From: Nitratireductor thuwali
Lineage (GTDB): Bacteria; Pseudomonadota; Alphaproteobacteria; Rhizobiales; Rhizobiaceae
DNA: 64,000 bases
Assembly (NCBI RefSeq): GCF_036621415.1
Contig: NZ_CP030941.1
Span: forward strand, 992,001 to 1,056,000
Reading direction: 5' to 3'
Of the stretch, positions 1-64,000 are shown piece by piece. The notes beneath the pieces are model-generated. The model ran no database searches, had not been told where the DNA came from, and worked only from the letters and a program-made list of their open reading frames with translations. A program made the position numbers and the translations under genes. Numbering within the stretch: position 1 is the stretch's first letter; the number at the start of each line of letters is the position of its first letter.

Positions 1-2
1 TG

Positions 3-368
3 GGGTCCGTTTCCGTTCAGACACCTCAGGATCTGACCAGGCTCCCATGGATTCTGGATGAGGACCGCGACATCGAAATGTCCAACTGGTTCGACGATCA
101 CGGCGTGGCCCATCAAGCTCATGCACGGATTGCCCGGCTGCCGAGCGCGCTGACGCTCGTGGCGGCACTTGACGGACATGGCGTGGCATGGCTGCCCCAT
201 GTTTATGCCGCGCCTTATCTGGCCAGCGGGCGCCTGGTGCAATTGTTCAGCGACGATCGGTGGCCGGCACGGAATATACGCCACTATTACCTGTGCTGGT
301 CAGACAGCAAGAACCGCCCGGCTTTCAGGACGTTCCGGCAATGGATAAGGCGGCAACTTGCAGGATAG
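3..368 (+). CDS. LysR-family regulator, 3' part only
   Basis: The frame is open from the left edge of the window (base 3) to the stop at 366-368, so the gene begins outside the window. The visible 121 residues look like the second half of a LysR effector-binding domain: a strand around LPWILDED, then LTLVAALDGHGVAWLPHVYAAPYLASGRLVQL, the usual end of a LysR substrate-binding lobe (GxGxAxLP, then 'G.LV.L'), and a final basic helix FRTFRQWIRRQL. The helix-turn-helix half is not visible, so target genes and exact subgroup (GcvA-like is likely) cannot be stated. An internal ATG at 78 is not a plausible start because similarity continues upstream of it. Confidence 0.75.
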   Translation, partial: GSVSVQTPQDLTRLPWILDEDRDIEMSNWFDDHGVAHQAHARIARLPSALTLVAALDGHGVAWLPHVYAAPYLASGRLVQLFSDDRWPARNIRHYYLCWSDSKNRPAFRTFRQWIRRQLAG

Positions 369-1054
369 CCGGGTAACGAGGCCGTCTTCAGAGCGAGGCC
401 CGAACGAACGCTTGCTGGACCACGGACGCCTCCCTGAACCCACTACGACAGGTTGCCGAACTTATCTGTGTAAGACGACACGGTTCGCTCAGCGTTCGTC
501 TATTGCGCACGAAACGGATCATTTCGTAGCCCAAAAGAAGCCCTTGGCTCCTACTTCGGACAGCTGCCACCAGCGTATCGCTCGGACCACGACAGCGTCA
601 GTCCAATGCGGGCGGCGGCGCATCGGCCGCGGTAGCCCACACGTGCAGCGACGGTCATTCATGCGCTCGCGCCGCGCGGCGACTTCGTTCTCGACACCGG
701 CAGCGACAGGCCGATCGTGCTCTTGTCCGCCGGCATCGCTGCGACGCCGGTGGTTGCCATGCTCGACCACTTGACGGGCGATATGGCGGGGTGACCGCGC
801 CAGCCCAGCCATTGACAGGATGAAGCTCCTATGTGCTCGGCTGTGCCGGCAACCCGCGCGCTCGTGCTCGACCTATAACTGAAAGCTCGAAGAAGTGGGC
901 CCGACACCCGCTTGATGAGCCCAATTTCCCGCAGCCTTGAAGGGCAAGTGCGCTCAAGATCGCAACGCTTAACGATCCTCGATCTTAGGAAACGGTGTAA
1001 GCATGATCTCACTGCCGTAATAGAGCGGATATCGCAACGGCTCGCCTGGCAGGT
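369..1054. other. Gene-poor stretch with a decayed gene fragment
   Basis: About 690 bases separate the LysR end from the deacetylase end. Overlapping open frames exist on both strands but none has a convincing start, composition or family resemblance. The only recognisable content is the oxidoreductase fragment at 636-794, listed separately. The stretch looks like decayed DNA between two cassettes. Confidence 0.5.
636..794 (+). pseudogene. Fragment of a ferredoxin-reductase-type FAD/NAD oxidoreductase
   Basis: Reading from about 636 to the stop at 792-794 gives a stretch containing APRGDFVLD, then SDRPIVLLSAGIAATPVVAML. This is the pattern of the FAD-to-NAD domain junction in flavohaemoglobin/MOSC-type ferredoxin reductases, where 'aPxGdF.L...RPvVLlSAGvGaTPvlaML' is typical. 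A stop (TAG at 633) lies just upstream and no start or partner domain is present, so only about 52 residues of a protein of several hundred survive. The conserved glycine of GxGxTP is replaced (GIAATP). Assignment rests on motif recognition only. Confidence 0.45.
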
Positions 1055-1756
1055 TCATTTGGTCAGCACCTTCTTCAGGAAATGCAGAGCCGTGTCGGAG
1101 CGTCGAACGGTTTTGCGTGGAAGCCCTGCCGGGTCATCGTGGGCATTTGCGCTGCGACGCTCGGTGGTCACGGCCCAAGCATAGCCGGCTTCGCGCACCA
1201 TGGTGCGATGATGCGGCGACTGCTCGCCATAGGGATAGGCGAAACTGACAATGCTGGTTCCAAATACCGACTGCAGCTTTTCGCGAGACTCGGTAATCTG
1301 CCGCCGAGCCTCGTTGGCGTTCATGCGGTCCAAGCGAACGTGGTTCAAGGTGTGCGAACCAATCTCGTGGCCTAGCTCCATCCACCGCCGAAGCTGCTCT
1401 CGCCCCATGCATGCAGTGTGCACAACGCCCAGGGGTTGATCCCAGGTGTTGCTGCCGCCGATCTCGTCCGCAACGATAAAGTTCGTCGCCGTGAAGCCGC
1501 ATTGTTTCAGGATTGGGGCAGCCGTTTCAATGACATTGGCAAAGCCATCGTCAAAGGTGATTGCCACCACCTTGCCATGCTTTTCCCCACAGATGTAGGG
1601 CGTTGCATCCTTCAATGACAAACCTTGGTAGCCCAACCTTTTGAGCCATGCCATCTGCTGGGCGAAGTTGCGTGGATGCACGAACATGCTGCGAAAGGGC
1701 ATCGGCTTTGGCGGCGGAACGGCGATCTGGTGATAAAGAAGGATCGGCACCGACAT
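1055..1756 (-). CDS. Polysaccharide deacetylase (NodB-like)
   Basis: The 233-residue product has the NodB/CE4 fold markers: YHQI near the N terminus, the metal/catalytic TFDDG at about residues 68-72, the SHTLNH motif (two metal-binding histidines) at about 134-139, and YPYG at about 174. Such enzymes remove N- or O-acetyl groups from surface polysaccharides or peptidoglycan. There is no signal peptide, so it may act on a cytoplasmic lipid-linked intermediate. The ATG at 1756 has GGAGG ten bases upstream, inside the end of the preceding glycosyltransferase gene, and only one base separates the two. It is the last gene of a three-gene reverse-strand cluster with two GT25 enzymes, which points to modification of a lipopolysaccharide or capsule unit. 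Confidence 0.88.
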   Translation of the reverse strand: MSVPILLYHQIAVPPPKPMPFRSMFVHPRNFAQQMAWLKRLGYQGLSLKDATPYICGEKHGKVVAITFDDGFANVIETAAPILKQCGFTATNFIVADEIGGSNTWDQPLGVVHTACMGREQLRRWMELGHEIGSHTLNHVRLDRMNANEARRQITESREKLQSVFGTSIVSFAYPYGEQSPHHRTMVREAGYAWAVTTERRSANAHDDPAGLPRKTVRRSDTALHFLKKVLTK

Positions 1757-1757
1757 G

Positions 1758-2501
1758 TCATGCAGGCCTCCTTGCAGAATAGCTGCGGACCTTTCGCCGA
1801 TAGATCGGCCGCAGGACCTCGTGGGAGATTCTGTCCAAGACGCCTTTGCGCTGTTTCAGCATGCTCCCGCCCAATTCGTGGGATACTTCCCGGATACCGC
1901 TGGGGCGGACGCTCAATGGCGCAATCCCGGTGACCCAATGCATCTGCGCGAATACATCGACCGGCCGGTCAAAGTGCCGAGTGGCTATCAGCAAGCGCTG
2001 GGCTGCCTCGCGTGAGACAAGTTGCGCGACCATACCCAAGCCGACGGGGTTCGGTTCGATAACCTGATGATCTCCGTCTTGGAAAAGGACCCGGCCATGC
2101 TCGCGATCGTTCCTATAGGGGAAGCGGACGAGCGCGCCATTCTGAAGGGCTCGACGGGCCACATCGAAAGCGGGATCGAATTCGGCGGTGAGTGCGGCGT
2201 CGTCCTCCAGGATGAGCCCGGCATGCACGCCGTCCTCAACGATGGTCCGCCAGGCCCGGCGATGTGAAAGAAAACAGGCGACTTCCGCTCGATTCAGCGG
2301 AAATGGGTAATAGGGACGATAAAGCCGGCGCCTTACATGCTTGTCCAGGGTCTCCGGCGTTATCCAGCGCTCATCTTCCGCATGTAGCACTGTTACGGGC
2401 ACCTCCAGTGCTCGGGCGAGCATTTCTACATTCAGTTGTCGGCGAGTAGCGCGGTGTAGATGTATAATATACGCTTTAATATTATATACCGATGTTCGCA
2501 T
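1758..2501 (-). CDS. Glycosyltransferase family 25 (LPS-type)
   Basis: The 247-residue product carries the family-25 hallmarks: an N-terminal strand IKAYIIHL followed by RATRR, the block LNRAEVACFLSHRRAW at about residues 70-85, and the LILEDD metal/nucleotide-binding motif at about 97. Family 25 enzymes transfer galactose or glucose onto lipopolysaccharide or related glycans. The ATG at 2501 was chosen because AAGG lies five bases before it; a TTG at 2513 in the same frame is possible and would overlap the upstream gene. One base separates it from the genes on either side, so the three reverse-strand genes are almost certainly co-transcribed. The acceptor is unknown. Confidence 0.85.
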   Translation of the reverse strand: MRTSVYNIKAYIIHLHRATRRQLNVEMLARALEVPVTVLHAEDERWITPETLDKHVRRRLYRPYYPFPLNRAEVACFLSHRRAWRTIVEDGVHAGLILEDDAALTAEFDPAFDVARRALQNGALVRFPYRNDREHGRVLFQDGDHQVIEPNPVGLGMVAQLVSREAAQRLLIATRHFDRPVDVFAQMHWVTGIAPLSVRPSGIREVSHELGGSMLKQRKGVLDRISHEVLRPIYRRKVRSYSARRPA

Positions 2502-2502
2502 C

Positions 2503-3294
2503 TCAGCCTTCAATCCTCTGTACGCTCCTCTTTATTTCATCTACATGCTTCCTTGATGATATTAGTTTGCACAACTCCAGTGCGTTTCTTATTATGATAT
2601 TTCGCAGCGGGTTCCGACGTTGTTGTATCTCTTCCTCTTCCCGTGCCTCTTCCAGGAGAGAGCCACCCAGTGATCCGCTGTTTTCGGTCACAAGGTTGCG
2701 TTCCGAGGACCACACGCGCAGCTTGAATTCCCAGGGTCGTGAGATGTCCTCGTCAACCGGGCGGAAGATGCGCTTGCGGGACAGCAGTGCGCGGGCGGCG
2801 CGGTCATTGATCAGGTAGGCCACCGCTCCATTCGGCGGACATCTTCGGCACACGAATTTTGTGGAACCCAGCGTGGTGGATGCCATGACCGGCTTCGACC
2901 TTATGTCGAAGAACTTGATGAGGTCCCAATCTCCCGGGCTCGAAACGGCGTCCTCGATCGCGCCCCGTAAGCGGTCCTCATCGATAACCTGGAAATCGTC
3001 TTCCAGAATGAGACCGTAGTCTTTCCGGTCATCGAGAAGTTGTTGCCAAGCTTGTCGATGACCGAGATAGACCGAGATCTCGCCCGACGACATTCTCCGG
3101 CGATAGAAGAGGAAATTTAAGAGACGGGAATATTCAGGCGGCACCGAATTGGCGTCTATTCGAGCACCTTCGACAAATTGCCAGGGCAGACCAAGCCTCG
3201 CTGCCTCACCAAGGGCATGGGAGTGCCGCGAACCACCCGCAGTATCGACAGTCAGTATGTAAGCTTTTAACTTGAGTTCAACGCATCGGCGCAT
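2503..3294 (-). CDS. Glycosyltransferase family 25 (second copy)
   Basis: This 263-residue protein is a diverged relative of its downstream neighbour. It has KAYILTVD at the start, the block SSGEISVYLGHRQAW at about residues 69-83 and LILEDD at about 94-99. The C-terminal third has a basic, acidic-clustered stretch (EEAREEEEIQQRR) not seen in the neighbour. GGAGGGG stands five bases before the ATG at 3294, giving a firm start. It is the first gene of the GT25-GT25-deacetylase cluster. Two different GT25 enzymes side by side suggest successive sugar additions to one glycan. Confidence 0.85.
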   Translation of the reverse strand: MRRCVELKLKAYILTVDTAGGSRHSHALGEAARLGLPWQFVEGARIDANSVPPEYSRLLNFLFYRRRMSSGEISVYLGHRQAWQQLLDDRKDYGLILEDDFQVIDEDRLRGAIEDAVSSPGDWDLIKFFDIRSKPVMASTTLGSTKFVCRRCPPNGAVAYLINDRAARALLSRKRIFRPVDEDISRPWEFKLRVWSSERNLVTENSGSLGGSLLEEAREEEEIQQRRNPLRNIIIRNALELCKLISSRKHVDEIKRSVQRIEG

Positions 3295-3490
3295 GACCCC
3301 TCCAATGCTGTCATGGAAAGATATTCATAGCGCCCGTTTTGCGGGTAGTCTTAAATGGAATCTTACACTACATCATTTGTGATATAATCATGAAATTTCG
3401 CAATTTCTTAACAATCCACATCGAGTTATGGCCAAAATCAAGATCATATCTTATGATTATGATCCCTGTTAGGCATCACTCGAAGAAGCG
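3295..3490. promoter_or_regulatory. AT-rich divergent intergenic region
   Basis: This 196-base gap lies between the divergent GT25 cluster and the PrsW-like gene and is much more AT-rich than the genes. It must contain promoters for both directions. A perfect TATAAT is present at 3383-3388 on the forward strand, but no good -35 element sits at the right spacing, so no specific promoter can be assigned. Confidence 0.3.
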
Positions 3491-4330
3491 ATGAACCAGC
3501 GACCTCTGTTAAAGGTTGATTCCTTGCCCTCCCGCCACCTCGTCGTTGCAACGGCGGGCATTTTCGTCGCGACGGTGCTTCTGGTCATGCTGTTCCAGGA
3601 AGCGCCACTGAAGCAGACTTGGATCTATGCGCTGTGCGGACTGACTGTCCTGGTGCCCTATGGGATATGGATCACGGTTCTGCTGCACTACGATGTCAGC
3701 CCCCCGCGACCGCAGGGCCTGCTGGTATCGGCGCTGGCGTGGGGCAGCCTGCTTTCCTTCGTCGCCGCAGTCGTTTTCGAAGACGTTTTCGATGCCATTG
3801 ACGCTCTATTGGGGCTTCCGGGTCTCGACACGATGGTTGTCGCGCCCTTTTGGGAGGAATTTTCAAAGGGTCTTTTCATCGTCCTGCTCTATGTCTGCGC
3901 GCAGCGGCATCTGCGCGGACCTTGGGACGGGCTTGTCTATGGGGCGTTGGTGGGCACTGGTTTCGGTTTCGCGGAGGACATTGCTTATCTTAACAACAGT
4001 CTATCCGATAACGGTTTCAGCAGCCTCGTGGCGACTTATGTGGTCAGGGAGATTTTCACGGCCCATGCCCACCCTCTGTTCACCGCCGCTACGGGTTTGG
4101 CCGCCGGGATGGCTGCGCGGCAGCGGCTATCGCCGGGCAAAGCGCTTTGGTGGATATTTTGGGGCTTTTTGCTCGCATTTATCCTGCACGCGATCTTTGA
4201 CAGCGCTACTCTGCTTGCCCCGTTTACCCTGATCTTCATTGCACCGGCCTACGGCGTACTATTCGTTATCGCGCTGCGCCGGTTGCAGCGGCGGGAGATC
4301 ATCCACCGGGACTCTACGGACGTCAATTGA
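3491..4330 (+). CDS. PrsW-family intramembrane metalloprotease
   Basis: The 279-residue protein has about eight hydrophobic segments. It shows the PrsW (CAAX-protease-like) motifs in order: PFWEEFSKG at about residues 119-127, GFGFAEDIAYL at about 157, REIFTAHAHPLFTA at about 186-199 and HAIFDS at about 238-243. The paired glutamates and the histidines are the expected zinc ligands. In Bacillus, PrsW cuts an anti-sigma factor at the membrane; in other bacteria the substrate is usually unknown and no anti-sigma gene is adjacent here. GAAGAAG just upstream of the ATG serves as ribosome binding site. The gene stands alone. Confidence 0.85.
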   Translation: MNQRPLLKVDSLPSRHLVVATAGIFVATVLLVMLFQEAPLKQTWIYALCGLTVLVPYGIWITVLLHYDVSPPRPQGLLVSALAWGSLLSFVAAVVFEDVFDAIDALLGLPGLDTMVVAPFWEEFSKGLFIVLLYVCAQRHLRGPWDGLVYGALVGTGFGFAEDIAYLNNSLSDNGFSSLVATYVVREIFTAHAHPLFTAATGLAAGMAARQRLSPGKALWWIFWGFLLAFILHAIFDSATLLAPFTLIFIAPAYGVLFVIALRRLQRREIIHRDSTDVN

Positions 4331-4438
4331 TGAACGGCGCCGACAGGCAGAGTGCTCTTAGCGTGACAATACGGAGGTTTTCCAACAGTTGCGGAGTTTC
4401 TCCGCAGACCTGGATGTGGCGCAGCCTCAATAGGCCTT

Positions 4439-4840
4439 CTACCCGCTAGCCGGCACACCGCCAAAAATGATGTTTGTCGCAATCCAGTTTCCGGCGAAAT
4501 TTGCGGTAAGGACCGCCACAACGAGGCCGCCCCAGAAAGCGGCCAAGATTGCCGTGGCGGCCTTCCAATCCCGGCTCTGATAGAGATGGATCGCCGAGCC
4601 GAGCGGCGCGAACACGACAGTCATCACGCTGCTCAGGACACTCGCCCTTGTACCCCTGTCTTTGCCGTCAGCGAATTGCCAAAGCAACGTCCCGATCACG
4701 ATTGCAGCCGCATGGGCAAGTACAGCCGTGTTGATGACGGGCTCACCGCTCAACCACAGAAGCCAATCTACGAGCGTCCCGGCAAAGGCGATTAGGACCA
4801 GAATGACGTAGATCAGCACCTTACTGTGGGATCGGCTCAT
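4439..4840 (-). CDS. Small integral membrane protein, unknown function
   Basis: The 133-residue product is strongly hydrophobic with four likely membrane helices, roughly residues 7-30, 37-57, 65-85 and 93-120. I do not recognise a family. Its ATG lies inside the end of the upstream gene (20-base overlap), so the pair is translated from one transcript and is probably functionally linked. GC content and codon use are like a normal gene. Confidence 0.6.
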   Translation of the reverse strand: MSRSHSKVLIYVILVLIAFAGTLVDWLLWLSGEPVINTAVLAHAAAIVIGTLLWQFADGKDRGTRASVLSSVMTVVFAPLGSAIHLYQSRDWKAATAILAAFWGGLVVAVLTANFAGNWIATNIIFGGVPASG

Positions 4841-5366
4841 CGATCACTGCCGTCAGGCTCGCCCGCAATCCGGAGGCGTAGTCGAATATCCCGAAGAGTA
4901 TATCATCCACACGCCATTCGCCGGCGTGCCGGGAAAGGACAAGCCGGTCCGTCCACCCCTGCGTGGAGTCATAAAAGAACTGGTAATGAACCTCGACCTC
5001 GGGCTTCTCGGCGGTGCCGGTAATCGCACCAGCCGTACAATCCGACGCGGTGTCCCCGGCCGTCCACGGGATGCCGTCGCCGAGCGGCGGTTTCCCGTCA
5101 GTGGCGGCCTGAGACGCAGCGCTGTATTCGATGGCCTGTTGAACCAGCTCGGCCAGTTCCGGCGTCACGAGCGGGCCGAACACGGCGAGGTCGTCCGGGG
5201 GCCATGCACCGTCGGAAGCGTTCGCATCATAATCAGCGACTGCCGGGATGAGCGTTGTGCAAAACCGTTGCACGAATGCGGCAGCCTCGTCCTGCGAGAG
5301 CGTGGGCGAGGCAGCGCTCAGGGTTGTGTTGATGAATAAAATGGCTGCGGAGGCGGCAATCGGCAT
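4821..5366 (-). CDS. Exported protein of unknown function
   Basis: The 181-residue product starts with a short hydrophobic signal (IAASAAILFINTTLSAASP) with likely cleavage after SAA at about residue 20. The mature part resembles secreted DUF3828-like proteins: an N-terminal helical region with FVQRFCTTLIPAV, then a strand-rich end (EVHYQFFYDSTQGWTDRLVLSRHAGEWRVDDI), the 'W.v.dI' ending common in NTF2-like secreted folds. The ATG at 5366 is preferred over one at 5372 because GGGAGA lies seven bases before it. It overlaps the membrane-protein gene downstream by 20 bases. Confidence 0.6.
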   Translation of the reverse strand: MPIAASAAILFINTTLSAASPTLSQDEAAAFVQRFCTTLIPAVADYDANASDGAWPPDDLAVFGPLVTPELAELVQQAIEYSAASQAATDGKPPLGDGIPWTAGDTASDCTAGAITGTAEKPEVEVHYQFFYDSTQGWTDRLVLSRHAGEWRVDDILFGIFDYASGLRASLTAVIDEPIPQ

Positions 5367-5854
5367 GATCATTTCTCCCTATTCAGGTTCGCTACGTGCC
5401 CCCATCCCACCCACCAACATTTTCATGCTGGGGCTCTACGGGCAATGCGTCGCTGCCAGCTCAATGCCGGTTCAATGAGCGATCCAAAGCCAGACCTTGG
5501 CCGCGCAGGCGCCCTAATTGACGGCCGGCGCGGTGCCGTCCTTTTGCAGCCTCGAATCCGGGCCGGCCGCTCCCGAAGGTTGCAAGCGCCTAATGGCGGG
5601 ATCAAATTTGGAATGACGTAGCTTCGCCGATGGGACAGAGTGTTCGCCACGGCCCCAAAAGACCTGGCTGAGTAGATGTCCCAGAGGATGTCGTTGCCAA
5701 TAAGCAATTCGCCTCATTTTCAAGAACCTGAGCGTTGCCATCAAATACAACTTCTGGTAAACGTAACGCAGGGGGCCGGATGGGGTTCCGGGCAGCTCTA
5801 GGGTAACCGGACTGCCCCGTGCGGTGAGGGGAGGTCAATTGTTGGACAACGGCA
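5367..5854. other. Intergenic stretch without a supportable gene
   Basis: About 490 bases between the exported-protein gene and the AraC gene. Short open frames on the reverse strand have no family resemblance, no ribosome binding site and a composition typical of out-of-frame reading. It should contain the promoters of the divergent pair. I see no repeat or RNA structure in it. Confidence 0.4.
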
Positions 5855-6679
5855 TTGACTTCGCTGCTGAAAATATTCCCGGACGCGCGGGCGTCAACGA
5901 TTGAAATCGAAAGCGGGGCGGTGGCGCTGCGTCCCCCGACATCGGATGACTATCGTATTACAGTGAGTCCGACAGCTGCGATGGCTGTCGTTAGGCCCGA
6001 GAAATCCCGAAATTCAACGGCAGGGCGGACGATCGAGCTCTTTCCTCCGGGAACCAAGAGCGACGAGTCTTATGCAAGAGTGCAAGAAGGCGTGATCATC
6101 GCGCTCCACGAGCGCTGGCTGCAGGCGCAGGCTGAAATCGAGTTTGGTGGACAGATCGAATGGCCATCTCGTCCAGTTATGATTGATGATGAGAACGCAA
6201 AGCGTTTCGCAAGCATGATCCAGGAGGAGTTCCGATCGAACGGACGATTGAACTCCATATATGTAAATTCTCTTGTTTCAGTGTTTGGAACTATCGCTAT
6301 TAGGCAAATTTACCTGCAAGGTCTGGAAACGCAATCCGGCCTCAAAGGTGGGCTCTCATTCCGCAACTTGCGACTCGTCAACGAATTCGTCGCCGAGAAT
6401 ATATCCGAGACAGTGACAGTAGAGCACCTGGCGAAGCTGGTGAATTTATCACAAAGCCACTTTATGCGCGCCTTCCGTGAGACGACTGGTCAATCACCGC
6501 ATCAGTACATCATCTCCCAACGTGTTTCTTATGCGGAAGATCTGGTCGTGAAGACGGATTTGCCGCTTGCCGAAATAGCCAGGCTGGCAGGCTTCCACAG
6601 CCACAGTCATATGACGGCCACCATGAGGCGGCTGCGCGGCATAACACCCACTGCCTTGCGTCGAGAGCATTTGCGGTGA
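5855..6679 (+). CDS. AraC-family transcriptional regulator
   Basis: The 274-residue product ends in a clear double helix-turn-helix AraC domain (about residues 175-272): VEHLAKLVNLSQSHFMRAFRETTG, then PLAEIARLAGFHSHSHMTATMRRLRGITPTALR. The N-terminal half is not recognisable as a known sensor. The start is unsure: the first in-frame candidate is TTG at 5855, only ten codons after an in-frame stop, and the GGGGAGG at 5828-5834 is too far upstream to serve it well. The real start may be internal (ATG at about residue 44), or the 5' end may have been lost. It may control a gene of the surface-protein region that follows. Confidence 0.75.
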   Translation: MTSLLKIFPDARASTIEIESGAVALRPPTSDDYRITVSPTAAMAVVRPEKSRNSTAGRTIELFPPGTKSDESYARVQEGVIIALHERWLQAQAEIEFGGQIEWPSRPVMIDDENAKRFASMIQEEFRSNGRLNSIYVNSLVSVFGTIAIRQIYLQGLETQSGLKGGLSFRNLRLVNEFVAENISETVTVEHLAKLVNLSQSHFMRAFRETTGQSPHQYIISQRVSYAEDLVVKTDLPLAEIARLAGFHSHSHMTATMRRLRGITPTALRREHLR

Positions 6680-6715
6680 TCTGCACGCCCTGCCAGCCGC
6701 AGGTAGCCAACCTCC

Positions 6716-6812
6716 GATGAGCAGACTGTCATCCCGGCCAAGCGCAACCGCAAGGACCGACCTGCGCCGTATGGCGCCGTAAATACAAGTGGCGCAACCT
6801 GATCGAGCGCCA
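6716..6812 (+). pseudogene. IS5-type transposase remnant
   Basis: Codons from 6716 read DEQTVIPAKRNRK, and after one frame change near 6775 they read RRKYKWRNLIER. Together these match the C-terminal core of IS5/IS427-group DDE transposases, where a conserved 'viP.k.nRk...Yd...YK.RNliErfF' precedes the catalytic glutamate. Only about 32 codons survive; there is a stop just upstream, no terminal inverted repeats are visible and the sequence after ...LIER has diverged. The remaining 6680-7087 stretch shows no other gene. The remnant marks past transposon activity at the edge of the rearranged propeller/Ig region. Confidence 0.45.
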
Positions 6813-7087
6813 TCGCGGCAGCCAAGCCGCAGGAAGCAACCCTGTCGTCTCTGAAGCTGACGTCGGCACACCTTGTACCCACTTCGCTTTGATCAAATGC
6901 CGCCGGATGTTCCCGAAACGTCTGCGGACAGCGGCCCTCGAAGCGAATTGTCAAAGGCAAGGATAGATGGCCGACACAATCGCGCTCCGCTGTTGCAAGG
7001 AGTCGGTCGCACTGGCGGCGTAACCTGCGGAACGGTCCGAGAAAAGTGCAGAAGCATCTTGACCGGCGATATCAATGAAAGCGGGTC

Positions 7088-10000
7088 TCAGGGCAGTATC
7101 GGCAGCACTTTGCTGACTTCGTGGGGGCTGATGTATCTGTCGCCTTTCGCCGCATCGACACTCCACTTCACGCTTCTAAGATCTTCGCCGGCCGATTTTT
7201 CGACCGCAACCGGCACGGTTATGAAATATTCTCCTGGTTTCAGAAGGTCCGTGGAAAAGAGAAATGGCTTATCACTGCCGTCCCAATCCGTTTCGACGCT
7301 TAAGACATGCGGCGGCACACGCTGCCTCTCTCCACCGTCGGAGAACTGCACGAACGTACGATGCTTCTTGTCGAACTCGATATGCTCAGGCAGTTCAAGG
7401 CGGGATTGCAGCCTGCCGATAGGATGCCGGACGACCAGCTTCAGTCGCAAAAGCATCTCGCCTTGCGCTTTGACGCCAGAGCCTTCTGTGACAGGCTCTT
7501 CGGTGTCGGGACGCAGGAAATACAGGTCGACAAAGGACTTCAACGCGAACGGTACGTGTGCCTCGTCCGTAAGGCCGTTTTCTGCCGTTGCCCGCAGCTC
7601 AAGTGAGACCGGTACATCGGGTGCCAGCACTGTATTCGGCAGTGTTGCCACAAAGGATAGCCCCCCGTCATCCCACGTGATTCTCGGCACCGTTTTCCAG
7701 TCTTTGTCGCCGCCGGATCTATATTCCACTTTTGTCTTCTTCGGATCTGCTCCCGAATCGATGGCAAACAAGCTTGCATTTATTGCTATTTCGCCAGTGC
7801 TATCCAGAAAACTCCCCTTAATCCCTGTTAGTTTAGGTGGGATTACCCGCTTGGTAGTCTCCTTTGTGACTACCTTGGTGACTTCTCGTGTAACTTCTTG
7901 TGTAACTATTTTCGGAACTTCCACCCGCTCCACAACGGTTTTTTGATGCTCGGGTAGAATCTTGATCCGATGCGCCAATTGGGCCTTGGATTTCTGTCCG
8001 CCCAAGACCGTCCAGCTCCGGCCGGAGGCGTCATTTATCATGGAAAAGAAGCACTCGGTCGTAGCCGTGTATGTCTGGCCAACCTGGTAATTCGCCTCTT
8101 GCAATTCGAGAATGGCGCGGTAATGGCCATCACCAGCCTTGTCGACGCCTCCGTGAGCTGTGGCATTATCCACACCTGGTCCGCTGATCGTCGTCTTGCA
8201 ACGATCTAGACTATAGTCTTGGCTATTTTCGGGTGCGACCGAAATGATGGCATAGCCTTTGCTCTCCGCCTCCGTCTCTTGCGGAGAAAGATCCTTCACG
8301 GCCGGCTCACCCATGTACCGGATGACGCGTTGGGCGTAGTCATTGTCGCCGGCGACCTTAGTTGTGGCGGCAAGCCGAATTACGTAAGTTTGCCCTTCAT
8401 GCCAGACAATGTCGTTTGGGGCGCCCGGAAAGTTCGATTTCATGTCATCGGTGGTTTCGACGGGGGTTTCCGCTGGCCCCACAGAAAGATCGAAGCGTGG
8501 GTTGTCCAGCCAATATTTGGTCTGTCCCCACTCCATCCACGTCACAGGCACATCACAAACCCCTACCCAATCGTGCAAATGGGGAACTATGACCGGCAGC
8601 AAGAGAGGAGCAAGTGGCCCCGGATACCAGTAGTACGGCGACTGTTGAATGCAGGATAGATTTTCAACTTGTTTGCGGGTAATAATAATGCCATTTAAGG
8701 AAGCTTTTTCAATGTCTTCGTCAGACAATTCCCGGCGGAGCGCCGTATTGCTTGTGGCTGTAATAGGTAAGGCGCCCTTGTAATCGGCTGGCTTGTCGGC
8801 CGGCTTGGCATCCGGAAGGACAATTCCTGCCCCGCTGCCGTCGTCGAGATTTCCTCCTCCGCTGTCGACCGGTGGCGGCATGCCGCCGGGCTGAAAAATG
8901 ATCCAGAATGCGTCATCGCGCTCCTGCGGGAACGGATGGGTGATCTCGCCGTTGAGCTTCAACGTGCCATCGTAGACGCGATAATCCGAGTGCTCCTCAA
9001 TATCTCCCTTTATATTCGCCGTGAGCGCCGCGGCCGGCCCCGACAGCAGGCTGACGGGAAGGGATATTATCGCCGATAGTATCGCCAAACGGCACGATAC
9101 CGATCGCCTTGCAGTCCGCTTCCGTCTGTCGCATCGCACGTCGATATGCCGCATGACATACCTCCTCGCGTCGATCGGATCGGCTTCGCCGGTAGGGCCG
9201 ACGACCGTACCCGCAGCTTTCAAGGTGTCGCCGTCAACGCGAACCGACGCACTTTTGAAAAAAGGGACCGTCTTGATTGGCGTTAGACGAACGACCCGAC
9301 GATTAGCTGCGGTCTCGTCAGAAACCCAGATTTCATCTTGGCTGGACCCGTAAGCGATCGCTCCTGGAAGAGCACTTGCATCGAGATCGTATTCTTTGAC
9401 GACCGTACCGGCATTTGTGATTTGAACCACCTTGTGGCCGTAGAACAGGCTGATCCAAAAATACCCAGCCGAGTCCACCGCGATATCTCGCGGCGAAAGG
9501 TCAGCACCAAAGCTCGCAACCTTGCGCAGCTTTGCCGTTTCAAGGTTCCCGGTATCGTCAATGGCCCATAACTCTCCCGGCGATCCTTCAATTCCATTTG
9601 TCGTAAACCACACACTGTTGCCACGGACGGCAAGCCCGTAAGGGTAGCGAATAGCCTTTTCGGTCCCATCGTCAGTGACCAGTCCGACGTCGAATTCCGT
9701 GAGGGCTTTTTTGTCGGCGTCGAGGACCGAGACTTTGCCGGGTGCAAACTCAGTGAACCAGACGCCTTGAGCCGAGACGGCCACCAGAGCGATCGCCGAA
9801 CCTGGGCGAGAGGTTGTAAGCGCCGGATCTGGTTTGTTGCTTGCGGGATCGATGGCCAGCAATCGATGTCCAGCTTCGTCCGCGACCCATACACGGTGTC
9901 TCGCTTGATCCCAAGCGAGACCACGAGGCCTGGAGTCCTTGCCGATATCAACCACCACGACCTCCTTAGGGTCCCTGGTTCCCGGCTTGAGCCGATAGAC

Positions 10001-10282
10001 GACACCCGCCCCGTTATCGCTCACCCAAACTGCCTCGACAGCGTTACCGCTGGTCTGGAGAGCGACATATGCCGGCTGCGGCCCTGCGCGCCCGTCAGGC
10101 ACTTCAGGCAAAGGATGCGCATCCCACCTGCTGCCGTCGGGCAGTATGGAAAATACTTGGCCCGCTCTGCCTGGGGGAGCATCGCGCTTGTCCGTCACCC
10201 ATACGACACCATCGGGAGCGATGGCGATGCCGCCGGCATCTGTTCCTGCCGCAAGCGAAATGGCCTTCAAGTTGTCGTCCAT
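7088..10282 (-). CDS. Beta-propeller protein fused in frame to a secreted Ig-like protein
   Basis: One open frame of 1064 codons that appears composite. Residues 1-340 form a Vgb/SMP-30-like beta-propeller with repeated blades (GGIAIAPDGVVWVTD, RGLAWDQARHRVWVADE, GVWFTE, SPRDIAVDSAGYFWIS). Residues about 341-372 are the start of an Ig-like module (SVRVDGDTLKAAGTVVGP) that breaks off abruptly. Residue 377 is an internal Met followed by a basic, then hydrophobic stretch (LAILSAIISLPVSLLSGPAAA), a good signal peptide, and the ATG has GAGGAGG six bases upstream. Thus 7088-9154 can stand as a 688-residue exported protein. That part has a Thr/Val/Lys linker (VTREVTKVVTKETTK) and a strand-rich C terminus. 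Deletion between two formerly separate genes is the likely origin. Confidence 0.7.
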   Translation of the reverse strand: MDDNLKAISLAAGTDAGGIAIAPDGVVWVTDKRDAPPGRAGQVFSILPDGSRWDAHPLPEVPDGRAGPQPAYVALQTSGNAVEAVWVSDNGAGVVYRLKPGTRDPKEVVVVDIGKDSRPRGLAWDQARHRVWVADEAGHRLLAIDPASNKPDPALTTSRPGSAIALVAVSAQGVWFTEFAPGKVSVLDADKKALTEFDVGLVTDDGTEKAIRYPYGLAVRGNSVWFTTNGIEGSPGELWAIDDTGNLETAKLRKVASFGADLSPRDIAVDSAGYFWISLFYGHKVVQITNAGTVVKEYDLDASALPGAIAYGSSQDEIWVSDETAANRRVVRLTPIKTVPFFKSASVRVDGDTLKAAGTVVGPTGEADPIDARRYVMRHIDVRCDRRKRTARRSVSCRLAILSAIISLPVSLLSGPAAALTANIKGDIEEHSDYRVYDGTLKLNGEITHPFPQERDDAFWIIFQPGGMPPPVDSGGGNLDDGSGAGIVLPDAKPADKPADYKGALPITATSNTALRRELSDEDIEKASLNGIIITRKQVENLSCIQQSPYYWYPGPLAPLLLPVIVPHLHDWVGVCDVPVTWMEWGQTKYWLDNPRFDLSVGPAETPVETTDDMKSNFPGAPNDIVWHEGQTYVIRLAATTKVAGDNDYAQRVIRYMGEPAVKDLSPQETEAESKGYAIISVAPENSQDYSLDRCKTTISGPGVDNATAHGGVDKAGDGHYRAILELQEANYQVGQTYTATTECFFSMINDASGRSWTVLGGQKSKAQLAHRIKILPEHQKTVVERVEVPKIVTQEVTREVTKVVTKETTKRVIPPKLTGIKGSFLDSTGEIAINASLFAIDSGADPKKTKVEYRSGGDKDWKTVPRITWDDGGLSFVATLPNTVLAPDVPVSLELRATAENGLTDEAHVPFALKSFVDLYFLRPDTEEPVTEGSGVKAQGEMLLRLKLVVRHPIGRLQSRLELPEHIEFDKKHRTFVQFSDGGERQRVPPHVLSVETDWDGSDKPFLFSTDLLKPGEYFITVPVAVEKSAGEDLRSVKWSVDAAKGDRYISPHEVSKVLPILP
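9161..9167 (-). promoter_or_regulatory. Internal Shine-Dalgarno before in-frame ATG at 9154
   Basis: On the reverse strand GAGGAGG ends six bases before an ATG (9154-9152) that lies in frame within the 1064-codon reading frame and opens a signal peptide. This spacing is ideal, so a separate 688-residue product is likely to be made from here. Confidence 0.6.
9171..9260 (-). repeat. Direct repeat A (start of Ig-like module)
   Basis: About 90 bases are nearly identical to 10987-11081 and have the same orientation. Both encode SVRVDGDTLKAAGTVVGPxGE...DPIDA. Copy A lacks about a dozen bases present in copy B. The repeat ends exactly where the propeller gene is joined to the downstream signal-peptide gene, so it marks the recombination or deletion point. 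Confidence 0.7.
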
Positions 10283-10363
10283 GATGTCACCGTAATGGTT
10301 TAGTCGTTGATGTTTGCATTGGCGGATTTCAGCCGGAAAATACCGCCGCCGCTAAGCGCTTAT

Positions 10364-11326
10364 CTATAGGTGCACTTGCAAGATGTAACTAAGACTACCT
10401 TGTAATGTATTGTGTTTAGGATCAACTACAGATATTTTTATTTCCTCATCCTCCTTTCCCGACTTAGCTGTCGGATTGATCATTAAAGGAACATTGATCG
10501 TGAATTCACTGCCTTGTTTAAGGTCGTTCGCTTGCGCAAGCGTTCCTCCCGCGTCCCAACGTTCATTGAGCTTTATAGTATTGTCATCAACATTAATTTT
10601 CTGCGATTCGTCTGATGATACTCCATTACTCATCTCGATATTTATATTGTATTGGGGCATCCCGGCCTTCATCGAAATCACGATGGCTAAGGAAAATTTA
10701 TCGCCGGCCCGCTTTGTCACGGTCTTGCCGGTCGCTGATGCGCCGTCGACCTGCAAGTCAACATCGATCAGTCCGTGCGAGTTGAAGAAGCGCGGTGCGC
10801 TCGACTTCGAAACCTTCGCTTGGGTTATCGCCATCACCTGCGGCGTCAGCAGGAGATCTTTGACACTTGTCAGCGGCGTTTCCAGCGAAAAACGCCATTC
10901 ATTCGGGCCACCGGTCTTACCGGTCGTTTCGAGCTTGGCATCGAGCTCTCTAAAGTTGCTTCCACCCCAAGCCACCTTGACGGCGTCGATCGGATCGACG
11001 AGTTCTTCGCCCGCAGGGCCGACGACCGTACCCGCAGCTTTCAACGTGTCGCCGTCGACGCGGACCGACACGCTTTTGAAAGAAGGTAGTGTATTGTCGA
11101 TATGAACAAAGGCAGCCTCGGTATGGGCTGATCTGGTCACAGGCCTCGTCAGATCGTCCTTGTATCTGGCGCGCAGCGATACCCCGTAGTAATTCCCATC
11201 AGCGAATGAATCGGCCGGCAATTGAACTTCGAAGTGCTCCTGTTGCTTGACCGTCGCCTCGACCGCTTTCCAGTTGCTCTTGCCATCCAGATCAAACTCG
11301 AACAGCACTTCTTTCCCTGTCATCAA
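10364..11326 (-). CDS. 3' part of a frameshifted Ig-like multidomain protein
   Basis: This 320-codon frame begins, by codon table, at a TTG directly after a run of eight C on the coding strand, with no ribosome binding site. It continues the protein encoded at 11292-12995 if one C is removed (…VFRPP then LMTGKEVLFEFDL). It is therefore read here as the 3' portion of one gene of about 876 residues. It contains an Ig-like domain (KSVSVRVDGDTLKAAGTVVGP, shared with the propeller protein) and a C-terminal strand-rich domain rich in Asn and Lys. No enzyme motif is visible and there is no signal peptide. Confidence 0.6.
   Translation of the reverse strand: MMTGKEVLFEFDLDGKSNWKAVEATVKQQEHFEVQLPADSFADGNYYGVSLRARYKDDLTRPVTRSAHTEAAFVHIDNTLPSFKSVSVRVDGDTLKAAGTVVGPAGEELVDPIDAVKVAWGGSNFRELDAKLETTGKTGGPNEWRFSLETPLTSVKDLLLTPQVMAITQAKVSKSSAPRFFNSHGLIDVDLQVDGASATGKTVTKRAGDKFSLAIVISMKAGMPQYNINIEMSNGVSSDESQKINVDDNTIKLNERWDAGGTLAQANDLKQGSEFTINVPLMINPTAKSGKEDEEIKISVVDPKHNTLQGSLSYILQVHL
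10987..11081 (-). repeat. Direct repeat B (start of Ig-like module)
   Basis: Second copy of the 9171-9260 repeat, here inside an intact module that continues with VKVAWGGSNFRELDAKLETTG after DPIDA. It shows what the propeller protein has lost downstream of its own copy. Confidence 0.7.
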
Positions 11327-12995
11327 GGGGGGGGCGGAAGACGCCGCTGAAGCTGACGGCCTTGGAGTTCGTCACCCATCCACGCGCGTCGGGCGATGTT
11401 ATCGCGAACCGCGGAGGCGCCGCGTAGATCGACGGCCTTGGCTTAGGCTGTACCAGGGATATCGCCTTTTTGAAATGCTGGCTTTTCACCACCACGGTGG
11501 CGGCCGGCAACGGATTGCCCACCAGCTCCACCGTCTGCGGGGACACATTCGCAGCAGCTTGCACAACCGCCGCCTCCTTAAAAGCGGGCAGTCTTATCAG
11601 GTGCACATGCGGTGCTGCACCCGTCCACGACGGGTCACTCGTTACCCACTGGATGTCATCCTGCGTACTGGCGTCTATGGCGGACTGGGGGTTCTTCGCT
11701 CCGTTTGCTCCGGCCCCGGGCGGCAGTTCCAGCTCGACATCCAACGGAGGCAAGGTGGCGGGAAGCTTCGGACCAATTCCAATAATGTAAAGGAACGCTT
11801 CTCCAAGATTTAAGTCCTGGTCCTTCGGCAGGTTCCACGCGATCTCCAATAACGTGTCCGCCGCGATCGCGACAGGCACGGGTGCGGAGGTATTGCCGAC
11901 ATTATCCGTGGCGCGCAGCGAGAGGTCCGTGCTGAAATCAAGCTTCTTTCCGAGGATCGCGTCGACGGAGCCGCTCGTGTTGTCCTTGGCCTTCCAACCG
12001 GAGCCGGCGGGCCATGTTCCCTCCCAGGACGCCACACCCGACCCGGCGTCGCTGATCTTGCCGGTCAGGTGCGCTTCACCCTTCGCCGTGACCTCGATCA
12101 CCAGGTCGGACAGTGCGGGGGCGGTCGCGTCGACGTTCACCGTCAGGGGCAAGGACTTGCTCCAGCTCGACTTGGAGTCCGCGGCCACCTGAAGCTCCAG
12201 CTTATGCTCTCCTTCCTGCTGGAAGGCCGCATCGCTGATGGTCCAGGGACCGATATCTCGGCCGTTGGAGACCGGCACGTTGTCAGCCTTCGACCAACTC
12301 CCTGAGCCGATCTTCCATTGCACCGACATGGTTTTGGCAGCGGTGACCGGTGTCACCTGGCCATGAAGTACGATTTGCGGACGGGGACCGATCCATAGTT
12401 TTTTATCGGTCGTCGCCACGTGGGCCTTATCGACACTAAGGCTGTCGGGAACGAAGGCGGGCGCCGGCGCTGTCACGGCCACCGTCTTGTGCTTATCGAT
12501 CGAGGCGTCATAGATCAGCGCACCGCTGCCCGCCACGCGGAGATAGAGAAGGATGCGCTGAAGTGGCTGCTTCAAAAAGTCGTATTTATCGGCAGCCTTG
12601 GCCTTGTATTTTATGATCCAGCCAACGTAGTTGTTCATTGAAGCGTCGGTCACCCCGGCGCTCTCAGGTGTCCAGTGCGCCAGGAGCGCGGTGCTCCTAT
12701 CGTTCCAATTCGGCGTGTAATAGGGTCGCAGTCCTTTTCCGCCACTCCAACTGGTTTCGGCCGGCACCTTCAAATTGCCTTTTGTGGGATCGACTGCCGG
12801 GGAGCCTTCTACATCCAGCCCGCCTCCATCTGGAAAGACGACCCACAATTGATATTCTAAGCTTGGATCCTGCCCGCCTTCCGCCTGCATGACAACCGTG
12901 ACGTGCAGCTCACCACTTCCGCCGGGCTGCAATTCGTCATTGTCGGGCTTGCTATCTTTAAGTGACAGGATCACATACTCGTTGCTGTCCGCCAT
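11292..12995 (-). CDS. 5' part of a frameshifted Ig-like multidomain protein
   Basis: The ATG at 12995 (MADSNEYVILSL…) is preceded by GGAGGGAGA at good spacing, so the start is firm. The frame reads through several Ig-like/bacterial-adhesin-type domains, for example APALSDLVIEVTAKGEAHLTGKISDAGSGVASW and SLRATDNVGNTSAPVPVAI, typical of Ig-like repeats with a 'DxxGN' turn. It ends after 567 residues shortly past the G8 tract at 11327-11334; the last 11 residues are out of frame with the homologous continuation at 10364-11326. There is no signal peptide. The N-terminal domain (QPGGSGELHVTVVMQ, LEYQLWVVFPDGG) is also found as a remnant at 13215-13380. Function unknown. Confidence 0.65.
   Translation of the reverse strand: MADSNEYVILSLKDSKPDNDELQPGGSGELHVTVVMQAEGGQDPSLEYQLWVVFPDGGGLDVEGSPAVDPTKGNLKVPAETSWSGGKGLRPYYTPNWNDRSTALLAHWTPESAGVTDASMNNYVGWIIKYKAKAADKYDFLKQPLQRILLYLRVAGSGALIYDASIDKHKTVAVTAPAPAFVPDSLSVDKAHVATTDKKLWIGPRPQIVLHGQVTPVTAAKTMSVQWKIGSGSWSKADNVPVSNGRDIGPWTISDAAFQQEGEHKLELQVAADSKSSWSKSLPLTVNVDATAPALSDLVIEVTAKGEAHLTGKISDAGSGVASWEGTWPAGSGWKAKDNTSGSVDAILGKKLDFSTDLSLRATDNVGNTSAPVPVAIAADTLLEIAWNLPKDQDLNLGEAFLYIIGIGPKLPATLPPLDVELELPPGAGANGAKNPQSAIDASTQDDIQWVTSDPSWTGAAPHVHLIRLPAFKEAAVVQAAANVSPQTVELVGNPLPAATVVVKSQHFKKAISLVQPKPRPSIYAAPPRFAITSPDARGWVTNSKAVSFSGVFRPPLDDRERSAVRV
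11327..11334 (-). repeat. Eight-base G tract at frameshift point
   Basis: The forward strand has GGGGGGGG here (C8 on the coding strand). With seven bases the two adjoining reading frames fuse into one 876-residue protein; with eight the product stops 11 codons later. This is either an on/off phase-variable tract, a decayed gene, or a sequencing error in a homopolymer. Confidence 0.7.
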
Positions 12996-13214
12996 CGCTC
13001 TCTCCCTCCGCATCAAATGTGAGATGAATTGCCGGCAAAGAGGTACGGGACCACGTACCGGCTAAAGCCTTTTGTCGCGCGCTTAGCGGCGATCAATACG
13101 ACCGCGCGCGTCCTCTCAACCCTTCATTTTGAAGCATATGTTCTTCAGGCACGGCCACGTTGCCCCACTGTCGCCTCTCCCCGCGCCACCGCAAGTTGAC
13201 CGCTTCCGAACGCG

Positions 13215-13380
13215 CAGTCCGCCGCCAAGAACGCTCGGAAAGACGACCCACAGCTTATACTCCAGGCCGGAATCCTGCTCCCCCTTTCGTTACAACCTAG
13301 ACATGCATCTCGCCACTTCCGCCAGGCTCCGCTTCCTCACGGCTGTCGCGAAGTGAAAGCCCCACATAGTCATTTCCCAT
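13215..13380 (-). pseudogene. Remnant of a paralogue of the Ig-like gene (5' end)
   Basis: From an ATG at 13380, preceded by a strong GGAGGAGGAC, the reverse strand reads MGNDYVGLSLRDS…PGGSGEMHV and then a stop. After a frame change it continues QDSGLEYKLWVVFPS. This parallels the start of the intact gene (EYVILSLKDS…PGGSGELHV…QDPSLEYQLWVVFP). Only about 55 codons remain, with a stop and a frameshift. The copy was evidently a tandem duplicate upstream of the present gene. Confidence 0.7.
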
Positions 13381-14083
13381 CGCACAAGTCCTCCTCCTAA
13401 CGAACGTTCGAATGCATCATCCGTCACCAACGCAGGGATGATGAGGCGGCTAATGCTGACAGTATCAGAAGCTTCTATGCTAATGTAGAATTAACTATTT
13501 GTACACTGAGGCAGGTGGAGCATAAATACAGCCGGCTCCACATCTCCATGCATCCGATGCCATGCAGAAAATGTGCGCCTTTCCAAGAAAAATATGCTTT
13601 TACAACAGAGAATGTCACAATTTATTATCTTACGCTGAACGTAAAAAGGAGCACAAATTTTATAAACCATTATTTTTTGATATTTCCTCGCAAAACCCAA
13701 TGAATTACTCATCGATGTATGTGCGATTCTGAAAAATCATCCGAATTTTGATGTTGCAAGAGGCTTCTTCGTATTCATACTATGGCGATAGCAGGAACGG
13801 ATTCTTGCAGATTGTATAGAAATTTCTGAGACTTACTCTCCTTTTTGGGATGGTAAGACACATTGCGGATGGGGTTAGTCGCAGTCGGTCCTGGTATTTG
13901 CCGACGTATTGGAACAGTCCAAAGGGGGCCACCGTGGTCGAAACCGCTGGTAGCACTTCTGATGCACGGGAACCCGAATTCGCACCGGCCACCGGTGGAG
14001 CGGTCATCCTCACGCTGACAGACGCTCCGCGCCCCGCAGATCATTCCGATGGGCCAGACGGCAGACAACAAGGGAAATTGCGA
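13381..14083. other. AT-rich intergenic region before autotransporter
   Basis: About 700 bases, strikingly AT-rich at 13480-13760 compared with the flanking genes. Short opposing open frames at 13491-13712 lack ribosome binding sites and protein-like composition. A short hairpin (TTACG…CGTAA, near 13631-13645) is visible. The frame of the downstream autotransporter is open back to 13850 but its first 78 codons look non-coding. The region probably contains the autotransporter promoter. Confidence 0.4.
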
Positions 14084-16942
14084 ATGCTCTCCTCGCTGAA
14101 CTTGCGTGTGCCGCGCGCGCACGAACTCCCGCCGTCGACCACGATAACGCGCTGTCCAAAGGGACGATGCCGGTCGTCCGGCCAGTGGGCGACCGCGCTG
14201 ATCGTGCTCGGAGTCGCGACGCTCACGAAGGCTGATCCCGGACTTGCTGATGATTTCACCGTGGAGGAAGGAGAGACGGTTCAAGGGGTGACCTTAGGGC
14301 CGGGCGACACCCAAAACATTGGGCCGGGCGGCCGAACGATTGATATCACGGTTTCAGACCAGGCTCGGCAGTTCGTCGAGTCCGATGGCGATGCGCTGCG
14401 CACCGTGGTGCTCGGCGGCGGGCGGCAATATGTGGGCGGCACCGCGAGGGATACGTTCCTGCGGAGTGGCGCCTTGCAGCGGGTTTTCTCTGGAGGCGTG
14501 GCAACGGGCACCCAGGTCGACGCCGGCGCACAAATGCTTGTCAACGCGAACGGGGAGAGCATCGACGCTGTTGTCCGTGGAACGCAGGAGGTTGCGGGTT
14601 TCGCACGAGGCACGATCATCGAGAATGGGGGCGTGCAAACGTTGGTGGGTTCAGATGCGGCCGCCATTGACACGCTCATTCAGGCTGGCGGTCGGCAAGA
14701 GATTCAAGGTGGCATCGTCATCGATACGCAGGTCGATGGCGGCGAACAGATCGTTTCAGGTGGCGAAGTATCAGGGACGATACTGAATGCGGGCCGTCAG
14801 CATATCTCCGGCGGCACCGTCGCCGGAACGACGATCAACGACGGCATCCAGCTCGTGGAGGGTGGCACGGTCAGCGGCACGACGCTCAATGGTGGTACCT
14901 TGCAAGTCGGCAATGGCGGCACCTCCGGCAGCATTAGCGGCGACATCACCAACAACGGCGCGCTGGTGTTCAACCGCGGCGGTGAATTGACCTATGGCGG
15001 CGTCGTCAGCGGTACCGGCACGCTCACCAAGACTGGCGATGGCTTGGTCACTCTGACGGCGGACCATACCTACACCGGCGACACGACGATCGATGACGGG
15101 ACGCTGCAGCTGGGCAACGGCGGCACATCGGGTTCGATTGCAGGCGATGTGGTCAATAACGGCGCACTGGTGTTCAACCGCGGCGGTGAACTGACCTATG
15201 ACGGCGTGATCACCGGTTCGGGCTCGCTCACCAAGACCGGCGACGGCTTGGTCACTCTGACTGCGGACCATACCTACGCCGGCTTGACGGCGATCGATGA
15301 CGGCACGCTGGCCGTCGACGGCAGCATCATCTCCCAGGTGGATGTCTCAGGAACCGGCATTCTCGCGGGCGTCGGCACGGTCGGTTCCCTCACCGCGGGC
15401 GACGGTGGCATCGTGGCGCCGGGCAGTGTGCTCGATCCCGACGAAGTGACCGGGGTGCTGACCGTCGATGGCGATTTCGTGCAGCAAGCGGGTTCTATCT
15501 ATCAAGCGAGTGTTGCGCTAGACGGAGCATCTGATCTGGTCGGTATAAATGGGACCGCCGTCATCGATGGCGGCGCAGCCATCGATCTCGTGCGGCAGGA
15601 CACTGGCCGGTTCTCGATCGATACGCGCTATACTCTGCTGACAGCGGCGGGTGGCGTCAACGGCGCCTATGGCGGCCTGATAGGCGCCTGGGTCGCCGAC
15701 TCGCCTTTCATCGATTTCGAACTGGCCTACGACCAGCAAAACGTCTACCTCGACGTCGTCCGCACCGACACGAGCTTCCGGAAGGTTGGCGAAACCGTTA
15801 ATCACCATTCTGTTGCTGTGGCTGTCGAGGCGATCAGAAAACAGCATCCGGATGTCGGTCAACCTGTCCATGACAATCATCCTCTTCATATCCATAGCAG
15901 TATCCTTCCCCTGACGACGTCGGAAGCCAAGGACGCCTTCGACATGCTCTCGGGCGAAATCCACGCCTCCGTTCACAGCACGCTCATCCAGAACAGCCAT
16001 TTCATCCGTGACGCCGCCGGCGATCGCATCCGTGCCGCGTTCGAAGGTGTTGGCGCTTCATCTGTGCCGGTCATGGCCTATGGACCGGGCGGGCCGGACA
16101 TGGTTCCTGCGACCCATGATCGCTTTGCCGTCTGGGCGCGCGCCTTCGGCGCTTGGGGGCGCCTCGACGGAGACGGCAACGCTGCTCGTGTCGACCATTC
16201 GACCGGGGGCTTCATTGCGGGCGGTGACGCGCTTGTAGGCGAACATTGGCGCCTTGGGCTTCAGGCCGGCTACAGCCGCACATCGTTCGACGTGGACGAG
16301 CTCGCCTCCTCCGGTTCTAGCAACGACTATCATCTGGGCCTCTATGCGGGCACGCAGCGGGGACCTATCGGTTTCCGCTCCGGCCTCGCCTATACATGGC
16401 ATCGCATCGAGACCGACAGGTCTGTGGTTTTCCCAGGCTTTTCCGACAGACTTTCAGCTGACTACGATGCGGGCACGTTCCAGGCCTTCGGAGAGCTCGG
16501 CTATAGGCTGGACACAGCCTCAGTGTCCTTCGAACCCTATGCGAACCTTGCCTATGTGAAGTTCAAAGCGGACGGCTTTTCTTCGAATGGCCGCGCGGCC
16601 GCGCTCTCGGGCAAGGACCGGTCGAGCGATACGACATTCACCACGCTCGGGCTGCGCGCCTCCTCGGAGTTCATGCTGGGCTCGATGGTCGCTACGGCCA
16701 GGGGCGGCATCGGCTGGCAGCATGCCTTCGGCGACGTGACGCCTGAAACCAGCCTTGCCTTTGCAAGCGGCCCGTCCTTTACCGTCAGGGGAGCGCCGAT
16801 TGCCGAAAACGCCGCGGTGATCGAGGCGGGGCTCGACATGAACCTCGGCAAGGCGGCCACGCTCGGCCTTACCTATCAGGGGCAACTCGCTTCGGACGTG
16901 CAGGAGCACGGTTTGAACGCCAAACTCAGTGTCCGTTTTTGA
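14084..16942 (+). CDS. Autotransporter adhesin (type Va), AIDA-like repeats
   Basis: The ATG at 14084 follows AGGGAAATTGCGA and gives 952 residues; the frame is open upstream to an ATG at 13850 but that part has no signal character. An extended signal region ends near ATLTKADPGLADD. Passenger: AIDA-type 19-residue repeats (GGRQ…GGxxxGTxVDxGxQ) over about residues 95-270, then two identical-length autotransporter-associated beta-strand units (TLTKTGDGLVTLTADHTYTG). C-terminal about 290 residues form the outer-membrane barrel, starting near FAVWARAFGAWG and ending LSVRF with terminal Phe. The barrel is clearly related to that of the gene at 19793. Expected role: surface adhesion or biofilm. Confidence 0.9.
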   Translation: MLSSLNLRVPRAHELPPSTTITRCPKGRCRSSGQWATALIVLGVATLTKADPGLADDFTVEEGETVQGVTLGPGDTQNIGPGGRTIDITVSDQARQFVESDGDALRTVVLGGGRQYVGGTARDTFLRSGALQRVFSGGVATGTQVDAGAQMLVNANGESIDAVVRGTQEVAGFARGTIIENGGVQTLVGSDAAAIDTLIQAGGRQEIQGGIVIDTQVDGGEQIVSGGEVSGTILNAGRQHISGGTVAGTTINDGIQLVEGGTVSGTTLNGGTLQVGNGGTSGSISGDITNNGALVFNRGGELTYGGVVSGTGTLTKTGDGLVTLTADHTYTGDTTIDDGTLQLGNGGTSGSIAGDVVNNGALVFNRGGELTYDGVITGSGSLTKTGDGLVTLTADHTYAGLTAIDDGTLAVDGSIISQVDVSGTGILAGVGTVGSLTAGDGGIVAPGSVLDPDEVTGVLTVDGDFVQQAGSIYQASVALDGASDLVGINGTAVIDGGAAIDLVRQDTGRFSIDTRYTLLTAAGGVNGAYGGLIGAWVADSPFIDFELAYDQQNVYLDVVRTDTSFRKVGETVNHHSVAVAVEAIRKQHPDVGQPVHDNHPLHIHSSILPLTTSEAKDAFDMLSGEIHASVHSTLIQNSHFIRDAAGDRIRAAFEGVGASSVPVMAYGPGGPDMVPATHDRFAVWARAFGAWGRLDGDGNAARVDHSTGGFIAGGDALVGEHWRLGLQAGYSRTSFDVDELASSGSSNDYHLGLYAGTQRGPIGFRSGLAYTWHRIETDRSVVFPGFSDRLSADYDAGTFQAFGELGYRLDTASVSFEPYANLAYVKFKADGFSSNGRAAALSGKDRSSDTTFTTLGLRASSEFMLGSMVATARGGIGWQHAFGDVTPETSLAFASGPSFTVRGAPIAENAAVIEAGLDMNLGKAATLGLTYQGQLASDVQEHGLNAKLSVRF
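14894..15301 (+). repeat. Two tandem 204-base repeats in the autotransporter passenger
   Basis: The unit GT(L)QxGNGGTSGSI…ALVFNRGGELTY…LTKTGDGLVTLTADHTY starts at 14894 and again at 15098, exactly 204 bases (68 codons) later, and a third partial copy begins at 15302 (GTLAVDG). The two full units are nearly identical at the protein level and highly similar in DNA, so unit number may vary by recombination. Confidence 0.85.
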
Positions 16943-17066
16943 GGTTCAGCGACATGGAGCGTATTAACAGCCGTCACGATCACGCAAGTACCGGTGGATC
17001 GAGGCGCTTCCACCGCTCAGTACAGCGGCCAAGCTTGGCCGCATGGATAATCGAGGTAGATGAGAC

Positions 17067-17819
17067 ATGCGTATGACATCCTGCCTGCGCGTCGTCGCAA
17101 TTGCCTGCGCACTGTTTTCAATGCCGGCGAGCGCTCAAGACAGGACGGTTTTCCTCACCATTGATGATGGCCCGCTGAGTGGAATGTCGAACATTCTTCG
17201 GGCGCTTGAAGCCGAGAAAGTGCCGGCCACCTTGTTCCTTGTCGGCGAGCATGTCCAGGCCAGCAAGGAGCATAAAGACCTGCTGGCTAAGGCCAAGGCC
17301 TCGCCTTTTGTAACGATCGGCAATCACAGCTATTCGCATGCACATAACCGCTATCGCAGCTTCTACTCAAATGCTGCCGGCGTACTCGAAGACCTTGAAG
17401 AAGCCAATAAGGTGCTCGGACTGACGGTTGCGCCGTTCCACACGCGCCTACCGGGACGTGATGTTTTCCGCTTGCCCGGCGTTACCCGAGAGGATCGCGG
17501 CATCGGCCATGCCGAAGATGAACTGGAGAAAGCGGACTATGACAAAGTGGCTGCCGCCGGCTTTTACCTCTACGGCTGGGATCATGAATGGTCGCATGAC
17601 AGCCGCGGCAAACCCATCCAGAGCGTCGAACAGCTGGTGAGCGAGATCGGCACCAAGTTCGCTAGAAGGGAACTTGTAACGACGGACAAGATGTTGCTGC
17701 TCATGCACGACGAAATGTTTTCCGATCGGTATGATGGATACGCGAAGTTCCGCGCCTTGATCGCCGCCCTCAAGGCGAAAGGCTACGCGTTCGGGCATCT
17801 CAAAGACTACCATCGCTGA
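17067..17819 (+). CDS. Secreted polysaccharide deacetylase
   Basis: A 250-residue protein with a clear signal peptide (MRMTSCLRVVAIACALFSMPASAQ) followed by a NodB/CE4 domain. The catalytic motif TIDDGP is at about residues 31-36 and HSYSHAH, with the two metal histidines, at about 92-98. The region LPGRDVFRLPG (R and G of the third motif) and a late LLMHDE, the usual C-terminal His, are also present. It acts in the periplasm or on the cell surface, deacetylating peptidoglycan or exopolysaccharide. It lies 124 bases after the first autotransporter and may belong to the same surface-modifying cassette. It is not closely similar to the deacetylase at 1055. Confidence 0.87.
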   Translation: MRMTSCLRVVAIACALFSMPASAQDRTVFLTIDDGPLSGMSNILRALEAEKVPATLFLVGEHVQASKEHKDLLAKAKASPFVTIGNHSYSHAHNRYRSFYSNAAGVLEDLEEANKVLGLTVAPFHTRLPGRDVFRLPGVTREDRGIGHAEDELEKADYDKVAAAGFYLYGWDHEWSHDSRGKPIQSVEQLVSEIGTKFARRELVTTDKMLLLMHDEMFSDRYDGYAKFRALIAALKAKGYAFGHLKDYHR

Positions 17820-18091
17820 CAGAGCACTGGGCAAGCACTGCGTAAGCTGAAGACCAAGTGAGCAGAGGGTGTATGCCCTTCCCCATCGACCTGTTGCGGA
17901 ATATTGTAGGTACCGAGGCCGCTCTTATTTCCCCAAACCAATGTTCTGTCATCGGGATAGCTATTATTAGAAACCTACCACTTTCTTGCCTGAATAGATA
18001 ATACGTTCTAGTTCCTTATGTAATTCATGAGAGAGTTTGCAGGGTAATACGGTTGCGACTAAAAGACTAGAAATTCTTCATGGAGAGTCTT

Positions 18092-18505
18092 ATGGTAAAA
18101 ACGGCATTGATGACTGCTGCCATCTTTCTGGCAGCGCCGGCTTTCGCATTCGCCCAGGACAAGTGCTACGACGGCGCCGACAGTCAAGCTGCCATGACCG
18201 AATGCGCCGATGCCGCGCTCAAGAAATCCGACCAGACCCTCAACGAGCTTTACAAGCAGATTGAAGCCCGCCTGTCGGATGATGCAGATACCAAGAAGCT
18301 TCTCGTTCAGGCACAGCGCGATTGGATCAGATTCCGCGACGCGGAGTGCGATTTCCAGACGGCGGGAGCGGCCGGAGGAAGCGTAGTGCCGATGCTCGTC
18401 GCGCAGTGCATGGACGACCTGACGCAATCGCGCATCGAAGACTTTGAGAGCTACCTGAATTGCGAGGAAGGCGAACTGAGCTGCCCTGTCCCGGCCGCGA
18501 ACTGA
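18092..18505 (+). CDS. LprI-like (DUF1311) exported protein
   Basis: The start at ATG 18092 is chosen over 18080 because GGAGAG lies between them at the right distance. The 137-residue product has a signal peptide (ALMTAAIFLAAPAFAFA) and a DUF1311/LprI domain. The pattern is C…AMTECADAALKKSDQTLNELYKQI…LLVQAQRDWIRFRDAECDFQ…CMDDLTQSRIEDFESYL, with conserved cysteines that pair in this family. LprI of Mycobacterium inhibits host lysozyme; most family members are uncharacterised periplasmic proteins. The spacing to neighbours suggests its own promoter in the 270-base gap upstream. Confidence 0.8.
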   Translation: MVKTALMTAAIFLAAPAFAFAQDKCYDGADSQAAMTECADAALKKSDQTLNELYKQIEARLSDDADTKKLLVQAQRDWIRFRDAECDFQTAGAAGGSVVPMLVAQCMDDLTQSRIEDFESYLNCEEGELSCPVPAAN

Positions 18506-18671
18506 CATGCGTGGTTTCGGCGAAGCTGAATACGCTTGATCACGTGGCATAGCTGTACGGCTTCTGCCCAGAGCAATAATTGTGGCCCCAACTGTGTCGG
18601 CGGACTGCTGTTCTAGGAAGCCATGTGCCGCGACGCCCACGATGACTTGGGTTCGGGAAAAGTAATCCGTA

Positions 18672-19634
18672 TTGCGCCGTTGGTTAGGGATACCCGATCG
18701 GGAGTACGAACTGGTGGCAGACGCGGTACTAAGCGTTCAACCGCAGGAATTTACCGGCAACAAGACGCACGGCTTTGCTGGATCGGACCACAGCCAGCTA
18801 CATGTAACCAGCGAGGGCCTTGGCTGGTCTGACATTTATCTTTCACGGCTATCGGAAAGACCCCATCAGAGAAGCTACGAGCCGTGCGCCCATCCGATGA
18901 TCGGCTTCTCGCTCAACGGTCCGGCGTCATTGAAACGCACCTTGCGTGGGCGCACAGAGCACTGCGTCATGCGACCCGGCAGCTTCGGGATTCTACCTGC
19001 CGGTCTCCAAGTCGAGTACGAGCTCGAGGACCCCGTCGAATCTCTCCATATCTATCTCCATAAAAGGATCATGGAAGAGGTGGCTGCAGATCTGTTCAAA
19101 GGTGAACCGGGCAGGCTGGATTTGATTCCGCGCCTTGCCACCTTCGATTCCGTCGCGGAGCATATCGCGCAAGGCATATATGAGGCGGTACTGGAGCCGC
19201 CGCCGCCTCTTTACCTGGATCACCTTGGAAGGGCGTTTGCGGCGCGGCTACTGCGTATGCACTCGACCGCTGCGGGGCAGCATACCCGTCCCCGGGCGAA
19301 GCAGGGCCTTACCCGCTTGCAGATCAAGAAAGTCAGGGAGCTTGTAGAGGCTCGACTGGCGGAGCCCCTGTCGCTGTCCGACCTGGCCCAGGACAGCGGC
19401 ATGACGCCCAGCCACTTCGCCCGGCTGTTCAAGAAGTCGATGGGATTAACCCCCTATCAATACGTCATACTCTGCCGAGTGAAACGCACGCAGCGCCTGC
19501 TTGCGCACACGTCGGTATCCATATCCAGCATTGCGATCGAATGCGGCTTTGCCGACCAGATGCATCTGACGCGGACGTTTCGGAGACTGACGGGCGTTAC
19601 ACCGGCTTCCTTTCGGCGTGAACGAAAAGGGTAG
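18672..19634 (+). CDS. AraC-family regulator adjacent to autotransporter
   Basis: The 320-residue protein begins at TTG 18672 by frame; no better start is seen. The C-terminal AraC domain (about residues 215-318) is complete: LSLSDLAQDSGMTPSHFARLFKKSMG, then SISSIAIECGFADQMHLTRTFRRLTGVTPASFRR. The N-terminal part (residues 60-190) resembles cupin-like effector domains (MIGFSLNGP, MRPGSFGILPAG). It lies 158 bases upstream of the second autotransporter on the same strand, so it is a plausible regulator of that surface protein. The effector is unknown. Confidence 0.85.
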   Translation: MRRWLGIPDREYELVADAVLSVQPQEFTGNKTHGFAGSDHSQLHVTSEGLGWSDIYLSRLSERPHQRSYEPCAHPMIGFSLNGPASLKRTLRGRTEHCVMRPGSFGILPAGLQVEYELEDPVESLHIYLHKRIMEEVAADLFKGEPGRLDLIPRLATFDSVAEHIAQGIYEAVLEPPPPLYLDHLGRAFAARLLRMHSTAAGQHTRPRAKQGLTRLQIKKVRELVEARLAEPLSLSDLAQDSGMTPSHFARLFKKSMGLTPYQYVILCRVKRTQRLLAHTSVSISSIAIECGFADQMHLTRTFRRLTGVTPASFRRERKG

Positions 19635-19792
19635 ATCGGTGTGTTGCCGGGGCAACAATCACCGAGAACCGTCCAGAAATGCCGAAAACGGACAATACAT
19701 AACTATAACCTGCAAGAACTAACTCTCTCAATATGCCCCAACTGACACGATTATTACGCTGACATTTCTGATTGTTAAGAGGGGACGACCGA

Positions 19793-22700
19793 ATGACGCA
19801 AGCAATAGCCCGGCGCAACCGATTTCTTTCTTCCGTTGCGACCGTGCCGCTTTCCCTTACCATGTCGACGGTTGCAACACGCGCAATGTTCGGAAGTTCC
19901 GGCGTCCGTCAGTGTCGGAACGGAAATTTCCCCGGCGCCCGGCTGGCAACGACACCTGCGCTGGCGTTCGCCGCGGTGCTGACCGCTATCACCCCGGAGC
20001 CCGCCGGGGCGCAGGAGACGAACTGGACCGGCGCTATCAGCAGCGATTGGGTGAATAATGATAACTGGACCGGGAACACACCGATAGACAACACGGCGAA
20101 TATCAACACGATGTCGCCCAATCCCACCGAACTCGACGGAGCGGATGTCACGAGCGGCGCGCTCCACATAGGCCAGGGCGCCGGTTCGTCAGGGGTCCTG
20201 GCCATTGTGAGCGGTGGATCGCTGACATCGACTGACATGATCGTCGGGGGCGATGGTGGGTCGGGCGGGCTGTTCATTGGCGGCGGCATGCTGACCAACA
20301 ACCCAACCGGCGACGTTTCCATTGGAGACGGGCCCGGGTCCAGCGGCCTGGTAACCGTGGCGGGCCCGGGGTCCATTTGGACAGTTACGCAGCATTCCGT
20401 TTTCGTTGGCGATGGTGGCACCGGCAGCCTGAATGTCAGTAACGGTGGCTTTATCCACTTTCTGCATGACCTCACAATCGGCGAGAGTGGGGGCACCGGC
20501 ACGCTGAGCGTGCAGAGCGCTAGCATGGTGAAAACCGACAGAGACGCACACATCGGCAGCGATGGGACCGGAACCGCCACCGTCGCGGGACCCAACGCGC
20601 GGTGGGACATCACCAGGGACTTGATCGTCGGCGATGGTGGCACCGGCACGCTGAATGTACAGAGCGGTGGCACGGTGACAACCGGCGGAGACGCTTTTGT
20701 CGGCAGCGATGGCGGCACCGGCACGCTGAACGTCACTGACGGCGAGGTGTCGGTGATGGGCAGTACGACTGTCGCGCACACACTGGGTTCAGGCATCCTC
20801 AACATCAACACTGGCGGCACGCTGGAGACCGCTTCGCTTGTCCGTGGCGACGGCACCGCTCAGGTCAATTTCGATGGCGGCACGTTGCGCCCGAACATCA
20901 ATACCATAGGAACTTTTGTCGCGGGCGGCTTCGGCCTCGGTGAACTCAATATCGCCGCGGGCGGACTGACCATCGACGATGCCGGCTTCGACATTGCAGC
21001 CGCATCTCCCTTTACCGGCGTCGGCGGGTTGACGAAGTCGGGCGGCCAAACCCTCACCCTCACGGCGGAAAATACCTACACCGGCGGCACGACAATCGCC
21101 GCCGGCGAACTGAAGCTCGGCGCTAACGGCACCGCCGGCAGCATCGTCGGTAATGTCACGAACAACGGCCAGCTTACGTTCGACCGTTCCAATACCTACA
21201 CCTTCAACGGCGAGATCAGCGGTGCTGGCAGCGTCGAACAGATCGGCGACGGCGTAACCGTCCTCACCGCCAACCACACCTACACCGGCCCGACCACGAT
21301 CACCAACGGCACGCTGGCGGTGAACGGCTCGATCGCGAACTCGTTGGTGAGCGTCGACGGCGGCACGCTGGGCGGCACCGGCACGGTAGGCACCACGACC
21401 GTCGCCTCGGGCGGCACCATCGCTCCGGGCAACTCGATCGGCACGCTCGATGTCTTCGGCGACATCACATTCCAGCCCGGATCCATCTACGCGGTCGAGA
21501 CCGAGCCCGGCGGCATCTCCGACCTCATCAACGCGTTCGGCACCGCCGACATCCTCGGCGGAACCGTTCTGGCGGCGGCCGGCTCGCACACGGCCGGAGC
21601 CCGTTACACGATCCTGACGGCGGCGGGCGGCGTCTCCGGCACCTTCGATTCGGTGCACGAGAACGCGCCCTTCATCGATCTGGCCCTGGCCTATGATCCG
21701 AATAATGTCTATCTCGACGTGGTGCGCAATCAGACCGCAATCCACGAGGTCGCCCACACCGACAACCACACGGCGACCGCCCACGCCATTCACAGCCAGG
21801 GGCCCGGCGGGCCCATCCACAATGCCGTGGTCGGCGTGCCGGACGCGCCCACGGCGCGGCGGGCGTTCGATCTTCTGTCGGGCGAAATCCATGCCTCGAT
21901 CAAGGGGGCGATGCTCCAGGACAGCCGCTTCGTGCGCGAGGCGGCCCTCGACCGCATCCGGGCGGCCTTTACCGGCGTCGCCGCCCTGACGCTGCCGGTG
22001 ATGGGCTACGGGCCGGCGGGCCCGACGCCGCGGCAGGACGCGGCGCTGGCGCGAGAGGGCAAGAGTGCGGCGGCCTTCGCGCCGGCGGCGGCCGACACCA
22101 ACCGCTTTGCGGTGTGGGCGCGCGGCTTCGGCTCCTGGGGCGAGCACGAGGGCGCCGGCAATGCCGCCGATCTCGAGCGTTCCATCGGCGGTGTCTTCGT
22201 CGGCGCCGATGCGCGCTTTGCCGAGACCTGGCGCGCCGGCGTGCTCACCGGCTACAGCCGCTCGAGCTTCCACGGCGACGCCCGCGCTTCCTCCGGCGAC
22301 AGCGACAATTATCATCTCGGCCTTTATGGCGGCACGCAGTGGGGCGCGCTCGGGCTGCGCCTCGGCGCCGCCCATACCTGGCACGAGATCGAGACCGGCC
22401 GGTCGATCGCCTTCCCCGGCCTTGCCGACAGAGCGGAGGCCGCCTACGACGCGCGCACGGCGCAGGTGTTCGGCGAGCTCGGCTATCGGATCGACCGCGG
22501 CCGCTTCGGCTTCGAGCCCTTCGCCAACCTCGCCTATGTCAACGTCCACACCGACGGTTTTGCTGAGGACGGTGGCGCGGCGGCGCTGACGGGTGCGAGT
22601 TCGCACAGCGACGCCACCTTCACGACGCTCGGCCTGCGCGCTTCGACCGATTTCCAGGTCGGAACGATGAAAGCGACGGCGCGCGGCATGGTCGGCTGGC

Positions 22701-22924
22701 GGCATGCCTTCGGCGATACCACGCCGACGGCGACCCATGCCTTTGCCGGCGGCGACGCCTTCACGATCGCCGGCACGCCGATCGCCGAGGACGCGCTGGT
22801 TCTGGAGGCCGGATTCGACGTGGGGCTTTCGCAAAAGGCCACGCTCGGCCTGTCCTATTCCGGCCAGATCGCCGACAGGACCAGCGACCATGGCGTCCGC
22901 GCGGACTTTACGGTGAAGTTCTGA
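19793..22924 (+). CDS. Autotransporter (type Va), GDGGTGTLNV repeats
   Basis: ATG at 19793 has GAGGGG eight bases upstream; a TTG at 19772 in frame is less likely. The 1043-residue protein has an extended signal region ending near EPAGAQE (about residue 75). The passenger consists of repeats of the type GDGGTGTLNVQSGG.VTTGGDAFVGSDGGTGTLNV, then beta-strand units GGLTKSGGQTLTLTAENTYTGGTTIAAGEL and TVLTANHTYTG. The barrel starts near FAVWARGFGSWG and ends DFTVKF. Barrel and the segment ARRAFDLLSGEIHASIKG match the first autotransporter, whereas the passenger repeats differ. Local GC is higher in the last kilobase than in the first. Confidence 0.9.
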   Translation: MTQAIARRNRFLSSVATVPLSLTMSTVATRAMFGSSGVRQCRNGNFPGARLATTPALAFAAVLTAITPEPAGAQETNWTGAISSDWVNNDNWTGNTPIDNTANINTMSPNPTELDGADVTSGALHIGQGAGSSGVLAIVSGGSLTSTDMIVGGDGGSGGLFIGGGMLTNNPTGDVSIGDGPGSSGLVTVAGPGSIWTVTQHSVFVGDGGTGSLNVSNGGFIHFLHDLTIGESGGTGTLSVQSASMVKTDRDAHIGSDGTGTATVAGPNARWDITRDLIVGDGGTGTLNVQSGGTVTTGGDAFVGSDGGTGTLNVTDGEVSVMGSTTVAHTLGSGILNINTGGTLETASLVRGDGTAQVNFDGGTLRPNINTIGTFVAGGFGLGELNIAAGGLTIDDAGFDIAAASPFTGVGGLTKSGGQTLTLTAENTYTGGTTIAAGELKLGANGTAGSIVGNVTNNGQLTFDRSNTYTFNGEISGAGSVEQIGDGVTVLTANHTYTGPTTITNGTLAVNGSIANSLVSVDGGTLGGTGTVGTTTVASGGTIAPGNSIGTLDVFGDITFQPGSIYAVETEPGGISDLINAFGTADILGGTVLAAAGSHTAGARYTILTAAGGVSGTFDSVHENAPFIDLALAYDPNNVYLDVVRNQTAIHEVAHTDNHTATAHAIHSQGPGGPIHNAVVGVPDAPTARRAFDLLSGEIHASIKGAMLQDSRFVREAALDRIRAAFTGVAALTLPVMGYGPAGPTPRQDAALAREGKSAAAFAPAAADTNRFAVWARGFGSWGEHEGAGNAADLERSIGGVFVGADARFAETWRAGVLTGYSRSSFHGDARASSGDSDNYHLGLYGGTQWGALGLRLGAAHTWHEIETGRSIAFPGLADRAEAAYDARTAQVFGELGYRIDRGRFGFEPFANLAYVNVHTDGFAEDGGAAALTGASSHSDATFTTLGLRASTDFQVGTMKATARGMVGWRHAFGDTTPTATHAFAGGDAFTIAGTPIAEDALVLEAGFDVGLSQKATLGLSYSGQIADRTSDHGVRADFTVKF

Positions 22925-22976
22925 TATCCCTGGCGATGACTCCTGCAAGGGCAAGGTCGCTGTCCGCCGCTAGAAG

Positions 22977-23020
22977 CAATTCCAGGAAAAGTGGAAGCCG
23001 GTTTTCCGTCCGGAATTGCG
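22977..23020. repeat. Intergenic palindromic repeat, copy 1
   Basis: A 44-base element bounded by GCAATTCC and GGAATTGC with inner GGAAAA/TTTTCC. Almost the same sequence occurs at 50310-50353. Such composite palindromes are common between genes in Rhizobiales genomes. They can fold in RNA and may act as terminators or processing sites. Confidence 0.7.
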
Positions 23021-23032
23021 TAGAACCGACAG

Positions 23033-23074
23033 CTAGATCAGTTCGGCGTTCTGTGAAACGGTGAACTGATCTAG
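23033..23074. repeat. Perfect 12-base inverted repeat (CTAGATCAGTTC)
   Basis: CTAGATCAGTTC at 23033-23044 is followed after 18 bases by its exact reverse complement GAACTGATCTAG (23063-23074). It sits directly after the first palindrome and is probably the second arm of the same composite intergenic element. It may end transcription of the autotransporter. Confidence 0.65.
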
Positions 23075-23183
23075 TCTAGCTTGCCGAGCGCACCGGTGAG
23101 CGTGAGGGCTTGACGGTCTTGCCGCCCTGGAGCGGCCAGCGGCTTGGCTCCGAATCCCTTGAGGACAAACGAGCAGATCATTC

Positions 23184-23774
23184 ATGGAAACGACTGTCCC
23201 GGAACCCGAGCAGGTTTTTCACATCCGCACCATCCTGGCTGTCGTCATGGGCCTCAGCATTACCCGATTGCTGGCCGGGCTTGCGCGTTTTGTGCAGCAT
23301 CCCAGTCGGGAAAACGTCTACCTCGTCCATCTCGGTTGGGTCGTCTTCCTTCTCACCGCGGTCATCCATTTCTGGTGGTTCGAATTTGCGATGGTCCATG
23401 TCGAACTCTGGACCTTCGAACTCTATTGCTTCCTCTTCTGCTATACAGCGATCTTCTTTTTTATTTGCTCGATTTTATTCCCCGATCGCATGGACGAGTA
23501 TGCCGGGTTCAAGGATTATTTTCACTCGCGTCAGAAATGGTTCTACGGCCTTCTTGCCAGCCTGTTCGTCGTCGACGTCATCGATACCCTGTGGAAGGGT
23601 ACACAGCATTTCCAGGCGCTTGGACTGGAATACCCGATCCGCCAAGGTCTCATGTTCGTGTTCGCCATCATCGCCATGTTCGTCACGAACCAGCGCTTCC
23701 ATCTTGCATTCGTCGTTGTCGTACTGGTCGCGCAAGTCTCCTGGATCCTGCGCTATTTCCAGTTTTTGTCCTAA
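23184..23774 (+). CDS. Integral membrane protein, unknown function
   Basis: The 196-residue product has about six hydrophobic segments rich in Phe and Trp (for example [19 protein letters not shown] and [18 protein letters not shown]). Related uncharacterised proteins are widespread in rhizobia, but I know no function. Charged residues sit in loops ([30 protein letters not shown]). It stands alone between the palindromic element and a gene-poor stretch of about 300 bases (23775-24073) in which I see no supportable gene. Confidence 0.75.
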
Positions 23775-24073
23775 GCGACGTTACCTCTACCATGCTCACC
23801 CCAGCCAATGCCGCCGCTCGGCCCGCAAAGGTCTGGGCGAGCAAGGCCGTTCGAAAGTGAGCCCGGTGAGTGAAGCCCAACCCAGCGGTCAGCCCCGCAC
23901 CGGCCGGCCCATGGGGGCCGTGGGAATGCGATCATCGACCCCAGAATGCCTCCAGTGCGCTCGGCGAGGCCGATGATTTCAGCGCGCGGACAAAGGCTGC
24001 CATCGGTGCTGCAGAAAAATCGACGACGAGAACATCCGGCCACAGTCGAAAACTGGATGAATTCGAAAGGTCA

Positions 24074-24514
24074 TCATTCATCCCCCGTCACGGTCTCGGC
24101 GAAACACTTGGCCAGATCCGCCGGCGCCCCAAGCTTCCTCGCCCAGGCTGTCAACTCTGGGCGTTCGGACGGTTCCGCCCAGCCCCCCCACACGTCGCGA
24201 AAACGCTTCGTCCCGTCGATTGTCTGAAAGAACATGACACCATCGTCGCTCACAGGCGTGGAGATGTAAGCGGCACTCCAGTTGCCGCTCTCCATAATTG
24301 AGAAGAACCCCACCTGAGCGGGCTTGAACTCGTTGTCCATCGCCGAGGCAACGAGGCGGGCATATGCCTCCTTGCGGGCCTTCGTCATTTCGACCTTCAC
24401 GCCATCGCAGGCCCGGTTGGCGGCGAAGGCAGACGGCAGCGCAATTCCAAGCCCCATGACGGCAATCACTATGATTTTGGCATGCCGATGGAGCAGGCTG
24501 TTGAGTTCAGGCAT
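24074..24514 (-). CDS. Exported protein of unknown function
   Basis: Using the ATG at 24514 (AAAGGAAC about ten bases upstream) the product has 146 residues. It has a signal peptide (KIIVIAVMGLGIALPSAFAA) and a mature domain with two cysteines (RACDGV, AKCFAE) at either end, possibly disulphide-bonded. The frame is open upstream to 24598 but that part overlaps the preceding gene. I do not recognise the family. It is probably translated together with the small repeat protein upstream, whose end it overlaps by eight bases. Confidence 0.6.
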   Translation of the reverse strand: MPELNSLLHRHAKIIVIAVMGLGIALPSAFAANRACDGVKVEMTKARKEAYARLVASAMDNEFKPAQVGFFSIMESGNWSAAYISTPVSDDGVMFFQTIDGTKRFRDVWGGWAEPSERPELTAWARKLGAPADLAKCFAETVTGDE

Positions 24515-24845
24515 GAGCGGTTGTTCCTTTCCACGTTGCACGAATCCTCTCTCTAGCCGGATCGTCGACCGGGCAGCCTTCGTCATGGCAGCCGGCATAG
24601 TTGCCGTCGCTATCGTAGATCAGGTTACCGTGCATGTGGTAGCTCGCACTTCTCGCAAATCGCGAGGGATCATCTACGAAACAACCAATACCATGGCTGC
24701 CGATATGATTGCCGCGCGTGTCGCGATTCAGGTTGCCCTGCGCATCGAATTGCGGCCGCGGATCGATGTAGGGTCTTTGGGCCGTGGCGCAGCCGGCGGG
24801 CGCCGTGAAAATAACAAACATTGAAACGGAGCATGAACTTCTCAA
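24507..24845 (-). CDS. Small exported protein with a duplicated Cys motif
   Basis: Up to 112 residues; the start is uncertain (TTG at 24845 or ATG at 24821), and neither has a good ribosome binding site. A short hydrophobic N terminus (MFVIFTAPAGC) could be a lipoprotein signal, although the lipobox is poor. The body contains a clear internal duplication: GNLNRDTRGNHIGSHGIGCFVDDPSR and GNLIYDSDGNYAGCHDEGCPVDDPAR. Family unknown; the duplicated pattern makes real coding likely. Confidence 0.5.
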   Translation of the reverse strand: MRSSCSVSMFVIFTAPAGCATAQRPYIDPRPQFDAQGNLNRDTRGNHIGSHGIGCFVDDPSRFARSASYHMHGNLIYDSDGNYAGCHDEGCPVDDPARERIRATWKGTTAHA

Positions 24846-25222
24846 GCGTCACGAACCCGCATTGCAAGTTACACAAATATTAATCTCGCATACTTCGTGT
24901 TCAAGGAATGAACAGTATCTCCCACTTCTCAGATGACGAAAATAGCACCCATAGCGTGCCGTGGGTACATTCAAAAAACAACTCTATATCAAGAAGCGAT
25001 TAAAAAGCCGGATCTTGGATGAATGGACCTCCGTTCATGGTTTGAACTTCGGCTGAAAGCCGCCCCAGAAAGCGGTCACCAACGGCGCGGTTTCGCCCGC
25101 AGGAGTCAGTGAGCGGGGGGTCGACCGGCGCCTCGCTGCGGGTCGGCGCTTGCGCCCGCAGGCGGCGTCCAAACAGTGCGCGAAACGGGGCAGCTCCACG
25201 CATCGTTTCAAAGATGGAAGAC
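24846..25222. other. Intergenic stretch without a supportable gene
   Basis: About 375 bases. The left half is AT-rich, the right half GC-rich with a possible reverse open frame (25000-25203) that has no start signal or family. It must hold the promoter of the 24.8 kb pair. I see no repeat or RNA gene. Confidence 0.4.
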
Positions 25223-25999
25223 CTACGTTTCCTTCTTCGCCTTCGACACGCTTGGGATCAGGCTGGCAAGCTCCATCGGGAAGGGAAAGACGATGGTCGA
25301 GCTCTTTTCGCTTGCGATCACGTTGAGCGAACTCAGATAGCGAAGCTGCATGGCCTGCGGCTCGCGCGCCAGGATTTCTGCCGCCTCTGCCAGCTTCTGC
25401 GCGGCCTGTTGTTCGCCCTCGGCATTGATGACCTTGGCGCGCCGCTCGCGCTCGGCCTCGGCCTGGCGCGCGATAGCCCGGATCATCGATTCGTTGACAT
25501 CGACATGCTTGATCTCGACATTGGAGACCTTGATGCCCCAGGCATCGGTGTGCTTGTCGAGAATCTCCTGGATGTCGGCATTGAGCTTGTCGCGCTCGGC
25601 CAACATCTCGTCGAGATCGTGCTTTCCGAGCACCGAGCGCAGCGTCGTCTGCGCAAGCTCGCTGGTGGCCTGCATGAAGTTTTCGACCTCGATGGTCGCG
25701 TTTTCGGGATCGATGACGCGGAAATAGATTACGGCATTGACGCTGACCGACACATTGTCCCGGCTGATCACGTCCTGGCTCGGAACGTCGAGAACCAGCA
25801 TGCGCAGATCCACGCGCACCATCTGCTGAACGAAGGGAACGAGCAGGATCAGGCCGGGCCCCTTTGTGCCGGTGAAGCGGCCGAGCGTGAAGATCACACC
25901 GCGTTCGTATTCGCGCAGGATCTTGACCGCCGAGCCGAGAATCGCCAGCAGGATGGCGATGAGCACGACATAGAAGATGAGGTCGCCGAACATATCCAT
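25223..25999 (-). CDS. Slipin / stomatin-like SPFH protein
   Basis: The 258-residue protein has one N-terminal membrane segment (about residues 5-25) followed by an SPFH/band-7 domain. Markers are [60 protein letters not shown], then a helical [20 protein letters not shown] coiled-coil segment. Slipins form rings in membrane microdomains and are nearly always paired with an NfeD partner, as here (39 bases downstream of it). The start at 25999 is that of the family. Likely role: membrane quality control. Confidence 0.92.
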
Positions 26000-26038
26000 G
26001 AGCTTTCTCCTTTGCCGATTTCGACCGCGGCGCGGTCC

Positions 26039-27472
26039 CTATGTCCGCTCCCCTGCCGAGACGGGGACCGCCGATACCTTGAGCGTGAGGCCGTCGATGT
26101 CCTTGATCCGCACGGTCTGACCGGCAACCATCGGCGTATCGGAAACGGCCTTCCAGCGTTCACCGTGGGTAAGCACGTAGCCTGTGGTTCCGTTCCAGCT
26201 CAAAACCTCGCCGGTGGCACCGATCATCTGTTCCCTGCCGCTCACCACCTTGCCGCGCTGCGAGGTCAAGGCAAGCCGTGCGACCAGCAGCGACATGAGG
26301 AGGCTGGCGACGGCGACGGCGGCCAGCACCGGCCACGACACTTCCAGGCCCGGCGTTTCGGTGTCGAACAGAAACGCCGCACCCAGCACGAACGCGATGC
26401 CGCCGCCAATGCCAAGCACGCCAAAGGAAGGTGAGACGACTTCGGCGACCAGCAGTGCCGCGCCCAGGATGACGAGCCCCACGCCCGCATAGGTAACCGG
26501 CAGAACGGCCAACGCGTAGAGCCCCATCAGGAGGCTGATGCCGCCGATCGTTCCCGGCACCAGCGCACCGGGATTCATGAATTCCAGGATCAACCCGTAG
26601 ATGCCCACCATCATGAAGATCAGCGCGACGTTGGGATTGGTGATGACGGTCAGGAAGCGCGTGAGCCAGTCCGGCTCCATCTCCTCGACCGCAAGGCCGT
26701 CCGTATCCAGCACCATGTCAGCCTGACCGACACGCGCCGACATGCCGTCGGCCTTGGCCAGAAGGTCTTCGATGTTCGCGGCGGTGAAGTCGATCACATT
26801 CTTCCGCGCCGCCTCCGTCGCGGTTAGGCTCGCCGCTTCGCGGACAGCCTGTTCTGCCCACTCCACGTTGCGGTCGCGCAGCTCGGCCAGTCCCCGAATA
26901 TAGGCGACCGCGTCGTTGATCGCTTTTGCCTCGCTGGCATTGGTGGGTGCGGCCGGCTGGTCGATGTTCTCGCCATCATCCTGCTCGTCCTGTCCGCCAC
27001 CGAACGGCGATCCTCCGCCACCGACTGCCACCGGCGTGGCCGCGCCGAGGTTGGTGCCGGGAACCATCGCCGCTATGTGGCTTGCATAGAGGATGTATGT
27101 GCCCGCGCTTGCCGCGCGCGCGCCGGAAGGCGACACGAAGCTTGCAACCGGAACCGGAGAAGCGAGGATTTCGCGGATTATCTCGCGCATGGAAGAGTCG
27201 AGCCCGCCTGGCGTGTCGATCCTCAACACAACGATGGCGGCCTCGCGCTCGCCCGCCTGCTGGATGCCACGGACGATATAGTCGGCCGTCGCCGGCCCCA
27301 CGGCACCCTCCAGCGTCAGCACGACGGCGACCCTGCCACCCTGCGCGGAGGCCGACAGGCCCCAGGCACCGGCAAACACCAGCAGCGCCGCCACCGAGGC
27401 ACGCACGAATGAGGCTCGCACCAATGCAAGGCGGCTCCACCATCGGCAAGCAGCTTGTACCTCGTTCCTCAT
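26039..27472 (-). CDS. NfeD-family long-form membrane protease
   Basis: Starting at ATG 27472 the product has 477 residues: a signal peptide (VAALLVFAGAWGLSASAQ), a ClpP/SppA-like serine-protease domain, four or five membrane helices (about residues 270-390), and a C-terminal OB-fold NfeD domain (GEVLSWNGTTGYVLTHGERWKAVS). In the protease domain SPSGARAASAGTYIL carries the catalytic serine. The reading frame is open 132 codons further upstream but that part lacks a signal and is antisense to the divergent hydrolase gene. NfeD cleaves the C terminus of its slipin partner in archaeal systems; the slipin gene follows immediately. Confidence 0.9.
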   Translation of the reverse strand: MRNEVQAACRWWSRLALVRASFVRASVAALLVFAGAWGLSASAQGGRVAVVLTLEGAVGPATADYIVRGIQQAGEREAAIVVLRIDTPGGLDSSMREIIREILASPVPVASFVSPSGARAASAGTYILYASHIAAMVPGTNLGAATPVAVGGGGSPFGGGQDEQDDGENIDQPAAPTNASEAKAINDAVAYIRGLAELRDRNVEWAEQAVREAASLTATEAARKNVIDFTAANIEDLLAKADGMSARVGQADMVLDTDGLAVEEMEPDWLTRFLTVITNPNVALIFMMVGIYGLILEFMNPGALVPGTIGGISLLMGLYALAVLPVTYAGVGLVILGAALLVAEVVSPSFGVLGIGGGIAFVLGAAFLFDTETPGLEVSWPVLAAVAVASLLMSLLVARLALTSQRGKVVSGREQMIGATGEVLSWNGTTGYVLTHGERWKAVSDTPMVAGQTVRIKDIDGLTLKVSAVPVSAGERT

Positions 27473-27665
27473 AGGCTGGTTATATGTATCACCATGCCGT
27501 GAAGATAAGGGTGGTGTTGGCCAAAAGCCCAGGATCTCTCCATCGCGCTGCTGGGCAACGCGCCGGGTCAAAGCCGAGAAGTCCGAAGGCAGCTTTCTAG
27601 GGCCTGAAATCCGCAAGTCGTTTAGCAGACCTGGAACACTAGCCGGATAACGTTGTTCCCGGACA

Positions 27666-28739
27666 ATGGTAAACCGAGAGCGAGAAACGAGCGTGGCGCG
27701 GAAAGCGCCGCGGATAACATTCCCCTCCTGCAGTCCGCCCCTGCTGCGTGACATGGTCTTGAAGAGCGGCTTGCCGCGGGTCCATGTGCCGGCAAGTCTG
27801 CATCTTCCCGCACCGGTAACAGGCAACCGGTCGGCGGTTGTCGTCATGCAGGGGCTTGGCGGGCCCAAAGATCACCGGGAGCGCGCCTATGGAGCTTTCC
27901 TGGCAGAAAGGGGGTACATCGCGCTCGTGCCCGACAGCTTTGCCGGCCGCAGCATCAGATGGCGCTTCGACGACATTCGCGCGCTCTTCCTGACGGAGTC
28001 GATGATGCTGGCGGATGCCTTTGCCGCGCTGCGCTATCTGGCCGGAAGGCCAGATGTCGACCCGCGCCGGGTCTTCATCATCGGTTTTTCCTATGGCGGG
28101 ATGATCTCGGTGCTCACCGCCTATCGTCAGCTGGCCGATCTATTCCTGCCGGGAGGACCCCGCTTTGCCGGTCACGTCTCCTATTACGGATGCAGCATTC
28201 CGCGACTTGAGGATCCGCGAACCACCGGAAGTCCGGTGCTCATGCTGCTTGCGCGGCGGGATCGAAATGTCTGCCCCGAACGGTCCGAGCAGATCGCGGC
28301 AGATCTGCAGATAGGCGGTTCCCCGACACACCTCGAAACGTTCGACGCTTACCATCAGTGGGACGGAGACGACGTGAAGGCACGCCACGTGCTCTTCAAC
28401 CTCCGGCGGTGCCGCATGCATCTCGACCGCAGGAACGAGGTGTTCGACGAGTGCACCGGCCTGCGCATGAGGGGCATGGTAAGTCGCGCAGTGCTCATTG
28501 CCATGTCCGTCGATCCCAAGGGATATACGATCCAGCAGGATCTGGAGACCCAGCGCGTATCTGACCGCCTGCTGCTTTCGCTCCTGCGGAACGCCACGCA
28601 CGCTGGGAACGAAAGCGCGTTCCTACCCGAGCGCCTGCATTCACCTGCACCGGCCACGGTGAGTAGTGGCACAAGCAGGATCCACCACCGCCGCGGTTCC
28701 GATGAGGTGAGGCATGAAGAATATCACGACAACCCCTGA
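27666..28739 (+). CDS. Dienelactone-hydrolase-family alpha/beta hydrolase
   Basis: The 357-residue product is an alpha/beta hydrolase of the DLH type. It shows VVVMQGLGGPKDHRERAYGAFLAERGYIALVPDSF, a nucleophile elbow GFSYGG (about residue 138; Ser instead of the Cys of true dienelactone hydrolases), an acid in LARRDRN and a histidine in DAYHQWDGD. No signal peptide. The C-terminal 100 residues beyond the fold are basic and unrecognised. The start is weakly supported; ATG at about residue 30 is an alternative. It overlaps olsB by 26 bases, so the two are co-translated. Confidence 0.8.
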   Translation: MVNRERETSVARKAPRITFPSCSPPLLRDMVLKSGLPRVHVPASLHLPAPVTGNRSAVVVMQGLGGPKDHRERAYGAFLAERGYIALVPDSFAGRSIRWRFDDIRALFLTESMMLADAFAALRYLAGRPDVDPRRVFIIGFSYGGMISVLTAYRQLADLFLPGGPRFAGHVSYYGCSIPRLEDPRTTGSPVLMLLARRDRNVCPERSEQIAADLQIGGSPTHLETFDAYHQWDGDDVKARHVLFNLRRCRMHLDRRNEVFDECTGLRMRGMVSRAVLIAMSVDPKGYTIQQDLETQRVSDRLLLSLLRNATHAGNESAFLPERLHSPAPATVSSGTSRIHHRRGSDEVRHEEYHDNP

Positions 28740-29577
28740 TGCAACGATCGGATCCATCGGCCAGATCGGCGGCCGGCTGGGTCGCGCCGGTTCCCTGGAA
28801 GCTCGAGTGACCACGAGCGAAGAGGATATCCAGGAAGCCCAGCGAATCCGCTACAAGGTCTTCTACGAGGAGCTCTCCGCCACGCCCACGCCGGTTGCAA
28901 GGCGTGCAAGGCGCGACGTCGATGCATTCGACCCGATCTGCGACCACCTCGTCATTCTCGATAGGGATCGTCTCACACGCCAGAAGAGGCGCCCCATCGT
29001 CGGAACCTACAGGTTGCTGCGGCAGGAGGTGGCGGAGGCTCATCAAGGCTTCTATTCGGCCAGCGAGTTTGAGATATCGGACCTGGTCCAACGAAACAGG
29101 CCGCTTCAATTCCTCGAACTCGGTCGCTCCTGCGTCCTTCCCGGCTACCGCAGGAAACGTACGCTGGAGCTGCTTTGGCACGCGATCTGGCGCTACTGCC
29201 TCATGCACCGCATAGATGTCCTTTTCGGCTGCGCCAGCCTGCCGGGCACGGACGTGGACCGGTTTGCCGTACCGCTAAGCTTCCTGCACCACACGGCCTC
29301 TGCACCGCCCCAATGGTATGTGCGGGCGGTACCCTCCAGGCGGATCGAGATGAACCGCATCGAGCCCGGAAAGATCGATAGGCGTTCAGCCCTTCGCCTC
29401 CTGCCGCCGCTCGTCCGGGGCTATCTCAACCTCGGCGCCTATTTCGGCGATGGGGCCGTTGCGGACGAACAGTTCAAGACGATCGACGTGATGACCGTTC
29501 TTCCCGTCTCGCGCATCCGCAAGGGCTACATCACCTATTTCGACCCCGATGCCGGAAGGCAGAAAGCCCAGCCGTGA
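28714..29577 (+). CDS. olsB: OlsB-type ornithine N-acyltransferase
   Basis: The 287-residue GNAT-fold protein matches OlsB in length and motifs: the AQRIRYKVFYEE motif (about residues 44-55), VDAFDPICDHLVILD (about 68-82), IVGTYRLL, and FLELGRSCVLPGYRRKRTLELLWHAI (about 132-160). OlsB transfers a 3-hydroxyacyl chain from acyl carrier protein to ornithine, giving lyso-ornithine lipid, made under phosphate limitation. OlsA, which adds the second chain, is not next to it here and must lie elsewhere. GAGGTGAGG precedes the ATG. It overlaps the DLH-family gene upstream and the start of the secreted-protein frame downstream. Confidence 0.82.
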   Translation: MKNITTTPDATIGSIGQIGGRLGRAGSLEARVTTSEEDIQEAQRIRYKVFYEELSATPTPVARRARRDVDAFDPICDHLVILDRDRLTRQKRRPIVGTYRLLRQEVAEAHQGFYSASEFEISDLVQRNRPLQFLELGRSCVLPGYRRKRTLELLWHAIWRYCLMHRIDVLFGCASLPGTDVDRFAVPLSFLHHTASAPPQWYVRAVPSRRIEMNRIEPGKIDRRSALRLLPPLVRGYLNLGAYFGDGAVADEQFKTIDVMTVLPVSRIRKGYITYFDPDAGRQKAQP

Positions 29578-29672
29578 AGCTTGGACGGATGAGTGCCCGA
29601 TTCGCGGCGGCAAGGAACGTTTCCGCCTGCATCGGCATTCGGAAAGACAAACGCAACAGGTCCGGTCGTCTC

Positions 29673-30179
29673 ATGAAAATGAACCTTGCCTCCGCCGCGG
29701 CGGTCATGCTCGTGAACTTGCCGATGGTCTCGGCGGCGCAAGAGGATTCCCTCGACCGGTTCGCCGGAACCTGGTCGGGCTCCGGCACGGTCCAGGTCAA
29801 CTTCCAGTCACAGCCTCGCGACGTAAGCTGCGACCTGGCAGGCGTCAGCGGCGGGCAATCCATATCGATCAGCGGAACCTGTCGCGCCTATCTCGTCTTT
29901 ACCCGTCGTATCGGCGTAAAGCTCGCCCTGAACCCGCAATCACAAAAATATACGGGAACCTATATGGGCTCGCCCGCAGGGCCCGCGCATCTGTCCGGAA
30001 CGATGGAGAACGGCAGTCTCGACCTCACGATCACCTGGCCGAAGGAGATAAATGGCGACCGCACGGCGCTGATGAGAGTGGCCAGCGATAGCGGTAGCCT
30101 GCACATAACCGTGTCCGATCGCGTCGGCGGCGAGGGGGAGTTGCGCACGATGACAGACATCGCGCTGACGCAAAGCTGA
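29673..30179 (+). CDS. Secreted protein of unknown function
   Basis: Using ATG 29673 the product has 168 residues: a signal peptide (MNLASAAAVMLVNLPMVSAA) and an all-beta domain, LDRFAGTWSGSGTVQVNF, KYTGTYMGSPAGPAHLSGTME and LDLTITWPKEINGDRTALMRV, resembling small periplasmic beta-barrel proteins conserved in rhizobia. The frame is open to 29574 but residues before 29673 are basic and have no signal. It follows olsB closely and is probably co-transcribed. Two cysteines (DVSCDLAG, SGTCRAY) could pair. Confidence 0.7.
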   Translation: MKMNLASAAAVMLVNLPMVSAAQEDSLDRFAGTWSGSGTVQVNFQSQPRDVSCDLAGVSGGQSISISGTCRAYLVFTRRIGVKLALNPQSQKYTGTYMGSPAGPAHLSGTMENGSLDLTITWPKEINGDRTALMRVASDSGSLHITVSDRVGGEGELRTMTDIALTQS

Positions 30180-30199
30180 AGGCCGTCGCTCCGGCAGGG

Positions 30200-31585
30200 C
30201 TATGCGCTAACCAGCCGCACCGGATACCGCGTGCCGCTCTCGGCGAAAAAATCCTCGAACCGTCGCAGCGGCAAGGGAGGTGGAAGCGGGTAGCGGTCCC
30301 GAATCCGCACGATGTCGGTGTGATATCGAGCAAGAGCGGAAAAATGGTGGGGATAGGCGCGTTCGTTGACCCCTACAAAGGCGCCATGGCCCCGGGCCCG
30401 GCGCAGGAGGCCGCGCCAGTCGTCGAGGGAGGGCAGGCCGACAGACTCCGTGCCGTGCGGGAAGATCATGAGCCCTATCTCCCCGAAGGGCTCGCTCCGC
30501 TCCAGATAGGCGTGAAGCGCGGCAAAGGAGGATGCCGCGTTGAAAGTGGCCCAGTAGGGTGTCGAGCCCGTGCGCAGCGCCCAGTGAGGCTCGACGAGGG
30601 CGAACGAGCTCACCAGCAGGCGGTCGCTCGCCAGACCGCGTTCGCGATGCCACTGGCGGTGCAGGTCCGCGACCGGGGCGCTCAGATCGTCGGGCTGTTC
30701 GTAGGCCAGCCGCAGGACACGCAGCCCCAGTTCCTTCGCCAGCCCTTCGATCTCCCGGCCCAGGTCGGGCTCGAAACCCCATTCGGCCTCCGGACTCTCG
30801 CCATCGGGCTCGGGCGGATCCCATTTCTCCAGGTCGACGCCATACCGCTTCAGGTATTCGGCAACGCGGCGGCTGCCGCGCAGATACTCGTCCGGCTCCA
30901 TGCCGCCCACGGCGCCGAACTGGAAGACATAGCGCCCATCCACGCGCGTGACGGGCCAGCGCTTCGTGCAGTCCGACAGGATGATGGTTCCGCCCGGCTG
31001 GAGGCGGTCCCGCAGGAACCGGCGATAGGCACCCGGCAGGTGGCGGAACTTGGTGCGAAAATAGGTGATGTACTGCAGGGACAGCCGATCCTGGCTGGGG
31101 TCGTGCATCTGGTGGAGCTGAATGTTGGGATTGGATCCGAGCAACGCGTCGCCCGCCTGCCTGGCCTGCTGGAGATCGCCCCGCGGGTCGTCGACGCCGC
31201 GGCCCTTTCGCCTGAGCGCGACGAGGAAGGTCTGCGGCAGCCACGGAACGCCGAGAGCGGTCGCAAGATGTGCCAAGGCGCCGTTGGAAGAACCGATAAA
31301 GACCGCCGGATAACGCCGCTGCGGGTAAAGTCCTGCAGCCCAATCCGCAATCTCGTCCAGGCCGATATCGCCGATGGAGCGGCGTGGAACCGCTTCCATG
31401 CCGGTAGCCGCCGCATAGATCTGCCGGCGGAGCGGAACGGGCAGCATGTCGGAAAGACGCACGGGGGCTTCGAGCAATCTCGAATGGCCGAGCGCGGGGA
31501 ACCCTTGGCCGCGAATCGCGCATGCCGTCGCCTGCAGGAGCGCAGCGGAGGAATCGAAGCCGGCAATACCGTAGGGCGTCTTCAC
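30200..31585 (-). CDS. Conserved protein of unknown function (461 aa)
   Basis: The GTG at 31585 is the likely start, because GGAGGAGGGGAGA lies six bases before it; the frame continues seven codons upstream across that site. I do not recognise the family. The N-terminal half has an alpha/beta appearance (YPAVFIGSSNGALAHLATALGVPWLPQTFLVAL, a serine in GSSNG; GGTIILSDCTKRWPV). The C-terminal half includes ALVEPHWALRTGSTPYWATFN and EIGLMIFPHGTES. No signal peptide or membrane helix. It follows the site-2-protease-like gene by 39 bases on the same strand. Confidence 0.7.
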   Translation of the reverse strand: MKTPYGIAGFDSSAALLQATACAIRGQGFPALGHSRLLEAPVRLSDMLPVPLRRQIYAAATGMEAVPRRSIGDIGLDEIADWAAGLYPQRRYPAVFIGSSNGALAHLATALGVPWLPQTFLVALRRKGRGVDDPRGDLQQARQAGDALLGSNPNIQLHQMHDPSQDRLSLQYITYFRTKFRHLPGAYRRFLRDRLQPGGTIILSDCTKRWPVTRVDGRYVFQFGAVGGMEPDEYLRGSRRVAEYLKRYGVDLEKWDPPEPDGESPEAEWGFEPDLGREIEGLAKELGLRVLRLAYEQPDDLSAPVADLHRQWHRERGLASDRLLVSSFALVEPHWALRTGSTPYWATFNAASSFAALHAYLERSEPFGEIGLMIFPHGTESVGLPSLDDWRGLLRRARGHGAFVGVNERAYPHHFSALARYHTDIVRIRDRYPLPPPLPLRRFEDFFAESGTRYPVRLVSA

Positions 31586-31624
31586 GATCGGTCTCCCCTC
31601 CTCCACTTGGCTGTTGCACGGTCG

Positions 31625-32407
31625 TCACGGGCGCTGCGGAGCGGCGCGATCGCGCTTGTCAAAAAGAGCAACCGCGCCGATCAGCAGCCCAAGCAGCATC
31701 AGCCACAACCCCGCCAGGACACCGCCCGACGCGGCGATCCACGCCCCCGCGGCCAGGATCGCCGATGCGATGGCGCCGGCGATCGCCCGGGCGATCCTCG
31801 TGGCCTTCCCGGCGTCCTCGATCCAGTGCGTCAGAGCCGATCGCAGCACGCGGCCACTGCTCAATGGATATGCCGGCAGGAGCCCTATTGCCGCAACGAT
31901 CCCGTTGAAGCCCATCAGAAACAGGGCCACGCCGAGAGCCGCGAGGGACATACGGGGCCCGGCTTCGAGGACAAAGAAGGCAAAGAGCAGCACGGCGAGC
32001 GCGATGCTGGCCAGGAGCCCCGCCGCCGCCGCTTTCAGCTCCGCCTTTACCCTTCCAGGAGGCGCGGCGGCAACGCCGCCGAAGATGAACAAGGTGACGG
32101 CATCGAGGGGAACGCCGGCACGGCGCGCCACGAATATATGGGTCAGTTCGCGCAGCATCAGCGACAGCACCACCCCGCAGGTCGCCGCCAGCGCCATGCC
32201 CCAATATGCCGTGCCGGAGAGCTCCGGCACGAGGGCCGGCATCGTCACCTCGGACAACGTCCAAAGAAGCAGCGGCGCAACGGCGATCCATGAGACGTCC
32301 GCCGAAACAGTCACGCCGGCCACGGTGAGCAGCATGAAGCGGCGGGTGAGCATGTCGGTGAAACGATTTGCTGGATTATCCGTTCCAAGGGAAGGTTGAG
32401 CGAGCAT
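31625..32407 (-). CDS. Site-2-protease-like membrane protein, metal ligands lost
   Basis: About 260 residues with six membrane segments and the layout of M50B/SpoIVFB-type site-2 proteases. At the HExxH position the sequence is LRELTHIFVARRAGVP: the first His is Arg. At the second motif, usually NLLPxxPLDGGR, it reads GLLPAYPLSSGRVLR: the ligand Asp is Ser. The protein is thus unlikely to bind catalytic zinc and may be a pseudo-protease. Start uncertain: ATG 32407, which forms a palindromic GCATGC with the divergent gene's ATG at 32406, or ATG 32353. It is followed by the unknown 461-residue gene in the same transcript. Confidence 0.75.
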   Translation of the reverse strand: MLAQPSLGTDNPANRFTDMLTRRFMLLTVAGVTVSADVSWIAVAPLLLWTLSEVTMPALVPELSGTAYWGMALAATCGVVLSLMLRELTHIFVARRAGVPLDAVTLFIFGGVAAAPPGRVKAELKAAAAGLLASIALAVLLFAFFVLEAGPRMSLAALGVALFLMGFNGIVAAIGLLPAYPLSSGRVLRSALTHWIEDAGKATRIARAIAGAIASAILAAGAWIAASGGVLAGLWLMLLGLLIGAVALFDKRDRAAPQRP

Positions 32408-33302
32408 GCCTGTTGTGACCAGACCGATAATATCGCGCCGCCGGTTCCTGCAATATGCCAGCGCAGCCGCGGCGGCTTTTCCGCAGAGCGGCGGCGCGGC
32501 TCTTCCCGTGCCCGCCGGCCGCCGCATCATGAGCGACGATTCGGCCGTGCTGCGCAGCACCTTCACCCAGGCAGGCGAGCGCATGATCCATGCGCTGGTC
32601 TCGGTCCTGCCGGCGCCACGTCAGGCGCCGCCGGTCGTGCTGGTGCATGGGCTGGCCCTGTCGGGACAGTATATGGTGCCCACCGCCGACGAGCTGGCGC
32701 CGCATTATCATGTCCTCGTGCCGGACTTCCCGGGCTTCGGTGACAGCGAAAAACCCTCGCGCGCACTCGACGTGCCGTTGCTTGCGGATGCACTGGCAGG
32801 ATGGATGGAGACGGTCGGTTGCCCGCGGGCGGCGCTTCTGGGAAACTCCTTCGGCTGCCAGATCATCGTCGACTTCGCAGCGCGCTACCCGCATTTGGTC
32901 GCCTGCGCAGTGCTTCAGGGGCCGACGACCCCGCCCGACGAAAGGAGCTGGCTGATGCAGTTCATCCGCTGGCAGCAGAATTCCCAGTACAATCCGCCGA
33001 AGATGGGCAAGGTGGCCGGTATCGACTACGCCAAATGCGGCATTACACGCGCCTTGGCCACTTTCGAGTTTTCCCTGCGCGACGAGCCGGAAGAAAAACT
33101 GGCCGCCATCCAGGCGCCGACGCTCGTCGTGCGCGGAGCCAAGGATCCCATCTGCCGCCAATACTGGGCCGAGCGGGTCGCGGCGGCGCTGCCCAACGGC
33201 CGGCTCGAGATCATACCGGATGTGGCGCACACCCTGGTCTTCACGTCGCCTGAGGCACTCGTCTCCGTCAGCCGTCCCTTCATAGACGCGGTGACGCGAT
33301 AG
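32406..33302 (+). CDS. Tat-exported alpha/beta hydrolase
   Basis: A 298-residue protein with a twin-arginine-type leader (SRRRFLQYASAAAAAF) followed by an alpha/beta hydrolase fold. Motifs are VVLVHGLALSGQ (oxyanion region), the nucleophile elbow GNSFG (about residue 145), an acid in VRGAKDPICRQ, and the histidine in DVAHTLVF. Hydrolases of this type act on esters, lactones or C-C bonds; the substrate is not predictable. GGAAGG about ten bases before the ATG supports the start. It is divergent from the site-2-protease-like gene. Confidence 0.82.
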   Translation: MPVVTRPIISRRRFLQYASAAAAAFPQSGGAALPVPAGRRIMSDDSAVLRSTFTQAGERMIHALVSVLPAPRQAPPVVLVHGLALSGQYMVPTADELAPHYHVLVPDFPGFGDSEKPSRALDVPLLADALAGWMETVGCPRAALLGNSFGCQIIVDFAARYPHLVACAVLQGPTTPPDERSWLMQFIRWQQNSQYNPPKMGKVAGIDYAKCGITRALATFEFSLRDEPEEKLAAIQAPTLVVRGAKDPICRQYWAERVAAALPNGRLEIIPDVAHTLVFTSPEALVSVSRPFIDAVTR

Positions 33303-33430
33303 GACCTGAGGAACCCCCTGCCGACGAAACCACGAAAGCTTTTCGCCGGGTCGGAACAACATGGCTGAGCTGCAGAAGCCGGCTCTTGTGCCGCGTCCTT
33401 GCCCAAGGGGGCTGGCGCTCCACCGGCGCC

Positions 33431-35392
33431 CTACTCCGCCGCATGCCGCGTCTGCCGGTCCATCCCTTCGGTAAGCTTGGCGATTTCTTGCTCGTCGAGC
33501 GTCTCGCGTTCCAAAAGCGCTTCGGCGGTCCGGTCGAGGAATTCGCGGCGTTCCTCGATGAGGGCGACGCTCCGCTCGAATGCCTGGGCGACCAGGCTGC
33601 GGACCTCCTCGTCGATGGCATCGTGGGTCGCCTCGCCATGCTCGCGCGAGGTCGTCTGCTCGGGGCCCAGGAAGCCGCGGCGGTCGCGCTCGTAGGCGAC
33701 GTGGCCGAGGCGGTTGCTCATGCCGTAGCGGGTGATCATCGAGCGCGCGATGTCGGTGACTTTCTGCAGGTCGTCCGCCGCCCCCGTCGACAAGTGTCCG
33801 AAGACGATGTGCTCGGCCGCCCGGCCGCCGAGCAGCACGATCATCTTGTTGGTCAGCTCCTCCGCCGTCATCAGGAAGCGGTCCTCGGTCGGGCGCTGAA
33901 TGGTGTAGCCGAGCGCGCCCACGCCGCGCGGGATGATCGAGACCTTGTGCACCGGGTCGACGCCCGGGATCACCAGCGCGGCGAGCGCATGCCCCATCTC
34001 GTGATAGGCGACGATCCGGCGTTCGCGCGGGTTGATCAGGCGGTTGCGCTTTTCCAGCCCCGCAATGATGCGCTCGACGGCGTTCGAGAAATCCTCCATT
34101 TCGACGGCATCGGCGCCCCGGCGGGTGGCGAGCAGCGCCGCCTCGTTCACGAGGTTGGCAAGATCGGCGCCCGTGAAGCCCGGCGTCAGCGCTGCGACCT
34201 TCTCCGCCTCGACGTCCTCGGCCAGCGTCACCTTGCGCATATGCACCTTCAGGATGGCGATCCGCCCCGCCTTGTCGGGCCGGTCCACCAGCACCTGACG
34301 GTCGAAGCGGCCGGCGCGCAGCAGCGCGGGATCGAGCACCTCCGGCCGGTTGGTCGCGCCGAGGAGGACCAGGCCCGCCTCCTTGGTATCGAAACCGTCG
34401 AGCTCGACAAGGAGTTGGTTCAGCGTCTGCTCCTTTTCGTCGTGGCCGCCATAGGTGCCGCCCGGCGCGCGGGCGCGCCCGAGCGCGTCGAGCTCGTCGA
34501 TGAAGATGATGGCAGGCGCCTTCTCGCGGGCTTGCTGGAAAAGATCGCGCACGCGCGCGGCACCGACGCCGACGAACATCTCGACGAACTCGGAGCCGGA
34601 GATGGACAGGAACGGCACGCCGGCCTCGCCCGCCACCGCCTTGGCGAGCATGGTCTTGCCCGTGCCCGGCGGACCGACGAGGAGAACGCCCTTCGGCATG
34701 CGCCCGCCGAGCCGGCCGTAGCGGTCCGGATCCTTCAGGAAGTCGACCACCTCGACCAGTTCAGCCTTGGCCTCGTCGACCCCGGCGACATCCTCGAAGG
34801 TGATGCCGGTGTCGGTCTCGACATAGATCTTGGCCTTGGACTTGCCGATCTGCATAAGCCCGCCGCCAAGGCCGCCGGACTGCGCCAGCCGCCGCGACAG
34901 ATAGAACCAGAGCCCGACGAAGAGGGCGACCGGGATCACCCAGGAAAGGAGCGTCGGGATGATGTTGCTCTCGATCGCACCCTCGACCTCGATGCCGAGC
35001 GCGGAGAGTTCCTCGACCAGCTCGGGATCGACCCGCGTCGTCACGAAGGGGCGGGTGGCAGTCTCACCCTCGGCGGCGCCGTCTTCCGGGAGCAGCGTGC
35101 CTTGAATGTAGTTCTCGGAAATCCGGACGTCCTCGATCCGGCCGGCCTCCGCCAGCCGGAGGAACTCGGTGTAGGAGAGCTGCTCGGTTCTCAGGCCCGT
35201 GACGACCGCCTGAACGAGCAGGAAGATCGCGATCGCGACGAGCCAGAACCAGATGTTGAAGCGGCCCTGCGGCGTCTTGCTGCCGTCGAGCAGACGCTTG
35301 TAGGCGTTCTTTGCCGGCCGGTCGGGCGGCTGCTCCGCAGAGCGCGTCTTCTCGCTATCGGACTCGTAATGCGTGGGATTGCTCCGGGCCAT
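33431..35392 (-). CDS. ftsH: ATP-dependent zinc metalloprotease FtsH
   Basis: The 653-residue product has the full FtsH layout. A first membrane helix ([20 protein letters not shown]), a periplasmic domain, a second helix ([18 protein letters not shown]), the AAA ATPase with Walker A GPPGTGKT and Walker [12 protein letters not shown] plus the SRH region [22 protein letters not shown], and the zinc protease motif HEMGH. It degrades misfolded and regulatory membrane proteins. Unlike the housekeeping FtsH it is not beside tilS, and its Gly-rich linker and extended N terminus suggest an accessory, stress-related paralogue. Confidence 0.93.
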
Positions 35393-35569
35393 GAGGTCGA
35401 AATGCGGATTGCGCCGATCGGTTCCGGTTCACCTGGAACCTCAGGACATATTCCACGTCACGAAGGCGAAGTTCGATCTGCCGAACGGTCTCGCCTATCT
35501 TGACGCTCCCGTCGTGGCCAACGAGTTCGGACCAACACCGGCAACGTCAGTCGACTTGACCCACTGCGA

Positions 35570-36001
35570 TCAGGATGACGCCATGATCTCATTTCCACCG
35601 TCTTGAATATCGGCCTGGAGCCAACGGGGAGACAGATGGACGTCGATTGTCTGGAGCCGACCGGGACCGAGGTTCTCAAATCGATGCGGTACGCCTTTCG
35701 GACCGAGCACAACGTCGCCAGCTTCCGCATCTATCACCTTGTCTCCCACGAAGAAGCGCGCGTGCCCCTGTACGATGATGAAAATCTCATCATAGGGGTG
35801 AACATGCAACCTTGGCCCTTCGCCAGGCGTGTCATTGCCGTATGCCAAGATCGTGTTTGATGCGCCCAGCAATTCTCCGGCAATGTGACCGCGCCATGGT
35901 CCAGGAAGCGAGGGATCGAAAAGTCGTTCTTTCGCCGCCTGGCGCTCGTCCGGCATGACGGTTGCGGGGTCAAAGTCATGTCGAGCCATCAACGTATCCA
36001 C
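35570..36001 (-). CDS. Cupin-domain protein
   Basis: The 143-residue protein is a single-domain cupin: motif 1 RLHVHPYDEIFIIVQGHARFFVG (three potential metal ligands) and motif 2 GDVVLGPKGVPHRFENLG. Such proteins bind a metal and act as dioxygenases, isomerases or ligand sensors; none can be chosen here. It lies 177 bases upstream of ftsH on the same strand and may be independently expressed. A second ATG four codons in (35989) is possible. Confidence 0.8.
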   Translation of the reverse strand: MDTLMARHDFDPATVMPDERQAAKERLFDPSLPGPWRGHIAGELLGASNTILAYGNDTPGEGPRLHVHPYDEIFIIVQGHARFFVGDKVIDAEAGDVVLGPKGVPHRFENLGPGRLQTIDVHLSPRWLQADIQDGGNEIMASS

Positions 36002-36145
36002 TGGCCGTTATTCTGTTCGCCTACTCATAAGCCCGCGCAGAATTCGGTGCAAGATTCAGTAGTTCCGCATCTCGCACGGTGTGCGACGTAGAATTGACCC
36101 CAACAGCGCCAGTGGCTCCTTCTTCTATATTCGCCGGGGACGCGC

Positions 36146-37057
36146 TCATGCTCCCCGAGCCCCGTCCATCTCCCGAACGACGTCTTCGACAGGAGTTCTT
36201 TCGACTGCGAGTTCGGGAAGACCGGGAGCGTCGGGCGCGGCCACGTTGTCGCGCTGCATGAGGGCGATCTGGTTGCGGGTCAGCGGCGTTCCGGGCAGCC
36301 ATTCGCCCGCGATCGAAGCGACCCGCCACAACGCAAACGGCACCGGCACGAGGCGCACCGTCGAGCCTAGCTCCGTGGCCACGGATTGCACCAGTTCCCG
36401 GTATGTATATGTCCGCGGTCCCGAAAACTCATACCGCCCGGCATCGATAGGCGCGGCTTGCAGCAGGCGCCCTATGCCCTCGGCGACGTCCTCCACATGA
36501 ACCGGCTGCAGCCGGGTTTTGCCGCGGCCGAACAGCGGATAGACCGGCAGACGCCGGACGAGATTGCTGATGGCGGTCAGAAAGGCGTCGTCCGGGGCGA
36601 TCATGACGGCCGGCCGAACGATAATCGCATCGGCAAACTCTTCTCTCACGGCAATTTCCCCTTCGCCGCGCGCCCGGATGTAATCCGACGACGATGCCGG
36701 ATCCGAGCCGATGCCGGAGACGTGGATCAGTCGCTCGATGCCGCCTTTGCGGGCATTGCGCGCCACGCGCGCCGCGCCCTCGACGTGAACTGAGCGGAAC
36801 GTTGCGCCGCCGCGCTCCACATACAGGCTGACGGCATTGACCGCGCCGTGAGCATGCTCAAGAGCGGCGGCGACGGAAGCCTCGTCGTGTATGTCGGCCT
36901 TGACGGCTTCGACCTCGGCCGGTGCGAACAGGGTATCGGCGCGCGCCGGATGCCGCGACGCAACGCGGACATCAAAGCCATGCGCGAGCAGGTGCCGCGT
37001 GACGCGGCGGCCCAGAAAGCCGGTCCCGCCAAAGACGGTTACAAGTCGCTTCTTCAT
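36146..37057 (-). CDS. NAD(P)-binding protein, NDUFA9-like atypical SDR
   Basis: The 303-residue protein has the Rossmann motif VTVFGGTGFLGRRV at residues 6-19, ADIHDEASVAAAL, an atypical active site (LIHVSGIGSDPASSSDYIRARGEGE, where classical SDRs have YxxxK) and VRPAVMIAPDD. This matches the atypical SDR group of complex I subunit NDUFA9 and related bacterial proteins, which bind NAD(P) but often lack dehydrogenase activity. AAGGAG directly abuts the ATG. It belongs to a reverse-strand run that includes the phosphoribosyltransferase and hydrolase genes but is separated by 108 bases. Confidence 0.82.
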   Translation of the reverse strand: MKKRLVTVFGGTGFLGRRVTRHLLAHGFDVRVASRHPARADTLFAPAEVEAVKADIHDEASVAAALEHAHGAVNAVSLYVERGGATFRSVHVEGAARVARNARKGGIERLIHVSGIGSDPASSSDYIRARGEGEIAVREEFADAIIVRPAVMIAPDDAFLTAISNLVRRLPVYPLFGRGKTRLQPVHVEDVAEGIGRLLQAAPIDAGRYEFSGPRTYTYRELVQSVATELGSTVRLVPVPFALWRVASIAGEWLPGTPLTRNQIALMQRDNVAAPDAPGLPELAVERTPVEDVVREMDGARGA

Positions 37058-37165
37058 CTCCTTCGGGCCTGCGATTGATTCCGTCGCACGCTCTGGACGC
37101 CGTCATTTTGTCCGCGCATGCCACCGGCCGCCGCCAATCCGTTTCCCCGCGGATCTGCTTGGCGG

Positions 37166-37840
37166 CTATTGCGGCCGCACCGGAATGCTGCGGGCCCGGT
37201 GCAGCAGGGAAACGACCTCCTCGTCGGATGTCTGCTCAAAATTCTCATAGTGGAGGCCCACCGCGCGAAACGCCTCAGGCGTGCTGAGACAGACGATCTC
37301 GTCCGCCTCTTGCGCCAGGGCCTCGATCGTGTCTGGCGGAGCAACGGGAACCGCGAGGATGATCCGCCTGGCGCCGGCCCTGCGGAGAGAACGCAGCGCT
37401 GCCTTGACGGTGCCGCCGGTCGCGATACCGTCGTCCACCAGGATAACCGTCCGGTCTTCGACCGGAACCGGCGGCCGGCCTTCCATATAGGTCTCCCGCC
37501 TCCGCTCGATTTCCGCCAGCTGCCGGTTCTTTTCGGCTTCCAGATAGTCGGACGAAGGCCGGACAATGCGCATTGCTTCCTCGTTAAGGACCACCTGGGG
37601 ATTGGCCCCGTCCACAACCGCCCCTATGCCGTATTCGGCATGACCCGGCGCGCCGATCTTGCGCACGATCAGTATATCCAGCGTCGCCCCCAACGCGCTG
37701 GCCACCTCGAATCCGACGGGCACGCCGCCGCGCGGCAGCGCTAGCACGAGCGGATTGGCGTCCGCATATTTCGCAACCGCAGTCGCAAGGCGGCGGCCGG
37801 CGTCTTGTCTGTCGGCAAAGACGTCCCGGGCTTCGAACAT
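37166..37840 (-). CDS. Phosphoribosyltransferase-domain protein
   Basis: The 224-residue protein has the type I PRTase signature VILVDDGIATGGT (about residues 129-141) and an N-terminal flexible-hood region with LALPRGGVPVGFEVASALGATLDILIVRKIGAPGHAEYGIGAV. Proteins of this kind occur next to or fused with dienelactone-hydrolase-like domains in many rhizobia and actinobacteria and have no confirmed substrate. Here the hydrolase gene ends three bases upstream, so the two proteins probably form one functional unit. Start well supported (GGGAGCTGAGGG). Confidence 0.88.
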   Translation of the reverse strand: MFEARDVFADRQDAGRRLATAVAKYADANPLVLALPRGGVPVGFEVASALGATLDILIVRKIGAPGHAEYGIGAVVDGANPQVVLNEEAMRIVRPSSDYLEAEKNRQLAEIERRRETYMEGRPPVPVEDRTVILVDDGIATGGTVKAALRSLRRAGARRIILAVPVAPPDTIEALAQEADEIVCLSTPEAFRAVGLHYENFEQTSDEEVVSLLHRARSIPVRPQ

Positions 37841-37843
37841 CCC

Positions 37844-38539
37844 TCAGCTCCCTGTTTTCGGGCGACCGAGATGAGCGAGGAACCACTCGGTCGCGTGTCG
37901 GACCACTTCATCGAGCGTGCCGGGCTCCTCGAAAAGATGCCCGGCGCCTTCCACGATGACGATGCGCTTTTCCGTCTGCAACGCCCGATGAGCGCGCTCG
38001 TTCATCTCGATGACCGGGCCGTCCAGGCTCCCTACCAACAGAAGCGTCGGCGCCCGGACCTGCGGAAGAACGTCGATCGCAAGATCCGGTCGTCCCCCGC
38101 GGGAAACCACGGCCGCGACGGGCGAGTCCGGTCGCGCCGCCGCCGTGAGCGCTGCTCCGGCACCGGTGCTTGCGCCAAAATAGCCGGGGACGAGCTTGGC
38201 CGTCTCCCGGCGGTCCTGCAACCACTTCGTCGCCAGATCAAGGCGCGAGGCAAGCAGATCGATGTCGAACACATTGCGTCTGTCGCGCTCTTCGGACGGC
38301 GTGAGCAGGTCCAGCAGGAACGTGCCCAGCCCCGCCTTCCGGAGCTGCGCCGCAACATGATTGTTGCGCGGACTGAGCCGCCCGATTCCGCTGCCGTGGG
38401 CGAAGATCACGATGCCGGTTGCCCCGTCGGGCACGCCGAGCAGGCCGGCAAGGCCCGCCGGCTCGACGCGAACCTCGACGACATCGCGTGCATTGGCGCC
38501 TGTTGCGGAAGCCGAACCTGTGTTTGCCCCGGTTGCCAT
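37844..38539 (-). CDS. DLH-type alpha/beta hydrolase paired with PRTase
   Basis: ATG at 38539 is chosen because GGGAGAA lies six bases before it. The 231-residue product has VIFAHGSGIGRLSPRNNHVAAQLRKAGLGTFLLDLLTP, the nucleophile elbow GASTGAG (about residue 120), an acid in LLLVGSLDGPV, and EGAGHLFEEPG with the catalytic His. It is the hydrolase half of the frequently fused or paired hydrolase/phosphoribosyltransferase unit. In other genomes this pair is linked to stress and dormancy genes; its biochemical role is unproven. Confidence 0.85.
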   Translation of the reverse strand: MATGANTGSASATGANARDVVEVRVEPAGLAGLLGVPDGATGIVIFAHGSGIGRLSPRNNHVAAQLRKAGLGTFLLDLLTPSEERDRRNVFDIDLLASRLDLATKWLQDRRETAKLVPGYFGASTGAGAALTAAARPDSPVAAVVSRGGRPDLAIDVLPQVRAPTLLLVGSLDGPVIEMNERAHRALQTEKRIVIVEGAGHLFEEPGTLDEVVRHATEWFLAHLGRPKTGS

Positions 38540-38982
38540 GGATACTTCTCCCGTCATGCTGACCCTTGCACAGATTACCGAGCGCTCGCTCCCGGCGCGG
38601 CTGCGCTAATCAAAACCTCCTCGCTGGCCGCGTTTGCTGGCCTCTCGCCGCCCAATCGCGATATCCGGCCAATGTTCCGATCCGGCAGGCGGCCCCAACC
38701 CTTCCGGCATCCGCTTCTCCTCCTCCGCTTCTCCTCCTTCCCAAGCCCGTCGATGGTCTCGACCTGGGGACCTTACACATCATGCATGGGCGCGCGACGC
38801 ATGAGCGCGCGGCCGCTGGGGAAGGCTGAGATCCAGGCGCCTCACCAGAGGCACACCGCCACGGAACAATGGGCATGGGAGCCTGTTAGGGCGGCAGCAT
38901 CAGGGTTCGACACCAGTGCTCCGCCCTATGCTCGGCAGACTGAAACATTCACTGCCCGCAGCCAACAGATCGGGAGGAAATC
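38540..38982. other. Intergenic stretch between divergent operons
   Basis: About 440 bases with no supportable gene. It separates the PRTase/hydrolase pair (reverse) from the redox/ebo operon (forward), so it should contain both promoters. No clear sigma-70 elements, repeats or RNA structures were found by eye. Confidence 0.4.
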
Positions 38983-40362
38983 ATGCAACGATTGCTAACT
39001 ACCGCCCTTTGGTCGGCAATTGTCCTGGCTGCCGCCCAGGCGCAGGATCAAGATGCGGGCCAGGCTTCAGACCAACGGCAGGGACCCGCCAGGCAGCAGG
39101 ACATCAATGTGGCCCGACCCGGTGAAAGCGGAACGCTTCCGGGCAACCCCTCCCTCGAGCTCAGGGAGGTGACCGGCGGTCTCGTCGACCCCGTCAATGT
39201 CGTGAGCGCCAGGGATGGCAGCGGCCGGCTCTTCGTGGTGGAACGCCACGGCGTGGTGCGCATCGTCGAAGACGGCAGCGTGGCCGAGCAGCCCTTCCTC
39301 GACATCAGCGATATCGTCCTTCCCTATTTCCTCGAACAGGGGCTGTACGACATCGAGTTCCACCCGGACTTCGAGAACAACGGCCATGTCTACGCGCATT
39401 TCGCCGAAACCTTGCGCAACGGTGATTCCCTCATCGTCCGCTATACGGTCTCGCAGGACAATCCCGGACAGATCGATCCCGACAGCGCCAAGCTGATCAT
39501 GCAGATCGATCAGCCCTGGGCCAACCACAATGGCGGCGAACTCGCCTTCGGCCCCGACGGCTATCTCTATATCGGCAGCGGCGACGGCGGCTGGGAAGGC
39601 GACCCGCTGGAGGCGGGGCAGGATCTCGGTACGCTTTTGGGCAAGCTCCTGCGCATCGACGTGAACGTGCCGGACGACAGCTACCAGGCCTATGCGATCC
39701 CGCCGGATAACCCCTTTGCCCGGCAGGCGGGCATCGTCGAGCTTTTTGGGATCACCGAAGAAGAGTTCGCGCAAATCCACACCGAAGCGCGACCGGAGAT
39801 CTGGGCATATGGCCTGCGCAACCCGTGGAAGTTCCACTTCGATTCTGAAACCGGTGATCTCTTTATCGCCGAGGTGGGACAAAACCACTGGGAGGAGATC
39901 AACTTCCAGCCCGCCGACAGCGAGGGTGGCGAGAACTATGGCTGGGATTTCCTGATGGGCACGCACTGCTTCCCCATCGAGGAGGAGAACTGCCCGCAAG
40001 TGGGCGTCCTGCCGGTCGCCGAATACGACCATGAGCATGGATGCTCCGTGATCGGGCTCGGCGTCTATCGCGGCGGGGAGATCGAGGGCCTCGACGGCGT
40101 CTATCTCGCCGGCGACTACTGCGCCGGCACGATCTGGGGTCTGGCGCGCGGCGAGGACGACCAGTGGGTCTTCCAGGAACTCGTTGCCTCCGGCGTGCAG
40201 CTTACCGGCGGCGGAACGGACGAGAACGGCGACGTCTACGTGACGTCATGCAACTGCAACTACGGCGGGCCGCTGCCGCAGGAGAACCCGGCCGGCACGC
40301 TGTGGCAGGTCGTTGCGGCCTCCGGCCAGGACTCCGATGCCACGGGGACAACCCAGCAATAG
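38983..40362 (+). CDS. PQQ-type soluble aldose sugar dehydrogenase
   Basis: The 459-residue exported protein (signal peptide ending near LAAAQAQ) belongs to the Asd/YliI-type soluble glucose dehydrogenase family. It is a six-bladed propeller with SLELREVTGGLVDPVNVVSARDGSGRLFVVERHGVVRI at the start, WANHNGGELAFGPDGYLYIGSGDGG around residue 185, and RPEIWAYGLRNPWKFHFD. These enzymes oxidise aldoses in the periplasm with PQQ and calcium. GGAGGAAATC precedes the ATG. It is the first gene of a forward transcript that continues through sodC, a cytochrome c and eboD-E-C, so its electrons could pass to the cytochrome. Confidence 0.87.
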   Translation: MQRLLTTALWSAIVLAAAQAQDQDAGQASDQRQGPARQQDINVARPGESGTLPGNPSLELREVTGGLVDPVNVVSARDGSGRLFVVERHGVVRIVEDGSVAEQPFLDISDIVLPYFLEQGLYDIEFHPDFENNGHVYAHFAETLRNGDSLIVRYTVSQDNPGQIDPDSAKLIMQIDQPWANHNGGELAFGPDGYLYIGSGDGGWEGDPLEAGQDLGTLLGKLLRIDVNVPDDSYQAYAIPPDNPFARQAGIVELFGITEEEFAQIHTEARPEIWAYGLRNPWKFHFDSETGDLFIAEVGQNHWEEINFQPADSEGGENYGWDFLMGTHCFPIEEENCPQVGVLPVAEYDHEHGCSVIGLGVYRGGEIEGLDGVYLAGDYCAGTIWGLARGEDDQWVFQELVASGVQLTGGGTDENGDVYVTSCNCNYGGPLPQENPAGTLWQVVAASGQDSDATGTTQQ

Positions 40363-40434
40363 CCGCTGAATGCAGCGGCCTCCGTCTTGCGGATGGCCGC
40401 TGCCGGTTTCCAACACGAAAAAAGGAGCAATTTA

Positions 40435-40986
40435 ATGAAACGAGCAGTCACATCGATCGCGGCGCTTGCCGCATGTCTCGCCTGCCCCGGCCTGGCCGCC
40501 GCACAGCAGGGCGAGACCTTGACGGCGGACGTGGTCAACAGCGAGGGGCAGTCGGTCGGCTCCGTGACCTTTGAGCAGGTAGAGCACGGCGTCGTAATCA
40601 CGGCCGATCTTTCCGACCTGCCGCCCGGCCCGCACGGCTTCCATATCCATGAGGACGGCGTTTGCGAGACACCCGACTTCCAGTCGGCCGGCGGGCACTA
40701 CACCCCGGAAGGCCATGCGCACGGCTTCGACAACCCCGACGGATATCACGTGGGCGACCTGCCGAACCTGCACGTGGCGGATGACGGCACGGCGACGGCG
40801 GAGTTCTTCAGCCCGCTTCTGACTTTGTCCCAGCCGGCGGAAGCCGCCGGGAACGGAACGCCGTACACGCTCCGGGACGAATCCGGGTCGGCGATCATGA
40901 TCCATGAAAGCGAGGACAACTACATGGATGCCGACAGCGCCGGCTCCCGGATCGCCTGCGGCGTCATCGCCGAGCCTCAGGGCTGA
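40435..40986 (+). CDS. sodC: Periplasmic Cu/Zn superoxide dismutase
   Basis: ATG 40435 with AAGGAGC upstream gives 183 residues: signal peptide (ALAACLACPGLAAAQ) and a bacterial SodC domain. The copper/zinc ligands appear in GFHIHEDGVC, GGHYTPEGHAHG, HVGDLPNL and the later MIHE; the final SRIACGVI closes the disulphide. It converts superoxide in the periplasm to peroxide. Its place between a sugar dehydrogenase and a cytochrome c, in front of the ebo genes, suggests protection of a periplasmic oxidation step rather than general defence; that is inference. Confidence 0.9.
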   Translation: MKRAVTSIAALAACLACPGLAAAQQGETLTADVVNSEGQSVGSVTFEQVEHGVVITADLSDLPPGPHGFHIHEDGVCETPDFQSAGGHYTPEGHAHGFDNPDGYHVGDLPNLHVADDGTATAEFFSPLLTLSQPAEAAGNGTPYTLRDESGSAIMIHESEDNYMDADSAGSRIACGVIAEPQG

Positions 40987-40997
40987 GGGAGGTGGCC

Positions 40998-41423
40998 TTG
41001 TATATCGGTGCCGAACTTTCGGCTAGAGGCAGGCGGGCCGCGGTGGCCGCCTGCCGCCTGGGCCTTTTGACGGCCGCCACCGGCCTTGCCTTCGTCGCAG
41101 CGGCCCACGCGCAGCCTTCCGCGGAAGAGATCTACCAGCGGCAGTGCGCTGCCTGCCACTCGCTGGAGCCTGGCCGCAATCTCCTGGGGCCGACGCTGCA
41201 CGACATTATCGGGCGCAAGGCCGGTGGTCTCGACAGCTTTGGCAACTATTCGGAGGCGCTGAAGGAATCGGATGTGATTTGGGACGCCGAGACGCTCGAT
41301 CCGTGGATCGAAGCGCCCAACGAGTTCATTCCCGGCAACCGGATGGTCTATCGCGGCCTCAAAGACGAGCAGCAGCGCGAGCAGCTCATCGACTTCCTGC
41401 AGGAACAGGACGGCGGCGGCTGA
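40998..41423 (+). CDS. Periplasmic c-type cytochrome (class I)
   Basis: A 141-residue product with a signal region (GLLTAATGLAFVAAAHA) and one haem c site CAACH (about residues 48-52). The distal part has GPTLHDIIGRKAG and NRMVYRGLKDE, the usual Met-ligand segment of class I cytochromes c. TTG 40998 is preferred as start (GGGAGG five bases upstream); GTG 40992 overlaps that site. The stop of sodC is 11 bases upstream and eboD begins 37 bases downstream, so it is tightly embedded. Likely electron carrier for the sugar dehydrogenase or an Ebo-linked oxidation. Confidence 0.87.
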   Translation: MYIGAELSARGRRAAVAACRLGLLTAATGLAFVAAAHAQPSAEEIYQRQCAACHSLEPGRNLLGPTLHDIIGRKAGGLDSFGNYSEALKESDVIWDAETLDPWIEAPNEFIPGNRMVYRGLKDEQQREQLIDFLQEQDGGG

Positions 41424-41460
41424 GGCGGAGCCCCGCCCCGGCAACAACGGAGGAAAGCTC

Positions 41461-42669
41461 TTGAGCGTCAATGCGTCCATGGTCAGAAACGCTGGCTCTG
41501 TGGAAGAGGTCCATTGGCAGCGCTTTTCCGTCCCCTTCGAATACCCGGTCGCCTTTTCGCGCGGGGTCTTCGGAACGTCCAATCCCGTCCTTGCCGAACT
41601 GATCGCGCGGACCGAGCCGGATAAGCCGCACCGTTGCCTGTTCTTCGTCGACGGCGGCCTGCTGGAGGCGCTTCCCCGGCTGAAGGAGCAGATAGAACTG
41701 TGGTGCCGGGCCTACGCCGACCGCATTGAGCTTGCCGCCAAGGTCATGCCGATCCCCGGTGGCGAGAGCGCGAAGGCCGAAGCCGCCCACCTCACCGCCG
41801 TCGAAGAAGCGGTCCTTGAGCATGGCATCGACCGGCATTCCTGCGTCGTCGCGGTGGGCGGCGGAGCGGTGCTCGATGCCGTGGGCCTCGGCGCGGCGAC
41901 CGCGCATCGCGGCGTCCGCCACGTCCGGGTGCCGACCACCGTCCTGTCGCAGAACGATTCCGGCGTGGGCGTCAAGAATGCGGTGAACTTCAAGGGGGTC
42001 AAGAACTTCATAGGCACCTTCGCGCCGCCCTGGGCGGTGGTGAACGATTTCGAGTTCCTGGAGCATCTGCCCCGGCGCGAGCGCATCGCCGGCATCGCCG
42101 AGGGGGTGAAGGTGGCGCTCATCCGCGACCGCGCCTTCTTCGAATGGATCGAAGCGAACGCGGCCCGGCTGACCGCCTTCGACCGGTCCGCCGAAGAACA
42201 CATGATCCGCCGTTGTGCGAAGCTGCACATGAAGCAGATCGCCGGGGGCGGAGATCCTTTCGAGCGCGGCTCGGCGCGCCCGCTCGACTTCGGCCACTGG
42301 TCCGCCCATAAGCTGGAGTCGCTGAGCGGCCACGCCGTGAACCATGGCGAGGCCGTCGCCATCGGCATTGCGCTCGATGCGCGGTATTCGGTGCTTGCCG
42401 GCCTTTTGCCGGATGGCGAGGAGGAGCGCATCGCAACGCTTCTGCAGAGCCTCGGCTTCCGGCTCTACCATCCGGCCCTTGCCGGGAGCGGCGAAGGCCG
42501 CCGGCCGGCCGTGCTTGCCGGGCTGGACGAGTTCCGCCAGCATCTGGGCGGCGAGCTTACCGTCACGCTCCTGAGCGCGGTCGGGATCGGCGTGGACGTC
42601 CATAGGATGAATCCAGATCTCGTCTGCCGCGCGCTCGAATGGCTGAAAAGACGGGAGGCGATGCGATGA
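41461..42669 (+). CDS. eboD: EboD, 3-dehydroquinate-synthase-like cyclase
   Basis: TTG 41461 has GGAGG seven bases upstream; 402 residues. The fold is that of the DHQ synthase/sugar-phosphate cyclase superfamily: NAD-binding VAVGGGAVLD, PTTVLSQNDSGVGVKNAVN, and the three metal ligands E in AEGVKVAL, H in DFGHWSAHKLE and H in NHGEAVAIG. In the shikimate enzyme the corresponding motif is NLGHTFGHAIE, so this is a distinct branch. In the ebo operon of cyanobacteria and endosymbionts, EboD is proposed to make a cyclic polyol-type intermediate. eboE starts inside its last codons (ATGA overlap). Confidence 0.9.
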   Translation: MSVNASMVRNAGSVEEVHWQRFSVPFEYPVAFSRGVFGTSNPVLAELIARTEPDKPHRCLFFVDGGLLEALPRLKEQIELWCRAYADRIELAAKVMPIPGGESAKAEAAHLTAVEEAVLEHGIDRHSCVVAVGGGAVLDAVGLGAATAHRGVRHVRVPTTVLSQNDSGVGVKNAVNFKGVKNFIGTFAPPWAVVNDFEFLEHLPRRERIAGIAEGVKVALIRDRAFFEWIEANAARLTAFDRSAEEHMIRRCAKLHMKQIAGGGDPFERGSARPLDFGHWSAHKLESLSGHAVNHGEAVAIGIALDARYSVLAGLLPDGEEERIATLLQSLGFRLYHPALAGSGEGRRPAVLAGLDEFRQHLGGELTVTLLSAVGIGVDVHRMNPDLVCRALEWLKRREAMR

Positions 42670-43853
42670 GCGCGGCGCGCGCGGGAGAGGCCCTGACTTA
42701 CTGTCTCAACATCCATCCTGCCGAGACGTGGGAGGAGATGCGCGCGGCGCTGACGGGTCCGGTGCTCAGGGTGCGGGACGGCTTCGCGCCGGATGGTCCG
42801 TTCCCGGTGGGTCTGCGCATCTCCGCCCGCGCGCTCGATGACCTGAAGAAGCCGGAGGCGCGCGCGGAACTGGCCGAACTCCTCCGGGCGGAACAGCTGA
42901 GGGCGGTGACGGTGAACGGCTTCCCCTACGGCCAATTCCACGGAACGCGCGTCAAGGAGGAGGTCTACCGCCCCGACTGGCGGGAGATCGAGCGGCTGCG
43001 CTACACGGTCGATCTCGCGGAACTGATGGCCGATATCGCGCCGCCCGGCGAGACCGTGAGCCTCAGCACCGTGCCGGGCTGCTTCCGGGCGCTCGCCGAC
43101 GGGGCGCAGGACGGCATTGCCGATCACTATCTCCAGGCGGCCGCCTATCTATTCGGGCTCGAGCAGAAGTCGGGGGTGCGCGTCGCGCTCGCCATAGAAC
43201 CCGAGCCCGCCTGCCTGCTCGAGACGATCGCGGAGACCTGCGCCTTCTTTAGGGAAAGGCTCTACAGCCCCTCGGCGCGGCTGCGCTTTGCCAAGCTTAC
43301 GGGGCTTTCGCCCGACGAGGCGCGGGATGTGCTGCCGCGCCATCTCGGCCTTTGCTACGACGTCTGCCATGCGGCCGTGGAGTTCGAGGATCCGGCCGAA
43401 AGCCTTGCGCTCCTGCGCGATGCCGGCGTGCCGGTGCACAAGCTCCAGCTCAGCGCCGCCCTGCGCGTGCCGGAGGTGAGCCCCGAGACGCGGCAGGCTC
43501 TCGGCAAGTTCGACGAGCCGACCTACCTGCACCAGGTCGTCGCCCGCCGCAACGGCGCCCTTTCCCGCTACACGGATCTGCGGCCGGCATTGTCCCGGGG
43601 CGCGGAGGCCGACGGAGAGGAATGGCGGGTGCACTTCCATGTGCCCATATTCCTCAAGGATCTCGGCGCCTTCGAGAGCACGCGCGATTTTCTGGCCCAG
43701 ATCCTCGCCCTCCACCGCGCCGAGCCGATTTCCAACCATCTGGAGGTGGAGACCTACACATGGGACGTGTTGCCGGAGGAACTGCGCCGGCAGAGCGTGG
43801 ACGAGGCGATCCTGCGCGAGCTCCGCTGGGTGAACGAGCAGCTCGGCGGGTGA
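42666..43853 (+). CDS. eboE: EboE, TIM-barrel metabolite-traffic protein
   Basis: The ATG at 42666 overlaps the eboD stop by four bases and follows GGGAGGCGATGCG. The 395-residue protein is an AP-endonuclease-2/xylose-isomerase-like TIM barrel as expected for EboE: YCLNIHPAETWEEMR near the start (conserved in EboE), TVNGFPYGQFHGTRVKEEVYRPDW, IEPEPACLLET, LGLCYDVCHAAVEFEDP (typical metal-binding D/H strand) and VHFHVPIF. EboE in Nostoc is needed for export of the scytonemin monomer; its biochemical activity is not known. Its stop overlaps the eboC start by four bases. Confidence 0.9.
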   Translation: MSAARAGEALTYCLNIHPAETWEEMRAALTGPVLRVRDGFAPDGPFPVGLRISARALDDLKKPEARAELAELLRAEQLRAVTVNGFPYGQFHGTRVKEEVYRPDWREIERLRYTVDLAELMADIAPPGETVSLSTVPGCFRALADGAQDGIADHYLQAAAYLFGLEQKSGVRVALAIEPEPACLLETIAETCAFFRERLYSPSARLRFAKLTGLSPDEARDVLPRHLGLCYDVCHAAVEFEDPAESLALLRDAGVPVHKLQLSAALRVPEVSPETRQALGKFDEPTYLHQVVARRNGALSRYTDLRPALSRGAEADGEEWRVHFHVPIFLKDLGAFESTRDFLAQILALHRAEPISNHLEVETYTWDVLPEELRRQSVDEAILRELRWVNEQLGG

Positions 43854-44698
43854 GCTTCAAGACGATCCTGCGGCTCGGGCGCGTTTCGAACCTGCCGACG
43901 GTGTGGAGCAATGCGCTTGCCGGCGCGGTGCTGGCCGCTGGCCTGCCGACCGCATCCTGGCCCATCCTTGCCGCTGCATTCGCGCTCACCCTCTTCTACC
44001 TCGGCGGCATGTGGCTCAACGACGCCTTCGATGCTGAGATCGACCGTGCGGAGCGGAAGGAACGGCCGATTCCGGCGGAAGAGATTGGGCGCGGCACCGT
44101 CTTCGCCGTCGGCTGGGCTCTGCTGGCGGGGGGCGTCGCCGTCGGGTTTCTCCTGGGTCCAAGCGCCGGACTTGCCGCTGCCGGCGTGGCGCTCGCGGTA
44201 ACGCTTTATGACTGGCTGCACAAAAAGACGCCGCTCAGCCCCCTGATCATGGGGACGACGCGGCTCCTAAGCTATGTTCTGGCGGCGCTGGCGGTCGGCC
44301 ATCTCCCGGCCGTCGTGCTTGCAGCGGGCGCCGGCCTCTTCGCCTATGTCGTCGGTCTCACCTATGCCGCGCGGCGGGAAGCCTCCAATGATCTGGGCGG
44401 CATCTGGCCGTTGGCGGCACTCGCCATCCCGCTCGTCTTTGCGGCCGCCCTTGCCGGCGGCGACCCCTTGGCGCTTGCCCTCTGCGGCGCGCTTCTTCTT
44501 ACGGTGGTCGCGGCCATATGGAGGCTGGTCCGGCGTGGTCCGGGGGACGTCCCGCGCGCCGTGGTGACGCTGATCGCGGGCATATCGCTTTACGATGCGG
44601 CGCTCATCGCTGCGGCGGGATTGCCGATCCTCGCTTTCATTGCCGCTATGGGCTTCGCTCTGACACTTGCGCTGCAGCGCCTCGCTCCGGGAACGTGA
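43850..44698 (+). CDS. eboC: EboC, UbiA-family prenyltransferase
   Basis: GTG 43850 overlaps the eboE stop (GTGA); 282 residues with about eight to nine membrane helices. The UbiA aspartate-rich motif is seen as NDAFDAEIDRAERKERPIP (about residues 57-75), followed by LYDWLHKKTPLSPLIMG and AARREASNDLGG, the weak second motif. The family attaches isoprenoid chains to aromatic or other acceptors in the membrane. With an IPP isomerase 3 kb downstream, a prenylated ebo product is plausible. Its 3' end overlaps that of the convergent eboF gene by 53 bases. Confidence 0.9.
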   Translation: MSFKTILRLGRVSNLPTVWSNALAGAVLAAGLPTASWPILAAAFALTLFYLGGMWLNDAFDAEIDRAERKERPIPAEEIGRGTVFAVGWALLAGGVAVGFLLGPSAGLAAAGVALAVTLYDWLHKKTPLSPLIMGTTRLLSYVLAALAVGHLPAVVLAAGAGLFAYVVGLTYAARREASNDLGGIWPLAALAIPLVFAAALAGGDPLALALCGALLLTVVAAIWRLVRRGPGDVPRAVVTLIAGISLYDAALIAAAGLPILAFIAAMGFALTLALQRLAPGT

Positions 44699-46085
44699 GA
44701 CGGTCGAACAGATGGGCGAGCACCAGCTTCTTGAAATCGACCGCCTTCACCGGCCCCTCAGGCATCAATTCCGGTTCTGAGCTGATAACCAGCGGGCCCT
44801 CCGCCGGGTTCTCTGTCAGCCGCCCATGGGTGCCCTTCACCAGATGCGTCGCGGAAGGCGAGATGATGTCCAGAAGCTGGCGGAAACCTGCCTTGCGCTT
44901 GGCAAGCTTGGCCGCGGCGGTCAGCTTCGGAAAACGGATCTCGGGATCGATGAACAGCTCGACGGGGTCGTAGCCGGGCTTTCGATGGATATCGACGGTG
45001 CGCGCGAAATCCGGCGCCTTCTCCTCATCAAGCCAATAATAATAGCTGAACCAGCGGTCGGGCTCGGCAATCGCAACAAGCTCGCCGGAGCGGGGATGGT
45101 CGAGACCGTTCGCCGCCTTCCCGTCCTCGTCCCATACTGCTTCAACGCCTTCCACATCTTCTATCAGCGCCTTCACCTCCGGGATGCGCGCGCGGTCCGC
45201 CACATACACATGGGCGATCTGGTGGTCCGCCACCGCAAAGGCCGCGCTCGCCCCGCAGTCCAGGATCTCGCGGCCATGCTCCTCCGGGCGCACGGCGATC
45301 AGCCCCGCCTCGCGCAGCGCTCGGTTGAGGTGTACGGCGTCTCGCGCCGGCGTGATGCCATACTCTGAGACGACGATCACGCGCCGCCCTGCCCTGTCCG
45401 CTTCCTCGATCAGCTCGCCGCAAAGCGCATCGATTTCCCTCAGGTCCTGGCGCAGGCGCGCGCTTTGGGGATCGGGCCCGAGCCGCTGGAGATTGTAGTC
45501 GAGATGCGGAAGATAGGTGAGCGTCAGCGTTGGGTCGCGCGTCTGCATGACATGGAGCGTGGCACGCGCGATCCACTGCGAAGAGGTGATGTCGGCCAGC
45601 GGCCCCCAGAACCGGAACAGAGGAAACTGGCCCAGTTTTTCGTCCAGTTCGTCGTGCAGTTCGGGCGGGTAGGCGTAATGGTCCGGGATCTTGCGGCCGT
45701 CGGCCGGGTACATCGGCCGCGGCGTGGCCGACCAGTCGGCGCTCGAATACATATTGTACCACCAGAACATCTTGGCGCAGGTGAAATCGGCATCGCGCCT
45801 GCGCGCCGCCTCCCAGATCTTCTCGCCCTCGACCAGATTGTTGGGCTGGCGCCACAGCATCACTTCCCGCAGATCGCGAAAATACCAGCCATTGGCGACG
45901 GCGCCGTGCCCGGAAGGCGGCAGGCCGGTGGTCAGCGTGGATTGCGCCGAGCAGGTGACGGCCGGCACCACCGTTTCGAGCGGGCGCATGGCACCCCGCT
46001 CGGAAAGCCGCTTCAGGTTCGGCGTGTCGCGGCCGACGAGCTGCGGCGTCAGGCCGACCGCGAGGATGACGAGGGTCTTGCGCAT
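44646..46085 (-). CDS. eboF: EboF-like phosphodiesterase (alkaline phosphatase superfamily)
   Basis: From ATG 46085 the product has 479 residues; the frame is open to 46154 without a better start. It belongs to the type I phosphodiesterase/nucleotide pyrophosphatase group: TPNLKRLSERGAMRPLETVVPAVTCSAQSTLTTGLPPSGHG (nucleophile region, residues 22-62), THLDY-like metal site in YLPHLDYNLQRLGP, and GTHGRLTENP near the end. Where classical members have 'SDHGM' this one has SEYGI, and the first strand is AVGLTP instead of DGLRP, so the metal sites are altered. It is the only reverse-strand gene of the cluster, convergent with eboC and divergent from eboA. Confidence 0.85.
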   Translation of the reverse strand: MRKTLVILAVGLTPQLVGRDTPNLKRLSERGAMRPLETVVPAVTCSAQSTLTTGLPPSGHGAVANGWYFRDLREVMLWRQPNNLVEGEKIWEAARRRDADFTCAKMFWWYNMYSSADWSATPRPMYPADGRKIPDHYAYPPELHDELDEKLGQFPLFRFWGPLADITSSQWIARATLHVMQTRDPTLTLTYLPHLDYNLQRLGPDPQSARLRQDLREIDALCGELIEEADRAGRRVIVVSEYGITPARDAVHLNRALREAGLIAVRPEEHGREILDCGASAAFAVADHQIAHVYVADRARIPEVKALIEDVEGVEAVWDEDGKAANGLDHPRSGELVAIAEPDRWFSYYYWLDEEKAPDFARTVDIHRKPGYDPVELFIDPEIRFPKLTAAAKLAKRKAGFRQLLDIISPSATHLVKGTHGRLTENPAEGPLVISSEPELMPEGPVKAVDFKKLVLAHLFDRLTFPERGAAAQVSERSP

Positions 46086-46177
46086 TGAACCGCAACGCAC
46101 GCCGGCGGCAGGAAGTTGCAACCGAAGCCGCTTCTCTGCGTTAGCGAGGATCATGTCGAATCAAGCGGGAGGAGAAA

Positions 46178-47029
46178 ATGCAGCCGGCACAGCAGGTCCT
46201 GCATGACATCGTTCTTTCCCGCTCCGGCGATCATATTGGATGGGTGGAGAAGACTCTTGCCGCGCTTCGAGCCGGCGCTCCGGAGCGGGAGCTCCACGTC
46301 TTCCTCGGCCTTGCGCCGCGCCGTCTCGGCAAGGCGGACCTGAACGCTTCGCACGAGGAGCGGCTGGCGGCGGATGCAGCGCGGCCCGGCTGGTCGTTGG
46401 AAGACTGGAGCGTCGACGGAGCGGCACGGGTACTGGCGCTTCTCGTCTTTCAGGGGGCCCGGCCCTTTGCCGAAACCTTCAAGGACTTGCGTCGCACGGC
46501 CGATGCCGCCGAGTTGATCGCGCTTTATCGCGGCCTCCCGCTCTATCCCGAGCCCGAGACCCTCCATTTCGAGGTCGGCGAGGGTTTGCGCTCGAACCTA
46601 AAGCCCGTCTTCGAGGCGATCGCGCATCGCAACCCGTTCCCGCGCGACCATTTCGACGAGCACCGCTGGAACCACATGATCCTCAAGGCGCTGTTCGTGG
46701 ACAGCCGCCTGGCGCCCATCGTCGGCCTCGACGAACGGGCCAACCCGGAGCTGGCGCGCATCCTGCGCGAATACGCCCATGAGCGCTGGTCGGCGGGCCG
46801 CAAGGTCTCGCCCGAGCTCTGGCGCTGCGTCGGCCCCTTCGCGGTGGACGATCCGGCATTGGCAGACCTTGAACGTGCCCTCAAGGAGGGCGGAGCGGCC
46901 GCGCGGGCGGCGGCTCTTGCCCTTTCCGCTTCTCCCCATCCCGCCGCACGCGAGCTGCTCCGGCAGCGGCCGGAAGCCGAGGACATCGCCTCCGGCCGGC
47001 TCGACTGGCAGAGCTTGGAGGCCGCGTGA
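46178..47029 (+). CDS. eboA: EboA
   Basis: GGAGG before ATG 46178 gives 283 residues. The protein is helical, without signal or membrane segments, with the EboA-domain pattern: DWSVDGAARVLALLVF (residues 76-91), FRTAD-like region, AIAHRNPFPRDHFDEHRWNHMILKALFVDSRL (about residues 147-178) and HERWSAGRKVSPELWRCVGPF. EboA proteins have no known enzymatic activity but are always found with eboB-F. The conserved His/Asn/Lys in the central block may contact a partner. It overlaps eboB by one base (TGATG), so the two are translated together. Confidence 0.88.
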   Translation: MQPAQQVLHDIVLSRSGDHIGWVEKTLAALRAGAPERELHVFLGLAPRRLGKADLNASHEERLAADAARPGWSLEDWSVDGAARVLALLVFQGARPFAETFKDLRRTADAAELIALYRGLPLYPEPETLHFEVGEGLRSNLKPVFEAIAHRNPFPRDHFDEHRWNHMILKALFVDSRLAPIVGLDERANPELARILREYAHERWSAGRKVSPELWRCVGPFAVDDPALADLERALKEGGAAARAAALALSASPHPAARELLRQRPEAEDIASGRLDWQSLEAA

Positions 47030-47949
47030 TGTATATCGACCCCCACGCCCACATGATCAGCCGCACCACCGACGATTATGAGGCGATGGCCGCCGCCGGC
47101 ATTGTGGCGGTGATCGAGCCGGCCTTCTGGATCGGCCAGCCGCGCACCTATGTCGGCACCTATGTCGATTACCTCTCCTCCATCGTCGGCTGGGAGCGCT
47201 TTCGCGCCGGCCAGTTCGGCATTCGCCACTATTGCACGGTCGGCCTCAACTCGAAGGAGGCCAACAACGAGGAACTGGCCGAAGGCGTGATGGAATGGCT
47301 GCCCCGCTTCGCCTTGAAGGAAGGCGTCGTGGCCATCGGCGAGATCGGCTACGACGAGCAGACAGCGCTGGAGGACCGCTATTTCCGCGCCCAGCTCGAG
47401 CTGGCGAAGGAGTTGGAGCTTCCGGTGATGGTGCATACGCCGCACCGCGACAAGAAGCGCGGCACCACCCGCTCGATGGACGTGATCGAGGAGATCGGGC
47501 TGGACCCGTCAATGGTGGTTATCGACCATAACAACGAGGAGACCGTGGCCGAGACGCTGCAGCGCGGTTTCTGGGCGGGCTTCTCGATCTATCCCTCGAC
47601 CAAGATGGGCAACCGCCGCATGGTGGAGCTTCTCAAGCAGTACGGCGGCGAGCGCATCATCGTCGATTCGGCCTGCGACTGGGGCATATCGGATTCGCTC
47701 GGCGTGCCGAAGACGGCGCGGCTGGCACTCGAAAGCGGCGTGCCCGAGCAGACGGTACGTCGCGTCTGCTATGCCAATGCCCTGGAGGTTTACGGCAAGA
47801 GCGGGCAGATGCGCGAGGAGGACTGGCTGGCCCCGCCGGAGATCGACCAGCGGACGCTCTATGCCGGCAACTCCATCCTGCGTGGCGGGCGCGAGCCGAT
47901 CATCGGAACGGAGGCGCAAAAGAGGCGCGACGATCTCATCATCGAGTGA
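47029..47949 (+). CDS. eboB: EboB, TatD-family metal-dependent hydrolase
   Basis: ATG 47029 overlaps the eboA stop (TGATG); GTG 47026 is the alternative. The 306-residue protein is a TatD-like amidohydrolase: YIDPHAHMISR with the HxH pair (residues 5-7), AIGEIGYD with the metal-ligand Glu, VMVHTPHRDKK, VVIDHNNEET, and IVDSACDWGISD with the final Asp. TatD proteins are nucleases or phosphodiesterases; EboB forms a separate branch found only in ebo operons. The set of metal ligands is complete, so an active hydrolase is likely. Confidence 0.88.
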   Translation: MYIDPHAHMISRTTDDYEAMAAAGIVAVIEPAFWIGQPRTYVGTYVDYLSSIVGWERFRAGQFGIRHYCTVGLNSKEANNEELAEGVMEWLPRFALKEGVVAIGEIGYDEQTALEDRYFRAQLELAKELELPVMVHTPHRDKKRGTTRSMDVIEEIGLDPSMVVIDHNNEETVAETLQRGFWAGFSIYPSTKMGNRRMVELLKQYGGERIIVDSACDWGISDSLGVPKTARLALESGVPEQTVRRVCYANALEVYGKSGQMREEDWLAPPEIDQRTLYAGNSILRGGREPIIGTEAQKRRDDLIIE

Positions 47950-47993
47950 GAGGTTTCGCACCGCCCTCGATCACCGGAGGCCCATATCGTCCG

Positions 47994-48530
47994 ATGCCGA
48001 TACCTGCTGAAAACGTCGTCCTGGTCGACCCCGAAGGCCAGCCGACCGGCATTGCCGGAAAGCTCGAGGCGCATCGCCGGGGTCTGCGCCACCGCGCGGT
48101 TTCCGTTTTCCTGCTGAACGGCGCCGGCGAAATGCTGATCCAGCAGCGGGCGGCGGGAAAGTATCACTCGCCAGGACGCTGGGCCAACGCCTGCTGCACC
48201 CATCCGCGCCCCGGAGAAGAGCCCGCGGCGGCGGCCGCCCGCAGGCTCGGCGAGGAATTGGGCATCCGGTCTCCACCCATCTTCCCCTTCGGCACCGTCG
48301 CCTATCGGGAAACTGTCTCCCCCACCCTCATCGAAGACGAGGTCTGCCAGCTCTTCACAGGCCGGTTCGATGCGGCGGTGCGGCCGAATCCGGCCGAGGT
48401 GGCGGCCACGCGATGGGTCGGCAAAGAGGCTCTGTTGATGGAGGTCGAAAGCACGCCGGAGCGGTTCGCCGTCTGGTTCCGCATCTATCTGGAACGGCAC
48501 GCGCCGGCGCTCTTCTCGGCAGGCGGCTGA
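47994..48530 (+). CDS. idi: Isopentenyl-diphosphate delta-isomerase, type I
   Basis: ATG 47994 (GGAGG about 13 bases upstream) gives 178 residues; a GTG at 47946 overlapping the eboB stop is an alternative. Type I IDI motifs are present: AVSVFLLNGAGEMLIQQRAAGKYHSPGRWANACCTHPRPGE with the catalytic Cys, AAAAARRLGEELGI (Nudix-like helix) and IEDEVCQLF with the catalytic Glu. It interconverts IPP and DMAPP. In proteobacteria that make both by the MEP pathway it is dispensable, so its place at the end of eboA-B suggests it supplies prenyl substrate for EboC. Confidence 0.9.
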   Translation: MPIPAENVVLVDPEGQPTGIAGKLEAHRRGLRHRAVSVFLLNGAGEMLIQQRAAGKYHSPGRWANACCTHPRPGEEPAAAAARRLGEELGIRSPPIFPFGTVAYRETVSPTLIEDEVCQLFTGRFDAAVRPNPAEVAATRWVGKEALLMEVESTPERFAVWFRIYLERHAPALFSAGG

Positions 48531-48626
48531 CGTGCCGGTCGCCCATTCACCGCCCCTGCCCGAAGTTCCGAATGATCTCGAGGCGAGCGCTTTGGCTAAG
48601 CCTGCCCATTGCCGTGCGGGGTTGTC

Positions 48627-49484
48627 CTAGTCTCGCACCGCGCTCCTGAACGCAGCCGAAAGCGCCACAAGCGCATCGCGCGGCCGGCCGTCCCTGACCC
48701 TTGAGTGAAGGAGAACTGGCAAGCGCGGCAGTTCGGGAAGCCCGAGCGTGGGCCCCACATTGATCGCGCCAAACGGCAGCATGCGCCGAGCCAGTGCAGC
48801 AACGCCGAGCCCGGCCATGACGGCCGCAGAGACCGCCGCGACGCCGCCACCGACGAAAGCTTCCGTCCACGGCACGCCTGCCTCATCGAGAAGCTGCCCG
48901 GCCAGGACACGCACGCCGCAGGGCTCGGGCATCGTGGCAACCGGCAGGGGCTCGCCCGCGCGATGCTGCCAGTTTGGCGCTGCGTACCAGCCGAATTTCT
49001 CTTCGGTCAGGATTTCCCCGTCGCTCCGTCCGACATGCTGGCGGACGACCACCGCCTCGAGTTCCCGCCGGTCGAAGCTTTGAAGCAGGTCGCCCGAGGA
49101 TCCGATGCGGATCTCGATCAACAGCTGCGGGTCTTGCGCATTCATGCGCGCGATCAGTTCCGGAAGCTCCGGCCCCGCGACATGGTCGCTGATGCCGATG
49201 GTCAGGCGTTGCCGGGCTCCGGCAAGAACCGCGAACGCGCGGTCGTGTGCCTCCAGGAGCTCGCGGGCGTGTTCGAGGAAGCTTGCTCCCTGCGCCGAAA
49301 GCGCCACATGCCGCGGCGTCCGCTCAAGGAGCCGGCAGCCAAGTCGTTCTTCGAGCCGCTTCAGCTTCAAGCTCACGGCCGACTGCGTCGTCCGCGCGGC
49401 CTCGGCCGCACGCGTGAAGCTGCCAAGCTCGGCGATACGAACGAATGCCTGGACGGCATCCAGATCAAGAGGGCGCATTATCAT
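48627..49484 (-). CDS. LysR-family transcriptional regulator
   Basis: The 285-residue protein has a full LysR layout: HTH at residues 5-60 (DLDAVQAFVRIAELGSFTRAAEAARTTQSAVSLKLKRLEERLG) and an effector domain with SRRELEAVVVRQ-like strands and AVSAAVMAGLGVAALARRML. It is divergent from a tautomerase gene 94 bases away, the classic arrangement of a LysR regulator and its target. Start is ATG 49484 or 49478. Effector unknown; autoregulation through the shared intergenic region is likely. Confidence 0.88.
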   Translation of the reverse strand: MIMRPLDLDAVQAFVRIAELGSFTRAAEAARTTQSAVSLKLKRLEERLGCRLLERTPRHVALSAQGASFLEHARELLEAHDRAFAVLAGARQRLTIGISDHVAGPELPELIARMNAQDPQLLIEIRIGSSGDLLQSFDRRELEAVVVRQHVGRSDGEILTEEKFGWYAAPNWQHRAGEPLPVATMPEPCGVRVLAGQLLDEAGVPWTEAFVGGGVAAVSAAVMAGLGVAALARRMLPFGAINVGPTLGLPELPRLPVLLHSRVRDGRPRDALVALSAAFRSAVRD

Positions 49485-49500
49485 TTACAACCGTTATCTT

Positions 49501-49523
49501 TGATATGACTAATCATAGTATCA
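49501..49523. promoter_or_regulatory. Candidate LysR operator between divergent genes
   Basis: The interval between the LysR and tautomerase starts holds an AT-rich partial palindrome with outer arms TGATA/TATCA and an inner ATGA-N4-TCAT. It contains T-N11-A spacing typical of LysR boxes. Position and symmetry support it; no binding data. Confidence 0.45.
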
Positions 49524-49578
49524 CAAAATAGCCAGGCGGCGTCTAATATGAAGGCGGATCAGATGGAAAGGACCCGCA

Positions 49579-49959
49579 ATGCCGCTCTGTCACATTTCAC
49601 TGCGTGCCGGAAAATCGGAAGCCTATCGGCAGGCGATCTTCGATGGCCTGTACCGTGCGTTGCGCGATACGTTCGACGTGCCCGAAGACGATCAGTTCAT
49701 GACCATCACGGAACATGAGGGAGCGAACTTCCGCTACGGCGCGTCTTATCTCGGCATCGCCCGCAGCGACGACCTCGTGGTGATCCAGATCACCGCGAAC
49801 AACACCCGCACCCTGGAACAAAAGAAAGCGTTGTTCCGGCGGATCGCCGAATTGCTCGGCGAAACTCCCGGCATACGGCCGGAGGACGTATTCGTGAGCC
49901 TTGTCGAGGTCAAAAAGGAAAACTGGTCCCTCGGCCACGGCCTTGCGCAATATGCTTGA
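49579..49959 (+). CDS. Tautomerase-family protein
   Basis: The 126-residue protein begins MPLCHISL, giving the N-terminal proline that is the catalytic base of the tautomerase (4-OT) superfamily after Met removal. The rest fits the family: RQAIFDGLYRALRDTFDVPEDDQFMTITEH, VVIQITANNTRTLEQKKALFRRIAELLGETPGIRPEDVFVSLVEVKKENWSLGHGLAQY. Substrate unknown. Expression is probably controlled by the divergent LysR gene. GGAAAGGA lies just before the start. Confidence 0.85.
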   Translation: MPLCHISLRAGKSEAYRQAIFDGLYRALRDTFDVPEDDQFMTITEHEGANFRYGASYLGIARSDDLVVIQITANNTRTLEQKKALFRRIAELLGETPGIRPEDVFVSLVEVKKENWSLGHGLAQYA

Positions 49960-50156
49960 GCCAACACTCGCATTTCCTGCGCCGGTGTAGGTGGCGTTCG
50001 TCGCAGGCTCGGCGTCGTCGGCCGGTTGGCATAGGCCGGGCCCTGCCTGCATGATGGCCCGTGATCTACCCGGTCTACTGCATCTGTGCGGCACCTACAT
50101 CCGCCCCGATGCAACCTTGCCTCCCAGTCCGCGTTACCATCGGATGGGGAACCGAT

Positions 50157-50309
50157 ATGCGCAAACGAACTGCGGTCCTGCTGGCGCTAATAGCATTTGC
50201 TGTCCTCGCCGCTGCCATCTTCCTTCTGGGAAGGGAGAACCTGCGTGCCACGGACGCATTGCAGGAAAGCCCTCCCAGCCTCGTGGTTCCGGAGAGTGGC
50301 AGTGATTAG
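50157..50309 (+). CDS. Putative small single-span membrane protein
   Basis: From ATG 50157, with GGGGAA upstream, a 50-residue product: MRKR, a hydrophobic helix (TAVLLALIAFAVLAAAIFLL) and a short polar tail. The positive N terminus and single helix are typical of small membrane proteins, but no family is known and the length alone is weak evidence. The stop directly abuts the palindromic repeat at 50310. Confidence 0.35.
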   Translation: MRKRTAVLLALIAFAVLAAAIFLLGRENLRATDALQESPPSLVVPESGSD

Positions 50310-50353
50310 CAGTTCCAGGAAAAGTGGAAGCCGGTTTTCCGTCTGGAATTGCG
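50310..50353. repeat. Intergenic palindromic repeat, copy 2
   Basis: Second copy of the element at 22977-23020, differing at a few positions (CAGTTCC for GCAATTCC and TCTGG for TCCGG), with the core TTCCAGGAAAAGTGGAAGCC conserved and closed by GGAATTGCG. The following GGCGAACTGA resembles the start of the right arm seen after copy 1. Confidence 0.7.
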
Positions 50354-50418
50354 TGAAGTCGGCGAACTGACCTGGCGGCCGGACACGCGCCCAAACCGCA
50401 TCTTGCAGGAGGCATTTC

Positions 50419-50736
50419 ATGGCCGAAGCCCGGGATTCCAACGGTGTGCCCGCCGAAGTCCAAGAGGCGATAAAGCGGTTTCTAGCCGCCGCTGAAGATG
50501 AAACCGAGCTGATCGAAATGTCGGAGGCGATCGAGGCAGTACGGCGCGTTTTCCCTGATCTGGATGTCTCGGACAGTGCCCTCACGGATGCCATCGCAAG
50601 CGAAGCGTCGGTTGCCGGCTTCGATATCGATTACGATGCAGAGCGCCAGCCAAAAGCGTTCAAGCGGAAAGCGATCGAGCGCTGGGACAATGAAGGCGGC
50701 GCGATCGGCAAGAACGACGGCGACCGATCCGGCTAG
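50419..50736 (+). CDS. Small acidic protein, unknown function
   Basis: The 105-residue product is acidic in its first two thirds (EDETELIEMSEAIEAVRRVFPDLDVSD) and basic near the end (KAFKRKAIERWDNEGG). A GGAGG stands eight bases before the ATG, which together with a protein-like composition makes it likely real. No family recognised. It lies upstream of the siderophore receptor on the same strand but is separated by a 300-base regulatory region with no other supportable gene. Confidence 0.55.
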   Translation: MAEARDSNGVPAEVQEAIKRFLAAAEDETELIEMSEAIEAVRRVFPDLDVSDSALTDAIASEASVAGFDIDYDAERQPKAFKRKAIERWDNEGGAIGKNDGDRSG

Positions 50737-50942
50737 ATCCGCACCGTTGGAGCCTTCCGAGCGATCTCCACCTTGAGGCCGTGTACCTTCCCGAACCTTC
50801 CGATCATGAGGCGGCCGGCGCGGATTTCGTCTGGAAGCCGGTGCCCCGCGGCAGCACGCCCGCATGTGCGGCTGTGAATGCGGGGGCCAGGAAGTCAGTT
50901 GTCCGGCATCCTCGAAATGCAAGCCGAGCGTGTCCTTTTTCT

Positions 50943-50962
50943 TGACAATGACAATCATATTT
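50943..50962 (+). promoter_or_regulatory. Iron-responsive operator (RirA/Fur-type box)
   Basis: TGACAATGACAATCATATTT fits the rhizobial iron-responsive operator TGA-N9-TCA (50943-50957). From 50944 it also matches 14 of 19 positions of the classical Fur box. It lies about 80 bases before the TonB receptor gene. RirA or Fur repression of the receptor-importer operon under iron sufficiency is therefore predicted. Confidence 0.6.
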
Positions 50963-51039
50963 TCTAGCGAGAAGCTCAAGAAGCCAGGTCGCTCCACGGC
51001 AGCTACCCAGCCAGCAAACATCGTTGATGCGAGGGCTCA

Positions 51040-53244
51040 ATGCGTATGCGTGTCTGGCCATACCTTCTTTCGACTTGTCTCGTCACGCCGGCCGCGTGGG
51101 CGCAAGACCAGGGAACATCCACAATGACATCGACCCTTCTCGACCGGCTCGTCGTGACGGCCGGCCGCGAGGAAACGTCCATCGCGGGGGTCGCCCAGTC
51201 CGTCATTGTGCTGGAACGCGACGAGATCGAGCGGGCGATGGAGATTTCGCCGAATGCGACGGATCTCGTGGAGCGCCTGGTGCCCGGCTTCGCGCCGTCC
51301 AACCAGACGATTTCCGGCGGATCGGAAACCTTCCGCGGCCGCAGCGTGCTGATCATGGTCGACGGCGTGCCGCGCAATACTCCCCTGCGCGACGTCTCCC
51401 GCATCCTGTCCTTGATCGACCTCGAGACCGTGGAGCGTGTCGAGGTGGTGAACGGTTCGTCCAGCCTTTACGGAGCGGGTGCGACCGGCGGTACCATCAA
51501 CTTCATCACCAGGCGCGGCACCAGCGAAAGGCCAACCATGACCGTTCGCACCGGCGTGACGGCCTTCACCGAGAATGTCGGCAAGTCCGCAGCCCCCGAA
51601 ACGAGCGTGACGGTGGAGGGCCGGAAGGGCGATTTCGACTATTTCTTCGCCGCCTCGAGCGAGCTGACACGCCGCACCTATGACGGCAACGGCAACGAGA
51701 TGCCCTCCGATGCTATGCTGGGCCAGGGTGGCGGCGACCGCACCGGCTCGGCCGACCTCTTCGGCGTCATGGGCTATGAAAGCGGTTCCCGGCGCTTCGA
51801 AGCGACCGTCGACTGGACCTATGCCGAACAAGAGCCCGACTGGTTCACCGATTACACGACCAACCCGGTCTCGCCGAATTTTTCCGATGCCTATAAGGGC
51901 GAGCCGTTGAAGGAAGATTCCAAATATTTCACGGCCAAATATACCGACAGCGCCTTTGCCCTCGGCAATCTGGAAGTGAAGGCCTACTACAACAAGATCT
52001 TCAAGCAGTCGCCCTTCACCAAGTTCTCCGCGGTCAACTCCGTTGTCTACTACTCGGGCGATCCGCGGAATCCGACCGCCGATTACAACCAGTCGGCGCT
52101 TGAGGCCGACCGGACAGGGCTGAACCTGACGGTCAACTCGCCCATCGACTTCGTACGCGACGGCGCCATGCTGACCTGGGGCGCCGACTACGCCTATGAC
52201 GACACCCGTCAGAAGCTCACCAACGGCTGGGACGTCATCTCGCCGATGACGCAGCATTCCATTGCGGCCTTCGCGCAGGCCGAGGTGCCCATTACGGATC
52301 GGTTCCGGCTTCAGGGCGGCGTGCGCTTCGACCAGTTCTTCCTTGACGTCGCCGATTTCGAGCGGCCGGAGGCTTATGTCGGCCAGTACCGCATGGCATT
52401 CCCGGCCATCGACGTGCTCGGCGGCTCCTTCGACTACAATGCCTTTACCTTCAATGCCGGCGCCGTCTTCGACCTCACCGACGCGTTGCAGGCATTCGGC
52501 AATTTCTCGCAGGGCTACAGCCTGACCGACATCGGCGCCTTTACCCGCCGGGCGGGTCTGAACACCGCGGCGGAAGCCTGTGACGCCTACGGCGCATTGC
52601 TCGGCGCGCTCGGCTGTACCGGCCTGCCCGATTTCACGATCAGCTACGCCAATATCGCGCCGGAGCCCCAGTTGGTGAACACCTATGAGGCAGGCCTGCG
52701 CGGCGACTGGGGAGACTTCCGCGGCACCGTCAGCGCCTACCTGTCGACCTCCAAGGACGGCGTGAACTACGACGTGGCCGCCAACCGCGTCACCCAGCAG
52801 GAAGAGCGCATCTGGGGCGTGGAGGCTTCCGCCGAGTACGACATCAACACCATGTTCACGGTCGGCGGCCTGCTCGGCTACATCGAGGGCAAGTACGACG
52901 AGGATGGCGACGGGTCGGTGGACGACTATCTGCCGAACAACCGCATTCCGTCCACCTGGAAGGGACTCGCCCATGTGACCGCCCGCTTCGACAATGGGTT
53001 TAGAGCGCGCGGCGAGGTGGAGCATATCTCCGGGCGCGACCGCATCGAGGGCGAAGAACTCGACGGCGTGACACTCGTCAACGTGGCCGTTTCGAAGTCC
53101 TTCGAAAACGGCGGCGAACTGAGCCTGGCGGTCCGTAACCTCTTCGACACCGACTACATCAATCCGACAGCGACCGCCACGCGCGGCGCGCCCGTCGCGG
53201 GGTTGGGGCGGTCGGTCTTCGCATCTTACAGGATCACCTTCTGA
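51040..53244 (+). CDS. TonB-dependent hydroxamate siderophore receptor
   Basis: The 734-residue protein has a signal peptide (YLLSTCLVTPAAWAQ), a plug domain (LDRLVVTAGREETSIAGVAQSVIVL, VDGVPRNTPLRDVSRIL, VERVEVVNGSSSLYGAGATGGTINFITRRG) and a 22-strand barrel ending RSVFASYRITF with terminal Phe. Among family members it fits ferric-siderophore receptors of the RhtA/IutA class by its place in the cluster. GAGGG lies nine bases before the ATG, and there is an in-frame second ATG two codons in. It is controlled by the iron box upstream and co-transcribed with the small protein and importer genes that follow. Confidence 0.88.
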   Translation: MRMRVWPYLLSTCLVTPAAWAQDQGTSTMTSTLLDRLVVTAGREETSIAGVAQSVIVLERDEIERAMEISPNATDLVERLVPGFAPSNQTISGGSETFRGRSVLIMVDGVPRNTPLRDVSRILSLIDLETVERVEVVNGSSSLYGAGATGGTINFITRRGTSERPTMTVRTGVTAFTENVGKSAAPETSVTVEGRKGDFDYFFAASSELTRRTYDGNGNEMPSDAMLGQGGGDRTGSADLFGVMGYESGSRRFEATVDWTYAEQEPDWFTDYTTNPVSPNFSDAYKGEPLKEDSKYFTAKYTDSAFALGNLEVKAYYNKIFKQSPFTKFSAVNSVVYYSGDPRNPTADYNQSALEADRTGLNLTVNSPIDFVRDGAMLTWGADYAYDDTRQKLTNGWDVISPMTQHSIAAFAQAEVPITDRFRLQGGVRFDQFFLDVADFERPEAYVGQYRMAFPAIDVLGGSFDYNAFTFNAGAVFDLTDALQAFGNFSQGYSLTDIGAFTRRAGLNTAAEACDAYGALLGALGCTGLPDFTISYANIAPEPQLVNTYEAGLRGDWGDFRGTVSAYLSTSKDGVNYDVAANRVTQQEERIWGVEASAEYDINTMFTVGGLLGYIEGKYDEDGDGSVDDYLPNNRIPSTWKGLAHVTARFDNGFRARGEVEHISGRDRIEGEELDGVTLVNVAVSKSFENGGELSLAVRNLFDTDYINPTATATRGAPVAGLGRSVFASYRITF

Positions 53245-53254
53245 GGATGCGGCA

Positions 53255-53635
53255 ATGGCTGTCCGTCTGCGCAGGGAAAAAGCGCGCTTATCCCTGATCG
53301 TCGATGAACCGGTCGGGAAGGACGATCCCGACCGGTATATCGCAGCGCTTCACGAAATTTCGGGTCCATCCGATCCCTTCGTGCTTCTGGTGGCCTTCCG
53401 CATGCCGCTCGACCTCGCCCAGGAACAGCGCAAGGCGCAGAACCTCTGGTTCAAGGCGACGCGCGAGAAGATGAACGCAATGTGCCGGGCGGTCGCTATC
53501 GTCCGCGACAATCCGAGCGAGGAGATGCAGCGCACCTTCGGCGGATTGTGGAGCTTTCCGGTCCTCGTGACCGGCAAGACCGACGACGCCGACCGCTTCC
53601 TTGCCGCATACCTGCCAGAAAGGGCCGGACCATGA
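53255..53635 (+). CDS. Small cytoplasmic protein of the siderophore operon
   Basis: A 126-residue protein with alternating strand-helix pattern: RLSLIVDEPVGKDDPDRYIAALHEISGPSDPFVLLVAF, then AQNLWFKATREKMNAMCRAVAIVRDNPSEEMQRTFGGLWSFPVLVTG. It resembles SpoIIAA-like/STAS folds by pattern but I cannot assign it. No signal peptide or metal motif. Its stop overlaps the importer start (ATGA) and it begins ten bases after the receptor stop, so it is fixed between receptor and importer and probably linked to siderophore uptake or release. Confidence 0.75.
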   Translation: MAVRLRREKARLSLIVDEPVGKDDPDRYIAALHEISGPSDPFVLLVAFRMPLDLAQEQRKAQNLWFKATREKMNAMCRAVAIVRDNPSEEMQRTFGGLWSFPVLVTGKTDDADRFLAAYLPERAGP

Positions 53636-54912
53636 CCGCCACGGACGCAATCCCAGGCCCCGGAGCGACCGCCAAGCCGCGCTACCGGCTGTTCGTCGTG
53701 CTGGCGGGCCTCTATCTCGCGCAAGGTATCCCGACCTATCTCTTCGCCGCCGCCATACCGCCGATCATGCGCGAGCAGGACGTCTCTCGCACCGCCATCG
53801 GCTTCTTCTCCATCCTGCTTTTGCCGCTTGTCCTGAAGTTCCTCTGGGCGCCCGTCGTGGACCGGATCCGTCCCTTCGCCAGGGCGCACCGCGCCGGCTG
53901 GGTGATCCTCACCCAATGCGGCATCATCGCCTCCATCCTGTCGCTGATGCTGGTGGAGCCAGACAATGTCTGGGCGATCTTCGGCATCGGCTTTGCCGCT
54001 TCGCTGTTTCTGTCCACCCAGGACATCGCCACCGACGGCTACGCCTCCAAATATCTGGAGCCGGAGGAGCGGCCCATCGGAAACGCCATACAGGGCGGCG
54101 CGGTTGCCTTCGGCGTGATCGCCGGCGGCACGATGGGCCTCGTGCTCTACCATTACGCCGGATGGGACGTGATGCTCATCACCATCGCGCTCATCTCCAT
54201 GCTGCCGCTCGCCGCCGCCTTCGCGATGCGGGAGGCGGACCCTGCGCCCGAGCAGGCGGGAGCACGGCTTTCCCGCCCCTCCATCATGGCCTTCCTGCGC
54301 CGCCCGGAGGCGCGGCAGATCCTCTGGATCGCGCTTGTCTACCGGGCAAGCGAGGGGCTCGTGAAGGCGATGGAAGGGTCTTATCTGGTCGATGCCGGCA
54401 TTCCGCTCGATGTCATCGGCTATCTTTCCGGCGCCTCGGCCGCCACTGCCGGTCTTGCCGGCTCGGTCATTGCCGCGATCCTCTTGCGGCGTTGGGGCGT
54501 CGCGCCGGTCCTCGGCCTGCTGGGCAGCCTGAGGACCGTGTGCTTCCTCGTCTTTGCCCTGCATGCGATGGGCGCAATCATCGGCGTGTGGCCACTTTAC
54601 GGGGCTTCCGCCTTCCAGACGCTTATCCGCTACATGGAAATCGTCGCGCTCTACAGCCTGTTCATGAGCGTCACCTCCTCCGAGCAGCCGGGGACGGACT
54701 TCACCATCCTCGCCTGCGCCCAGCTTCTCGTCTATCTCGCCGGCTCCATGTCGTCGGGCGCTCTCGCCGATCTTATGGGTTATGGCGCGCTGTTCGGACT
54801 GTCCGCTGGTCTGTCGGGTGCGGCGGTGCTGGCGACGATGCTGATGCTGCGCACGCATGCTGCGGCAATACCGGGTCTGTCTGCCGCGCCGGCCGGAGGG
54901 CGCAAGCGATGA
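53632..54912 (+). CDS. RhtX/FptX-family siderophore importer (MFS)
   Basis: ATG 53632 overlaps the preceding stop; 426 residues with about 12 membrane helices. The sequence matches the RhtX/FptX class of single-protein inner-membrane siderophore importers: YLAQGIPTYLFAAAIPPIMREQDVSRTAIG near the N terminus, LKFLWAPVVDRIRP, STQDIATDGYASKYLEPEERPIGNAIQGGAVAFG. In S. meliloti RhtX takes up rhizobactin 1021 through the inner membrane without an ABC transporter. It is the last gene of the receptor operon and converges with the putative exporter. Confidence 0.88.
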   Translation: MTATDAIPGPGATAKPRYRLFVVLAGLYLAQGIPTYLFAAAIPPIMREQDVSRTAIGFFSILLLPLVLKFLWAPVVDRIRPFARAHRAGWVILTQCGIIASILSLMLVEPDNVWAIFGIGFAASLFLSTQDIATDGYASKYLEPEERPIGNAIQGGAVAFGVIAGGTMGLVLYHYAGWDVMLITIALISMLPLAAAFAMREADPAPEQAGARLSRPSIMAFLRRPEARQILWIALVYRASEGLVKAMEGSYLVDAGIPLDVIGYLSGASAATAGLAGSVIAAILLRRWGVAPVLGLLGSLRTVCFLVFALHAMGAIIGVWPLYGASAFQTLIRYMEIVALYSLFMSVTSSEQPGTDFTILACAQLLVYLAGSMSSGALADLMGYGALFGLSAGLSGAAVLATMLMLRTHAAAIPGLSAAPAGGRKR

Positions 54913-54941
54913 AGACAGGATCGGCTCTTCCGGCCCGCTTT

Positions 54942-56126
54942 TCAGCTCACGCCAGGCTTCACGGTCCACACGGCCGCCGCGACCCCCAGGGCAAGGCCGG
55001 CGCAGAAAAGAAGCGGCAGCAGCGGCCACAGGGCAAAGGCGTAGCCGCCCAGGAGCGCCCCCGCGCCCTGCCCCAGCACATGAGCGCTCGCCAGCCATCC
55101 GGCGGCGGCACCCTGCTCTTCCGGCTGGACGCGCGAGAGGAGCCAGGCGAGATAGGAGGGCGTGGCGATGGCAACGCCGACGCCGCCGATGACGAGCCCG
55201 GCCGCGCAAAGGATGAATCCGCTGCTTGCCGCGACAATAAGCGCTCCGAGCGCCAGGAGGCTCGAGCCGATGGCTACACCGGCGCCCTGTCCGAGCGCGA
55301 GGCGGGGAACGGCAAAAACCTGCATCAGGATCATGGCTGCGGCAACGAGGGTGAGGATGAGGCCGGTCGCGGTGGTTGCGGAGGAAGCTGCGAGATCGAG
55401 CTTCGTCTGCAGGATCGGCCCCAGCATCATCTGCACCTGTCCGAAGCCGGCCATCAGGCAAAAGCCGATGGCCAGAAACGGCAGGATGCGGCGGTCGAAG
55501 GGAAACAGGCGCTTGCCCTCGCCTCCATTCACGGCGGCAAGCTCCCTCTTGTCCTTCGGCGCAAGCAGCAGCGTGATCGGGCTCAGCACGAGCAGCACGA
55601 ATGGAAGCTGTGCCACAAGGCCCGCCGTCATGGCGGCGACCGAACCAAGGATGCGGCCGGCGCCAAGCCCGGCGCTGAGCAGCGCCAGCAGGCCCCGATG
55701 TTCCCCCCGGGGCGCTTCCCGGCAGACCCAGGCCTGCGCAACCGGCATGACGCCCGAGGCCCCGAGGCCATAGACCAGCCGCGAGGCGACGAGGATCGTG
55801 AAGGCAAGCAGCGGCGCCAGCATTCCAGCCCAGATCAGCCCGGTCAGGACAAGCTGCCCCGCCAGCACCAGAAGGCCGAGAACGCGCAGAGTGCGCCCAT
55901 GACCATAGCGTGCGCCAAGCGCGCCGCAAAAGGGCGCGCCGGCCACGAAGGCGAGTGCGCCGAAGGCCGCCGCCGTGCCGATCGCGCCTGTTCCAAGGCC
56001 CGTCTGCACTGCGATAAGGGGCACCAGCGCGATGAAGGCGGATTGTCCGAAACCGATGGTGGACACGCCGAAGGCAAGCTGGCCAGCCAGCGCTCGTGCG
56101 CTGGCTCGTTTTCCCATCACCTTCAT
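54942..56126 (-). CDS. MFS efflux protein, putative siderophore exporter
   Basis: ATG 56126 is chosen (GGAGC upstream); the frame is open to 56246. The 394-residue protein has 12 predicted helices with the MFS motifs between helices 2-3 (GALGARYGHGRTLRVLG) and 8-9 region. Its divergent position to the biosynthetic genes and convergence with the importer suggests export of the newly made siderophore, as with other siderophore-cluster MFS pumps. A drug-efflux role cannot be excluded from sequence alone. Confidence 0.78.
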   Translation of the reverse strand: MKVMGKRASARALAGQLAFGVSTIGFGQSAFIALVPLIAVQTGLGTGAIGTAAAFGALAFVAGAPFCGALGARYGHGRTLRVLGLLVLAGQLVLTGLIWAGMLAPLLAFTILVASRLVYGLGASGVMPVAQAWVCREAPRGEHRGLLALLSAGLGAGRILGSVAAMTAGLVAQLPFVLLVLSPITLLLAPKDKRELAAVNGGEGKRLFPFDRRILPFLAIGFCLMAGFGQVQMMLGPILQTKLDLAASSATTATGLILTLVAAAMILMQVFAVPRLALGQGAGVAIGSSLLALGALIVAASSGFILCAAGLVIGGVGVAIATPSYLAWLLSRVQPEEQGAAAGWLASAHVLGQGAGALLGGYAFALWPLLPLLFCAGLALGVAAAVWTVKPGVS

Positions 56127-56153
56127 CGCGGGGCTCCAAGGCTGATAAGCTGT

Positions 56154-56169
56154 AAACGATATAACGTTT
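56154..56169. promoter_or_regulatory. Candidate palindromic operator before siderophore genes
   Basis: AAACG-ATATAA-CGTTT is a five-base inverted repeat with a six-base AT spacer in the 119-base gap between the divergent exporter and biosynthetic operons. No TGA-N9-TCA box is seen here, unlike in front of the receptor. Function inferred from symmetry and position only. Confidence 0.35.
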
Positions 56170-56245
56170 CCCATGGCTTTTGCCGGATTCCGTCTGCAAG
56201 GGCAACCGCCTCCCTCTTCCTGTCCCAAGCAACGGAGGCGGACCA

Positions 56246-58015
56246 ATGCTGATGTCGGTCGAGATGGTGAAATACGACCCCGCCTGCAGCCGCTTCCTCA
56301 ATGCGCTCATCCGCGAATGGGGCGGCTGGCGCATCGTGGAGAACGGCGACGGAACGGCGCCGCAGGGCTGCACCCACACGCTCTGCCTCCTTTTGCCGGC
56401 CTCGCACGCCGAGATCAGCGTGCCCGTCATGCACCATTCCATGAGCGGCTCGCACGCCTTCGCCTATCCCATGCACATAAGCTGGGACGGCGGCACGCCC
56501 AAGCCGGTCACGCTTCCCGAACTCGCAATCCTCCTGATGCGCGAGCCTGACATCGGTGGCCGAGCTTTGCCGGAAGCTCAGCGGATCTTCCTCACCCGCG
56601 TCCTGGACAGCGCCGGAGCGATTGCCGAGGTGAGCCAAGCGGCTGGAGTGGAGCGTCCCTTCGCCGCCGGCGATCCCGGCTTCATCGAGGCGGAAAAGGC
56701 CCTGCGATTCGGCCATGCCGTGCATCCTTCCCCGCGCAGCCGCGACGAGTTCACGAACGAGGATTCCCGCCGCTACGGTCCCGAATACGGCAACGCCTTT
56801 TCGCTGCGCTGGTGGGCCGTCGATCCCGTCCTGCTCGCCGGCGACAGCGCAGCGCCCGTCAGCGCGGCGCAAGCGGCGCGCAGCCTTGTCGCCCTCGATC
56901 CGGCGCTCGTCGGGCGCGCCGAGGCGGAGGCGGGCAAGGAACTGATGCCGCTGCATCCCTGGCAGGCCGCAAGGCTGATGCAGGAACCGTCGATCGACGC
57001 GTTGATGCGCGCAGACCGCATAAGGGATCTCGGTCTGGGCGACCCGCAATGGCGGGCGACAACCTCGCTCAGGACGGTCTATTCCGCCGATGCGGACTGG
57101 ATGCTGAAATTCTCGCTCAGCCTGCGCCTCACCAATTCCCGCCGCCTGGTGGAAGAGCACGAATGCGCGCGCGGGCTTTCCGTCTACCGGCTGTTGGCGG
57201 GCCCTGTCGGGCAGGCGCTTGAAGCGCGCTGCCCGGGTTTTCACGTCATGGGCGAACCGGCATGGCTTGCGCTGCGCGCGCCCGATGGATCGATCATCAA
57301 GGAAACCATGGTCTCTTTCCGGGAGAACCCGTTCCGGGGCGCGCATCAGCCGAAAGCCGCCGTGCTGGCCGCCCTTTGCGAACGGCATCAGGATGACCGC
57401 TACAGCCATCTGGCCGATCTCGTCCGCCGCATCGCCAAGGCGGAAGGTGAAGCACCGGAGCGCGTCGCCGAACGCTGGCTTGGCCGTTTTCTCCAGGTCG
57501 CCATCGCGCCCTTCCTGATTGCCCAAGGCGACTTCGGGCTCCTCTTCGGCGCCCATCAGCAGAACCTCGTCCTCGGCCTTCGGGAGGGATGGCCCGACCG
57601 GCTCTATTTCCGCGATTGCCAGGGCACCGGCTATGTCCGCAGTTTCCTGCCGAGGCTGAGAGAACATCTGCCGGAAGCCGGGGCAGCCATGGATCATGTC
57701 TTCGGCACGCAAGAAGCCGCCCGCATCGTCGGCTACTATCTCTTCGTCAACGGCGCCTTCCCGGTGGTCGGCGCGCTGGCAGCAGCCGGCCTCGGCGACG
57801 AGGACCGGCTTTTTGCACGCTTCCGCGCCTTTGTGGAAAGGCTCGCCGCCGAGCCGATCGAGGACCGGACCTGCCTCGACTACCTGCTCTCCTCGCCCAC
57901 CATCGGCGCCAAGGGCAACTTCATGATTTCCCTCGGCAACATCAACGAGAACACGGACGTGACCGACCCGCTGGCAGGCTACGTTCAACTGCCAAACCCC
58001 CTGGCCAAAAGGTGA
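56246..58015 (+). CDS. NIS siderophore synthetase (IucA/RhbC-like)
   Basis: ATG 56246 has GGAGG seven bases upstream; 589 residues, the usual length of the NRPS-independent siderophore synthetases. Family motifs include HPSPRSRDEF, LMPLHPWQAARLM, TSLRTVYSADADWMLKFSLSLRLTNSRR with the ATP-binding Lys, HQQNLVLGLREG and FRDCQGTGYV. The enzyme couples citrate, activated with ATP, to an amine of an N-hydroxy-N-acyl diamine. Position as first gene, followed by a GNAT gene, a second synthetase and a hydroxylase, corresponds to IucA in aerobactin operons. Confidence 0.88.
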   Translation: MLMSVEMVKYDPACSRFLNALIREWGGWRIVENGDGTAPQGCTHTLCLLLPASHAEISVPVMHHSMSGSHAFAYPMHISWDGGTPKPVTLPELAILLMREPDIGGRALPEAQRIFLTRVLDSAGAIAEVSQAAGVERPFAAGDPGFIEAEKALRFGHAVHPSPRSRDEFTNEDSRRYGPEYGNAFSLRWWAVDPVLLAGDSAAPVSAAQAARSLVALDPALVGRAEAEAGKELMPLHPWQAARLMQEPSIDALMRADRIRDLGLGDPQWRATTSLRTVYSADADWMLKFSLSLRLTNSRRLVEEHECARGLSVYRLLAGPVGQALEARCPGFHVMGEPAWLALRAPDGSIIKETMVSFRENPFRGAHQPKAAVLAALCERHQDDRYSHLADLVRRIAKAEGEAPERVAERWLGRFLQVAIAPFLIAQGDFGLLFGAHQQNLVLGLREGWPDRLYFRDCQGTGYVRSFLPRLREHLPEAGAAMDHVFGTQEAARIVGYYLFVNGAFPVVGALAAAGLGDEDRLFARFRAFVERLAAEPIEDRTCLDYLLSSPTIGAKGNFMISLGNINENTDVTDPLAGYVQLPNPLAKR

Positions 58016-58019
58016 TCCC

Positions 58020-59117
58020 GTGACCGTGCAGCCTGCCACCCGTGATTTCGCCCGTTCCGAAAAATCCCGCCCCGCCAGGAGTCGTGACGTGACCTGGCAC
58101 TATCCCGCATCCATCGACACGCCCGTGGCGGTGCTGCTCGACGGCGGCAACCGGCTCATGCTTTCGGGAAACGCCGGCGAATTGCTCGCCGCGGCACAGC
58201 TTCGGCATGACGGACCGGACGACGCCGGGCTTTCCGACGTGAAGATCGACCCCGCTCGGCCGGACGGCGCGCATCTGCTCGCCGCCCTGATCGACGCAAT
58301 CTTCATCCGCCTTCCCGACGTGAACCGCATCCTCCTGCCCGCGGCGAAAGCGCTTCCCCCGGTCGCCGCCCTGGCAACCAGGCGTGCGCAGGCTCCAGGC
58401 ACGGGGCAGGAAGCCGCCATTGTCGAGCGGGCTGTCTTCCGGCAGCTCCCACTGCTTTGGCGCGAGCAGAGATCCCACACGGCCTATCCCTGTCTCCGCT
58501 CCTCGATCGGCCCGGAGGATCGCCTGCCGCCATTGCGTCCGCCGCGGCCTTCGGGCGTCATGTATCGGCGCTGGGTGCCCGAGATCGGGCTGACCGTCAC
58601 GCTCCGGCCGATCGACCGCCGCACGGACCTTTCCCTCTTTCACGGCTGGATGAACCAGGGCCGTGTCGCCCATTTCTGGGAACTCGCCAAAAGCGAGGCG
58701 GAACTGGATAACTATCTCGCCGAGCAGGAGGCCGACCCGCATCTTTTCGGAGTGATCGCCAGTTTCGACGGCGATCCGGTCGGCTATTTCGAGTTCTATT
58801 GGGCCAAGGAAGACCGGCTCGGCCCCTATTACGAGCCGGAGGATTTCGACCGCGGCTGGCACGGCCTCGTCGGCAATTCACGGCATCTCGGCCGGCCGAA
58901 GACCCGCGCCCTGTTTGCCGCGGTCACGCATTACCTCTTCCTCGACGATCCGCGCACGCTCCGCATCGTGGGAGAGCCGCGCGCATCGCATCAGAAGATG
59001 CTGAGCTACACGGCCGAGATGGCCTATGTGAAGGTCAAGGAGTTCGACTTTCCGCACAAGCGCGCCGCCCTCGTCTGCTGCGACCGCGACCGCTTCTTCC
59101 GCGAGGTGAGGCTGTGA
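58020..59117 (+). CDS. Siderophore GNAT N-acetyltransferase (IucB/RhbD-like)
   Basis: GTG 58020 follows AAGGTGA and lies four bases after the previous stop; 365 residues. The C-terminal about 190 residues are the IucB/RhbD acetyltransferase: TLRPIDRRTDLSLFHGWMNQGRVAHFWEL, GDPVGYFEFYWAKEDRLGPYY, RGWHGLVG and PHKRAALVCCDRDRFF. RhbD itself is only that long; here an additional N-terminal about 170 residues are present, as in IucB. It acetylates the N-hydroxylated diamine or lysine. One base overlaps the next gene (TGATG). Confidence 0.88.
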   Translation: MTVQPATRDFARSEKSRPARSRDVTWHYPASIDTPVAVLLDGGNRLMLSGNAGELLAAAQLRHDGPDDAGLSDVKIDPARPDGAHLLAALIDAIFIRLPDVNRILLPAAKALPPVAALATRRAQAPGTGQEAAIVERAVFRQLPLLWREQRSHTAYPCLRSSIGPEDRLPPLRPPRPSGVMYRRWVPEIGLTVTLRPIDRRTDLSLFHGWMNQGRVAHFWELAKSEAELDNYLAEQEADPHLFGVIASFDGDPVGYFEFYWAKEDRLGPYYEPEDFDRGWHGLVGNSRHLGRPKTRALFAAVTHYLFLDDPRTLRIVGEPRASHQKMLSYTAEMAYVKVKEFDFPHKRAALVCCDRDRFFREVRL

Positions 59118-60952
59118 TGCTTGGGCCCCTTCCCGATGGCCGGGCGGTGGAGCATGAGAGCTGGCGGGCGATCAATCGCGCCGCGGTGGCGAAGATGGTC
59201 TCCGAGCTTGCCTATGAGGAAGCATTTCAGCCCGCTCCTCTCGACCGGCATGAAACACGCTGGGAACTCCGTCTGGCCTCCGGCGTGACCTACCGCTTCG
59301 ATGCCATGCGCCGCATATGGGGACAGTTGACGGTTCGCCCCGAAAGCCTCGTGCGGCTTGCGGAGGGCCGCGAACTGCCTGTCGACGATGCGGTCGCCTT
59401 CCTGGCTGATGCTCGCGAAACGCTCCGAATATCGCCGCCGACCTTCTGCACCTACGCCAGGGAACTCTACAACACGCTTATGGCCGATGCGCGGATCCTC
59501 GCCGCACGGACAGATCTGAGCGCCGGCGACCTCGCCGCCCTCCCCGATACCGAACTGCAGCGGCTTCTCGACGGCCACCCCAAGGCGCCGGCCAGCAAGG
59601 GCCGTCTTGGCTGGGGCCTTCAAGATTTCGCCGCTTACGCGCCCGAGTTCGGCGGCACGATCAGGCTTTTCTGGTTGGCCGCCGCGCGCGACCGGTGCCG
59701 CCTCTCGCTGGCGCCCGATGTCGGTGAAGAGTCGCTTTTGGCCGCAGCTCTCGACGAAACGGAAATCGAGCGCCTGAAGGCCGCCTGTGCCGAGGCGGGC
59801 GTCTCGTTCAGGACCCATCTCCTGCTGCCCGTTCACCCCTGGCAATGGCAGGGCATGCTTGCCGCGCAGTTTGCCAGCGAAGTGGCGGCGGGAAGGCTCG
59901 TGCCGCTCGGCGCCTTCGGCGATCCCTTCGTGCCACAGCAATCGCTGCGCACGCTGGCAAATACCCGCCGGGCAGACGCGCTTCACGTCAAGCTGCCGAT
60001 CACCATCCTCAACACCTCCGCGTGGCGCGGCGTGCCCGGCAAGTACATGGACGTCGGCCCCGTCTTCTCCCGCTGGCTCGCCGGCTGTGCCCGCCACGAT
60101 CCCGCCTTGCAGCCACTGAGGGTTCTTGAGGAGGTCGCCGGCGCCTTCTACCCGCACCCCCACTACGAACATGTCCCGGACGCCCCGTACCAGTTCTGCG
60201 AAATGCTGGGCGTGATCTGGCGTGAGAGTCCCGACGCCCACCTGTCCGACGGTCGTCGGCCTATGATGATGGGCGCCCTGCCCCAGCGGGACGCATCCGG
60301 CCGCCCCATCGTCAGCGCGCTGATCGCCCGCTCCGGCCTTGGCCACGCGGAGTGGCTCGACCGGCTTTTCGGCGCCGTCGCCGTTCCGCTCTACCATTTC
60401 ATGTGCCGCTACGGCGTCGGCTTCATCGCCCACGGACAGAACGTGACGGTGATCCTTGACGGCGCAATTCCGGTCGGCGTCGCCATCAAGGATTTCCAAG
60501 GCGATGCCGATCTTGTGGATCAGGCGTTTCCCGAACTCGAAACGCTGCCCGAACATGTCCGGAAAACACTGAAGCGCCGCCCGCCGGCGCATCTTCTCCA
60601 GCACCTGCAGACGGGCCAATTCGCAAGCGTGCTGCGCTTCCTCTCGGAAGCCCTCGCGGATCATGACGGCCTGGACGAAACCGTCTTCTACGCAACGCTC
60701 GCCGGGCGCCTCCGGCGCTATCAGGCCGAGCACCCGGAACTGTCGGAGCGCTTTGCTCTCTTCGATCTTTTCCGTCCCAAGGTACCGCGCATCGCCATCA
60801 ACCGCGTCCGCTTCGCCATCGGATACGGCGATGCCGGTGAGCGTCCGCTGCCGGACCTTGGTACCGATCTCGACAATCCTCTCCACATCGCCGAAACGGC
60901 GCATTCTTCCCGAGCGACCGCCCGCTCCCTCCTGTCAGGAGCCTCCCTATGA
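59117..60952 (+). CDS. NIS siderophore synthetase (IucC/RhbF-like)
   Basis: ATG 59117 overlaps the previous stop by one base; 611 residues. It carries the synthetase motifs HPKAPASKGRLGW (ATP-binding loop), LLLPVHPWQWQGML, SLRTLANTRRADALHVKLPITILNTSAWRGVPG, AHGQNVTVILDG and IKDFQGDADL. It attaches the second hydroxamate arm to the citrate monoamide, giving the finished siderophore. Sequence length and gene order correspond to IucC. It overlaps the hydroxylase gene by four bases (ATGA). Confidence 0.88.
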   Translation: MLGPLPDGRAVEHESWRAINRAAVAKMVSELAYEEAFQPAPLDRHETRWELRLASGVTYRFDAMRRIWGQLTVRPESLVRLAEGRELPVDDAVAFLADARETLRISPPTFCTYARELYNTLMADARILAARTDLSAGDLAALPDTELQRLLDGHPKAPASKGRLGWGLQDFAAYAPEFGGTIRLFWLAAARDRCRLSLAPDVGEESLLAAALDETEIERLKAACAEAGVSFRTHLLLPVHPWQWQGMLAAQFASEVAAGRLVPLGAFGDPFVPQQSLRTLANTRRADALHVKLPITILNTSAWRGVPGKYMDVGPVFSRWLAGCARHDPALQPLRVLEEVAGAFYPHPHYEHVPDAPYQFCEMLGVIWRESPDAHLSDGRRPMMMGALPQRDASGRPIVSALIARSGLGHAEWLDRLFGAVAVPLYHFMCRYGVGFIAHGQNVTVILDGAIPVGVAIKDFQGDADLVDQAFPELETLPEHVRKTLKRRPPAHLLQHLQTGQFASVLRFLSEALADHDGLDETVFYATLAGRLRRYQAEHPELSERFALFDLFRPKVPRIAINRVRFAIGYGDAGERPLPDLGTDLDNPLHIAETAHSSRATARSLLSGASL

Positions 60953-62262
60953 CAGCATCCCTTGACCTCGCCGGAATCGGCATCGGCCCCTTCAACCTCA
61001 GCCTTGCCGCGCAACTCGATTCCATCGATGGACCCGAAGTCCGCTTCTTTGACCGCAGATCGCGGTTCGACTGGCATCCCGGCATGATGCTGCCCGGCGT
61101 CGAGCTGCAAACCTCTTTCCTGAAAGATCTCGTGACGGCGACGAATCCCACCAGCCCGTGGTCTTTCGTGGCCTATCTCGTAGCGCACAAGCGCTTCTAC
61201 GAATTTCTCAATGCCGATTTCGAGGCCGTGCCGCGCCGCGAATTTGCCCGCTATCTCGCCTGGGTCGCGGAGAACCTGCCCACATTGCGCTTCGGTCGCG
61301 AGGTGCGGGAAGTAGGCTTCGATGGCCACGTCTTCACCCTGTCCTTCGACAATAGCCAGCAGTCTGCCCGCAACCTGTCGGTCGGCGTCGGCCTGGTGCC
61401 ATATACACCGGCCTGGGCGGAGCCCGTTCTTGGCAGTCGCGTCTTTCATTCCTGCGAGGCCACCCACAGGCTGAGCAGCGCGCAGGGGCGTTGCATCACG
61501 GTCGTCGGCGGCGGACAGAGCGGCGCCGAGATCGTGCTTCACCTGCTGTCGGTCGCCCCCGCGGACGCGGAAATCACCTGGATCAGCCGGCGGCCGAATT
61601 TCCAGCCGCTGGACGACACCCCCTTCACCAACGAGTTGTTCACCCCCGACTATATGGAGCGCTTCCACGCCCTGGCGGAACCGCGCCGCCGCACGGCGGT
61701 GGCGCGGCAGAAGCTCGCCGGGGACGGCATTTCCGACTCCACGCTGCGCGCCATCTACCGCCGCCTCTATGAGATCAGGCACCTTTCGGCAGATGGCCCG
61801 CAAGTCAACCTGCTGCCGCACCGGGAGGTGCTCGATCTGGCCCAGGAAGGCGAGGAGACGCGCCTCGTCATGCGCAACGGGTTCGACGGCGGCATAGAGA
61901 TGGTCAATGCCGACACCCTTGTGCTGGCAACGGGCTACGGCTTCGATCTCCCGCAATGCCTTTCGCCGCTGAAGACCAGGCTGACGCTCGACGAAAGCGG
62001 CCTTCCCCGGCTCCGCGCGGACTTTTCCGCCCTGTGGGACGGACCGGCGGACCGGCGGATCTTCGCCCTTAACGCCGGGCGGTTCAGCCACGGCATCGCC
62101 GAACCTCAGCTAAGCCTGATGGCCTGGCGCAGCGCGGTGATCGCCAACGCGCTCACCGGCCGGCGGCATTTCGACCTCGAGCAGCCACGCGAGCCGCTCG
62201 TGCAATGGACGGCCGACGATTTGGGCGCCTTTGCTGCCGACGCCTTGAACCTGCGCGCCTGA
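60949..62262 (+). CDS. L-lysine / diamine N-monooxygenase (IucD/RhbE-like)
   Basis: ATG 60949 overlaps the previous stop; 437 residues. FAD-binding GIGIGPFNLSLAAQL (residues 9-23), the substrate-side block HPGMMLPGVELQTSFLKDLVTATNPTSPWSF typical of lysine/ornithine hydroxylases, NADPH-binding VVGGGQSGAEI and ATGYGFDLP are all present. It hydroxylates the terminal amine of lysine or a diamine, the first step of hydroxamate formation. It is the last gene of the operon, as iucD is in aerobactin operons. No diaminobutyrate aminotransferase or decarboxylase gene is nearby, so lysine is the more likely substrate. Confidence 0.9.
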   Translation: MTASLDLAGIGIGPFNLSLAAQLDSIDGPEVRFFDRRSRFDWHPGMMLPGVELQTSFLKDLVTATNPTSPWSFVAYLVAHKRFYEFLNADFEAVPRREFARYLAWVAENLPTLRFGREVREVGFDGHVFTLSFDNSQQSARNLSVGVGLVPYTPAWAEPVLGSRVFHSCEATHRLSSAQGRCITVVGGGQSGAEIVLHLLSVAPADAEITWISRRPNFQPLDDTPFTNELFTPDYMERFHALAEPRRRTAVARQKLAGDGISDSTLRAIYRRLYEIRHLSADGPQVNLLPHREVLDLAQEGEETRLVMRNGFDGGIEMVNADTLVLATGYGFDLPQCLSPLKTRLTLDESGLPRLRADFSALWDGPADRRIFALNAGRFSHGIAEPQLSLMAWRSAVIANALTGRRHFDLEQPREPLVQWTADDLGAFAADALNLRA

Positions 62263-62401
62263 TGCATCGGCGGATTTAGGCGAAAGCCAAAGCGATACCT
62301 TGGTGAAGGTTCAGGCTTGAGCCAAGAACCGGCAGGGGCGCCGCCTCCTGGCGACGCTCAGGGCGTTCGCCGCCATGCTCCACCGTGGCCTGAAGGAACC
62401 T

Positions 62402-63661
62402 TCATCCTCGTTCCGGTCCTGGTCGTCCAACCGGTCCTTCGTCGCGCGCTGAAGGCGTGCATTCGGCCCGATAGATCTCGTAGAGATCGAGCCCGACGCC
62501 GATGAGAATGACCGCGAATCCTAGCCCCTCGATCAGCGGATTGTAGGCCCAGAACATGACATAGGCGACGAGGAGAGCGCCGAGACCTGTCGCCATAAGC
62601 GGCCAGGGCTGCCCATGACGCGGCAGGTTGAAGGCGGTGGCAACGACCGCCAGGGCGGCGGCAGCGACGATGGTCGCCGCCCACGCGCCCTCGGGAAGCA
62701 CAACGGCGAAGCCCAACAGCGACAGAAGCCCCACGAAAGCGAGCGTGCCGTAGCAGGCGATGATCGAAGCCACGGCCGCGACCGCCCCCCACAGCCCCCG
62801 CCCTCCAATCGCCGACGTCAGGCGCCGCGGGTGCAGCCGGCTCGCCAGGCGTCTAGCAACGGCCCGCCTCTTCGCTTCCGCCGGCCGGCGCATGACCACG
62901 TCGATCGAGCGGGCGCCGAGGCCCGAGGCGATGCGGCGCGTATCGGCGCTCGGGCTTTCGGCGAAGTAGTCGAATTCGGCGAGCACCTCCGCATCGGCGA
63001 AGCCGGTTTCGCGGAACAGTTCCAGATAATCCTCGTCGACCGACGCGCCGACCACGCATTCGGCCCACAGCTTGGGGTCACTGCGCCCGCCGAGCGGCAC
63101 CGGTCTCTTGATGACGATGTCGGCAAGCTGCACGCGCCCTTCGGGCTTCAGCACGCGGAAGATCTCGGCAAACGCCTTGCGCTTGTCCGGCACGAGATTG
63201 AGCACGCCGTTCGAGGTGACCACGTCCACCGAATTGTCGGGCAGCGGGATGTTCTCGGCATCCGCCTCGATGGTCTCCACATGGTCGATTCCGCCCTCTT
63301 CCAGCGTCTCCCTTAGCCGGGTCAGCATGTCGGGCGTCATGTCGAGCGCCCAGACCTTGCCGGTCTCCCCGACCATCCGGCTGGCGATCAGCGTGTCGGT
63401 TCCCGAGCCCGAGCCGATGTCGAGCACCGTGTCTCCCGGCCCGATGACGCCGGCGCGGAAGGGATAGCCGACGCCGAGGAAGCGGTCGAGGACGGCAGGC
63501 GGCAGGCGGTCGAGTTCTTCCTTGGGATAGCCCAGGGCGAGCGCCGCCCGCCGGCCCACCGGAAAGTGGAAGCCCTGGTGCGGATCGTCCGCCACGCTGC
63601 CATACATGGCCTTCACCGCCTCTTTGACCTGCTCCTTCGAGAATCCCAGGATCGCAACCAT
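62402..63661 (-). CDS. SAM methyltransferase fused to membrane domain (ArsM-like, Cys lost)
   Basis: GGAGG six bases before ATG 63661; 419 residues. Residues 1-265 are an ArsM-like methyltransferase: LGYPKEELDRLP, VLDIGSGSGTDTLIASRMVG (SAM site), ALDMTPDML, NGVLNLVPDKRKAFAEIFRVLKPEGRVQLADI. Where arsenite methyltransferases have GLGCGNP the protein has LGVGYP, so the arsenic-binding Cys is Val; only the ECVVGA Cys is kept. Residues about 280-400 form four membrane helices (WGAVAAVASIIACYGTLAFVGLL and others), a MerC/MerT-like arrangement. Arsenite is unlikely as substrate; a membrane-bound methylation is possible. Confidence 0.82.
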   Translation of the reverse strand: MVAILGFSKEQVKEAVKAMYGSVADDPHQGFHFPVGRRAALALGYPKEELDRLPPAVLDRFLGVGYPFRAGVIGPGDTVLDIGSGSGTDTLIASRMVGETGKVWALDMTPDMLTRLRETLEEGGIDHVETIEADAENIPLPDNSVDVVTSNGVLNLVPDKRKAFAEIFRVLKPEGRVQLADIVIKRPVPLGGRSDPKLWAECVVGASVDEDYLELFRETGFADAEVLAEFDYFAESPSADTRRIASGLGARSIDVVMRRPAEAKRRAVARRLASRLHPRRLTSAIGGRGLWGAVAAVASIIACYGTLAFVGLLSLLGFAVVLPEGAWAATIVAAAALAVVATAFNLPRHGQPWPLMATGLGALLVAYVMFWAYNPLIEGLGFAVILIGVGLDLYEIYRAECTPSARDEGPVGRPGPERG

Positions 63662-63718
63662 CTCGTCCTCCGGTTCCCCTTTGAGCGCCGTGCCGCCGGC
63701 ACTCGTCCTTGCGCGTGT

Positions 63719-63952
63719 TCAGTAGTGCTCGACGATCGCCCGGACGCGCCGGCGCAGCGAATCGGGCGCCTTCGCCTTTCCGGTCTCGCTGACGCGCGCC
63801 CGCAGCTTCCGCTCGAACTCGGCCCGCGTGAAGCAGGCCCGGCAGGTCGCCATGTGGTGGGCGAGCGCCTGTTCCGTCTCCGCATCGAGCTCGCGGTCGA
63901 GATATTCGAGGAGCTTGTCGATCACTTCCTCGCAGCGCAGATCCTGGGTCAT
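63719..63952 (-). CDS. Zinc-finger anti-sigma-like protein
   Basis: A 77-residue protein with the zinc-binding anti-sigma (zf-HC2/ZAS) pattern: RCEEVIDKLLEYLDRELDAETEQALAHHMATCRACFTRAEFERKL, where HHMATCRAC gives H-x3-C-x2-C, and a basic tail SLRRRVRAIVEHY. Such proteins hold a group-4 sigma factor in check and release it on oxidation. No sigma gene is visible; it may lie beyond the right edge. It precedes the methyltransferase gene on the same strand by 57 bases, so the two are probably co-expressed. Confidence 0.75.
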   Translation of the reverse strand: MTQDLRCEEVIDKLLEYLDRELDAETEQALAHHMATCRACFTRAEFERKLRARVSETGKAKAPDSLRRRVRAIVEHY

Positions 63953-64000
63953 CGGGGTCCACCTTTCGCATTGCAGGCCGCGATGCCCGCCTCGCCCGCC

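Follow-up and report, generated by a model that had tools for sequence, protein, structure and literature searches.

Ten genes lie in a row at 38983-48530 of the window, the whole stretch of 64,000 nucleotides of Nitratireductor thuwali DNA analysed here. The row contains clustered homologues of eboA to eboF, all six, and is on that basis an ebo cluster. In profile searches, every one of the ten products scores above the cut-off of one or more Pfam or NCBIfam models. The features are, with one representative match for each gene:

38983-40362, forward strand: GSDH, an exported six-bladed beta-propeller protein from the glucose/sorbosone dehydrogenase family, ebo-linked type 1 (PF07995, 123.6 bits; cut-off 25)
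40372-40380 and 40395-40403, forward strand: the two arms of a GC-rich hairpin in the gsdh-sodC gap (perfect 9+9 base arms)
40435-40986, forward strand: SodC, an exported Cu/Zn superoxide dismutase (PF00080, 133.4 bits; cut-off 28.9)
40998 (TTG start; or GTG at 40992) to 41423, forward strand: an exported, c-550-like cytochrome c (PF00034, 27.3 bits; cut-off 21.3)
41461-42669, forward strand: EboD, sugar phosphate cyclase family (NF004852, 567.5 bits; cut-off 333)
42666 (alternative start 42639) to 43853, forward strand: EboE, a TIM-barrel protein (NF035939, 431.1 bits; equivalog cut-off 250)
43850-44698, forward strand: EboC, a UbiA-family membrane prenyltransferase (PF01040, 67.3 bits; cut-off 34.2)
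44646-46085 (alternative start 46154), reverse strand: EboF, type I phosphodiesterase/nucleotide pyrophosphatase family (PF01663, 221.1 bits; cut-off 23)
46178-47029, forward strand: EboA, nearly all-helical (NF035938, 159.9 bits; domain cut-off 50)
47026-47949, forward strand: EboB, TatD/amidohydrolase family (PF01026, 64.4 bits; cut-off 27)
47946-48530, forward strand: Idi, a type I isopentenyl-diphosphate isomerase (TIGR02150, 114.5 bits; cut-off 105.8)

The ebo genes and their arrangement

The first-pass annotation had listed the full set A-F at these positions with Idi after EboA-B, and had given intergenic gaps of 72, 11 and 37 bases between the first four genes and short overlaps in D-E-C and A-B. 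All of this holds, the gaps given the starts used and the overlaps at 4 bases each. With start codons checked, 4-base overlaps occur at D-E, E-C, A-B and B-Idi, and EboC and EboF overlap by 53 bases at their 3´ ends. The earlier annotation also considered that a strong terminator or promoter between 41423 and 41461 would speak against the joining of the upstream genes to ebo; a consensus scan of 41424-41460 found no terminator- or promoter-like site, a weak test in that the whole stretch is no richer in such sites than shuffles. The hairpin between gsdh and sodC is absent from that annotation. It lacks a U run, and the fold of 40355-40434 has a minimum free energy of -31.8 kcal/mol (z -3.0), with none of 200 shuffles equally stable. 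It is a possible attenuator or processing site and, because of its strength, gsdh may be incompletely co-transcribed with the remaining genes.

Several of the assignments deserve comment. EboD was considered as a true 3-dehydroquinate synthase (AroB) and rejected, since it scores 214.6 bits against the TIGR01357 equivalog cut-off of 305; NF004852, which it passes, is likewise named 3-dehydroquinate synthase by NCBI. The EboD motif RPLDFGHW is invariant in all 15 EboD sequences of our alignment (A3), and the 3-dehydroquinate synthase 3okf has ALLNLGHT in its place. EboC has an NDAFDAEID motif and multiple membrane-like segments. It misses the NCBIfam EboC equivalog cut-off (NF035940, 96.4 vs. 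250 bits), but this model is nonetheless the top NCBIfam match of a gene that lies inside an ebo row. EboA is below the NF035937 cut-off (216.7 vs. 320 bits) and its structure model has a pLDDT of 95.7. EboB bears a DPHAH metal-type motif, and Idi additionally passes PRK03759 (166.7 bits; cut-off 127).

The published ebo operon consists of the same six genes, with DECABF among the reported orders, and the cluster is described from several bacterial phyla and some algal plastids (PMC5133447). Within the window's own lineage it is patchy: counting the window's genome, ebo is found in 1/16 genomes of the genus, 6/394 of the family and 15/397 of the order. A grouping with Limibaculum is seen for the window's ebo genes but not for its GSDH, and these ebo genes look transferred. 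A known comparison for its EboC, which scores under the NCBIfam EboC cut-off, is Ubi-297 of marine Flavobacteria, a UbiA-like EboC homologue that is also encoded within an ebo cluster. Ubi-297 farnesylates test substrates in vitro, and the best substrate found, 8-hydroxyquinoline-2-carboxylic acid, is not a cyclitol (PMC9235831).

GSDH, SodC and the cytochromes

GSDH had been annotated as a PQQ-type sugar dehydrogenase. The PF07995 score and the six-bladed propeller fold place it in the GSDH superfamily; the PQQ type is uncertain. The NCBIfam glucose/sorbosone PQQ subfamily was tried and rejected (TIGR03606, 49.5 bits, far under the cut-off of 434.55), and the GSDH profile is closer to HHIP (237 bits) than to any solved PQQ enzyme (at most 104 bits). 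His182, Arg279 and Asn280 are invariant in 16/16 aligned sequences, and would correspond to the catalytic residues His144, Arg228 and Asn229 of sGDH. HHIP (Hedgehog-interacting protein), a relative not known to be an enzyme, carries His-Asp where GSDH has Arg-Asn (279-280). A PQQ cofactor is doubtful, as the search of the window's genome for PqqC gave no match. PqqC is present in 7 of the 13 type-1 GSDH genomes tested; as a PQQ enzyme, GSDH would need PQQ from outside in those genomes where PqqC was not found.

The pairing with a cytochrome is regular. In a survey of 54 locus entries, a same-strand c-type cytochrome gene is found at most 1.5 kb downstream of type-1 GSDH in 17/17 copies. Most other ebo-linked GSDH genes (15/18) are followed by a different cytochrome family, so GSDH and a cytochrome were brought together on more than one occasion. 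At the related loci the cytochrome comes from either of two families, one of which resembles the methanol dehydrogenase cytochrome. The window's own cytochrome c has a single CAACH haem motif and scores 63.9 bits with NF043008 (cut-off 240). It lies behind sodC and replaces the family usually paired with type-1 GSDH.

SodC has a signal-peptide-like N-terminus and is the sole PF00080 match in the genome, scoring under the NCBIfam SodC equivalog cut-offs (best 130.8 vs. 250 bits). One reading, which we consider evenly balanced, is that SodC and the window's cytochrome c are oxidative stress genes inserted locally by chance, and that only GSDH and Idi belong with ebo. SodC adjoins ebo in just 2/67 proteobacterial stretches (the window and one other, L112) and in 0/47 stretches from other phyla, and the usual GSDH cytochrome family, f8, is absent from the 24 kb of the window that were searched. 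Against chance, sodC sits between gsdh and the cytochrome gene on the same strand with short gaps, and L112 carries another sodC in the row gsdh-f8-eboF-sodC. On these counts SodC is not a regular partner of ebo.

Co-occurrence of GSDH with ebo

The link between the redox genes and ebo was profiled in 397 genomes drawn from the window's order (15 with ebo, 382 without). Close GSDH orthologues (54–59% identity, at least 425 bits; next best match 227 bits) occur in 11 of these genomes, namely in 11/15 with ebo and 0/382 without (Fisher 1.6e-18, kinship not corrected). More distant GSDH homologues, at 130–227 bits, are found in eight genomes of the order that lack ebo. In one genome, G134, type-1 GSDH and its cytochrome are on contig C3 and ebo is on contig C10, so the link is more than a shared neighbourhood; this genome additionally has a GSDH-2 beside ebo. 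The association proposed in the first-pass annotation therefore stands for an exported GSDH with a c-type cytochrome (11/11 genomes with a close orthologue have ebo, and 17/17 copies have a cytochrome gene). Its conservation beside ebo applies to GSDH and cytochrome as a kind; the exact trio with SodC and the window's cytochrome is not conserved.

The association is not universal. No GSDH match was found in two genomes with ebo, Bradyrhizobium centrolobii (G785) and a Halomonas (G780), nor within the fetched flanks of 7/13 Rhodobacterales ebo loci, nor near ebo on any of the seven named plasmids inspected (from 18 covering 80% of EboD). Phycorickettsia, a published ebo carrier, is reported to be without cytochrome c (PMC6092422). 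Because many ebo loci and two genomes with ebo have no GSDH, it is an accessory rather than a core component and, judging from gene content, dispensable for ebo. The distributions show GSDH with cytochrome c to be a specific, recurrent and non-universal ebo partner.

Other companions emerge from a comparison of 20 genomes with ebo and 60 without. Idi had been noted as following EboA-B, and it is a frequent companion: at 96 bits or more it is present in 14/20 genomes with ebo vs. 8/60 without (8/20 vs. 6/60 at the curated cut-off). TMEM220 is present in 10/20 vs. 0/60. TMEM220 and VTT/DedA membrane proteins are present at related loci; VTT is absent from the window's locus and TMEM220 from its genome. 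The main text of PMC5133447 does not mention cytochrome, superoxide, glucose, sorbosone, PQQ, isopentenyl, TMEM220 or DedA, and these associations come from the present analysis. Nor does the GSDH-cytochrome link appear in the four ebo papers searched.

A possible oxidation step in the periplasm

We lean towards reading the locus as a redox variant of ebo: a membrane-anchored product would be oxidised in the periplasm by GSDH with transfer of electrons to cytochrome c. Cytosolic EboD, E, A, B and F would make a polar, cyclitol-type head group, which EboC would prenylate in the inner membrane; Idi would increase the supply of prenyl diphosphate. In related loci, VTT/DedA is a candidate for flipping the lipid. 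On the periplasmic side, the exported GSDH would oxidise the head group of the lipid-like product, or a molecule delivered by the lipid, and pass electrons to the neighbouring cytochrome c. What we infer here is that GSDH acts on the ebo product itself, that electrons flow in this direction and that VTT/DedA flips the lipid. The reading of SodC and the window's cytochrome as a chance insertion is compatible with this explanation. The proposal of a prenylated cyclitol is not new but already published (PMC5133447, section 3.7), and a cyclitol-type lipid carrier has been proposed as well (PMC6282210); a role of ebo in export is likewise a published proposal. It seems rather improbable that the complete chain applies. 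The ebo product would then be a membrane-anchored redox molecule of a new type, a prenylated cyclitol flipped to the periplasmic face, where GSDH would turn its ring perhaps into a dione or a quinone-like form and pass the electrons to its own cytochrome c, the whole forming a small periplasmic respiratory or oxidative finishing chain.

A different and doubtful possibility is that ebo makes a carrier or exporter for some other small molecule, a cargo that GSDH and cytochrome c would oxidise once it is in the periplasm. ScyE, a propeller-type protein proposed to oxidise the scytonemin monomer, is exported like GSDH, and one GSDH-1 protein matches the ScyE family model weakly, although at 19.7 bits against a cut-off of 80 it differs from the Nostoc protein. 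The scytonemin system of Nostoc punctiforme likewise combines ebo with an exported protein, there ScyE, acting in the periplasm, and its ebo mutants retain the scytonemin monomer in the cytoplasm (PMC6282210). The EDB cluster of Pseudomonas fluorescens, mutants of which become edible to nematodes, also resembles the window in having extra genes for exported proteins with its ebo genes (PMC6282210, section 8). Scytonemin genes were not recognised among the genes scanned in the window, and no cargo-making enzyme is evident among its seven scanned flanking genes. Since no other biosynthetic enzyme family was found at four or more loci of the survey, the ebo product is favoured over a separate cargo as substrate. 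Hitch-hiking of GSDH, cytochrome and Idi with ebo in one mobile block, serving separate pathways such as sugar oxidation, would fit the patchy distribution and the transferred appearance of the window's ebo genes but is improbable, as ebo was joined by more than one type of GSDH and by cytochromes of two families, the presence of any GSDH requires at least eight changes over the 46 rows of the Ebo tree, and G134 keeps type-1 GSDH and ebo in one genome though not as neighbours.

In conclusion, the tight co-occurrence of GSDH and ebo in one order provides a concrete handle on ebo, and TMEM220, VTT/DedA and Idi are pointed to as further partners. This recurring partnership is a hint of an oxidation of the ebo product beyond the inner membrane. 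Models of ebo function would be narrowed accordingly, from a cargo of some kind being exported to one defined reaction step on the far side. GSDH and its cytochrome may also offer a probe for the ebo product, through an ebo-dependent lipid that reduces the cytochrome.

Gene content and origin of the window's ebo locus

The window is part (992001-1056000) of a 4.2 Mb contig in a genome that is 99.9% complete. All ten genes of the locus listed in the first-pass annotation are present in the order and on the strands claimed, each scoring above one or more of the curated cut-offs of Pfam and NCBIfam. They form three strand units: gsdh-sodC-cytochrome-eboDEC (+), eboF (-) and eboAB-idi (+), gsdh encoding an exported glucose/sorbosone-dehydrogenase-like beta-propeller (GSDH). 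EboC is under the NCBIfam EboC cut-off, yet meets that of Pfam UbiA; EboA is under the cut-off of an NCBIfam subfamily model, yet meets that of the EboA domain; and EboD, a member of the sugar phosphate cyclase family, scores under the AroB cut-off. The N-termini of GSDH, SodC and the cytochrome resemble signal peptides, as judged by eye and with a hydropathy window. A strong hairpin without a U run is found in the gsdh-sodC gap (window 40372-40403), and a scan of the cytochrome-eboD gap, across which a continuous transcript had been suggested, revealed nothing terminator-like.

The model of EboA (window 46178-47029) is of high confidence and nearly all-helical. Thirty-two of its residues, 12 of them charged, are invariant across 16 sequences and may point to a binding or active site. 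A LysR regulator (-), a tautomerase and a TonB-dependent receptor lie 3´ of idi (window 48627-53244). Across 100 ebo loci, the latter two had no matches of at least 45 bits and the regulator had weak matches in four (L032, L038, L040 and L118).

With ebo presence scored by EboE (NF035939) and the window's own genome counted, ebo occurs in 3/61 relatives, 6/394 family genomes and 15/397 genomes of the order; EboE was found in none of the 15 other genomes of the genus. In an EboE+B+F tree built by a quick method, the window and Limibaculum group together (support 84) within a 17-row clade of Rhodobacterales and Halomonadaceae (support 100); the other ebo genes of the window's family lie elsewhere. 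Because of this placement, the window's ebo genes were likely acquired by transfer.

GSDH and its cytochrome partner

The connection between the redox genes and ebo was originally drawn from the layout of this locus. It extends further for GSDH. In a tblastn search of the window's proteins against 100 ebo loci, GSDH and Idi were recurrent, and GSDH was the most frequent non-ebo family (29/54) in an unbiased survey of families reaching at least four entries. The survey comprised the window and 53 loci after removal of three duplicates, all alpha- and gammaproteobacterial except one myxobacterial, several from close kin and two (L122 and L123) from contigs of one genome; its clustering is incomplete, e.g. 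a cytochrome gene of family f8 was overlooked in L117. In the order, the window's GSDH had matches of at least 425 bits in 11/397 genomes, the next best match being 227 bits. All 11 carry ebo (11/15 with ebo vs 0/382 without; Fisher 1.6e-18, kinship ignored), the EboE and GSDH searches being treated as one 397-genome set on account of equal size and identical unmatched handles. Lowering the cut-off to at least 130 bits gave 14/15 vs 8/382, and homologues of at least 169 bits occur in 3/3 relatives with ebo and 2/58 without.

A cytochrome c gene follows all 17 close orthologues of the window's GSDH (type 1) in the survey, on the same strand and at most 1.5 kb downstream. It belongs to f8 in 16 cases, the window being the sole exception: f8 was not found in the 24 kb searched there, and another cytochrome c stands after sodC instead. 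A second family, f7, is downstream of 15 of the 18 other ebo-linked GSDH genes (one GSDH being in two pieces); f7 and f8 reach 16/54 and 14/54 survey entries. With f8 beside type 1, f7 beside most of the others and a different cytochrome c in the window, a cytochrome is retained beside GSDH while its family switches, as expected of an electron acceptor. Among the f7 proteins are two-haem fusions with a first half similar to the window's cytochrome, which itself had tblastn matches in L033, L120 and L177. One f7 protein (L027) scores 74.3 bits on NF043008, and one f8 protein (L056) 106 bits, against a cut-off of 147.8, on the model of MoxG, the methanol dehydrogenase cytochrome. Thus, of the proposed redox trio, GSDH and a cytochrome c as a kind recur beside ebo, while the window's own cytochrome family is atypical and SodC is rare. 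SodC is no regular partner: of 67 proteobacterial stretches, some sharing one genome, just two (the window and L112) have it next to ebo, as do 0/47 stretches from other phyla.

By sequence, the ebo-linked GSDH proteins resemble Hedgehog-interacting protein more closely than any PQQ sugar dehydrogenase of solved structure, and PqqC was not found in 6/13 genomes with type-1 GSDH, the window's included. In one genome of the order (G134), type-1 GSDH and an adjoining f8 cytochrome are on one contig and ebo on another. Two loci have a third, divergent GSDH-like gene between eboF and eboA, without a cytochrome (L028:14613-15941, L033:14643-15962).

Judged by gene content, GSDH is dispensable to ebo itself. 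It is missing beside complete ebo sets in two Bradyrhizobium, 7/13 Rhodobacterales, two Azospirillum and 6/6 Halomonas and Salinicola loci, and searches of the ebo-carrying genomes of Bradyrhizobium centrolobii and a Halomonas gave no match. Nor was GSDH found within ~9 kb of plasmid-borne ebo in Azospirillum, Salipiger, Roseivivax, Ketogulonicigenium, Mycetohabitans, Deinococcus and Gloeothece (the last with EboB and EboD alone of the ebo genes). Outside Pseudomonadota, GSDH exceeded the threshold in 1/47 stretches; weak matches in seven more are of little weight, because 3/3 such genomes searched hold at least 10 GSDH matches of varied strength. Phycorickettsia, a published ebo carrier, has been reported to be without cytochrome c (PMC6092422).

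Other recurrent neighbours

Of the 54 survey entries, 18 have TMEM220, 13 Idi, 10 VTT/DedA and 8 a GntR regulator; 11 have an ABC-transporter group that is probably unrelated, and two more families, with 4 entries each, are confined to Salinicola. For comparison, 60 genomes without ebo were selected by handle number among those of the order set and the relatives. Idi holds as an ebo companion, with at least 96 bits in 14/20 genomes with ebo vs 8/60 without (8/20 vs 6/60 at the curated cut-off); in 10 of those 14, no more than 15 kb separates it from eboE. TMEM220 (PF15071) occurs in 10/20 vs 0/60, always at most 3 kb from eboE; the window's own genome yielded no match. The family, named for a human protein (e.g. 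L118:11719-12144), also adjoins ebo in Granulosicoccus and Chitinophaga loci. VTT/DedA, counted at ebo loci only, is directly 3´ of eboB in 9 of 10 entries (e.g. L033:17763-18389) and past the f8 cytochrome in L025. A "ferritin-like protein" is annotated near ebo on a Mycetohabitans megaplasmid (L167) and a Gloeothece plasmid (L170).

A possible role in the periplasm

The idea of a prenylated cyclitol is not new: the ebo product has been proposed to be a prenyl-cyclitol (PMC5133447) or a lipid carrier (PMC6282210). What sequence comparison adds is an exported oxidoreductase with a cytochrome c, and a greater prenyl supply, in a large subset of ebo loci. The first-pass interpretation is partly supported: strengthened for GSDH with its cytochrome and for Idi, and weakened for SodC. 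VTT/DedA is a candidate flippase that could flip an ebo lipid, since its domain is found in lipid scramblases and undecaprenyl phosphate transporters; its match to the model of the latter is weak (32 vs 250 bits). No other biosynthetic enzyme family recurs in the ebo neighbourhood of the 54-entry survey. This points to the ebo product itself, rather than another cargo, as the substrate of oxidation. The simplest joint reading is that the ebo product would be oxidised in the periplasm.
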